Below, piece by piece: positions 1 to 34,533 of a stretch of DNA of 34,533 bases. Each line of letters opens with the position of its first letter. Position 1 is the first letter of the stretch. The notes beneath the pieces were generated by a model, which worked only from the letters and a program-made list of their open reading frames with translations, searched no databases and was not told the DNA's origin. The DNA is from Desulfobacteraceae bacterium (GTDB taxonomy: Bacteria; Desulfobacterota; Desulfobacteria; Desulfobacterales; Desulfosalsimonadaceae). Location of the stretch: the NCBI GenBank assembly GCA_027858815.1, contig JAQIBZ010000283.1, positions 1 through 34,533 on the forward strand, given 5' to 3'. The position numbers and the translations under genes are program-made.

Positions 1-165
1 CACACCCGCCATATAAAGTACTATAATGCTCTTTTTGCCTTTAAAAAAGTCAATATAGCCTCAATTCCACTGGTTATTTTAAGCGTATATGATTTAACTC
101 CAAACAGTTAGCGTGGTCCGACCCCGATCGCCCGCCGATCGCCATTTTATTGGATGCGTCAATAT

Positions 166-191
166 AAATCACAAATCAAGATGTGACACCA
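166..191 (-). repeat. GGTGTCA-family dispersed repeat, left-edge copy
   Basis: These 26 bp are the exact reverse complement of 34172-34197 at the other end of the window and are closely related to both arms of the hairpin at 33831-33904. On the minus strand the copy sits inside the partial outermost cassette. There a short frame with a good Shine-Dalgarno (AAAGGAGG, 240-233; ATG at 223) runs 15 codons and stops within the repeat, ending Gly-Val-Thr-Ser. The copy at 34172 overlaps the end of a RAYT-like transposase gene, so a REP-type element mobilised by that family is a plausible origin. Confidence 0.7.
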
Positions 192-223
192 TTTTCCTCC
201 ATACCCCATTGCCTTCGTGACAT
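176..223 (-). other. Possible 15-codon reading frame at the start of the partial outermost cassette
   Basis: The frame begins 18 bp inside the cassette that starts at the R' box at 242-248. It is preceded by AAAGGAGG nine bases before an ATG and stops inside the GGTGTCA repeat. It reads MSRRQWGMEENGVTS. It may be a real gene start cut short by repeat insertion, or only a ribosome-binding platform. I see no further open frame on this strand down to coordinate 1, and no second attC there. Confidence 0.25.
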
Positions 224-241
224 TATTTACTACCTCCTTTC

Positions 242-301
242 GTCGAACGCATTTTTCAGGGGGCGCTGCTTTTTGCGCTCCCGTGCAGCAAATTGTTGGT
301 C
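242..301 (-). other. attC site of the membrane-protein cassette
   Basis: This 60-bp site has boxes GTCGAAC (242-248) and GTTGGTC (295-301) on the plus strand. They flank an imperfect stem built on GGGGGCGC / GCGCTCCC around a GCTTTTT loop. It lies 6 bp beyond the stop of the 308-865 gene. The outer box (GACCAAC on the coding strand) differs by one base from the complement of the cassette's own R' at 878-884. The stem resembles those of the attC sites at 1405 and 5700. Confidence 0.75.
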
Positions 302-307
302 ATTGTG

Positions 308-865
308 TCATTTAATGATAGAGCATGCAAGGGCTATGAGTCCAATTGCCGCTGTAATCCCATGTAGGTATACGAAAATTAATTGTATGCAAAACAATTT
401 AACAAAACGCTTATCTGAAGAAAGATAATCGTCGAGGCCTTTGATAGCACTTCTTTTCATGTAAAAAGAGAGGGGCCAAAAGAATGGTTCTACGATTTCT
501 TTTATTAATTCTTTTGGAGGCGTAGACATTTGACTCATTAACATTTGGCCTTGATCAGAAGATAACACCCCTTCCAGCTTTTCAATCATTTCAAGGCCTT
601 TCCCCAATGTCATTCCAATCTGTTTACTGATCGCTCCGAAAACAAGTGAAGCCGTGAATGATATGAGAAACCATCGTAAACCAATCGAACTCACGAGGCT
701 TCCTACTGAATCAAGATTGCTAATAAAAAGACCGACAATTGCAGCAACACCAGTAATGGACCATGTGGTAGCCTGCTCCATCGCTTGGCTAATAGAGATC
801 GTATGTCGCCAGACTATCTTCTTAAAAATATGATCTGCTTTTAGTGGTTTACCTTCATCTGACAT
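308..865 (-). CDS. Cassette-borne three-helix membrane protein, unknown function
   Basis: This 185-residue protein matches no family I recognise. The N-terminal ~30 residues are polar. Two hydrophobic segments follow at about 35-52 and 63-82, then an amphipathic, charged middle (about 90-150) containing 'MSQMSTPPKELIKE', and a last long hydrophobic stretch at about 154-184 ending at the C terminus. It is the sole gene of its cassette, beginning 13 bp inside the R' box and ending 6 bp before attC. Single small membrane proteins of unknown role are common cargo in chromosomal integrons. The frame is intact, and I assign no function. Confidence 0.75.
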   Translation of the reverse strand: MSDEGKPLKADHIFKKIVWRHTISISQAMEQATTWSITGVAAIVGLFISNLDSVGSLVSSIGLRWFLISFTASLVFGAISKQIGMTLGKGLEMIEKLEGVLSSDQGQMLMSQMSTPPKELIKEIVEPFFWPLSFYMKRSAIKGLDDYLSSDKRFVKLFCIQLIFVYLHGITAAIGLIALACSIIK

Positions 866-877
866 TTATAGTTCCTT

Positions 878-1009
878 GCCCAACGCCGCCCTTCACCCGC
901 CGGGCGGAAATGCCGAAAACGGTTAAAAGAACAGTAAAATTGTAAATGTGAAACCCTTTAAAAAAGCGGCGCCGTAAGCCCGGTCGGCTGTGAAAGGGCA
1001 TTGTTATAA
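878..1009 (-). other. attC site of the cupin cassette (132 bp)
   Basis: The plus-strand boxes are GCCCAAC (878-884) and GTTATAA (1003-1009). They are joined by arms GCCGCCCTTCAC and GTGAAAGGGCA with an A/T-rich middle, which is long and folded like VCR-type attC sites. The R'' box (TTATAAC on the coding strand) is the exact complement of the cassette's R' at 1405-1411. The stop codon of the cupin gene is formed by this R'' box. Confidence 0.85.
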
Positions 1010-1375
1010 AGCCTTTTTATCAGGCCAAATTTCGGATTCTCTTTGTTTTCCAAATGCTTTGTTGGCAGTTAAATATGTTAATACTGTTTCTCCAATATTT
1101 TCAATTCCATGCATTGAGTTTGAGGGGATGAAAACAGCATCGCCAGTTTTAACTTTGCGCATTTGGTTGTCGATAAGCATTTTACCAATTCCCGAAATAA
1201 TATAATAGCATTGTTCCTGTTCATGAGAATGTAGAAACTGCATACCACTTACCTCAACATCGGTTAGCTGAATAGAGATTTCCTTTGAACCACTATTAGA
1301 TTCACCAATTAGCAGATTCGTAGAGAACCCATCATATTTTCCGATGTTAGTATTTTCATTGTTTGTGATTAGCAT
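1004..1375 (-). CDS. Small cupin-domain protein (single-domain, cassette-borne)
   Basis: This 123-residue protein is a single cupin barrel. The first metal-binding motif is visible as 'FLHSHEQEQ' (His49, His51, with Glu52 or Glu54 as third ligand), followed by the turn 'ISGIGK'. The second motif is 'PSNSMHGIENIG' (His89). These are the residues that usually hold a catalytic or structural metal, so metal binding is likely, but the substrate cannot be read from sequence. Small cupins include sugar isomerases, dioxygenases and ligand-binding regulators. It is the only gene in its cassette. Its TAA stop lies within the attC R'' box, so integron recombination sequence supplies the end of the gene. 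Confidence 0.85.
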   Translation of the reverse strand: MLITNNENTNIGKYDGFSTNLLIGESNSGSKEISIQLTDVEVSGMQFLHSHEQEQCYYIISGIGKMLIDNQMRKVKTGDAVFIPSNSMHGIENIGETVLTYLTANKAFGKQRESEIWPDKKAL

Positions 1376-1404
1376 TTTAGAAACCTTTAAAACTTGTTAC
1401 TGAT

Positions 1405-1465
1405 TTATAACGTGCTTTTCAGCGGCCGCGGCTTTTTGCGGTCCGCTGCAAAAGGCTTGTTATGT
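1405..1465 (-). other. attC site of the five-gene cassette (61 bp)
   Basis: The plus-strand boxes are TTATAAC (1405-1411) and GTTATGT (1459-1465). The stem CAGCGGCCGCGG / CGGTCCGCTG encloses CTTTTTG. The R'' box (ACATAAC on the coding strand) is the perfect complement of the R' box at 5700-5706. This pairs it with that site across 4.3 kb and shows that everything between them is one cassette. The site is closely similar in sequence and length to the attC at 5700-5760. Confidence 0.92.
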
Positions 1466-1483
1466 ATTTGGTAGTTGGTAAAT

Positions 1484-2800
1484 TTAATTAAGGATAGTCA
1501 AAATATTTCCTTTTGTATTCTTTTTATGAGGCATATTTTCAAAATATTTTTTAATAATTCTTAACTGTGTGTGAGTATATTCAGGATGTACAACAGAAAT
1601 ATCTCGGAAATAATTTTTACACCCTTCTTCTTTGTACAACATGTTTTTATTTTTGTATTTCGAAAATATTTTCGTACCTCTTAGTGGAAAAATAATACTG
1701 CATTCTATAGAATTAGGTTGGCATTTCAATAATAGATCTTCTGTTATAAGCAAATCATTTGAATCCTCAAAATATAAACCTGAAATAAGAAAGGCATTTG
1801 TTGCAACACCTATTTCATTACAAATTTCAAATGCTTTGACAATTTCATTATTAGTATTTTTTCTGTTTAAAAATAAGTTTCTTTTTTCTTCATTACCAAT
1901 TTCTATGCCTATGCTTACCCATCGCCACCCAACATTTTTTAGCTTTTTTAGCAAATCAATATTCTTATTGTTTATGTGCTCAGGTCTTGATAAAAATCCA
2001 AAAGTTAAGTTTTCTATTCTACCCTTCATGCGTTGAACAAACTCTAAACAGTAATCTGTATTATATAGAAAATTTTCATCAGAAAAAAACAATATGTCAA
2101 AGTCATATGTTTTATTTAAATGTTCAATTTCTTGAACTAATTTACCTATATTTCTTGATCTTATGCCGTATTTTAATTTTTGATTTAAAATTCCATTAGA
2201 ACAATAGTTACAATTAAAAGCGCAGCCTCTTGTTGACCAAGTAAAAATAATTTTCTTCAAATTATGATTATTTTTACGGATAGATATAAACGTTTCAGAG
2301 TGGTAACAAGTATAATCTGTAATATTAAAATCGTCTAAATTATAAACTTTAGAAATACCATTATTAATTATTTTGTTTTGATTTTTAAACCAAATACCTT
2401 GTATCTCTTTTGGCTGAATTCCATTTAGCAAGTCAAGAAGAGAATATTCACCATCTCCAACACAAACAAAATCAACAAAATTTTGCTTTAAGATAATTTC
2501 TGGGACTAAAGATGCAAATGGTCCTCCAAAAATAATTTTAGTGTTTGATTCTGCTTTAACTTCTTTTGCAATAGATAAAGCAGAATCAAGGTGCATTTCT
2601 GTAACTGAAAATCCAATATATTCAAACCCCTCTGAACAAATTTGGGAAATAATTCGGCTATAAGAACACTTATGTGTTTCATATATTATTAATTCATATC
2701 CGTGCTTTTTCAGGTAAGTATATAAACTCGCCAAGCCAACACTAATTTGACTATACTCAAAAGGTGAATCATTAAAATAAATAATTGCTATATCACCCAT
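1484..2800 (-). CDS. B12-binding-domain radical SAM protein
   Basis: The protein has 438 residues. The N-terminal ~130 residues form a Rossmann-like cobalamin-binding domain ('GFSVTEMHLDSA', 'IIFGGPFASLVPE', 'VCVGDGEYSLLDLL'). The classical DxHxxG cobalamin-ligand motif is absent, as in many members of this class. The radical SAM core follows, with the cluster motif 'CAFNCNYC' (Cys193, Cys197, Cys200), then 'FFSDENFLYN' and 'WVSIGIEIGNEEKR' typical of the barrel. Such enzymes methylate or rearrange unactivated carbons in natural products, lipids and cofactors. It is the last gene of the five-gene cassette and overlaps the GT2 gene by 8 bp. The substrate is unknown; the neighbours suggest a glycan or lipid-linked product. 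Confidence 0.9.
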   Translation of the reverse strand: MGDIAIIYFNDSPFEYSQISVGLASLYTYLKKHGYELIIYETHKCSYSRIISQICSEGFEYIGFSVTEMHLDSALSIAKEVKAESNTKIIFGGPFASLVPEIILKQNFVDFVCVGDGEYSLLDLLNGIQPKEIQGIWFKNQNKIINNGISKVYNLDDFNITDYTCYHSETFISIRKNNHNLKKIIFTWSTRGCAFNCNYCSNGILNQKLKYGIRSRNIGKLVQEIEHLNKTYDFDILFFSDENFLYNTDYCLEFVQRMKGRIENLTFGFLSRPEHINNKNIDLLKKLKNVGWRWVSIGIEIGNEEKRNLFLNRKNTNNEIVKAFEICNEIGVATNAFLISGLYFEDSNDLLITEDLLLKCQPNSIECSIIFPLRGTKIFSKYKNKNMLYKEEGCKNYFRDISVVHPEYTHTQLRIIKKYFENMPHKKNTKGNILTILN

Positions 2801-3446
2801 TAATATTATCCAGATTTATAATATATTCTAATAATTCAAATGCCATATCTGAATATTCAGCAATCCGTTTGGGTTTGTCATTTAGTTCTCCAATTTCGAC
2901 CTGTGAAATTTTGCCAGAAATATTATGCCCCTCTATAGCCATAGCCACATCAAATGCCCAATTATTTGGTAACTTAGAATAATTGAATAAATCTTTTTTA
3001 AACATATAGGTCCCCGATAACGGCATTTTAATATAAGATAATTCTGGAAGCTTTAGCTTAATTGCAGGTTTAGCAACTAAATTTCCGACAGGAAATTCAT
3101 CATAATTTGATTGATATATACCATTAACAAACACAACATTGTCACCTATAAATGAAATCAATGTTTCAATCCATTCCAGTTTGGGATTTATAATGTCACC
3201 ATCTATTTTTATAACCAAATCATTTGTGGTAGCTAATATGCCAGCTTTCATTGCATATCCTAAACCTTGTTCTTTGCACTTGACAACTTTTGCACCACAC
3301 TTTTTTGATACCTCAAACGTGTTATCAATTGAATTATTATCAACAACTATAATTTCGGTAACATACCCTGATTGATTAATTTCATTGATTATTTTTTCAA
3401 TTGTAGCTTCTATGTTAAGCCCAGGAATAACTACTGATAACTTCAT
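2793..3446 (-). CDS. Family 2 (GT-A) glycosyltransferase
   Basis: This 217-residue protein is a compact GT-A domain. It opens with 'LSVVIPGLN', then 'EIIVVDNNSIDNT' (nucleotide-sugar binding), 'GLGYAMKAGI' and the metal-binding DxD as 'IDGD' (82-84). No transmembrane helices are present, so it is probably a soluble or peripheral transferase. It resembles polyprenyl-phosphate- and glucosyl-phosphoglycerate-type enzymes more than processive synthases, but donor and acceptor cannot be predicted. Its start overlaps the acyltransferase gene by 32 bp and its end overlaps the radical SAM gene by 8 bp. This indicates a single transcript with coupled translation. Confidence 0.9.
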   Translation of the reverse strand: MKLSVVIPGLNIEATIEKIINEINQSGYVTEIIVVDNNSIDNTFEVSKKCGAKVVKCKEQGLGYAMKAGILATTNDLVIKIDGDIINPKLEWIETLISFIGDNVVFVNGIYQSNYDEFPVGNLVAKPAIKLKLPELSYIKMPLSGTYMFKKDLFNYSKLPNNWAFDVAMAIEGHNISGKISQVEIGELNDKPKRIAEYSDMAFELLEYIINLDNING

Positions 3447-4101
3447 TTATATTTTCAATCCTTTGTTTATTGAAATTTGATACTCCTTCAATATACGACT
3501 TTGGTGCTCGTCCATTCTTTTGAGCAGGATTCCCTGAGTATGCAATATTGGCTTCGGTATTTTTTGTAAGAACTGAACCTGCTGCAATATAACAACCTTC
3601 TGCAACTTTTATCCCCCCAATAATTAATGCCCTCCTACCGACAAATACATTTTTGCAAATTTCAGGTGATTTTTCTATTTCAGAAACAGTAACATCCTTA
3701 AATTTATGCAATAAATCACCTTGAGCTATAGAGTTTTCTCCAATTATGCTATTATTGCAGATAAAACCAGATATTGTGCAAAATTCACCTATTTTTACGT
3801 TGTCATAAACTCTTGCACCATATTCGATTACACTATATTTACCCACCAGCGTTTTCTCACCTATGTATGAGTGATAATCAAATCTACAATTATTATCGAT
3901 TTTTGCACCCAAACAAATAACACTGTTACCCATCACGATCGAATTATCACCTATTTCAGTATAATGATCTTTAACTTCATTTTGTACAGAAGTAGAAAAT
4001 TGAAATCCAGGAAAACCTATAATACAATTAGGCCCAATAAATACATTCTTTCCAATTCTAACATTTTTTGACAATGTAGCGGTAGGGTGTTTGAATTCCA
4101 T
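3415..4101 (-). CDS. Left-handed beta-helix (hexapeptide-repeat) acyltransferase
   Basis: This 228-residue protein shows clear imperfect hexapeptide repeats ([LIV]-G-x-x-x-x) over most of its length: 'IGKNVFIGPNCIIG', 'IGDNSIVMGNSVICLGAKI', 'IGEKTLVGKYSVIEYGARVYDNVKIG', then 'VFVGRRALIIGGIKVAEGCYIAAGSVLT' and a terminal 'SGNPAQKNG' like that of sugar O/N-acetyltransferases. Proteins of this fold transfer acetyl or longer acyl groups from CoA or ACP to sugars or amino sugars. It overlaps the hydrolase stop as TAATG, giving strict translational coupling, and the GT2 gene starts inside it. Together with GT2 this supports an acylated glycan as product (inference). Confidence 0.9.
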   Translation of the reverse strand: MEFKHPTATLSKNVRIGKNVFIGPNCIIGFPGFQFSTSVQNEVKDHYTEIGDNSIVMGNSVICLGAKIDNNCRFDYHSYIGEKTLVGKYSVIEYGARVYDNVKIGEFCTISGFICNNSIIGENSIAQGDLLHKFKDVTVSEIEKSPEICKNVFVGRRALIIGGIKVAEGCYIAAGSVLTKNTEANIAYSGNPAQKNGRAPKSYIEGVSNFNKQRIENINEVISSYSWA

Positions 4102-4856
4102 TACAAATACCTTTTTATAAAATCACACGAAGTTGTAATAACTTCATCAGAATCTTCTTCAAGGCCGTGTGATGAATTTTTCAACCCAATAAGTTTCAAA
4201 TTTTTTGAAAGAGAATTGTTAACAAATTTTTCTGAGTCTTCGATAGATACAATTTCATCTTTTTCACCGTGAAAAATTATTGCAGGGGTATTACATTCCC
4301 ATCTGTAATTCAAAGGTTTATAATAATAAAACTCTATTGCCATTAAAGGATTCAAAACAAAGTTTTCTCCAATCACTATTTTATTATTTACACTTAATAG
4401 ATTATCAATTCCGTTAGAAGGAAAAAAAGATTTTGACCATTCGGAAATTGTCGAAGTGAATGTAGAGCCATAATCAATTACAGGATTTAACATTATCGCA
4501 CTGTTAAACGATAATTTTTTTTCTTGCATTAGCAAAAGGAGAATACTGGACCCAAAACTAGCAGTAATTATTGACACCCTATCATATTTCGCAAATAAAA
4601 AATTGATAACAGCATATAAATCTGCAATCATTCCTGGCAACGTAATTAATTCTGATTTTATGTCCGATTCACCATGCCCCCTAAAGTCAAATCTAAAAGT
4701 AGACAACCCCTTTTTATTAAGTTCCTCTGCAAAGTCATTATAAAACCCCCCCTCTTCTTTTGACGAAGTTATGCCATGACAAAGTAATACAACATCCGAT
4801 TTGCTTTCCACATTTTCCAAGAATTTAATATCATGATTGTCTATTGTTTTAATCAA
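4101..4856 (-). CDS. Alpha/beta hydrolase (serine hydrolase, esterase or thioesterase type)
   Basis: This 251-residue protein covers a complete small alpha/beta-hydrolase fold. The oxyanion-hole motif is 'CHGITSSKEE' (~26-35) and 'FDFRGHGES' lies at 56-64. The nucleophile elbow is 'ITASFGSS' with Ser100; the usual first glycine of GxSxG is a threonine. The acid is Asp200 in 'HGEKDEIV' and the base is His230 in 'NSSHGLEE', so the triad is complete. No signal peptide is seen, so the enzyme is cytosolic. In this cassette it sits 2 bp after the membrane protein and overlaps the acyltransferase. It might remove or transfer an acyl group made by its neighbours, or release a thioester-bound product. 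Confidence 0.9.
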   Translation of the reverse strand: MIKTIDNHDIKFLENVESKSDVVLLCHGITSSKEEGGFYNDFAEELNKKGLSTFRFDFRGHGESDIKSELITLPGMIADLYAVINFLFAKYDRVSIITASFGSSILLLLMQEKKLSFNSAIMLNPVIDYGSTFTSTISEWSKSFFPSNGIDNLLSVNNKIVIGENFVLNPLMAIEFYYYKPLNYRWECNTPAIIFHGEKDEIVSIEDSEKFVNNSLSKNLKLIGLKNSSHGLEEDSDEVITTSCDFIKRYL

Positions 4857-4858
4857 AA

Positions 4859-5641
4859 TTACCTCCTTTTAACTGCTTTCAAATCAACTATTATAATGTT
4901 TGAAACCTCGTTGCCTGTCATATTGCACTTAACTACTCCAAAAAAATCATTGTTTAAAAGATTATTCAAAAAACCTCTTTTCTTTTTAAACGATTTATTT
5001 AGCTCTTTAAAGCTTTGACTTGATTCAAAAAGCATAGATGCTGCTAAAACACCATGAGAACCACAGCCCGCCAATATTATCACTTTTTTGATAGTAGAGT
5101 AAGGATTGGTATGTCTTACAATTAAACCATAATCAATGTGGTCTAAAGTTGATTTAGAATATGCTTTTCCAAAAAACATTAAACTATCATTTTCATCAAA
5201 ATATATTTCTTTAGTAATATTTTCTAACATCGCTTTAGTACATGGGTTATGAAGCGGACCTCCAACTGAAACGATATATTCGTTAAAAATAGCTAGATAT
5301 TGTTTTGTTGCGTAATAATGCTTAATAATGGAATTGTCATACAAATTTCGTAATGATTGCATAATAGTTGCTGCAGCTGTTGCATCCGGCCCAGCTAATA
5401 GTGCAATATCATTTTGATCATTTTGTTCGATAGAACCACTAACGATATACATGTTACTGTTGTTTCTAAATGTGTATAATTTTCTTAGTCGATATCTAGA
5501 AGTAATCAAATATGTCAAGGTATTGGCAGTTGTCTTTACAACAATCTGCATACTCAAGACTATAAGTGAGGCCAATATACTTATAAAAAGGGGGATATAA
5601 TTTTTTGATATAATGGAAAACAAATTAATTATAAAATCCAT
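4859..5641 (-). CDS. Membrane-anchored protein of unknown function, first gene of the five-gene cassette
   Basis: The 260-residue protein has an N-terminal membrane helix (about 13-38) and then a soluble domain of ~220 residues I cannot name. That domain alternates predicted strands and helices and has two glycine-rich landmarks, 'VSVGGPLHNPCTKAML' and 'VIILAGCGSHGVLAASML'. Between them lies 'DYGLIVRHTNPYS'. This arrangement looks like a Rossmann-type ligand-binding domain, and I have a vague sense of similar single-helix anchored proteins, but no family name is safe. The C terminus is very basic. Its start is the first good start in the cassette, with AAAGG upstream. It could be the membrane anchor or sensor of the system encoded by the next four genes. 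Confidence 0.8.
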   Translation of the reverse strand: MDFIINLFSIISKNYIPLFISILASLIVLSMQIVVKTTANTLTYLITSRYRLRKLYTFRNNSNMYIVSGSIEQNDQNDIALLAGPDATAAATIMQSLRNLYDNSIIKHYYATKQYLAIFNEYIVSVGGPLHNPCTKAMLENITKEIYFDENDSLMFFGKAYSKSTLDHIDYGLIVRHTNPYSTIKKVIILAGCGSHGVLAASMLFESSQSFKELNKSFKKKRGFLNNLLNNDFFGVVKCNMTGNEVSNIIIVDLKAVKRR

Positions 5642-5699
5642 TTTTTATTTAACCTTTAATTTTTTTCATATGTTTATCTTATTGAAATAAAGTTGAATT

Positions 5700-5760
5700 A
5701 CATAACGTGATTTTCAGCAGCCGCTGCTTTTTGCGGTCTGCTGGAAAATGTTTGTTAGTT
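5700..5760 (-). other. attC site of the lspA cassette (61 bp), partly translated
   Basis: The plus-strand boxes are ACATAAC (5700-5706) and GTTAGTT (5754-5760). The stem CAGCAGCCGC / GCGGTCTGCTG encloses TGCTTTTT. R'' complements the R' at 6265-6271 exactly. The lspA frame does not stop before the site: its last ~15 codons and the stop at 5714 are inside it. Confidence 0.92.
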
Positions 5761-6232
5761 TCTTACCCCATTTTGAGGTGAATATAATTAACCCAATTGC
5801 CCCCACAGTTATAGCTATGTCGGCTACATTAAAAATGCCAGTTCGCAATGGACCAATACCAATTAGCATAAAATCGACTACCAAACCGTCATTAAAGGCT
5901 CTATCGTAGAGATTTCCAAAACCTCCACCGACGATAAGCAACCCAAGGATAAGATTTATCTTTGACATTGGTTTTATGGCAATATAAATAAGCCCGCCAA
6001 ACAATATTATCCCTACGGCAACTGTGAAGATATAAAACCTTAGGTCGCCGGGAAGAGTCCCTCCCAGACCTAACATAGCGCCACTATTTTCAACATAGAT
6101 AAATTTGAAAAATCCACCAAAATATGAAATTGGGTTATTGCCTTTTAAGCTATCTATGGCCTGAATCTTGGTTAGGCGGTCACACCCAACAAGCAATAAT
6201 AGAGTGGAAAATATTACGAAATATTTTTTCAT
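5714..6232 (-). CDS. lspA: Lipoprotein signal peptidase (signal peptidase II) on an integron cassette
   Basis: This 172-residue membrane protein is the aspartic protease that cleaves the signal peptide from diacylated prolipoproteins in the inner membrane. Family motifs are present: N-terminal 'GCDRLTK', 'VENSGAMLG', the first catalytic region 'GNLYDRAFNDGLVVDF' and the second 'FNVADIAI', with four hydrophobic segments spaced as usual. The length is normal for the family. The final ~15 residues (after 'SKWGK') are encoded by the attC site and have no conservation value. A chromosomal lspA presumably exists elsewhere, so this copy is accessory. Resistance to LspA-targeting antibiotics such as globomycin is one possible benefit (inference). 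Confidence 0.95.
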   Translation of the reverse strand: MKKYFVIFSTLLLLVGCDRLTKIQAIDSLKGNNPISYFGGFFKFIYVENSGAMLGLGGTLPGDLRFYIFTVAVGIILFGGLIYIAIKPMSKINLILGLLIVGGGFGNLYDRAFNDGLVVDFMLIGIGPLRTGIFNVADIAITVGAIGLIIFTSKWGKKLTNIFQQTAKSSGC

Positions 6233-6264
6233 TTAGAATTCTGAATTCCTTTGTTAAATATGGA

Positions 6265-6312
6265 AACTAACGCCGCATTCAGCGGCTTGTCCGCTGCAAT
6301 GCTTTGTTAGCT
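6265..6312 (-). other. attC site of the TIR cassette, unusually short (48 bp)
   Basis: The plus-strand boxes are AACTAAC (6265-6271) and GTTAGCT (6306-6312). Arms GCATTCAGCGG and CCGCTGCAATGC are separated by CTTGT. R'' is the exact complement of the R' at 7168-7174. At 48 bp it is below the commonly quoted size range of attC sites (about 55 bp upward). Confidence 0.85.
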
Positions 6313-6321
6313 CTTTTGCTG

Positions 6322-7146
6322 CTATAAGAGCTTATTAAAGTCAAGTTCATAACCAGCATCTTTCATTTCTTTAGCAATATCTACTTGCCAGTCTTTATCA
6401 GAAATATAAACCATGCCGCTAATATCATTTGGCAACTCTATGGCACCAGCCACCAATGGAACTACATTTTCTCTGCCAAGCTTACCTATCAAATAACCGT
6501 GCTCGAAAACAACATTTTGTCTCGCACGAGCTTTAAGCTCACCTTTATCGGCGCTTTCTTTGACATTTCCAAGATCATCTGGCGTATAGAGAACTATCGC
6601 AAACCCTACATTCGAATATTTTTCTATTTTTTCGATGATTGTCCGCCCACGACTAGCTTGTTCGTGCAATATAACCGCTTTAAATCCAAGCTTTTCTATA
6701 AAACGTGCTGTACGTTCTTTGGCCTCACCATCATGCCCATGAACAATAAATACTTGGGTTAAATCTTTATCCTCGTTCTCACTCGCTAAGTCAGAAGACT
6801 CCTTTCCAGATTCATTTTCTGGATCTGGAAAGTCATATTCATCGTTTTCTACATCTAAGGTAAGCGAGTCAATGTATGAAATCATTGTTTCACCATCCTC
6901 CCGCCAGAACCTTTGAGCGTCGGATTCTCCTCGATGAACAACATACGCGATATGAGAAAGCTTGCTGTTGAGTGTGGAGACTTCCGCTGGTAAGTTCTCG
7001 TTTAAAAACTGGGTGAACTTGCGCCGCCAAGTATTAAATCGATCCCTTCCGAATGAACCCCCTCTTTGCTCGTATGCGTTAACAACCTCTCCAAGCAATC
7101 TTTCTCGGAAAGACTCAAGTCCTTCCAACACCTCTTTTTTATTCAT
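6322..7146 (-). CDS. TIR-like nucleotide-binding effector protein (CAP12/Pycsar-TIR type domain), cassette-borne
   Basis: The protein has 274 residues. The C-terminal half (about 131-270) is the TIR-like domain once called a predicted nucleotide-binding domain: 'VFIVHGHDGEAKE' (132-144), 'ILHEQASRGRTIIEKIEKY', 'FAIVLYTPDDLG', 'RARQNVVFEHGYLIGKLGRENV', 'LPNDISGMVYI'. In CBASS and Pycsar immunity this domain degrades NAD+ when activated. The N-terminal ~110 residues are charged and helical with no cyclic-nucleotide domain I recognise, followed by an acidic linker ('ENESGKESSDLASENEDKD'). No nucleotide cyclase is encoded beside it, so it is either a stand-alone effector with its own sensor or not immune at all. 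A single-gene defence cassette is the likely reading. Confidence 0.88.
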   Translation of the reverse strand: MNKKEVLEGLESFRERLLGEVVNAYEQRGGSFGRDRFNTWRRKFTQFLNENLPAEVSTLNSKLSHIAYVVHRGESDAQRFWREDGETMISYIDSLTLDVENDEYDFPDPENESGKESSDLASENEDKDLTQVFIVHGHDGEAKERTARFIEKLGFKAVILHEQASRGRTIIEKIEKYSNVGFAIVLYTPDDLGNVKESADKGELKARARQNVVFEHGYLIGKLGRENVVPLVAGAIELPNDISGMVYISDKDWQVDIAKEMKDAGYELDFNKLL

Positions 7147-7167
7147 ATCTTCCTTACCTAATAGGAG

Positions 7168-7271
7168 AGCTAACGCCGCAGTAAGCTGCCGAAAAAGCCG
7201 ACACGACAGCCTACAAATTTCACGATAAACAAACTCGGCTTTTTTGGTCAGCTTGAGTGCAATTGTTATCT
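7168..7271 (-). other. attC site of the methyltransferase cassette (104 bp)
   Basis: The plus-strand boxes are AGCTAAC (7168-7174) and GTTATCT (7265-7271). The arms carry AAGCTG..GAAAAAGCCGA and TCGGCTTTTTTGGTCAGCTT. R'' exactly complements the R' box at 8022-8028. The TAA stop of the methyltransferase lies inside the R'' box. Confidence 0.88.
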
Positions 7272-7955
7272 TTTTATTGCTACATAACCGCCAAAGAGAT
7301 AGGCTTTAAAAAATTTTTGAACCTGAATAAAACCCGCTTCTATAAATAGCAATTCGATACGCTTTTCAGATATGAAGTGAACCTCTTTTTCACGCATTGC
7401 AAATTCTTCATTAACCCTATCGTTTTCGGCTCTTATAAATAGCTGCTGATTTTTCCAGGCAGCATTGAGAACATTATATTCATCTGAGCCAATCTCTCCT
7501 TCAAGATCAACAAGAACTATAGGTGCACCTGGTTTTAACTTGTCCGCAATGGCTTTCAAGAAATACAATTTTGCACCATCATCAGGTAAAAAGTGCATAA
7601 CCAGAATAGCTGTGGCAGCATCAAAGTCTTTCTCTGCTACATCATCAATTAGTCCCAGCACAAGGGAGATTTTGCTCTTCAGAGTGGCCGCCGCTACTTT
7701 TTCCCTGGCAATAGAAAGCATCGGCTCTGCTGGATCAAAACCGGTAAAAGACCAATTGGGATTGTTTTGTGAACAGTCAATTATCTCTTTTCCTGTTCCA
7801 GCACCTGCCACTAAAATTCTCGCCACACTGTTCAGCCTATCCCTTAGAAGGTGCTGTGTTAACTCATAAATGGCTTGATAAGCAGGTATTATTTTATGTG
7901 CGGTATCATCATATTCATTGGACCATTCACCATTGAAATCTATTTGTTTTTCCAT
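7266..7955 (-). CDS. Class I SAM-dependent methyltransferase
   Basis: The Rossmann methyltransferase fold shows motif I as 'ILVAGAGTGKE', the acidic ribose-binding end of strand 2 in 'FTGFDPAEPML', and 'AATAILVMHFLPDD' and 'LKPGAPIVLVDLEG' for motifs IV and V. Length is about 229 residues from the ATG at 7955. The track's longer form begins at TTG 7976, which I find less convincing because AAAGG lies only a few bases before it. The C-terminal part ends in 'AYLFGGYVAIKR', as in small-molecule methyltransferases of the tRNA cmo5U/CmoA-like grade. The substrate is unknown. It is the sole gene of its cassette, and its stop codon is created by attC sequence. Confidence 0.88.
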   Translation of the reverse strand: MEKQIDFNGEWSNEYDDTAHKIIPAYQAIYELTQHLLRDRLNSVARILVAGAGTGKEIIDCSQNNPNWSFTGFDPAEPMLSIAREKVAAATLKSKISLVLGLIDDVAEKDFDAATAILVMHFLPDDGAKLYFLKAIADKLKPGAPIVLVDLEGEIGSDEYNVLNAAWKNQQLFIRAENDRVNEEFAMREKEVHFISEKRIELLFIEAGFIQVQKFFKAYLFGGYVAIKR

Positions 7956-8021
7956 AAGTATAGACTGCCTTATCAAAGCCTTTAGTTATTAATTATCCAG
8001 TTTAAATCTATTTTTTCAGCA

Positions 8022-8149
8022 AGATAACGTCTCCCGGTCACCTGCGCCGAAAGCTCCCACAAAAGTTGTAAAAAGAACAAATATTTTCTATACATCAATA
8101 TCTGAAAAAACGCCAGCTTTCGGCGTCAGAGTGCGCCGGGTTGTTGGGC
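8022..8149 (-). other. attC site of the first (TPR) cassette (128 bp)
   Basis: The plus-strand boxes are AGATAAC (8022-8028) and GTTGGGC (8143-8149). Long arms (CCCGGTCAC..GCCGAAAGCT and AGCTTTCGGC..GTGCGCCGGG) flank an A/T-rich middle. R'' complements the GTTGGGC core at the attI junction (8949-8955) exactly. Confidence 0.9.
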
Positions 8150-8159
8150 GGTGCATTAG

Positions 8160-8933
8160 CTATTTCTGTCCATATATTACCATGCGAAGAGACTCGTAAA
8201 GAACATGCTTTTGCTTTTCCATTTCATTCAGTATTTCTATAGCCTTTTCTCTTTTTCCAATTTTAAGGTACACTTTTGCCAAATCCATATGAGTCATACT
8301 GAGTTGATCATCAAGATCAATTGACTTTTTATAGCTCTGTATCGCCAATTCGAGTTTACCAAGACCATGATACGCATCGCCAAGGCCACCATGTGATATA
8401 ACATGAGTTGGATTTGCTCTTAAAGCTACTTTGTACTCTATTATGGCTTTTTCATAACGCTTGTTGTTGAGGTGGTCTACTGCAATATGATACCGGGCCA
8501 TATAATGGTTTGGGTTTAGTTCTGCAGTGCGTTTGAACTCTTTGATTGCCTTTTTTTCATAGTTTGGTTGTAGGCCGTATGTCTCAAGGGTGCGCTGTAA
8601 TTCATCATCAGTGATTTCCCCCTGCGAGGGAGGACTGTTCACTATTTGTTCATAAATATAACTTTGAGTAGCTGCTCTATGTGATCTTTGATATTTTTTG
8701 AAAAATACATATCCAAGCAAAAAATGGGCTTCGTCGGAATCTGGTTTGATTGATATTGCATGTTCGTATTCGTCCTGCGCTTTATCAAGGTTCCCCTGCC
8801 TATGAAAATCCTTGCCTTGGAGAAGGTGATATTCAAAATTATTGCCTGTGTCTGGCCCATCCTCTTCAGCTTGTATGTTCACAACAATGCTTAAAACAAG
8901 CAATAGTGCTAAAAATGTAATGTAAATTTTCAT
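8160..8933 (-). CDS. Secreted tetratricopeptide-repeat protein (first cassette)
   Basis: From the ATG at 8933 the protein has 257 residues. It opens with a Sec signal peptide (MKIYITFLALLLVLSIVV, cleavage near NIQA-EE), then at least four TPR units: 'GKDFHRQGNLDKAQDEYEHAISIKPDSDEAHF', 'AIKEFKRTAELNPNHYMARYHIA', 'AIIEYKVALRANPTHVISHGGLGDAYHGLGK' and 'AIQSYKKSIDLDDQLSMTHMDLAKVYLKIGK' (excerpts). The track's start at 8957 would lie outside the cassette boundary (8954), so 8933, preceded by AGAGAG, is preferred. TPR proteins in the periplasm usually scaffold partner proteins; no partner is evident. As the cassette next to attI it is the most recently inserted and the best placed for expression. 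Confidence 0.88.
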   Translation of the reverse strand: MKIYITFLALLLVLSIVVNIQAEEDGPDTGNNFEYHLLQGKDFHRQGNLDKAQDEYEHAISIKPDSDEAHFLLGYVFFKKYQRSHRAATQSYIYEQIVNSPPSQGEITDDELQRTLETYGLQPNYEKKAIKEFKRTAELNPNHYMARYHIAVDHLNNKRYEKAIIEYKVALRANPTHVISHGGLGDAYHGLGKLELAIQSYKKSIDLDDQLSMTHMDLAKVYLKIGKREKAIEILNEMEKQKHVLYESLRMVIYGQK

Positions 8934-8948
8934 AATTAACTCTCTGTA

Positions 8949-9060
8949 GCCCAACAATTATTGGAAGTACTAATCGGCGCTTTATTTTACGCCCAATTTG
9001 CTTACGAAATCTTCATATCACGCCAATTGGGCGTATATTACCCGAAATAAGGGTGATATG
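8949..9060 (-). other. attI region and junction with the first cassette
   Basis: The core GTTGGGC (coding strand of the array; 8949-8955) marks the crossover between attI and the TPR cassette. On the intI side the DNA is rich in symmetry. ACGCCCAATT (8989-8998) is repeated in inverse as AATTGGGCGT (9025-9034). CATATCA (9014-9020) pairs with TGATATG (9054-9060), and ACCC/GGGT nests inside. These are plausible integrase-binding sites. I could not find a convincing outward -35/-10 pair for a cassette promoter here. A TAAAAT on the minus strand at about 8985 lacks a matching -35. Confidence 0.6.
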
Positions 9061-9084
9061 AGGAAAAAGTTCTTGATATCACAT

Positions 9085-9099
9085 TTATCAATATGATAA
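9085..9099. promoter_or_regulatory. 15-bp operator-like palindrome upstream of intI
   Basis: TTATCA-ATA-TGATAA is a perfect dyad immediately before the candidate -35 (TTGAAA, 9101-9106) of the intI-lexA operon. It differs from the GAAC/GTTC box, so a second regulator may act here. The factor is unknown. Confidence 0.4.
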
Positions 9100-9100
9100 C

Positions 9101-9130
9101 TTGAAAGCCATGTGAACAAATGTTCATTTT
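9101..9130 (+). promoter_or_regulatory. Putative intI-lexA promoter with LexA-type box (GAAC-N4-GTTC, 9114-9125)
   Basis: GAACAAATGTTC is a perfect palindrome of the form bound by LexA in Gram-positive and some other lineages. It sits between a TTGAAA (-35, 9101) and a weak T/A-rich -10 near 9124-9130, where a repressor would block RNA polymerase. It is about 60 bp before the intI start and therefore also controls the overlapping lexA, giving autoregulation. Assignment to this LexA is inference, as Desulfobacterota LexA sites vary. Confidence 0.6.
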
Positions 9131-9184
9131 ATTTGGCTTTTGGATTATCTTATCATGAAAACTTGTCAATTTAAAGAGGTATTT

Positions 9185-10156
9185 ATGCTCAATTCGCCAA
9201 AACTTCTGGATCAGGTAAGAAATCTCATTCGTTTGAAGCACTATAGCATAAGAACAGAAGGGACTTATGTCAGTTGGATAAAACGCTATATTTATTTCCA
9301 TAACAAACGACACCCAAAGGATATGGGAGAAAATGAAATCCGGCAATTTTTAACCGATCTGGCAGTAAATCGGAAAGTCGCTGCTTCGACCCAAAACCAG
9401 GCTTTTAATGCATTACTGTTTTTATATCGTGAGGTATTGAAACAGGAATTTAATAATTTAGGGGATGTGGTACGTGCGAAAACAACCCGAAAACTGCCGG
9501 TTGTATATACCCAGTCAGAAATTCGCATCATTATAAACCAGCTTGAAGGCCGGAACTGGCTGATGGGCCAGACAATGTATGGTGCAGGATTAAGGGTTAT
9601 GGAATGCGTTCGTCTACGGGTAAAGGACATTGACTTTGGTTACCGACAAATAGTTGTGCGTGACGGAAAAGGCCGTAAGGATCGAATTACCTTACTCCCG
9701 GATATTATGGTTGATAATCTTAAAAGACATCTTGAAAAAGTCAAATCGATTCATGATTTTGACCTAAAAGCGGGTTTCGGAACTGTTTACATGCCCTATG
9801 CACTGGAAAGAAAATATAAACATGCAGATCGAAGTTGGTCATGGCAATGGGTATTTCCTGCGTCAAAACGGTCCATTGATCCACGGAGCAAAATTGAGCG
9901 GAGGCATCATATAAATGAGTCTGTTATTCAGAAGGCCGTCAAAAAAGCGACTCGCAGTGCCGGCATAACAAAAACAGGCAATTGCCATGCCTTGCGCCAT
10001 TCCTTTGCAACCCACCTTCTTGAATCCGGCTATGATATTCGGACCATACAGGAACTGCTGGGGCACAAAGATGTATCCACCACCATGATCTATACCCATG
10101 TGCTCAACCGTGGCGGTCGTGGGGTAAAGAGTCCGGGGGATATGTTATGGAGCTAA
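9185..10156 (+). CDS. intI: Integron integrase (IntI-type tyrosine recombinase)
   Basis: The integrase excises and inserts cassettes at attC and attI. From the ATG at 9185 (AAAGAGGT six bases upstream) it has 323 residues, the normal IntI length. The track's extra 15 N-terminal residues are unlike the family. The N-terminal SAM-like domain carries '[15 protein letters not shown]'. The catalytic set is Arg137 ('[13 protein letters not shown]'), His268 and Arg271 ('[11 protein letters not shown]'), His294 ('[16 protein letters not shown]') and Tyr303. The IntI-specific insert is clear: '[16 protein letters not shown]' and '[15 protein letters not shown]' (about 211-245), absent from XerC/D. All catalytic residues are intact. 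It overlaps lexA by 10 bp, an arrangement I have not seen described, and diverges from the cassettes. Confidence 0.97.
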
Positions 10157-10773
10157 CCGACAGACAACTGAGTGTTTATGAATATATCCTTCACCATCAC
10201 CAGCAGCATAGCATGGCGCCCACGGTTCGGGAGATCTGTGAATACCTGGGATTAAAAGGGCCGGCCGGTGTTCACCGGATTTTAAATGTGCTGATTGACA
10301 AAGGATTTATCGAATCCATTTCCGGTAAAAAGCGGTCATGGCGGCCAATTCTCAGCCCTATGATCGGACTATATGAGGCAAAAACAATTCCCTTGGCCGG
10401 GCATATTGCCGCGGGAACCCCCATTAGTATATATGAGCATGTGGAAGAATATCTTCCGGTTGATCCGGCTTTATATGGTTATGAATCATGTTTTGCCGTC
10501 AGGGTAACGGGCGATTCCATGATCGACGCCCATATTGCCGACGGCGACCTGGCCATCATTGTGCCGGTCAATGACACAGATGACGGCTCCATTGCTGCGG
10601 TTATTGTGGAAGATATTCTGATTGAGGCAACCCTGAAAATCATTCGCCGCAAGAAAAATGTCATTGAACTGCATTCCGCAAACCGCAAGTACCCTCCGAT
10701 CATTTTCAAAGGAAAGGACCGGAAAAAAATCCGTATTGTCGGGAAGTATGTGGGGCTGATCCGGGTTAGATAA
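10147..10773 (+). CDS. lexA: LexA-type SOS repressor / S24 autoprotease, co-operonic with intI
   Basis: This 208-residue protein has the full LexA layout. The N-terminal winged helix includes '[30 protein letters not shown]' (26-55). A linker precedes the self-cleavage site Ala89-Gly90 in 'GHIAAGTP', and the S24 peptidase domain has Ser124 ('TGDSMID') and Lys164 ('ATLK'). It can therefore be inactivated by RecA-stimulated self-cleavage. The recognition helix differs from both the E. coli and Bacillus types. The gene starts inside the end of intI. LexA is known to repress intI in many integrons, but here the repressor gene itself is joined to the integrase gene. A second, housekeeping LexA may exist elsewhere. 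Confidence 0.93.
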
Positions 10774-10858
10774 ATCGGGCAGACACAAAAAATTACGCCG
10801 TAATCTTATGTTATTTCATCGTTGACGAGACGCTATAATCCCTTTTGTTCCTTCGGAA

Positions 10859-10880
10859 CACGGGCAACCAGTTGCCCGTG
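10859..10880. repeat. Perfect hairpin after lexA
   Basis: CACGGGCAAC-CA-GTTGCCCGTG is a 10-bp perfect stem with a 2-base centre. It is about 86 bp after the lexA stop, next to a second small stem (10847-10859). No T-run follows on the plus strand, so it is not a standard intrinsic terminator. It resembles dispersed palindromic repeats. Confidence 0.55.
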
Positions 10881-11340
10881 CCACCCTGGATAATCTTCGA
10901 TTCAATGTTCTATTTTCAGATTTCAGCTTGGTTTTCCGTGCCTGACACCTGAACTCTGACACCTTATTTTCCCGGAATTCGCGATGACTCTCCCTGGGCG
11001 GATTATTGAAAGAAGAATGGAAAAAACTAAACTACTTTGGTTCGTAAGGACAACAACCGGGGCGCGGCCCGACAGCGGGATGATTTCTGCAGGTATCCGG
11101 ACGATTTTCATAAATCATACATTTACGGCTTATTTCGTCGAGATAAAGGCAATCGCCATTGGCAAATCGAACGAGTATAAAAATCTGATTTTTTGAATTA
11201 ACATGCGCAACGGAGGGCCTGGGGGTAAACCTTGATTTTTGATTTTATATAACAATAGAGTTGATTTGAAGATACGTGGTGCGCCTTCCTCCCATTGCCA
11301 CGCAGCTGAGTCCAACTCTTTCCAACTCTTTTTTGCAGAT

Positions 11341-11467
11341 TAAGAAAGCAAACTGTCTGAGCGTAGCGAGTTTTTACTTTCGCTGCAAAAAAAGTTGAAC
11401 GAGGGAAGCCGAAGGCCAAGTTGCAGGGTGGGCTTTTTTGGTTCTTTTTTGCCCACTAAAAAAGAAC
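11341..11467. repeat. Structured intergenic element ending in a 10-bp perfect stem
   Basis: The segment contains 'GAGCGTAGCGAG', a T-rich stretch, GTGGGC (11428-11433) paired with GCCCAC (11451-11456), and the perfect stem GTTCTTTTTT/AAAAAAGAAC (11441-11467). I recognise this style of sequence as a recurrent non-coding element that often yields spurious small ORFs, as it does here (11198-11419). Confidence 0.45.
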
Positions 11468-11574
11468 ATGAAAAAACAAATTGAACATCGAACATTGAAC
11501 GCTCAACATCCAACATCGGATTGAATCATTTTTATGTAGGACTTCCAAATGCCCGGAAATGGAGGAATTATGCA

Positions 11575-11596
11575 TTCCCACGGAGGACCGTGGGAA
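11575..11596. repeat. Dispersed palindrome TTCCCACGG-AGGA-CCGTGGGAA
   Basis: A perfect 9-bp stem with a 4-base loop lies 11 bp beyond the MoaD-like stop codon. The flanks (GCATTCCCACGG...CCGTGGGAACGAG) are of a type scattered through many environmental bacterial genomes. It could fold at the 3' end of the AOR operon transcript, though no T-run follows on the minus strand. Confidence 0.55.
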
Positions 11597-11606
11597 CGAG
11601 AAAATG

Positions 11607-11846
11607 CTATCCACCGGCAATGGGTTGAAAAATTTTGATTTGGGCACCGTCTTTCAGAGGAGATTTTTTCTTCAAAGCCCTGCCGTCCATGCTAACGATT
11701 CCCAATCGTTTTGGCGCAAGATTTAAATAAACCAAAAGGTCATCAATAGATGCTTCATCCGCGATAAAGACCTCAAGGCCGCTCAAATGATCATACCCGT
11801 CAAAAGAGCGGCCCAGTGTTCCATATAATTTAACAGTCAGTCTCAA
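11607..11846 (-). CDS. MoaD/ThiS-like ubiquitin-fold protein paired with AOR
   Basis: This is a small beta-grasp protein of about 79 residues ending in the di-glycine tail 'IFQPIAGG'. The tail is the feature used for C-terminal adenylation and thiocarboxylate formation in MoaD and ThiS. 'RLTVKLYGTLGRSF' is the typical first strand. The track extends it to an ATG at 11906 inside aor. TTG at 11846 (or 11852), at the aor stop, is more likely, with translation coupled to aor. MoaD-like genes commonly follow tungsten-dependent aldehyde oxidoreductase genes and are thought to supply sulfur for the pterin cofactor. Confidence 0.85.
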   Translation of the reverse strand: MRLTVKLYGTLGRSFDGYDHLSGLEVFIADEASIDDLLVYLNLAPKRLGIVSMDGRALKKKSPLKDGAQIKIFQPIAGG

Positions 11847-11853
11847 TGACAAA

Positions 11854-13587
11854 TCATTTCTCAAAAAAGTTAAATGTCGTATCCATTTCCTGATCCGAAA
11901 TAACAACTACTTTGTTAAACGGGGGAAGCGGTTCTTCATAAAACATTTTCGGCAGGCGATCATCTTCTTTTGTGAACCCGGCTTTTCTGTTAAATTCAAC
12001 TTCTATTTGAAGGACTTTTTTTCCAATATTATGCCAATCTTCTTCGGAAAAAGGTTTTCCTGATTTTGCCGCTACCATTTTACAGACATTCCCAACACCG
12101 TCAGGAGCGCCAAATCCGGTCTGGGCAAAGTCACATATTCCCACTGTATCAACGAGAATCATATGTATCTGGGCATCCCTGGATGCCTTTACCTGGCCTT
12201 TGGAAGAGAATCGATCCAATGTGCCGCCAAATTCTTCGAGGTTGGAATCAACCACCCAGCCAGCCGTATGATCAGCGCCCATGGGACTTGTCGCATACGT
12301 CACTGCCATGCCATTGATCACCCGGGGATCATAAGCGGAGATGCTTTGGCCTTTCACCACCGGAACCCTGTCGTGATTAAAATGTTTGCCCACCCGCTCG
12401 GGGCCGTGCCCGATAAGTTTTCCGAACTCCGTGCCTTTGGCAACTTCTTCAACCATTTCAATGGCAGCCTGAGCATCACCAAATTCTCTGTACCCGGCAT
12501 CCATAGCAACGGCAATTGCCACTCCGGTGCTAATCGTATCCAACCCGATATCATCACAAAGAAAATCAAGTTGTGCAATGGCATCAAGATCACTATTACC
12601 AAGCATCCCTCCCATTGACCAGATGGTCTCATACTCAAGAGAGGAAGTGACGTATTTTCCCTGCTCATCCACATATTCATTGGAACAGTTAATGATGCAC
12701 TGGGCACATCCTTTATGATTTTGTATTCCGCCACGGCGTTTAATAATCCGGGCCATGGTTTCGCCGCTTATTTTATCCGCATCTTCAAACTGGCCTTCTC
12801 TGGCATTCCGGGTGGGATATGCGCCGGCTGCATTAATGGGTTCAAGCAATACTGCTGAGCCGAATTCAGCCAGTTGTTCGGTAAATTCATCTGCCAGAAC
12901 TGCCTTGGCAAATATCTTCGCGCTGTCTTTAAACGTTTTTATGTCATGAATGGGTTCGGCATTTTTGGCATTTTTTTCAACAACAATCGCTTTTAACCCC
13001 TTGGACCCCATGACGGCACCGAGTCCGCCACGTCCGGCAGCACGACAGGGGCGGCCGTCCCTGTCTGTGGCCTGGATGGATGCCGCAGACAATTGAAGCT
13101 CGCCGGCAGGACCGATGCAGAGCATGCTTGTATTGTCTCCGTGGGCATCATTGAGAACGGTCACCAGCTCATATGTCCTTTTGCCCCAAAATGCGGTTGC
13201 ATCCAGTAAGACGGCATTACCCGTCTGGTCGATTTTTAAGATAAAAAAATGATCTTTTTCAGGTTTACCTTCGATAATGATGGCTGAAATGCCAATATGC
13301 CCGAGATCTGCGGCAATCGTTCCACCCACATTGCTCTCCTTGATTCCACCGGTCAAAGGGCTTTTTGCCCCTACGGAAAGCCGGGAGGAATTAACAAGGG
13401 ATGAACCACTCAAATATCCGGGCGCAAAAATCAATTTATTTTCAGACCCGAGGGGATCACACATTGGCGGCACTTCTTTGTTAATAAAAAAAGACGTCAG
13501 CCCGCGCCCTCCCATTCCGGTGAAAGCGGGTTCGATATCTTCATTGATGATCGTTGCTCTATCCATATCGACCCTTAAAATTTTCAT
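11854..13587 (-). CDS. aor: Tungsten-type aldehyde:ferredoxin oxidoreductase
   Basis: At 577 residues this is a full-length AOR, a cytosolic W-bis-pyranopterin / [4Fe-4S] enzyme that oxidises aldehydes to acids with ferredoxin as partner. Seen in sequence: N-terminal 'FTGMGGRGLTSFF', 'SRLSVGAKSPLTGG', the cluster ligands Cys294-x2-Cys297-x3-Cys301 ('GCAQCIINC') and the distal Cys485 in 'DTVGICDF', plus 'DDIGLDTIS' and 'SPMGADH', which hold pterin and substrate. It overlaps the aminotransferase stop as ATGA. In context it would oxidise the aldehyde produced by that aminotransferase. Substrate choice is inference; AORs vary from broad to benzoyl-CoA- or sugar-specific. Confidence 0.95.
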   Translation of the reverse strand: MKILRVDMDRATIINEDIEPAFTGMGGRGLTSFFINKEVPPMCDPLGSENKLIFAPGYLSGSSLVNSSRLSVGAKSPLTGGIKESNVGGTIAADLGHIGISAIIIEGKPEKDHFFILKIDQTGNAVLLDATAFWGKRTYELVTVLNDAHGDNTSMLCIGPAGELQLSAASIQATDRDGRPCRAAGRGGLGAVMGSKGLKAIVVEKNAKNAEPIHDIKTFKDSAKIFAKAVLADEFTEQLAEFGSAVLLEPINAAGAYPTRNAREGQFEDADKISGETMARIIKRRGGIQNHKGCAQCIINCSNEYVDEQGKYVTSSLEYETIWSMGGMLGNSDLDAIAQLDFLCDDIGLDTISTGVAIAVAMDAGYREFGDAQAAIEMVEEVAKGTEFGKLIGHGPERVGKHFNHDRVPVVKGQSISAYDPRVINGMAVTYATSPMGADHTAGWVVDSNLEEFGGTLDRFSSKGQVKASRDAQIHMILVDTVGICDFAQTGFGAPDGVGNVCKMVAAKSGKPFSEEDWHNIGKKVLQIEVEFNRKAGFTKEDDRLPKMFYEEPLPPFNKVVVISDQEMDTTFNFFEK

Positions 13588-14972
13588 GGCATTCCTCTTT
13601 TTTCATCCATTGTCGCGATGATGCTCTCTTTGAGAATATCGACTATCTGATCAACGCCTGCTTTATCAATAATTAACGGCGGGGATAATATACATAAATT
13701 TTCATACGGCCGGACAATCAGCCCTTTTTCCTGACAAAATTCATCCACTCTTTGCGCAACGGCTATATTCTCATCTTCATTGTCAGAAACCACGCATTCA
13801 ACACACGCCATTAAATTAATACCGCGAACATCACCAACAATAGGAAGCTCCTTTAACGTTTTCAGGCGTTTCATGAAATAAGCACCCACCTCGAGGACAT
13901 GGTCGTTTATTTTATCCCGCTTCATGATTTCAAGATATTTTAAGGCAGCCGCACACGTCACCGGATGTCCGGAATAGGTAAATCCATGGGTATAATAAGA
14001 CTTCTCGGCAGCAGCGTCTCCGCTGATCTGATTCACCAGTTTTTCTGAAATGATTGCCGCACCCAATGGTTGATAACCGGATGTGATTCCTTTTGCCACG
14101 GTAATAATATCCGGAACGATGCCGAAAACCTCTTCTGATGCAAAATAATGCCCCAGCCGTCCAAAAGCGGTAACCACCTCATCGGAGATATACAGCACGT
14201 TGTATTCTCTGCATACATCCAATGTCTTTTTATGATATCCACGGGGCGGAACAATCACCCCACCGGAACCCATGACCGGTTCGGCAATAAAACACGCCAC
14301 CTTATCCGGCCCGATCTCTAAAATTTTATCCCTTAATTCGCTGACCTTCAGATCACAAAAATCCTCTATGCTCATTCCCTCAGGTCTTTTATATGGATTG
14401 GGATCAGAGGTGGAATGAACAATATCGGTTACATAATCAAAATAGCTTCTGTCACATTTTTTACCATTTAAGGAGGCCGTTAAATAGGTGCTGCCATGAT
14501 AGGCATTCTCACGATAAATAATGTGTTTTTTTTCAGGTTGGCCCAGACAATTAAAATAATAATGGGCAAAGCGGATCGCTGATTCAACAGCCGTTGAACC
14601 GCTGTTTGTAAATTGGAAACAGTTCAGATCACCGGGGGTTAATTTGCTGAGTTCAGATGCCAACTGGATAGAGGGAGGACTCGTCATCGCGCCAAAAGGT
14701 GTATAATACGCCAGTTGAACACACTGGTCTGAAATAGCTTTTGCCATTTCTTTATTTCCATACCCCAGGTTCACACACCACATACCTGAGATGGCATCAA
14801 GGTATCTGTTGCCCTCATTATCAAAAACATGAACCCCTTTAGCGGATTCAATAATCATAGACTCAGCATCACTTCCCAGATCCGACCACGGATGGATAAT
14901 GTGTTTTTTATCTTTTGCTGCAAGATTTATATCTTTTCCCGCAAGAATCATATCTTCTTCTTTAAAATTCAT
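13584..14972 (-). CDS. Class-III (omega) PLP-dependent aminotransferase
   Basis: The protein has 462 residues from the ATG at 14972, chosen because AAAGGA lies six bases upstream; the track's start lies inside the previous gene. Fold-I class III motifs include 'LDAISGMWCVNLGYGN', 'FTNSGSTAVESAIRFA' (phosphate cup), 'AEPVMGSGGVIVPP', the Asp in 'YISDEVVTAFGR', and the PLP lysine at about Lys294 in 'TVAKGITSGYQPLG'. Such enzymes move the terminal amino group of diamines, omega-amino acids or taurine-like amines to pyruvate or 2-oxoglutarate, giving an aldehyde. It sits 8 bp after the decarboxylase and overlaps aor by 4 bp, in line with amine -> aldehyde -> acid. Confidence 0.93.
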   Translation of the reverse strand: MNFKEEDMILAGKDINLAAKDKKHIIHPWSDLGSDAESMIIESAKGVHVFDNEGNRYLDAISGMWCVNLGYGNKEMAKAISDQCVQLAYYTPFGAMTSPPSIQLASELSKLTPGDLNCFQFTNSGSTAVESAIRFAHYYFNCLGQPEKKHIIYRENAYHGSTYLTASLNGKKCDRSYFDYVTDIVHSTSDPNPYKRPEGMSIEDFCDLKVSELRDKILEIGPDKVACFIAEPVMGSGGVIVPPRGYHKKTLDVCREYNVLYISDEVVTAFGRLGHYFASEEVFGIVPDIITVAKGITSGYQPLGAAIISEKLVNQISGDAAAEKSYYTHGFTYSGHPVTCAAALKYLEIMKRDKINDHVLEVGAYFMKRLKTLKELPIVGDVRGINLMACVECVVSDNEDENIAVAQRVDEFCQEKGLIVRPYENLCILSPPLIIDKAGVDQIVDILKESIIATMDEKRGMP

Positions 14973-14980
14973 AATATCCT

Positions 14981-16189
14981 TTAAATTAATATATTTTCCG
15001 AGACCTTCCCCCGCATACAATGATTCGACATCATGGATGACGCATATCCGCCCGCATTGATAAAAACAAGGGGGTCTCCTTCCTTGATCTGATCCGGCAT
15101 GGAAAAATTATCTTTCCATACATCCAGCGACTCGTTGATATTGCCCACAATCGTAACGGTTTTCATCTTGTCTGTTTTTTGCTGATGAACCACCGGCTCA
15201 CAGGGCAGTCCGTAAAACGTCGGTTCAATGGCCAGGTTAAACCCGCCATTAACACCGATAAAATCCGTTGCCCGTTTTCTCTCAACCGTATTGACCTCCA
15301 ACACCAGAATACCGCTGTCTTTGACAATATAGTCTCCGGGTTCAACACAAATGGTCAGCCCTTTATTTCCAAAATGGGACTTTATAATCGAAACCCAGGC
15401 ATCCAGATCCAGAGACACATCATCAATGTCATGAGGCACCCCGAGCCCGCCGCCTAAGTTAACAAACTTCAAATCTTTCACTTTGTCCGTAAACCAGTGC
15501 GTGGCATCCAGGATTTCATTAAATATGGATAATTGATTGTTCAGATAACCGCATCCGGTATGAAAATGGATGGTCTCCACGATGAAGTTATGCTCCGCAG
15601 CAAGCCGCAGCGCTTCTTCAAACTGCTCCCTGTAAATACCAAACTTGGTGGTTTTATCTCCGCTGTATTTGAGTGTTTCATTATCCCGGTAACCAACACC
15701 CATAGCCGGGTTAACACGGATGCCGATTCTGCGATTTTGACAAAACTGTCCCAATCGCCGGATGGTACTTAAAGAATCACAATTTAAAGCCACATCCGGA
15801 TTATCGGCAAGTAATCTCAACTCATCATTGGTCATTGCATGAGCTGTATATGAAATTTCACTGCGTTTAAAGCCGCAGGAAAACGCATGCAATAATTCAT
15901 TGGGAGAACATATATCCGCACCACAAGAGCAATTATTTTTAATATACGTCAGGACAGGGGCAAACCGGTTGGCTTTTATTGCATAAAAAATTTTATACGC
16001 ATCAAGCTGGCTCAAGGCATTATGCAATCGCTCGATATTCGCAGCAATCCGGCGTCCGCTATAGAAAAAAGCCGGAGTATGCGTTAAACCGATTAAATCT
16101 GTCACAGAATTCCCGGAGAAAACCAACTGCCCGTCTTTATAGCAAAGATCTTCCCTTTCCCACCACAAACGGTTGTTTTGTGGAATCAT
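14981..16189 (-). CDS. Fold-III PLP-dependent amino acid decarboxylase (DapDC / ornithine-lysine decarboxylase-like)
   Basis: The protein has about 402 residues. The alanine-racemase-like barrel has the PLP lysine in 'FYAIKANR' (~Lys72). 'HFHTGCGYLN', 'NLGGGLGVPHD' and 'CVEPGDYIV' bind the cofactor phosphate and ring. A beta domain follows with 'GNINESLDVW' and 'NAGGYASSM', equivalents of the family's specificity loops. The start is the ATG at 16189, overlapping the SET stop as ATGA; the track's GTG at 16195 is two codons earlier. It is not the housekeeping lysA by context. Possible substrates are lysine, ornithine, arginine, diaminopimelate or a modified amino acid. It is expected to feed the aminotransferase next to it. 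Confidence 0.9.
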   Translation of the reverse strand: MIPQNNRLWWEREDLCYKDGQLVFSGNSVTDLIGLTHTPAFFYSGRRIAANIERLHNALSQLDAYKIFYAIKANRFAPVLTYIKNNCSCGADICSPNELLHAFSCGFKRSEISYTAHAMTNDELRLLADNPDVALNCDSLSTIRRLGQFCQNRRIGIRVNPAMGVGYRDNETLKYSGDKTTKFGIYREQFEEALRLAAEHNFIVETIHFHTGCGYLNNQLSIFNEILDATHWFTDKVKDLKFVNLGGGLGVPHDIDDVSLDLDAWVSIIKSHFGNKGLTICVEPGDYIVKDSGILVLEVNTVERKRATDFIGVNGGFNLAIEPTFYGLPCEPVVHQQKTDKMKTVTIVGNINESLDVWKDNFSMPDQIKEGDPLVFINAGGYASSMMSNHCMRGKVSENILI

Positions 16190-16656
16190 CCACACTTCCT
16201 TTCCAGGTCTCGAAGGTATTTTCTGCCTGAATCATTAATCGATTCTTTTCGACCGGTCACCCATCCCCGACAGTTAACCGAACCGCAGACACAAGGAAAT
16301 TGTCGGAATAATATATCTTCTGTTGAGGCATAATCCATTGTCAACGCCTCTCCTTTTTCAATATCCTGCAATGCCCAGATTTCAAGCTTGTTCATGTCCA
16401 GGCATACAAGCGGATCACACGAATGTAACAAAAGTCCTGAAAAGTGCGGGTCATAGAGATGCAGGTGGGGGGTAATCTGAAGGGTATGCTGAAGAATATA
16501 AGGCACCGTAATTCCCGTCATTCTGGCAACCATCTCTCCCTTTTTAAAATGGCGTTCTACATAAATGCCGTTTCCTTGTGTTTCGCAATGGTTAATCGTG
16601 AAATCATCAATAACTGGATAGTCTTTGCCGCTTTCCAACTCATAAGGATAAATCAT
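16186..16656 (-). CDS. SET-domain protein (lysine methyltransferase-like) with post-SET motif
   Basis: This 156-residue protein is a minimal SET domain: 'HCETQGNGIYVERHFKKGEMVA' at the start, 'LLHSCDPLVCLD' (77-88, where Asn of the canonical NHSC is Leu), 'GEALTMDYA' (102-110, with the catalytic Tyr109), and a cysteine-rich tail 'CVCGSVNCRG' (122-131) matching the zinc-binding post-SET motif. SET enzymes transfer methyl from SAM to lysine side chains. It opens the decarboxylase-aminotransferase-AOR operon (RBS AGAGGA) and overlaps the next gene, so it may methylate a partner enzyme or a free lysine-like substrate. Both are speculation. Bacterial SET proteins are uncommon outside a few groups. 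Confidence 0.88.
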   Translation of the reverse strand: MIYPYELESGKDYPVIDDFTINHCETQGNGIYVERHFKKGEMVARMTGITVPYILQHTLQITPHLHLYDPHFSGLLLHSCDPLVCLDMNKLEIWALQDIEKGEALTMDYASTEDILFRQFPCVCGSVNCRGWVTGRKESINDSGRKYLRDLERKCG

Positions 16657-16682
16657 TGTGTCCTCTTTCTGTTTACATGTAA

Positions 16683-16846
16683 TAATTAGTCTCTGAACAA
16701 AAACCCTGAAATTAAGTTGTCATTACGAGGAGTGAGGAACGAACGACGAAGTAATCCCCTGTCTTTAATGAGATTGCTTCGGTCGTGCCTCCCTCGCAAC
16801 GACAAAATATTCATTATTGAGGGACTTTCCGTTCAATCACTAATTA
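16683..16846. mobile_element. MITE-like palindromic element between metK and the SET operon
   Basis: This 164-bp element has imperfect terminal inverted repeats: TAATTAGTctCTGAAC... at 16683 and ...GTTCAatcACTAATTA ending at 16846. Nested inside (16717-16805) is a second long palindrome, TTGTCaTTaCGAGG...CTCGcAacGACAA, of the 'TCATTGCGAGxxGCGAAGCAATC' style widespread in bacterial genomes. No coding capacity is seen. It lies in the leader of the SET gene. Confidence 0.7.
16774..16790 (-). promoter_or_regulatory. Possible sigma-54 -24/-12 element upstream of the SET operon
   Basis: On the minus strand AGGCACG-ACCG-AAGCAA keeps GG-N10-GC spacing and a perfect -24 half (GGCACG), but the -12 half has AA instead of TT. 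It lies within the MITE palindrome and about 110 bp before the SET start. Because such palindromes naturally contain GCGAAGCAA, chance is quite possible. Confidence 0.3.
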
Positions 16847-16907
16847 GTTAAAATAAGAATTCCCTCTAAAGAACAAAAAATATGGCTGATAATTTGGTGA
16901 ATCACCA

Positions 16908-18107
16908 CTACGCCGCTTTCAAAATTTTAGACGCTTTTTGCAGTGCCTCGACTTTATCAGGCTGTTCCCACGGAAATATGTCTCTCCCAAAATGACCATA
17001 TGCAGCGGTCTGGCGATAGGACCAGCTTTCCGGTTTTGTCAGATTCAGGTTTTCGATGAGTGCTGCCGGGCGAAAATCAAAAATGTCACTGTCTTTTACA
17101 ATCATCTCAATAATCGATTCATCGATAAGTGCTGTCCCGTAAGTATCGACATTGATTGATACCGGTTTTGAAACACCAATGGCATAGGCGACCTGAATTT
17201 CACATTTTTCAGCCAGGCCGGCCGCAACGATATTTTTTGCCGCATAGCGGGCATAATAGGCAGCCGAACGATCCACCTTGGACGGATCTTTTCCTGAAAA
17301 AGCGCCGCCGCCATGGCTCCCGACACCGCCGTAGGTGTCCACGATAATTTTTCTTCCGGTCAGTCCGGCATCCGCATAGGGTCCGCCAAGGTAAAAAGTA
17401 CCCGTCGGGTTAATAAAATATTCGGTATCCTTTTTCAGCAGTCCGGTGGATTGAAACTGATCCTTGACAACTTCGATCAGGTCTTTGCGAATTTTTTCCA
17501 ACGACACCTCATCGGTCTGGTGGGAAATTACCACTGATTTGATAAATTCCGGACGGCCGTGATTATATGCGACGGATACCTGGGCCTTGGAATCAGGTCT
17601 GAGGTATGAAATTTCTTTTGATTGCCGCATGTTCTCAAGGGTCTTGAGAAGCCTGTGACTATAGGCGATAGGAGCGGGCATCATTTCCGGTGTTTCGGAT
17701 GTGGCATACCCGAACATCATTCCCTGATCGCCGGCGCCTTGCTCATCATAGAGTCCTTCACCCCGGGTGACGCCCTGGGAGATATCCGGTGACTGGCCAT
17801 GGATTCGACTGATATACTCAAAATTATCGCCACAAAACAAAAGTCGTTCATCGTCATATCCGATTTCATTGACAACCTGTCTGGCAATTTTTTCCGGATT
17901 TATTTCTTCCCATCCATTGCATGTAATCTCTCCCACATTTGCAACCAGATTATATCCTGCCATGGTTTCACAGGCCACACGACCTTTGGGATCTTTTTCA
18001 AGGCATGCATCAACAATTGCGTCTGAAATCTGATCACATATTTTATCCGGATGTCCGCTACCGACAGATTCTGATGTAAATACATGCTTGCTGCTGATCT
18101 TACTCAT
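16908..18107 (-). CDS. metK: S-adenosylmethionine synthetase
   Basis: MetK makes SAM from methionine and ATP in the cytosol as a tetramer. From the ATG at 18107 it has 399 residues; the track's TTG start adds two. Signature motifs: 'TSESVGSGHPDKICDQISDA' (N-terminal His/Asp catalytic), 'ACETMAGYNLV', 'GAGDQGMMFGYA' (first ATP signature), 'NPTGTFYLGGPYADAGLTGRK', and 'GGGAFSGKDPSKVDRS' (P-loop-like second signature). It looks fully functional. RBS AGAGGA is just upstream, with a candidate promoter TTGAGT-N16-TAACAT (18158-18131). It precedes a SET methyltransferase operon on the same strand, separated by a MITE, so co-supply of SAM is possible but not shown. Confidence 0.98.
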   Translation of the reverse strand: MSKISSKHVFTSESVGSGHPDKICDQISDAIVDACLEKDPKGRVACETMAGYNLVANVGEITCNGWEEINPEKIARQVVNEIGYDDERLLFCGDNFEYISRIHGQSPDISQGVTRGEGLYDEQGAGDQGMMFGYATSETPEMMPAPIAYSHRLLKTLENMRQSKEISYLRPDSKAQVSVAYNHGRPEFIKSVVISHQTDEVSLEKIRKDLIEVVKDQFQSTGLLKKDTEYFINPTGTFYLGGPYADAGLTGRKIIVDTYGGVGSHGGGAFSGKDPSKVDRSAAYYARYAAKNIVAAGLAEKCEIQVAYAIGVSKPVSINVDTYGTALIDESIIEMIVKDSDIFDFRPAALIENLNLTKPESWSYRQTAAYGHFGRDIFPWEQPDKVEALQKASKILKAA

Positions 18108-18113
18108 AATCAA

Positions 18114-18596
18114 GTTCCTCTGAAAATTCTATGTTATTAATTAGTTATGTCTACTCAAAACCGATTCCATTCAACTGGCCCCAGGTATTTAGATTTGAAA
18201 TACGAAAGCAACCATAACCTTAATGCCATATTCGTGCCAAACATTCCGCCATACAATTAAAAACTTGATTTTACATGAGATAAATTTTTAATAGAAAAAG
18301 GATAAATAATGTATTTGCATCTGCTATTATAAAATTGTATATTTTATATACAGTTTTTTCTATACAGTTTGAATATATGTAAACTATTGACACGGTGCGT
18401 TATATGTAAGATATAAAGTAAAAATATTTATTTACAAAAATTATGTAACAATAATAAAATGTTTCAATAAAAACAGCGGTCAGATAAAGAAGGAAAGTCT
18501 TTTTTTTTGGTTTGTGTATCTTTTACACACTCGTCATTACCAGGGAAAAGCCAGAGTAAAACCAGAGTTAAGCCAAAGTAAAAATAGAAGAGAGAG
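18114..18596. promoter_or_regulatory. 483-bp divergent control region between metK and the sigma-54 activator gene
   Basis: The stretch is A/T-rich with no gene. Toward the activator, TTGACA (18387-18392) is followed at 18-19 bases by ATATAAA, a good sigma-70-like promoter. Just before it TATACAGTTT occurs twice (18347-18356 and 18361-18370, 14-bp period), a possible operator. Toward metK, TTGAGT-N16-TAACAT (18158-18131) is a moderate promoter close to the start codon. I do not see the fold of a SAM or SAH riboswitch. Confidence 0.5.
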
Positions 18597-19970
18597 ATGG
18601 ATTCGAATATGAATAATTTAAAAATTTTGGTCGTGGAAATCGGCCAAGTTGTATTCAACCAAATCAGACATATTTACAGTGATCAGCCTACCAAGATTTT
18701 CCTTGCCAAAAGTCTTGGGCATGCCTTTGAAAAATTTGAAGAAATGACTTTTGATATCCTTATTATCAACGGTTCGGCCCTCAGGCACAACATCTTCCAC
18801 TCTATAGACCTTTTAGAAACCATTTCCGATAATTGTTCGATAACCCAAATCATCATCCTTGCTGAAAAAAAAGATCTTAAAGCGGCATCCTCTGCGTTGA
18901 AAACCGGCTCGTGCCAGTATTCAAGACTGCCGATCGACGACAACGAGCTCAAGATGTTAATTGACGCAGCAGTTCACAACAGACCGGAATTTGGAATGAA
19001 CAATCTGTTAAAAGATGATATCAAAAAAATATCATTCCATGACATGGTCGGCATTTCCGGACTTATGAAGGATGTTTTCAGACAAGTCCGTCAGGCCGCC
19101 ATGACAGATATCCCCGTATTAATCAGCGGGGAAACCGGTACGGGTAAGGATCTGGTTGCAAATGCCATACACCAGATCAGTGCGAGACAAGAATATCCGT
19201 TTATCCCGATCCACCTTGGATCGCTTCCATCCGAACTGGTCTCGAGCGAACTTTTCGGACATGAAAAAGGTGCCTTTACCGGCGCATGGAAGCGATACAA
19301 AGGGTCTTTTGAAAAAGCGAAAAAAGGGACAATCTTTCTTGATGAAGTCGGAACCATTGATCAAAAAAATCAGATAGCGCTTTTACGGGTTTTGGAGACA
19401 CAGTCTTTTAGCAGAATCGGTGGAACGGTTAATGTTAAAACCAATGTCCGGGTGGTTGCAGCAACCAATGAAAATCTTGCTGTTGCGGTTGCAAAGAACA
19501 AATTCCGGGAAGATCTTTTTTACAGGCTCGACGTTTTTTCAATAATCATACCCCCTGTAAGAAACAGACCCGGAGATATTTCCCTTCTGGTGGATTACTA
19601 TCTGAAGCGGTTCAATGATGCTTATCAAAAAAATATCATGGGGCTTTCACCGGAATGTATTTCCATCATGGAATCTTATGAATGGCCGGGAAATGTCCGG
19701 GAGATTAAGAACATCATCCACAGGGCAGTGGTGATGTGCGCCGAAAAGGTGCTCCTGCCAAAACATCTCCCCAAAAGACTTTTAGAAGGCAGCGGAAACA
19801 GTCATCCGGTAGATATAAAAGTCGGGGACACTATTGAAGAGGCAGAATACAAGCTTATTACTGAAACCTTAAACGTCAATATGAACAACAAAAGCAATAC
19901 AGCCAGGATATTAGGTATCAGCCGGAAGGCGCTGTATAATAAATTAGAAAAATATAACCTGATGCTTTAA
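18597..19970 (+). CDS. Sigma-54-dependent enhancer-binding protein with a degenerate receiver domain
   Basis: The protein has 457 residues. Residues ~8-125 have the strand-helix rhythm of a response-regulator receiver, but the acidic pocket is missing ('ILVVEIGQ'), the phospho-acceptor position reads Asn58 ('ILIING') and the late Lys is Arg ('YSRLPID'), so it cannot be phosphorylated in the usual way. The AAA+ domain is complete: Walker A 'GETGTGKD' (178-185), the sigma-54 contact loop 'GAFTGA' (225-230), Walker B 'GTIFLDE' (244-250), and the arginine-finger region 'FREDLFYRLDVF'. A Fis-type helix-turn-helix ends the protein ('NTARILGISRKALYNKLEKY'). Its targets are unknown. The sigma-54 promoter at 31870 and the weaker one at 16774 are candidates. 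Confidence 0.93.
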   Translation: MDSNMNNLKILVVEIGQVVFNQIRHIYSDQPTKIFLAKSLGHAFEKFEEMTFDILIINGSALRHNIFHSIDLLETISDNCSITQIIILAEKKDLKAASSALKTGSCQYSRLPIDDNELKMLIDAAVHNRPEFGMNNLLKDDIKKISFHDMVGISGLMKDVFRQVRQAAMTDIPVLISGETGTGKDLVANAIHQISARQEYPFIPIHLGSLPSELVSSELFGHEKGAFTGAWKRYKGSFEKAKKGTIFLDEVGTIDQKNQIALLRVLETQSFSRIGGTVNVKTNVRVVAATNENLAVAVAKNKFREDLFYRLDVFSIIIPPVRNRPGDISLLVDYYLKRFNDAYQKNIMGLSPECISIMESYEWPGNVREIKNIIHRAVVMCAEKVLLPKHLPKRLLEGSGNSHPVDIKVGDTIEEAEYKLITETLNVNMNNKSNTARILGISRKALYNKLEKYNLML

Positions 19971-20074
19971 TTTATTATAGAGGTATCACACCCAAATGAG
20001 TCAAAGGGCAGACCTTTATGATCACAGATAATTCTGCATAGTTGAATTGAGAAAATGGATAAGGCAATTGTATA

Positions 20075-22756
20075 ATGACCAGCAAATTAACGGTTTCTGT
20101 TACTCAGGACCGAACGCTTCTTCCCGAGTGGATTGAGTCGAAAGGCAAAATTTCAGAACAAAGTGCTGAAATTCAGAAAGAAATTTTTAAAACATATACG
20201 CGTGATGCCGGTTCATGGCTTTTTTATCTCGGATTTATTAAGCAAAACACTGAACTGTCTTCATCAATTAATTATTATATTCAATTTTCCGCATTATTCA
20301 TCCAAAACCTCAGCCGAATGCCGAATCTTGAAACACTGAGGCACACTGTTCAGGTAGAAATTGCCGAAGATGCGCTGACGCAGTTTGTTGAAAGTGCACC
20401 GATGATGACCGGTGCCGAGTATATTGATGTGAATATGCTGACAGATCTGTGGAAAGAACTCGGGAAAATATTTTCAACATTGATCGAAAAATACGAAAAA
20501 AGCGTGGCGTCTTTTTTCAGCGCCCTGAATCCTGCTGTTCATCTTGCCGGGAGGGTTTTTTTCCATCTGGTGGAAAATAAAAATAATGCGCTTCCATTTG
20601 CATTTATGGCGACGTATTCCACCGGCATGGGACGAAACGGGATTCCGAATCACCTGCCGCTAAAAAATGCCATTAATGAATACGGCGGCAATGATGACAA
20701 GTTGCTGGAACTTCTTTCAACCGTATACAAATCCGCTGAAAAAAGTGACCTGATCCGGGATTTAATTGATACGGGAGAATTATTTCATCCCCTTGCCTGG
20801 GACAGCACCGAAGCCTATGATTTTTTGAAAGAGATTCCTTTTTATGAGGAATCCGGCATATTATGCCGGATTCCGGACTGGTGGAAACAGCGATCGTCCG
20901 GACCGAAACTTGATCTCTCCCTTGGCGATGCAAAGCCGTCGTTTGTGGGACTGGATGCCATTGTAGATTTTAATCCGAGGATTTTTTTCGGTGATACGGA
21001 AGTTTCAGAAGATGAGGCAAGACAAATGCTGGAGACATCCGAAGGACTCGCCTTTATAAAAAATAAATGGATACCGGTGGACCATGAAAAATTAAAACAG
21101 GCCATCAAGGCATATGATAATGTCCGGAAAATGGCAGATGATGGCTTCAGCCTGCGGGATGCCATGCGGCTCCAGCTGAATCCGGAAAAAGTGTTGAATA
21201 ATTATCAGCCTGGGATGGATGGAGACGCAGACATTTCCGTTTCAAGCGGTGAGTGGCTGTCATCTGTGGTGAAAAAGCTCAAAAACCCCGGCCTGGTTGA
21301 TGATATATCGCCCGGCAAGGGGTTTAACGCCAATCTGCGTGATTACCAGCAAAAAGGCTTAAACTGGCTGCATTTTCTGGACTCATTGAATTTCGGCGCC
21401 TGTCTGGCTGATGATATGGGGCTTGGCAAAACGGTTCAGGTTCTTGCCTTTTTGAGCACACTGAAAAAAAAGAAAGATACCCCTGCAAGTCTGCTGATTA
21501 TTCCGGCTTCGCTTATTTCCAACTGGATCGGTGAAATAGAAAAATTTTTTCCGGATATACGTTGGCTGGCCGCACATCCTCACTATTCAAAATCAGATGC
21601 CCCCCCCTTAAATCTTATCAGCAAAGATCCGCAGGAATTGAACAAGCTTGATCTGGTGATGACGACCTATGCACTGGCCCAAAAATATGAATGGCTCACC
21701 GATTATCAATGGAATTATGTGATACTTGATGAAGCCCAGGCCATAAAGAATCCGGCGACCAAACAGACCAGAGCCGTTAAAAACCTCAACGCCCGCAACC
21801 GAATCATCATGTCCGGCACCCCGGTTGAAAACAGAATTTCAGATCTATGGTCTTTATTTGATTTTTTAAACCCCGGGCTTTTGGGAAATAAAACGGAGTT
21901 TTCTCAGTTTTCAAAACAGTTGAAAGATAATCCAAAAGGATATGCCCGATTGCGCAAACTTGTTTCACCCTATGTATTAAGACGCTTGAAAACAGACAAA
22001 TCCGTTGTTTCGGACCTGCCCGAAAAGGTTGAGATGAAAACCTATGCCGGGCTCAGCAAGAAACAAGTGGTGCTGTACCAGAAAGCGGTCGCTGATCTTA
22101 AAAAATTTATTGAAACCACTGATGGCATTCAGCGAAAAGGCGTGGTGTTATCGTCATTGATGAAGTTTAAACAGCTTTGCAACCATCCGGATCAATTTGC
22201 CGGCACCGGGCAATTTAAAGAAAAAGACAGCGGGAAATTTCAAAGACTGAAAGAGATTTGCGAAATCATTTATGAAAAAAGGGAACGGGTGCTGATCTTT
22301 ACTCAGTTCAAAGAGATGTGTGAACCGCTCAAAGACTTTCTTGAAACAATTTTTCATCGAAGCGGGCTTGTATTTCATGGCAGTGTCGCGGTGGGAAAAC
22401 GGAAAAAGATTATTGATCAGTTTCAAAGTGACGCCTATTCTCCTTTTATGATTTTATCTTTAAAGGCAGGTGGTGTTGGCCTGAACCTGACGAAAGCCAA
22501 TCATGTGATTCATTTTGACCGGTGGTGGAACCCTGCGGTTGAAAATCAGGCCACGGACAGGGCGTTTCGGATCGGGCAGAAAAAAAATGTGGTGGTGCAT
22601 AAGTTTATTACAAAAGGGACGGTCGAAGAAAAAATTGATCAGATGCTTGAAGAAAAAAAACAACTGTCCGACAAGGTGATCTCTCCGTCCGGCGAGTCAC
22701 TGATTACTGAAATGGACAACAAAGACCTGATCAATCTTTTTAAATTATCATTATAA
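20075..22756 (+). CDS. SNF2-family DNA-dependent ATPase (SWI2/SNF2 helicase-like)
   Basis: The protein has 893 residues. The N-terminal ~420 residues include the bacterial SNF2-associated domain ('GLDAIVDFNPRIFFG', 'LAFIKNKWIPVDHEKL'). The ATPase core follows: Walker A 'DDMGLGKTVQ' (446-455), the DEAQ box in 'VILDEAQAIKNP' (552-555), 'MSGTPVENRISDLWSLFDFLNPG', and the C-terminal RecA lobe with 'LKAGGVGLNLTKANHVIHFDRWWNP' (excerpt) and 'QATDRAFRIGQ' (arginine finger). Such proteins translocate on duplex DNA and remodel bound proteins. All motifs are intact. It is followed after 44 bp by a SWIM zinc-finger gene, a known bacterial pairing, so they probably work together. The process (repair, transcription recycling or defence) is not evident. 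Confidence 0.95.
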   Translation: MTSKLTVSVTQDRTLLPEWIESKGKISEQSAEIQKEIFKTYTRDAGSWLFYLGFIKQNTELSSSINYYIQFSALFIQNLSRMPNLETLRHTVQVEIAEDALTQFVESAPMMTGAEYIDVNMLTDLWKELGKIFSTLIEKYEKSVASFFSALNPAVHLAGRVFFHLVENKNNALPFAFMATYSTGMGRNGIPNHLPLKNAINEYGGNDDKLLELLSTVYKSAEKSDLIRDLIDTGELFHPLAWDSTEAYDFLKEIPFYEESGILCRIPDWWKQRSSGPKLDLSLGDAKPSFVGLDAIVDFNPRIFFGDTEVSEDEARQMLETSEGLAFIKNKWIPVDHEKLKQAIKAYDNVRKMADDGFSLRDAMRLQLNPEKVLNNYQPGMDGDADISVSSGEWLSSVVKKLKNPGLVDDISPGKGFNANLRDYQQKGLNWLHFLDSLNFGACLADDMGLGKTVQVLAFLSTLKKKKDTPASLLIIPASLISNWIGEIEKFFPDIRWLAAHPHYSKSDAPPLNLISKDPQELNKLDLVMTTYALAQKYEWLTDYQWNYVILDEAQAIKNPATKQTRAVKNLNARNRIIMSGTPVENRISDLWSLFDFLNPGLLGNKTEFSQFSKQLKDNPKGYARLRKLVSPYVLRRLKTDKSVVSDLPEKVEMKTYAGLSKKQVVLYQKAVADLKKFIETTDGIQRKGVVLSSLMKFKQLCNHPDQFAGTGQFKEKDSGKFQRLKEICEIIYEKRERVLIFTQFKEMCEPLKDFLETIFHRSGLVFHGSVAVGKRKKIIDQFQSDAYSPFMILSLKAGGVGLNLTKANHVIHFDRWWNPAVENQATDRAFRIGQKKNVVVHKFITKGTVEEKIDQMLEEKKQLSDKVISPSGESLITEMDNKDLINLFKLSL

Positions 22757-22800
22757 TTTCAGATTATTACAATGAAATCCGAAATAAGGAAGAAATACGA

Positions 22801-23904
22801 ATGAGCTATTATGGTTTTCCAAAATATGTACCGGTGGCTGAAAAAAAAGCCAAAGCTGAAAAAAAACTCCAACAGTTAAAAAAGAAAAATCCTGACATAA
22901 ACCCGGTCACTATAGACGGACAGACGCTGGCAAAAACATGGTGGGGAAAAGCGTGGAACAAAAATCTCGAAAAATATGCGGATTACAGCAACCGAATCGG
23001 CAGGGGCCGGAGCTATGTACGTCATGGCGCGGTGCTGGACTTACGGATCACTCCCGGCAAAGTTCAGGCACTGGTCCATGGTTCAGCTTCAAAACCGTAT
23101 TCCGTTACCGTTGATATCAAAGAGATGCCGAAAAAAAACTGGATAAAAATTAAGCAGGCATGTGCGGGTAAGATGGAGCACATGCAGCAGCTGATTGCTG
23201 GAAAATTCCCCACGGAACTAGAGCAGATATTTACCGAAAAAGGCAGCGGTTTGTTCCCTGTACCGGATGAAATAAAGTTTAAATGCAGTTGTCCGGACTG
23301 GGCCTATATGTGTAAGCATGTTGCCGCCACCCTTTACGGTATCGGAGCGCGACTTGATGAAGACCCCCATCTGTTTTTTCTTTTAAGAAAAGTAAATATT
23401 AACGATCTGGTTTCTGAAACAATCAGAGAAAGTAAAAAAGATCTTCTTTCCAAGGCCAAAAAGAAAACATCCCGGGTCATTGAAGATAATGATACCTTGT
23501 CGGATATTTTTGGAATTGATCTGGGCGAACAAAAAAGTGCCAAAAGTCCAAAGAAAAAGCCGGTGCTCAAAACTAAAAAAGGGAAAAAGACGAACACCCA
23601 AAAACCCTTAAAGGCAAAATTGATAGTACCGGCAAAACCAGCAAAACCGGCAAAACCGGCAAAACCGGCAAAACCGGTAAGACAAAAAGCAAAACCAACA
23701 GCAAAAAACAAATCAAAAAAGACAACTGCGGCCGGGGTGGTTGAACAGATCATCAGAAAACACAAAAAAAGCATCCGTTTTTCGGAAATAATTGCCAACT
23801 CCGGTTTTGAAGATCAGAAAGTAAGAAATATTATTTACCGCCTTAAACGACAGGGAAAAATCAGTATTATTGCCCGGGGAATCTATCAATGGACGAGTTC
23901 TTGA
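22801..23904 (+). CDS. SWIM zinc-finger protein with a Lys/Pro-rich linker and C-terminal winged-helix-like segment
   Basis: The protein has 367 residues. The SWIM motif is CxCx6CxH: Cys162, Cys164, Cys171, His173 in 'KCSCPDWAYMCKHVAATLYG', preceded by 'WWGKAWNKNLEKYADYSNRIGRGRSYVRHG' features (excerpted) typical of this SNF2-linked family. About residues 250-310 form a disordered, highly basic linker containing five tandem Ala-Lys-Pro units, encoded by a 9-bp tandem repeat at ~23632-23676. The C-terminal ~55 residues ('EQIIRKHKKSIRFSEI', 'VRNIIYRLKRQGKI') look like a small winged helix. It probably binds DNA and guides the adjacent SNF2 ATPase. Start at ATG 22801, with AAGGAAG upstream. Confidence 0.92.
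   Translation: MSYYGFPKYVPVAEKKAKAEKKLQQLKKKNPDINPVTIDGQTLAKTWWGKAWNKNLEKYADYSNRIGRGRSYVRHGAVLDLRITPGKVQALVHGSASKPYSVTVDIKEMPKKNWIKIKQACAGKMEHMQQLIAGKFPTELEQIFTEKGSGLFPVPDEIKFKCSCPDWAYMCKHVAATLYGIGARLDEDPHLFFLLRKVNINDLVSETIRESKKDLLSKAKKKTSRVIEDNDTLSDIFGIDLGEQKSAKSPKKKPVLKTKKGKKTNTQKPLKAKLIVPAKPAKPAKPAKPAKPVRQKAKPTAKNKSKKTTAAGVVEQIIRKHKKSIRFSEIIANSGFEDQKVRNIIYRLKRQGKISIIARGIYQWTSS
23632..23676 (+). repeat. 9-bp in-frame tandem repeat encoding Ala-Lys-Pro units
   Basis: Consecutive GCAAAACCG/A units (five copies) lie inside the linker of the SWIM protein. Identical units predict copy-number change by slippage, which would lengthen or shorten the basic tail without shifting frame. Confidence 0.8.
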
Positions 23905-24212
23905 AGGTGAGATCCGGATTCTTTCAGACTTTCAAGGGACAAATCAAGGCAAATCAAGTGACAGTATACCTATTCCGCCAAGAAATAAATATACTGCCCC
24001 CTATTTATATACGCCTGTTTGGACAGGAAGAAAAAGTCTGTCATTTTTGATAACTATCCTTACAATACTATTAGCATGTGATACCAAGGCTAAAAATAAT
24101 AATACGGGTTGAGTTTTTGTGACGTTAGGGGTAAATTAAAGTCTATCTAATTTATTTTTAAATAGTTAGCTTGGCTCGACCCTATCCGCCAAAATACCCG
24201 GATAATCATTTG
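23905..24212. other. 308-bp convergent intergenic stretch
   Basis: It separates the SWIM gene (+) from the ligase gene (-). I see a short hairpin CCTGT-TTGG-ACAGG (24014-24027) without a T-run, and 'GTTAGCTTGGCTCGACCCT' (24165-24183), which resembles GTTAGCGTGGTCCGACCCC at 107-125 (4 mismatches in 19). No gene or clear terminator is seen. Confidence 0.5.
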
Positions 24213-25787
24213 TCAAATGCGAAAGCTTTCAGATTGGCCGCCATATTTTTTTCTTAAAACCGGTTTTTCAATTTTCCCCGTTGGATTCCTTGGGACTTCA
24301 TCAAAAATGAATTTTTTGGGTCGTTTGTATCGTGGCAGTGAAGAGCAGAATTCGACCAGTTCTTCGCTGGAGACATTCCGCCCTGTTTTGATTTTAACCA
24401 CTGCCGCAACAATTTCGCCCAACCGGGTGCTTGGAAGTCCGATTACAGCCACATCCTGAATCAGGGGATGCGCCTGTAAAAAATCCTCTATTTCTACCGG
24501 GTAGATATTTTCACCGCCAGTGATGATGACATCTTTTTTTCTATCCACCAGCCAGATAAATCCGTCCGCATCCTCCTTCGCCACATCGCCGGTGCAGAGC
24601 CACCCATCCGTGAGCACCTCCCGGGTGCCCTCCGGATTTTTGTAGTACTCTTTCATAATGCCCGGTCCTTTGACCATGAGTTCTCCCGGCATCTCCGGGC
24701 CTAACGGGTTGAGCTTGTCATCCACAATCTTATATTCCCAATCAAAACCCGGTCGTCCAATGGCACCGACCTTGTGCATGTTTTCTATCCCCAGATGGAC
24801 GCAGCCAGGTCCGGTGGATTCGGTGAGGCCGTAATTGGTGTCGTACAAATGATGCGGAAATATCTTCTTCCATTCCTGAATCAGGCTTTTGGGAACAGGC
24901 TGAGCACCGATATGCATGAGTCGCCATTGGTCCAGTTCATAATCGGAAAGTCGGATGTCTCGATTTTCGATGGCAAAGAGGATATCCAGTGCCCAGGGAA
25001 CCAGAAGCCAGACAATGGTGGCCTTTTCTTCGGATACAGCTTCGAGGATGTATCGGGGCTCGATTCCTTTTAAAATAACCGCTTTTGCTCCCACGATAAA
25101 GTTTCCAAACCAATGCATCTTCGCTCCGGTGTGGTAAAGCGGCGGGATACAGACAAAATTATCCTCATGGGTTTGGTTATGGTGGCGATTTTCGGTAATC
25201 GCAGAAGCTTCCAGCGTTCGATGCGTATGAAGCACGGCCTTGGGATCACCCGTGGTTCCGGAAGTAAAGTAAAGCGCTGCGTCATCGGTAATACAGATAT
25301 CCACTTTTGGATCATCTGATTTTTGATCTGCGGTAACGGTATCAAAGGATTCTGCATAGTCCGGTGTTTTTTCAGAAGGTCCGGTGAAAATATACGAAGA
25401 GACGCCGGGCTCGAGGTCCGGCCGGATGGCATCTATGCGTTCGATAAACTCCTCACCAAAAATGATCATCTTCGCCTCGGCAACCTGAGTGCAGTAACTG
25501 ATTGTTCCGGCCTCAAAACGAAAATTTAAGGGTACTGCCAGGGCACCGGTTCGTAATATTCCGAAATAGATGGGAAGCCAGTTCAGACAGTTGGTCATGA
25601 GCTGTACCACCTTGTCACCTTTTTTGATGTTCCTTTCAATTAATCCCCGGGCAGTTTGGTTTGCCAGGGCGTCAAACCGGGCCCAGGTGATTTCCGTACG
25701 CTGTTCCAGGGCGGGAATCCGTTCCACAAGGGCCGTTTCATTGCCGTACATTCGGGCGTTTCTTGCCAGTATCTCTGTAATGAGCAT
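24213..25787 (-). CDS. AMP-forming acyl-CoA synthetase / ligase
   Basis: This 524-residue protein is an adenylate-forming (ANL) enzyme that activates a carboxylic acid with ATP and joins it to CoA. Motifs: phosphate loop 'YFTSGTTGDPKAV', 'YGLTESTG', 'LCTGDVAKEDADGFIWLVDRKKD' (excerpt; hinge), 'GGENIYPVEIE', and the catalytic lysine in 'PRNPTGKIEK'. It is the last gene of the decarboxylase operon, 90 bp after the ACT gene. It is too long and of the wrong subtype to be a PaaK-type phenylacetate ligase. In this operon an aryl or short-to-medium-chain acid is a reasonable guess. The start ATG has AGGAGAAAAAA upstream. Confidence 0.93.
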   Translation of the reverse strand: MLITEILARNARMYGNETALVERIPALEQRTEITWARFDALANQTARGLIERNIKKGDKVVQLMTNCLNWLPIYFGILRTGALAVPLNFRFEAGTISYCTQVAEAKMIIFGEEFIERIDAIRPDLEPGVSSYIFTGPSEKTPDYAESFDTVTADQKSDDPKVDICITDDAALYFTSGTTGDPKAVLHTHRTLEASAITENRHHNQTHEDNFVCIPPLYHTGAKMHWFGNFIVGAKAVILKGIEPRYILEAVSEEKATIVWLLVPWALDILFAIENRDIRLSDYELDQWRLMHIGAQPVPKSLIQEWKKIFPHHLYDTNYGLTESTGPGCVHLGIENMHKVGAIGRPGFDWEYKIVDDKLNPLGPEMPGELMVKGPGIMKEYYKNPEGTREVLTDGWLCTGDVAKEDADGFIWLVDRKKDVIITGGENIYPVEIEDFLQAHPLIQDVAVIGLPSTRLGEIVAAVVKIKTGRNVSSEELVEFCSSLPRYKRPKKFIFDEVPRNPTGKIEKPVLRKKYGGQSESFRI

Positions 25788-25877
25788 TTTTTTCTCCTAT
25801 TTTCCCATTCATTACCTTTGCGATGCCGCGTGTGGAGTGGCATTTCGGTAAGTAAATGTTTTGATCTTATTTTGTTG

Positions 25878-26291
25878 CTATAAATCGCCGGTCATGATCG
25901 ATATCCCGTTGCTTGCCAGGATGTCGAGACCCTTTTCCAAATTGTCGTACCGAAGAACGAGGATATTTTTTTCCTGGCTGGTAAAGGCATACATATACTC
26001 AATATTGATGTCAGCCTCGCGAAACAGCATCATGATTCGGTTGATGTCCTGTGGATTTTCTTTCACCTCCACAATCGCCACCGGGGTCTTTTTTGCTGCA
26101 AAACCCTGGTCTTTTAAGACGGATAGTGCACGTTCTGTTTCTTTCACGATCAGGTGCAATATGCCGAAATCAGCTGTATCGGTCAAGACCATGGCCGTGA
26201 TTGGAATTCCGGACTCGGAAAGGGCTGATGTGATGCGTGAGAGTCTTCCCGGCCGGTTTTCGAGAAATATCGTAATTTGTTCAATGGCCAT
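25878..26291 (-). CDS. Tandem ACT-domain protein
   Basis: The 137 residues form two ACT domains. The first is 'ITIFLENRPGRLSRITSALSESGI' (~6-30) through 'FGILHLIV'. The second begins near 'KTPVAIVEVKENPQDINRIMMLFREADINIEYMYAF' (excerpted). ACT domains bind amino acids or related small acids and usually regulate. Free-standing tandem ACT proteins are often encoded beside aryl-acid CoA ligases in anaerobes, which fits the neighbouring ligase and decarboxylase. RBS GGAGGACAAT precedes the ATG; the gap to the activase gene is 20 bp. Function is probably ligand sensing for the pathway. Confidence 0.88.
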   Translation of the reverse strand: MAIEQITIFLENRPGRLSRITSALSESGIPITAMVLTDTADFGILHLIVKETERALSVLKDQGFAAKKTPVAIVEVKENPQDINRIMMLFREADINIEYMYAFTSQEKNILVLRYDNLEKGLDILASNGISIMTGDL

Positions 26292-26311
26292 TATTGTCCT
26301 CCTTAAAATAA

Positions 26312-27301
26312 TTAAAAGGGTGTCTTGTACCCGTTAAAACAAACCAATCCTGTTTTTTCAATCCATTTCTTGATCTGATTCATGTGTTCTTCACTGGGCG
26401 GTTTCATGTCCTTAAACCTGTACTCCTGGTCCATTTGCCGGTATTTGGATTCGCCGAGGCGGTGGAAGGGTAAAATATTGATGGCTTCCAGGCCGCATGA
26501 ACGAACAAATTCGGCTGTCTCTGTAATATTTTCTTTGGAATCATTGATTCCCGGTATGATGGGAATGCGGATGATATAAAAACCGTTCCAATCAGGATCC
26601 TCGGCCAAAAGCCGGGTGTTTTTAAGAATCAGACGATTGTCCACACCGGTAAGTTCACGGTGCCGGTCCGGGTTCATGTGTTTCAAATCGCTAAACACCC
26701 ACTCCACATATTTCATGGCTTCCATAAAATATTTAGTGGGAACGCAGGTGGTGGTCTCCACGGCTGTATGGATATACTGCTCCCTGCATTTTTTTAAAAT
26801 TGAGAGCATAAACGCCTGCTGAAAAAAAGGTTCCCCGCCGCTGAACGTCACGCCGCCATGAGCGCCCCAGAACTGGCGATCCCTTTTAAATATTTCCATC
26901 AGATCATCTATCGTGTAATATTTTGCTGTGAGGGAGAGTGCCTCATGCAGACAGACGTCCACGCATTCATGGGTGTTGCATTCGTCACAAAATTTCCGAT
27001 CGTGAAGTAAGGTTTTGCCGTCATCGGCAATGGAAATCGCCTTATGGGGGCATGCCTTTATGCATTCTCCGCAGCACACACATTTGGATTTTTTCCACAT
27101 AATCACCGGAACCCGCGCAAGGCCTTCCGGGTTGCAGCACCATATGCAGTGGAGCGGGCAGCCGCTTAAAAATACGGTTGTTCTGGTACCCGGGCCGTCG
27201 TGAACCGAATGCGCCTGGATATCAAAAATCAGGGCCCGCAGCTCCTGTGCAATTTGTTCTTTTGGCGATGTGGCATCCTGGCCTGAAAAAGATTTCAGCA
27301 T
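26312..27301 (-). CDS. hpdA: Glycyl-radical enzyme activase (radical SAM), HPAD-activase-like
   Basis: The protein has 329 residues. It generates the glycyl radical in the decarboxylase encoded upstream in the same operon. The radical SAM motif is Cys48-x3-Cys52-x2-Cys55 ('SGCPLHCIWC'). An inserted ferredoxin-like domain carries 'CVCCGECIKACPHKAI' and further cysteines ('CDECNTHECVDVC') for two auxiliary [4Fe-4S] clusters, as in activases of HPAD, benzylsuccinate synthase and glycerol dehydratase types. 'GGVTFSGGEPFFQ' binds SAM. It lies 26 bp after the MFS gene and 20 bp before the ACT gene. The symbol reflects family and context, not a test. Confidence 0.93.
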   Translation of the reverse strand: MLKSFSGQDATSPKEQIAQELRALIFDIQAHSVHDGPGTRTTVFLSGCPLHCIWCCNPEGLARVPVIMWKKSKCVCCGECIKACPHKAISIADDGKTLLHDRKFCDECNTHECVDVCLHEALSLTAKYYTIDDLMEIFKRDRQFWGAHGGVTFSGGEPFFQQAFMLSILKKCREQYIHTAVETTTCVPTKYFMEAMKYVEWVFSDLKHMNPDRHRELTGVDNRLILKNTRLLAEDPDWNGFYIIRIPIIPGINDSKENITETAEFVRSCGLEAINILPFHRLGESKYRQMDQEYRFKDMKPPSEEHMNQIKKWIEKTGLVCFNGYKTPF

Positions 27302-27327
27302 AATTCCTACCCCCTTGTGTTTTGCTT

Positions 27328-28638
27328 TTAAACGTATGCTTCCCTATGACTTGTCATCGCATGCTGTTTTTTGGCAACCAGAGGCAAACTGCAGGCAAAC
27401 AAAATGGATACCACAAAAGAACCCATAGCAAAATAGATGGAGTAGCTATAGCTGCCGGAGATATCCTTGAGATAGCCGCCTATAAAAGAGCCGGTAAACG
27501 GGCCAATTCCCATTACAATGAGGGTGGCCAACCCCCAGATTTTGCCAAGGGTTTTTCTGCCATATACAGCGCCGGTGTATCCCACAATACCGCCGGGAAC
27601 AATAGCCCAGTAAATTGCAAAAATAAAACAGGCTATATAGGCATTAATAAGGGAGGTTCCGCTTTGAAGGAGAAACAAACAGGCTAAAACCCCGGTGAAG
27701 GGGCCGATAATGAGCATAATCTTTCGGCCCATTGCCTCATTGTCCACCTTCGACACCACTTTGTCTGCAATAACGCCCATTATGGGCATGCTGAAGATAC
27801 CGATGAGACCGATCACCGCATATATCCCTGTGGCATTGGAAAGTGGCATACCGATATCTTCTTTCCAAAAGCTGACGACCTGAGTCCAGATAAGGAATTC
27901 ACCCATCATTGCAGTTAAAAAAGTGAGAATGGCTCCCCAGATGGCGTAACTGGAGTAGGCCTCCTTCACTTCCCATTCGTATTCAGCGTTTTCTGAACCC
28001 CCTGTACCGGGGATTTCGCCAAAGGGTTCCATGCCGTAAATTTCCGGGCGCCTTCTGGATACCAATACAGCCAGTACCAAAGCCGCAAAGATAATTACTG
28101 ATAAAATGACCATGGCACCCCTCCAGGCATCAGGGCCTCCGCCTTCCAGGCTGTGTTTTGTCACATAGGCCAGGACAAACTGGGCCATGGGTGCCCCGGC
28201 AAATGCCAGGCCCCACATAGTGGCATAAGATTTACCCACATACCATTTGCGAACCGAGACTGTCGAGGTTACCCAGAGCATACCAGTGGCGATTCCGGCC
28301 AGCAGTCCGAAGGTAAAAAGGTAGGCGAAATAAGTATTGATCATACTGGTTAAGAAAAATCCCAGGCCGCCGAACACTGCGGCAATCGCATACACGGGCC
28401 GGGTGCCCCACTTGTCCAATATCATTCCGGCAAAAAAGGCGGTTACTGCATAGAACAGCATCATCAGGGAATATCCCAGGGTCACCTGGGCCTGGGTCCA
28501 GCCAAGATCTGCGCTCATGGGGACCTTGAGAATAGCAAATGTTGCCCGATATCCGAAGAGACAAAATACTGCCAGCCAGGAGGCCAAAACCACCCGCTTG
28601 CCGTAGAAACTTCTTTTTTTTTCATTTATATCGTTCAT
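27328..28638 (-). CDS. Major facilitator superfamily transporter (oxalate/formate antiporter-like)
   Basis: The protein has about 436 residues from the ATG at 28638, preceded by GGAGGT five bases upstream; the track's start is 21 bp earlier. Twelve hydrophobic segments are evident. The loop 2-3 signature appears as 'GMILDKWGTRPV' and its second-half counterpart as 'IMGVIADKVVSKVDNEAMGRK' (excerpted). The N-terminal 'FGYRATFAILKVPMSADLGWTQAQV' style is that of the OFA/monocarboxylate group of small-acid carriers. In this operon it probably takes up the acid substrate of the decarboxylase, such as an arylacetate, or exports a product. Directly upstream is a strong hairpin separating it from the small-subunit gene. 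Confidence 0.9.
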   Translation of the reverse strand: MNDINEKKRSFYGKRVVLASWLAVFCLFGYRATFAILKVPMSADLGWTQAQVTLGYSLMMLFYAVTAFFAGMILDKWGTRPVYAIAAVFGGLGFFLTSMINTYFAYLFTFGLLAGIATGMLWVTSTVSVRKWYVGKSYATMWGLAFAGAPMAQFVLAYVTKHSLEGGGPDAWRGAMVILSVIIFAALVLAVLVSRRRPEIYGMEPFGEIPGTGGSENAEYEWEVKEAYSSYAIWGAILTFLTAMMGEFLIWTQVVSFWKEDIGMPLSNATGIYAVIGLIGIFSMPIMGVIADKVVSKVDNEAMGRKIMLIIGPFTGVLACLFLLQSGTSLINAYIACFIFAIYWAIVPGGIVGYTGAVYGRKTLGKIWGLATLIVMGIGPFTGSFIGGYLKDISGSYSYSIYFAMGSFVVSILFACSLPLVAKKQHAMTSHREAYV

Positions 28639-28719
28639 TGGGTACCTCCAAATTTTCAAAGGATCTGTGCAATTAATTCGTAAATGCGGTTTATAAAATA
28701 ACCCATTGCATTAGGATTT

Positions 28720-28754
28720 TTTTCCAGAGAGCGGCAGTCCCGCTCTCTGGAAAA
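28720..28754 (-). promoter_or_regulatory. 14-bp perfect intercistronic hairpin between the small subunit and MFS genes
   Basis: TTTTCCAGAGAGCG - GCAGTCC - CGCTCTCTGGAAAA is a perfect 14-bp stem with a 7-base loop in the 109-bp gap. The A/T parts pair with each other, so no T-run remains after the stem on either strand, which argues against an intrinsic terminator. A segmental mRNA-stability element protecting the decarboxylase/small-subunit portion of the transcript is more likely. Confidence 0.65.
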
Positions 28755-28768
28755 TTAATTCAAGACTG

Positions 28769-29029
28769 TCACGCTACAAACATTTCGCAGGTGACAGCAC
28801 ACATATCTGCATAGGCCATGAACTTGGGTTCATGCATAGATGCATTGCAGACCCCTGTAAATTCGTCATCAGGCTTGTAATTCTGGCAGATCCGGCACTT
28901 GGGCAAGGGCAGATACCCTTCCGGAACCGGTGCATCGGCGCTGACGATTTTTTTGGTGATCAGGTCAATGCCTTTCCGGACATCAATGGGTGCATAGTCG
29001 AGAGCATTTCTGTAGTTAAGCTGTTGCAT
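28769..29029 (-). CDS. Small Fe-S subunit of a glycyl-radical decarboxylase (HpdC-like, single-cluster form)
   Basis: The 86-residue protein sits 14 bp after the glycyl-radical enzyme gene. Cysteines are confined to the C-terminal half: Cys45-x2-Cys48, Cys61, Cys77 and Cys81, spacing like the C-terminal [4Fe-4S] site of the 4-hydroxyphenylacetate decarboxylase small subunit. The known HpdC carries a second, N-terminal cluster with its own His/Cys ligands. Residues 1-44 here contain no cysteine, so only one cluster is possible, as in benzylsuccinate synthase small subunits. The subunit probably stabilises or gates the large subunit. RBS GGAGGAATTTACC precedes the ATG. Confidence 0.87.
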   Translation of the reverse strand: MQQLNYRNALDYAPIDVRKGIDLITKKIVSADAPVPEGYLPLPKCRICQNYKPDDEFTGVCNASMHEPKFMAYADMCAVTCEMFVA

Positions 29030-29043
29030 GGTAAATTCCTCCT

Positions 29044-31758
29044 TTATACTGATTCATATTCAGTTCTTGCGATGAGTTCATCCTGTACTGCTTTGCCGAT
29101 TTCTACCCAGTACTGGGTAAAACCCGCAACCCGGACCATGAGATCCCGATAATTTTGCGGATTTTTCTGTGCATCCTTTAAGACTTTTGAATCCACAATA
29201 TTAAACTGCACATGGAATCCGCCTTTACGCATATAGCCGCGAATCAGGTCAAGCAGCTTTCTGGATCCTTCCAGGCCCTGAATGGCTGACGGGTGAATCT
29301 TGATGTTCAACTGAGAGTTCTGGGACATGCTGTGGTCCCAGATAGAGGCGGAATTCATCAGGGCAAAGGGTCCGTTTTTGTCTGTTCCCGGGTAGGCGGA
29401 CATGGAGGCATCGGCAAACGTTGTGCCGGCCAGCCTTCCGTCTGCCGTTGCGATGGCAGCAGACCCCATGGCACCATGGGTGGAAACTGAAATCTGGCAG
29501 GGATACATCGTGTGGCCGTAAAGGGACTCGTAGTTGGCACAATCCGGGCAGAAGAAATTTTCCCATTCCAACAGTATATTGTCCGCATAAGAATCATCGT
29601 TTCCATACTTGGGCGCTTGAATGGCTGCAAAATGGAGTTTATCCCATTCCCCTTTATCCAATTCGCCTTTTTCCTGATCTGCAAGAGAGAACGAGTCAAT
29701 ATCATGGGAATCCTTGAACCCGAAGTTGGCTTTCATGGCTTCTTTCAGGGTATCCAGGGAAACTGTTTTGTCATCAAATACCTGTTTTTTAAGGGCTGCC
29801 AGGCTGTTTACCACCGTTATGGTTCCGCAGCTTTCCACGTTAAAAGTCGCATTGTAACGATACCCCAGTTCATTGATCAAATGTCCTGTGTCCAGGCAGT
29901 CCGGTTTTAACATGGAGGTAATAATTGCCATATTGTTCTTACGCCAGATATCATGCTGGATATTGTTGCAGGTGGCCAGGCAATCGCAGGTTTCCTGCCA
30001 GTAAAGTTTGAACTGATCCCAAATCTCTTCGTATGTTTCAAACTCACGGTCATGAGCTGCAAAAACCTGTTCACCGGTCTGCTGATCGGTTCCGTTGAAC
30101 AGAGTAAGCTCCAAAATCTTGGGCATGGAAATGAAGTGGACGCCTACGCTGGTGGGCTGGCCGCATCCGCCGGGGATCATATATTCCTTGCCGTTCAAGT
30201 GGAGTGTCTTCCATGTGCAGGCAGATGTTTCAAGGCACCCGCCAATGGCCCACGCCCTGGCATCCTCAATATCCATTCCTTCAGGACCATATTGTTTCCG
30301 CAAAAAATCCATCGCAACGCGGTTACTCATAAATGCCGGGTATCCGGCACCGGTCTTGATTACTTCCATGGCTTTCATCAGGAAATCTTCCGGTGTTTTT
30401 TCATCATAAAGAAGTGCCAGCGTGGACTGAGGCATGGCATTGGTCGCGCCAGCCTCTAAAACAAGATATTCTAATCGGTTGACCGCTGTGGCACCTTTTT
30501 CATTCAATCCACCGATAGAAACGGTGTTGAAAGTGTTTCCGGAAAGGACACCGCCGACGACACCAACAGAGGCAAAACAGTCAATGGAAGTCTTCACCAC
30601 ACGGTCCAGTTCGAGAAGCTCCAACACTTCATCCTCAGTGATTCTACCGGCCGCAATATCTTGCTCAAAATATGGATAGAGGACCTGACCGATTCGGCCC
30701 GGGGACATTCCGGAAATTGCATCCTCATTCAGGACTGCAAGGTGAAGTGTTTCGATCATCTGGAATGCTTCGATAAAGGTTCGGGGCGGATGATGGGCGA
30801 TCCATTCCAGGCGCTCTGCAATATCTGCGTATTCTTTTTTCTGTATTTCATCTGTTTCCTGATTAACTAGCCGTTTTGCCTCTTTGGCATAGTTCAATAT
30901 CCAGGCCTGGATGCCCTGACATGCAAGAATGACCGCCTCATAGTTATACAGCCGGTTTATTCCCACCATACCGTCTCCGTTTGCCCGGCCGGCAACCTTG
31001 TCCTTCATCTCCTTCGCAATGGCAATAATTCCGTCGAATCCGTATTCAAGGGGATAGTAGTAGTTGATTACTTCACGTCCTTGCGGCAGGGTAAAACCGG
31101 AATCGAACATGCAGACGATATTTCTCATGATCTTTTCTTTGGTTTTGTATTCCGGTACCATCTTCTCATATTTGTGGCCCAAATCGTCCACTGATTTTCC
31201 TTCCCAGATGCGGGCCAGTTTCAACAAGGCCGGAATTTCTTTTTGCCGCATACCAAATTTGCCGGCAATTGAGATGACCTTGTCAAAACTCTTGGTGACG
31301 TTGCCGCCCCCCTGACCAAATTTTGAGTGAAGATCAACACTCAAGGCGCCTCTTTCCATTGCTTCCTTATAAAATTCGTCTTCTTTGGCCAGGTAAAATC
31401 CTTCAGACAGCCAGGGCATGGGGAAAGAACCTCGAAAAAAACGGGCCTTGTGCATGACGAGAAGTTCACCCGGGAAGATCACCGGCGACAGATGGGAAAA
31501 GGCTGCTTTCAGTGCCATGGCACGCCGCACCACCGGAACCTCACTATCATGGAGCATATATTCTCTGGTATACCAATACGGGAATTCGTTTTCTGTAGAG
31601 GAGAGGGTGTCCATGAAAATTTCTTTTAGTTTTTCGACCCTGGGATGGCTGTTTCTTTTAATTTCCCGGTCGATCATCTCGGCTGGCGCCTCTCCACCGG
31701 ATTGTAAGTCCATGGTCATTCCGGCGTCTTCCAGTACTTCTTTAAGTTTCTTAGCCAT
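29044..31758 (-). CDS. hpdB: Glycyl-radical arylacetate decarboxylase, 4-hydroxyphenylacetate decarboxylase type (large subunit)
   Basis: The protein has 904 residues, close to HPAD (~900). The C-terminal glycyl loop is 'RVAGFTQYW' with Gly879. The active-site loop reads 'IGGCLETS': thiyl Cys508 and, two residues on, Glu510, the Cys-x-Glu pair that marks HPAD and sets it apart from pyruvate formate-lyase (Cys-Cys). 'PGELLVMHKARFFRG' and 'FNTVSIGGLN' are further family blocks. HPAD converts 4-hydroxyphenylacetate to p-cresol; the linked small subunit and activase support this class. Related substrates (phenylacetate- or indoleacetate-like) cannot be excluded. It is the first gene behind a sigma-54 promoter. 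Confidence 0.9.
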   Translation of the reverse strand: MAKKLKEVLEDAGMTMDLQSGGEAPAEMIDREIKRNSHPRVEKLKEIFMDTLSSTENEFPYWYTREYMLHDSEVPVVRRAMALKAAFSHLSPVIFPGELLVMHKARFFRGSFPMPWLSEGFYLAKEDEFYKEAMERGALSVDLHSKFGQGGGNVTKSFDKVISIAGKFGMRQKEIPALLKLARIWEGKSVDDLGHKYEKMVPEYKTKEKIMRNIVCMFDSGFTLPQGREVINYYYPLEYGFDGIIAIAKEMKDKVAGRANGDGMVGINRLYNYEAVILACQGIQAWILNYAKEAKRLVNQETDEIQKKEYADIAERLEWIAHHPPRTFIEAFQMIETLHLAVLNEDAISGMSPGRIGQVLYPYFEQDIAAGRITEDEVLELLELDRVVKTSIDCFASVGVVGGVLSGNTFNTVSIGGLNEKGATAVNRLEYLVLEAGATNAMPQSTLALLYDEKTPEDFLMKAMEVIKTGAGYPAFMSNRVAMDFLRKQYGPEGMDIEDARAWAIGGCLETSACTWKTLHLNGKEYMIPGGCGQPTSVGVHFISMPKILELTLFNGTDQQTGEQVFAAHDREFETYEEIWDQFKLYWQETCDCLATCNNIQHDIWRKNNMAIITSMLKPDCLDTGHLINELGYRYNATFNVESCGTITVVNSLAALKKQVFDDKTVSLDTLKEAMKANFGFKDSHDIDSFSLADQEKGELDKGEWDKLHFAAIQAPKYGNDDSYADNILLEWENFFCPDCANYESLYGHTMYPCQISVSTHGAMGSAAIATADGRLAGTTFADASMSAYPGTDKNGPFALMNSASIWDHSMSQNSQLNIKIHPSAIQGLEGSRKLLDLIRGYMRKGGFHVQFNIVDSKVLKDAQKNPQNYRDLMVRVAGFTQYWVEIGKAVQDELIARTEYESV

Positions 31759-31869
31759 AAGTCTTCTCCTTCAAATTAAAAATTATAAAATCCAATTATC
31801 GGCTGAAATCTTTTATTACTTCTTCTGCTTCCAACTTCTTCAAATCCTGTTGCGTTCATCTCACCTTAT

Positions 31870-31885
31870 TGCATCACGCATGCCA
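31870..31885 (-). promoter_or_regulatory. Sigma-54 (-24/-12) promoter of the decarboxylase operon
   Basis: The minus strand reads TGGCATGCGTGATGCA: GG and GC exactly 10 bases apart and 12 of 13 assessed consensus contacts close to TGGCACG-N4-TTGCA, with changes only at C->T and T->A. Transcription would begin near 31859, giving a ~100-base leader to the hpdB-like start. An enhancer-binding protein must activate it. One is encoded at 18597-19970. Confidence 0.72.
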
Positions 31886-31979
31886 AGATTTTATGCAGCA
31901 CCATTATATAAAAAATAATATATAATTTAAGGTAGTTATATGATAGGTTATGGTTTTTAGAAAAAAGAAAGGAATTCAA

Positions 31980-32029
31980 TCTTTAAAATTTCGAAGATTT
32001 GAGTTCTCAGATTTTCGAAATTTTGAAGA
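31980..32029. promoter_or_regulatory. Long inverted repeat about 95-160 bp upstream of the sigma-54 promoter; possible enhancer site
   Basis: TCTTTAAAATTTCGAAGATTTGAG (first 20: TCTTTAAAATTTCGAAGATT) and its near-perfect inverse (21 of 24 paired) are separated by two bases. Each arm contains TTCGAA. Distance and symmetry suit an upstream activator site, but the element could equally be a dispersed repeat. Confidence 0.4.
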
Positions 32030-32103
32030 TTTAAGAAACTCCAGGCGTAAAGTGCTTCTGTATTTTTGAGGGCATGGAAGTAGAACGATATAAAAAATCG
32101 TAA

Positions 32104-32204
32104 GCGTTCACAGGGCACCGCATCTGCTTTGTTCCCGGGCACTTGAAGTACGACGAGTACGTCTTCGTGTTCGGCGCCTCGCATCTGCGGCACCCTGTAA
32201 ACGC
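32104..32204. repeat. 101-bp palindromic element upstream of the decarboxylase operon
   Basis: Outer arms GCGTTCACAGGGCACCGCAT.. (32104-32127) and ..GCGGCACCCTGTAAACGC (32181-32204) are inverse copies with about four mismatches. Inside, GGGCACTTGAAGTAC and GTACGTCTTCGTGTTC pair around GACGA. The whole could fold as one long hairpin. Such non-coding palindromes are typical of miniature repeats in this bacterial group. ORFs called across it look spurious. Confidence 0.6.
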
Positions 32205-32297
32205 CTACAGAACAGCAGTTTACGAAAAATTGATAATTTCGATTCCGTGAACGGGTACAAAAAATCTGTTTTATCTGCATCACTGGTATATTTAGCG

Positions 32298-32314
32298 CCG
32301 ATTCTTTGAATCGG
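32298..32314. repeat. Perfect 7-bp hairpin CCGATTC-TTT-GAATCGG
   Basis: The small dyad in the gap between the divergent hpdB-like and nhaA genes is flanked by 'GCGC' and 'TGTCATC'. It has no T-run and is possibly an operator or the tip of a repeat relic. Confidence 0.4.
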
Positions 32315-32391
32315 TGTCATCAATGGTACATTAATTGCAATTTTTGTTCATTCAGGCGGTAAGCTAAACCAATGCTGCAATACGATTATTT

Positions 32392-32491
32392 CCTAAGTTG
32401 AGCGTATTTGATTTTGAAACTCAAAATCGGATAATATCCTTAATTTAGAATATAAAAATATTCTTTCAACATTTAAAACGCTCAATTTAGG
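32392..32491. mobile_element. 100-bp MITE-like element ending 12 bp before the nhaA ribosome site
   Basis: Terminal inverted repeats CCTAAGTTGAGCGT (32392-32405) and ACGCTCAATTTAGG (32478-32491) match at 13 of 14 positions. An internal perfect 8-bp stem GATTTTGA-AAC-TCAAAATC (32410-32428) follows the left end. It is A/T-rich and non-coding. Its right end almost touches the nhaA Shine-Dalgarno, so it probably provides the nhaA leader or promoter. Confidence 0.6.
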
Positions 32492-32513
32492 TATATGAAT
32501 TCAGGAGATGGCC

Positions 32514-33845
32514 ATGCTGGAAAACGCATTATATGTTCAAGTTTTTGTACCGTTTCGTAACTTTATTAAAAGGGAAGAATTTGCAGGTATTCTATTACTG
32601 ATATTTACGCTAATTGCTCTGGTTTGGGCAAACTCACCCTGGTATGATTTATATATAAACCTTCAGCAAATGGATGTGGCATTCCAGATCGGGACTGTGA
32701 TCGTTTCACAAACAGTGATTCACTGGATCAACGATGGGTTGATGGCAATTTTTTTTTTCGTTATCGGTCTGGAGATCAAACGGGAGATTTTGGCAGGCGC
32801 GCTCTCTTCTTTCAAGCAGGCATCCCTTCCGATTGCCGCAGCTATTGGAGGAATGATTGTCCCGGCACTTATCTACACAATTTTTAATTTTGGCAAAGCC
32901 GGCAGTCCGGGATGGGGGATTCCCATGGCTACGGATATTGCTTTTGCCCTGGGCGTTCTTTCCCTGCTTGGAAACCGGGTTCCCTTTTCATTAAAAGTTT
33001 TTCTTACAGCAGTAGCCGTTGTCGATGATATTGGAGCGGTCGTGGTGATTGCCTTTTGCTACACTTCAGAAATCGTTTGGATAAGTCTATTTGCAGGGAC
33101 CATATTTTTTTTATTGTTGATTACGCTCAACCGTATGGGCGTCAAGAACATCGCCTTCTATGGCATTTTTGGTATCTGTTTGTGGTTTTGTCTGCTCACT
33201 TCAGGTATCCATGCCACAATTGCCGGTATTTTGGCCGCTTTTACAATTCCCGTAAAAAATAAATTCTCAACCCGTTATTTTATGTTGGAAAATAAAAAAT
33301 TTATGCATGAGCTTGCCCAGTTAGACATTAGCAGTGATGACCTGCTGAACAATCGGCGTCAACACTCGATCATGTCTGAAATCGAAGCCATTTGCAGAAA
33401 AGTTGAATCTCCGCTTATCTCGACAGAACAAAGGCTTCATCCATGGGTAACCTATTTTATCATGCCCTTATTTGCCCTTGCCAATGCCGGTGTCAATCTT
33501 AACGGGGATCCGGGTACCATTGTCACCCATCCCGTATCTATCGGTATTATGGCCGGTCTTTTGCTGGGGAAACCGGTGGGAATTGTTTTAGGCGCCTGGC
33601 TGATGATCAAATTAAATATATCTTCCCTGCCGCACAGTGTTTCCTGGCGGCAGCTTTACGGTGTCAGCTGGCTTGGCGGTATTGGATTTACCATGTCCCT
33701 GTTAATCGCAAACCTTGCTTTTACGGATGTTTCCAATCTCTACTTCGCAAAAATTGGCATTCTCAGTGCTTCCATATTAGCTGCCATTACCGGATGGGTA
33801 ATACTCAGAAAAACATGCACTAGAATTAAAGGTGTCAGATCTTGA
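32514..33845 (+). CDS. nhaA: Na+/H+ antiporter NhaA
   Basis: NhaA exports Na+ in exchange for H+ across the inner membrane. The ATG at 32514 is preferred over 32508 because AGGAG (32503-32507) directly abuts the earlier ATG and gives a 6-base spacing to the later one. The 443 residues form about 12 hydrophobic segments. Family blocks are 'INDGLMAIFFFVIGLEIKRE', 'GIPMATDIAFALGVLSLLG' and 'VAVVDDIGAVVVIAF' (the ion-binding Asp pair), 'LTSGIHATIAGILAAF', and 'GVSWLGGIGFTMSLLIANLAF' (excerpted). A hydrophilic insert after the middle lengthens it compared with E. coli NhaA. The last residues 'GVRS' and stop are encoded by a dispersed repeat. Confidence 0.97.
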   Translation: MLENALYVQVFVPFRNFIKREEFAGILLLIFTLIALVWANSPWYDLYINLQQMDVAFQIGTVIVSQTVIHWINDGLMAIFFFVIGLEIKREILAGALSSFKQASLPIAAAIGGMIVPALIYTIFNFGKAGSPGWGIPMATDIAFALGVLSLLGNRVPFSLKVFLTAVAVVDDIGAVVVIAFCYTSEIVWISLFAGTIFFLLLITLNRMGVKNIAFYGIFGICLWFCLLTSGIHATIAGILAAFTIPVKNKFSTRYFMLENKKFMHELAQLDISSDDLLNNRRQHSIMSEIEAICRKVESPLISTEQRLHPWVTYFIMPLFALANAGVNLNGDPGTIVTHPVSIGIMAGLLLGKPVGIVLGAWLMIKLNISSLPHSVSWRQLYGVSWLGGIGFTMSLLIANLAFTDVSNLYFAKIGILSASILAAITGWVILRKTCTRIKGVRS

Positions 33846-33904
33846 ATTGTGAATTAATTCAACCATCGACTTGCGCCTTAATTCACAATTCAGGACCTGA
33901 CACC
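33831..33904. repeat. 74-bp hairpin of two GGTGTCA-family repeats at the end of nhaA
   Basis: GGTGTCAGATCTTGAATTGTGAATTAA (27 bp; starts at 33831) is faced by its near-exact inverse, ending CCTGACACC at 33904, with an ~19-base loop. It overlaps the nhaA stop codon. The arm is the same repeat as at 166-191 and 34172-34197 with three or four changes. It could act as a 3' mRNA hairpin; no T-run follows. Confidence 0.8.
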
Positions 33905-33912
33905 GGTTCCTC

Positions 33913-34140
33913 TCACCTTGACGTAAAATATCGCCAGATACGCATCATGGTGTCATAGGGCATCTCGAAAATAGTTGTCAAAATTCCTCTATGCTCACTT
34001 CTTTTAGTACCACCCAGCTTAAAATCTGAGTAAAACTTGTTCCCACATGAAGGACAAACCATAACCATCCCGCCGATGTGTTTAGGGACTCTTAACTGTT
34101 GGCCACATTTTGGGCATTGCTTTTCAGTGAAATCAGTCAT
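33913..34140 (-). CDS. Small zinc-ribbon protein
   Basis: The 75 residues start with a four-cysteine zinc ribbon (Cys9-x2-Cys12 ... Cys29-x2-Cys32; 'CPKCGQQLRVPKHIGGMVMVCPSC' in part), like the MJ0042/finger-type ribbons found at the N terminus of many bacterial proteins. The remaining 40 residues are charged with an amphipathic end ('YDTMMRIWRYFTSR'). No known function. It is between the nhaA repeat hairpin and the transposase remnant, and could be a short stand-alone regulator or nucleic-acid-binding protein. Confidence 0.75.
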   Translation of the reverse strand: MTDFTEKQCPKCGQQLRVPKHIGGMVMVCPSCGNKFYSDFKLGGTKRSEHRGILTTIFEMPYDTMMRIWRYFTSR

Positions 34141-34171
34141 TGTTTTAGTTGCTGCCTAATTAGTGCGACAT

Positions 34172-34197
34172 GTGGTGTCACATCTTGATTTGTGATT
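34172..34197 (+). repeat. GGTGTCA-family repeat, copy at the 3' end of the RAYT-like gene
   Basis: The 26 bp are identical, in reverse complement, to 166-191. The copy includes the stop codon and last codons of the transposase-like gene (…SQIKM, stop). Confidence 0.75.
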
Positions 34198-34533
34198 TAA
34201 TCTTATTATACAATCTTTTCAATATTTTATCATCACTCAATTTTACTCTGAAAGACGAAACATTTCTACTGACAGAAGAATAAGTGACATGGAACAGGTT
34301 GCCGATCTCCTCGTTTGTGTACACCCCATATTCCCAGATGCAATACATCAATAAATCCCTGTTTATTTTAGCCGTCCCATACATTCTTCCGGATGCAACG
34401 AATTCTTCCGGATCACAATCAAGTAGAGCAGCCGCTTTTTTAATAATGACACGAGGATCTGCGGAACGAAAGATATCCCGCTGCTGGGGCTGTTCTTTAT
34501 GCGGGGTATCCGGTAAATGGGCCCTTTTTATTT
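34178..34533 (-). CDS. C-terminal part of a REP-associated tyrosine transposase-like protein (RAYT/Y1_Tnp), cut by window edge
   Basis: The track lists 68 residues from an internal ATG, but the frame is open back to the window end: about 117 codons, reading '...RDIFRSADPRVIIKKAAALLDCDPEEF...' before 'MYGTAKINRDLLMYCIWEYGVYTNEEIGNLFHVTYSSVSR' (shortened). This is the DnaA-like helix-turn-helix tail found after the Y1 (HUH-like) transposase domain in one RAYT subgroup. The catalytic His/Tyr region lies outside the window. RAYTs are linked to short palindromic repeats, and a repeat copy overlaps its stop codon here. Confidence 0.75.
   Translation of the reverse strand, partial: IKRAHLPDTPHKEQPQQRDIFRSADPRVIIKKAAALLDCDPEEFVASGRMYGTAKINRDLLMYCIWEYGVYTNEEIGNLFHVTYSSVSRNVSSFRVKLSDDKILKRLYNKIKSQIKM

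Follow-up and report, generated by a model that had tools for sequence, protein, structure and literature searches.

The window (the whole stretch of DNA analysed, 34,533 nucleotides from a Desulfobacteraceae bacterium) very probably holds a single integron gene cassette that bears a whole operon of five genes. This unit, the fifth cassette of an array on the minus strand, occupies positions 1411..5705 (start at 5705; 4,295 bp) and has matching R' and R'' ends with no attC inside. The original prediction of one integron cassette with a five-gene operon is well supported by the boundary attCs, the matching ends and the lack of an internal attC. Taken as a whole, the best explanation of the sequence is an operon-carrying cassette with a role in surface modification, a reading which is moderately favoured.

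The cassette starts at the R' box (GTTATGT, 5706-5700) of the attC of the preceding lspA cassette, a site at 5700..5760 on the minus strand that scores 60.8 bits with a covariance model (E 2.1e-15) and has a DNA fold z of -4.3. Its own attC is found at 1405..1465 on the same strand (64.6 bits, E 1.7e-16; DNA fold z -4.0), with ACATAAC as R'' (1465-1459) and GTTATAA as R' (1411-1405). The single-strand folds of both sites lie well below those of shuffled sequences, and both have a bulged base in the long stem. The far R' (GTTATGT) and this R'' (ACATAAC) are exact reverse complements (7/7), as was predicted, and the same holds in the neighbours. Complementarity of 7/7 is seen in 40 of 59 adjacent attC pairs, compared with 3.5% of non-adjacent ones (218/6261). 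As GTTATGT is a frequent R' (7/80), the end match of the five-gene cassette taken alone has a chance of about 9% (about 1 in 11) of arising by coincidence; the remaining weight is borne by how consistently the array as a whole follows the rule and by the missing internal attC.

That no attC would occur between the ends was also part of the prediction, and two scans agree with it. The covariance model, trained on 23 attCs (57-65 nt) that were taken from other genomes of the order and not from the window, gave 36.7 bits for the array site at 6312-6265 and 33.8 bits for that at 302-242; its best match inside 1466-5699 reached only 7.7 bits (E=5.6). The model is poor on long attCs, hence a second scanner based on stem and boxes was applied to sites of 45-165 nt. 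Six of the seven array attCs scored 11.25-15.5 with this scanner (14.0 and 14.5 for the two that bound the cassette), and the eroded leftmost attC scored 8.5. Inside the five-gene cassette, nothing on either strand exceeded 8.5, which is within the background (scores reach 8.75, apart from a single outlier of 11.0 that lies outside the array), thus no internal attC is indicated by the scanner either.

The cassette lies in cis with a complete, full-length integron integrase gene, intI, on the plus strand at 9140..10156 (TIGR02249, 460.7 bits against a cut-off of 265, match at 9203-10144); the first in-frame start may be slightly inside these limits. From intI, the array runs leftward on the minus strand up to the end of the contig (C663), which is part of a 4.85-Mb MAG in 663 contigs with a contamination estimate of 6.2%. 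The R' at the attI end (GTTGGGC, 8949..8955, minus strand) is the start of cassette 1 and the complement of the R'' (GCCCAAC) in the attC at 8149-8022, which is followed on the same strand by attCs at 7271-7168, 6312-6265, 5760-5700, 1465-1405 and 1009-878, and by the poorer leftmost site at about 301-242. R' and R'' are exact complements (7/7) in all of cassettes 1-6: GTTGGGC/GCCCAAC, GTTATCT/AGATAAC, GTTAGCT/AGCTAAC, GTTAGTT/AACTAAC, GTTATGT/ACATAAC and GTTATAA/TTATAAC. No Rfam family reaches threshold within the window.

Several observations concern the surroundings of the cassette. Adjoining it is cassette 4 (5714-6232, minus strand), which encodes a second-type lipoprotein signal peptidase LspA above the TIGR00077 cut-off. 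Cassette 3 (6322-7146, minus strand) encodes a TIR-domain protein that matches the candidate defence system PDC-S35 (E 5e-84) and also the CAP12/Pycsar TIR family. Further attC-like sites are seen in the same genome on contigs C472, C383, C361, C376, C422 and C39, and are probably more of the array, broken up by assembly. Of 146 related genomes, 68 have integron integrases above the family cut-off, which makes integrons common in the Desulfobacterales.

The five ORFs are as originally described: all are intact, on the minus strand, and overlapping or abutting, with successive spacings of 2, -1, -32 and -8 bp. The first gene, at 4859..5641, encodes a 260 aa protein referred to here as P1, which by hydropathy has one N-terminal TM segment, followed by a domain outside known families; no family could be assigned in Pfam, NCBIfam, PADLOC or PHROGs. 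The family alignment reveals the motifs GGPxxNxxT and DYGxxxxxxNP, and an AlphaFold2 model of P1 from a two-row alignment has a pLDDT of 35. Gene 2 (4101..4856) has a TTG start after AGGAGG and encodes an alpha/beta hydrolase of 251 aa (PF12146, 78 bits) that is close to esterases (structure matches, E 2e-14). Gene 3 (3415..4101) encodes a hexapeptide-repeat acyltransferase of 228 aa (PF00132, 86 bits), and gene 4 (2793..3446) a GT2/GpgS-like glycosyltransferase of 217 aa (PF00535, 61.6 bits) that matches GpgS structures over residues 3-205 (E 2e-16) and also resembles a dolichol monophosphate mannose synthase over its length. Assignment of gene 4 as GpgS itself was rejected, its NF010496 score being 109.3 bits against a cut-off of 262. 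Gene 5 (1484..2800) encodes a B12-binding radical SAM protein of 438 aa, with PF02310 and PF04055 above cut-off and the cluster motif CxxxCxxC present as CAFNCNYC. In function-level curated families, none of the five genes reaches cut-off, gene 5 included.

The GC content of the five-gene cassette is 30% (29% in its body), whereas the other cassettes have 38-42% and the remainder of the window 44%. The proposed origin in a distant host agrees with this A/T bias and with the fact that the order offers no close relatives; no donor was found. A promoter scan of the cassette gave 39 matches against 26 in shuffles of the AT-rich sequence.

Searches of genomes, plasmids, phages and viral contigs turned up no copy of the whole operon or of its gene order, and neither an empty site nor an excision product of the cassette was seen; the P1 family is the thread by which relatives can be followed. 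It is rare, with five clear members across overlapping sets of 146, 390 and 395 genomes, a count that leaves out a match in G448 (E 3e-4). Three of the five, P1 of the window among them, share an operon with a hexapeptide transferase, and each of these operons begins directly behind an attC. In G021, a four-gene cassette of 3,870 bp lies between attCs at 13473-13400 and 9603-9530 of locus L012 (ends 6/7), with the gene order GT4, polysaccharide deacetylase, hexapeptide transferase and P1-like; it is followed by a 2.9-kb cassette (ends 7/7) for a protein with Mrr plus nSTAND1 domains. In G683 (locus L142), an operon with overlaps of 31, 10 and 4 bp directly follows an attC at 2048-2140, which itself comes after a truncated integrase fragment and a first cassette. 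This operon comprises a gene without family, a hydrolase (32.5%, E 2e-28), a hexapeptide transferase (33%, E 1e-14) and a P1-like gene; no 3' attC is recognisable before a transposase-like gene. Near the P1 members in G093 and G075 there is no convincing attC. The P1 searches were blind to integrons, and the association of P1 with attCs is therefore informative, albeit in a small sample. The operon's nearest relatives thus stand behind attCs, and not in a fixed chromosomal context devoid of them.

Wider searches returned little. When the genome collection was scanned with the alignment of P1, the G093 contig was the sole match. IMG/VR held no relatives of P1, gene 4 or gene 5, and plasmids and phages none of P1; the DNA of the whole cassette was not found in plasmids, where genes 3-5 had only distant generic relatives, as did gene 4 in phages. 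From these comparisons, P1 and the hexapeptide transferase appear to be the core that recurs within a family of operon cassettes, while their partner enzymes vary. The operon between attCs, along with related operons behind attCs in two genomes, suggests that integrons can move whole pathways.

IntI recombines the folded bottom strands of attC sites. In the mechanism proposed here, IntI would pair the two folded boundary attCs and excise 5705-1411 as a 4.3-kb circle, which would re-insert at attI or at another attC, such that the five genes move together. In one study excision was not consistently limited by cassette length up to 1.5 kb, and length limits were described as not stringent (PMC5371416). 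As for function, the glycosyltransferase encoded by gene 4 would add a sugar, the hexapeptide enzyme (gene 3) would acylate it, the alpha/beta hydrolase (gene 2) would remove or transfer an acyl group, and the B12-radical SAM enzyme (gene 5) would methylate or rearrange the lipid or sugar; membrane-anchored P1 would tether or control the other enzymes. A role in making or decorating a cell-surface (envelope) glycan or glycolipid is inferred with about evenly balanced confidence because of the enzyme families, the deacetylase and GT4 in the G021 relative, and the Vibrio cassettes reported to modify surface polysaccharide (PMC3856429). The complete biosynthetic or envelope-modifying pathway of the original prediction is plausible.

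Cassettes of operon size form a minority in this order, but a recurrent one. Across 21 loci, 56 cassettes with matching ends were compared, including first cassettes assessed from attI; their median length is 783 bp, and 43 of the 56 carry one ORF. The statement that typical cassettes carry one ORF therefore holds for most of the set, but operon-sized ones recur. Among clean cases, the five-gene cassette of the window is the second largest and has the most genes. A first cassette of 4.68 kb in G093 (L072:377-5059) bears a complete type III R-M system (mod 666 aa, res 858 aa), and one of 4.16 kb in G005, of the same genus (L067:385-4546), bears four genes: an NsnA-like DUF262 protein, a RiboL-PSP HEPN protein, a hexapeptide transferase and a 294-aa protein without family. 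In the G093 cassette the attI R' and the attC R'' match 7/7, where for the left ends of both first cassettes the 7/7 complement was sought in the first 700 bp, a weaker test. A smaller cassette in G095 (L091:2418-4904, 2.5 kb, ends 7/7) carries genes for a small membrane protein (8xMP-like, below cut-off), a B12-radical SAM protein and a UDG-family protein. L112 (4.4 kb, 7 ORFs) was excluded as a multi-gene example for its possible eroded attCs, and L066 (3.8 kb, transposase-like genes) and L061 (4.2 kb, unmatched ends) are not among the clean large cases. Separately, homologous proteins of 914-918 aa are found amid attCs at L012:6654-9530 (G021) and at L131:2711-5455 in the window's own genome (contig C361); they share 30% over 910 aa, the G021 copy has the Mrr plus nSTAND1 domains, and they are a candidate cassette-borne defence protein.

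A real cassette could also serve a different purpose: an anti-phage or conflict system acting through sugar or lipid chemistry, with P1 as a membrane sensor or effector, is the rival that survives best, though it is judged rather unlikely. In its favour, the TIR protein assigned to candidate system PDC-S35 is encoded in the next-but-one cassette, other large cassettes of the order carry a type III R-M system and an NsnA-like protein, and the G021 relative is followed by the Mrr plus nSTAND1 cassette and has a GT4 that weakly matches 'GT4-conflict'. However, the one PADLOC lead within the operon, PDC-M51A for gene 5, is non-specific, as 7/7 chromosomal B12-radical SAM controls match it too, several of them better, and it was rejected as a sign of defence; the other four proteins have no convincing defence match. 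Very improbable is a fused cassette, in which one-gene cassettes would have lost their internal attCs and no operon was ever captured. Fused cassettes with the upstream attC lost are documented (PMC8876359), but the gene spacings leave no room for attC remnants, and fusion predicts that the final R'' would match the R' before the last gene, where here it matches the far 5' R' in 7/7 positions. Slightest of all is the chance of an assembly or binning artefact joining unrelated DNA between two similar attCs, as the MAG's many contigs and contamination estimate and the 82% identity of the two flanking attCs might allow, but the right-hand R'' is an exact complement of the far R', which is what insertion would produce, and two further assemblies, one of them in just 8 contigs, also have related operons behind attCs.

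An operon-carrying cassette would matter in several respects. Cassettes are regarded as units of a single gene, and how they arise is largely unexplained (PMC5371416); one with an overlapping multi-gene operon would be hard to assemble gene by gene, and would mean that a single recombination event can bring in a pathway. In published surveys an array is accepted only if its attCs are at most 4 kb apart (PMC7370490, PMC9668308), 4 kb being the IntegronFinder default (per PMC5371416). The boundary attCs are 4,234 bp apart, so tools with this limit would cut the array at the five-gene cassette, and operon cassettes of this kind would be split or overlooked wherever a survey clusters attCs within 4 kb. 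A broader proposal, held at even confidence, is that Desulfobacterota integrons move whole surface-modification (or defence) pathways as single cassettes of 3.9-4.3 kb, belonging to an undescribed family with a core of P1 and the hexapeptide transferase, around which glycosyltransferase, hydrolase, deacetylase and radical SAM genes would be exchanged as the family diversifies. Surveys with a 4-kb attC spacing limit would be unable to recover the largest of these cassettes in one piece. The P1 family offers a search handle for further operon cassettes. No description of a five-gene cassette was found in a literature search that was thin on subscription papers and does not establish priority.

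Compared with known systems, gene 4 has full-length similarity to GpgS, but at 217 aa it lacks in alignment the segment around GGGRVTEL. The operon shares with serotype-converting or O-antigen modification sets the pairing of a glycosyltransferase with an acyltransferase in a mobile element, and gene 4 has a weak match to a GtrB-like PHROG; unlike those sets, it has no flippase or Gtr-type set, has in addition a B12-radical SAM protein and P1, and is in an integron instead of a prophage. With fused gene cassettes (PMC8876359) it has in common that one attC mobilises several genes, but here the genes overlap, no attC remnant is seen, and R' and R'' match at the far ends. Cassettes are generally single-gene (PMC8876359) or have one ORF and occasionally more (PMC12409362), and one study already terms those of at least 1.5 kb very large (PMC5371416). 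The cassette shares with those of chromosomal integrons, such as in Vibrio, a 3' attC, complementary R' and R'' and an array adjoining intI, and differs from them in carrying five overlapping or abutting genes in 4.3 kb.
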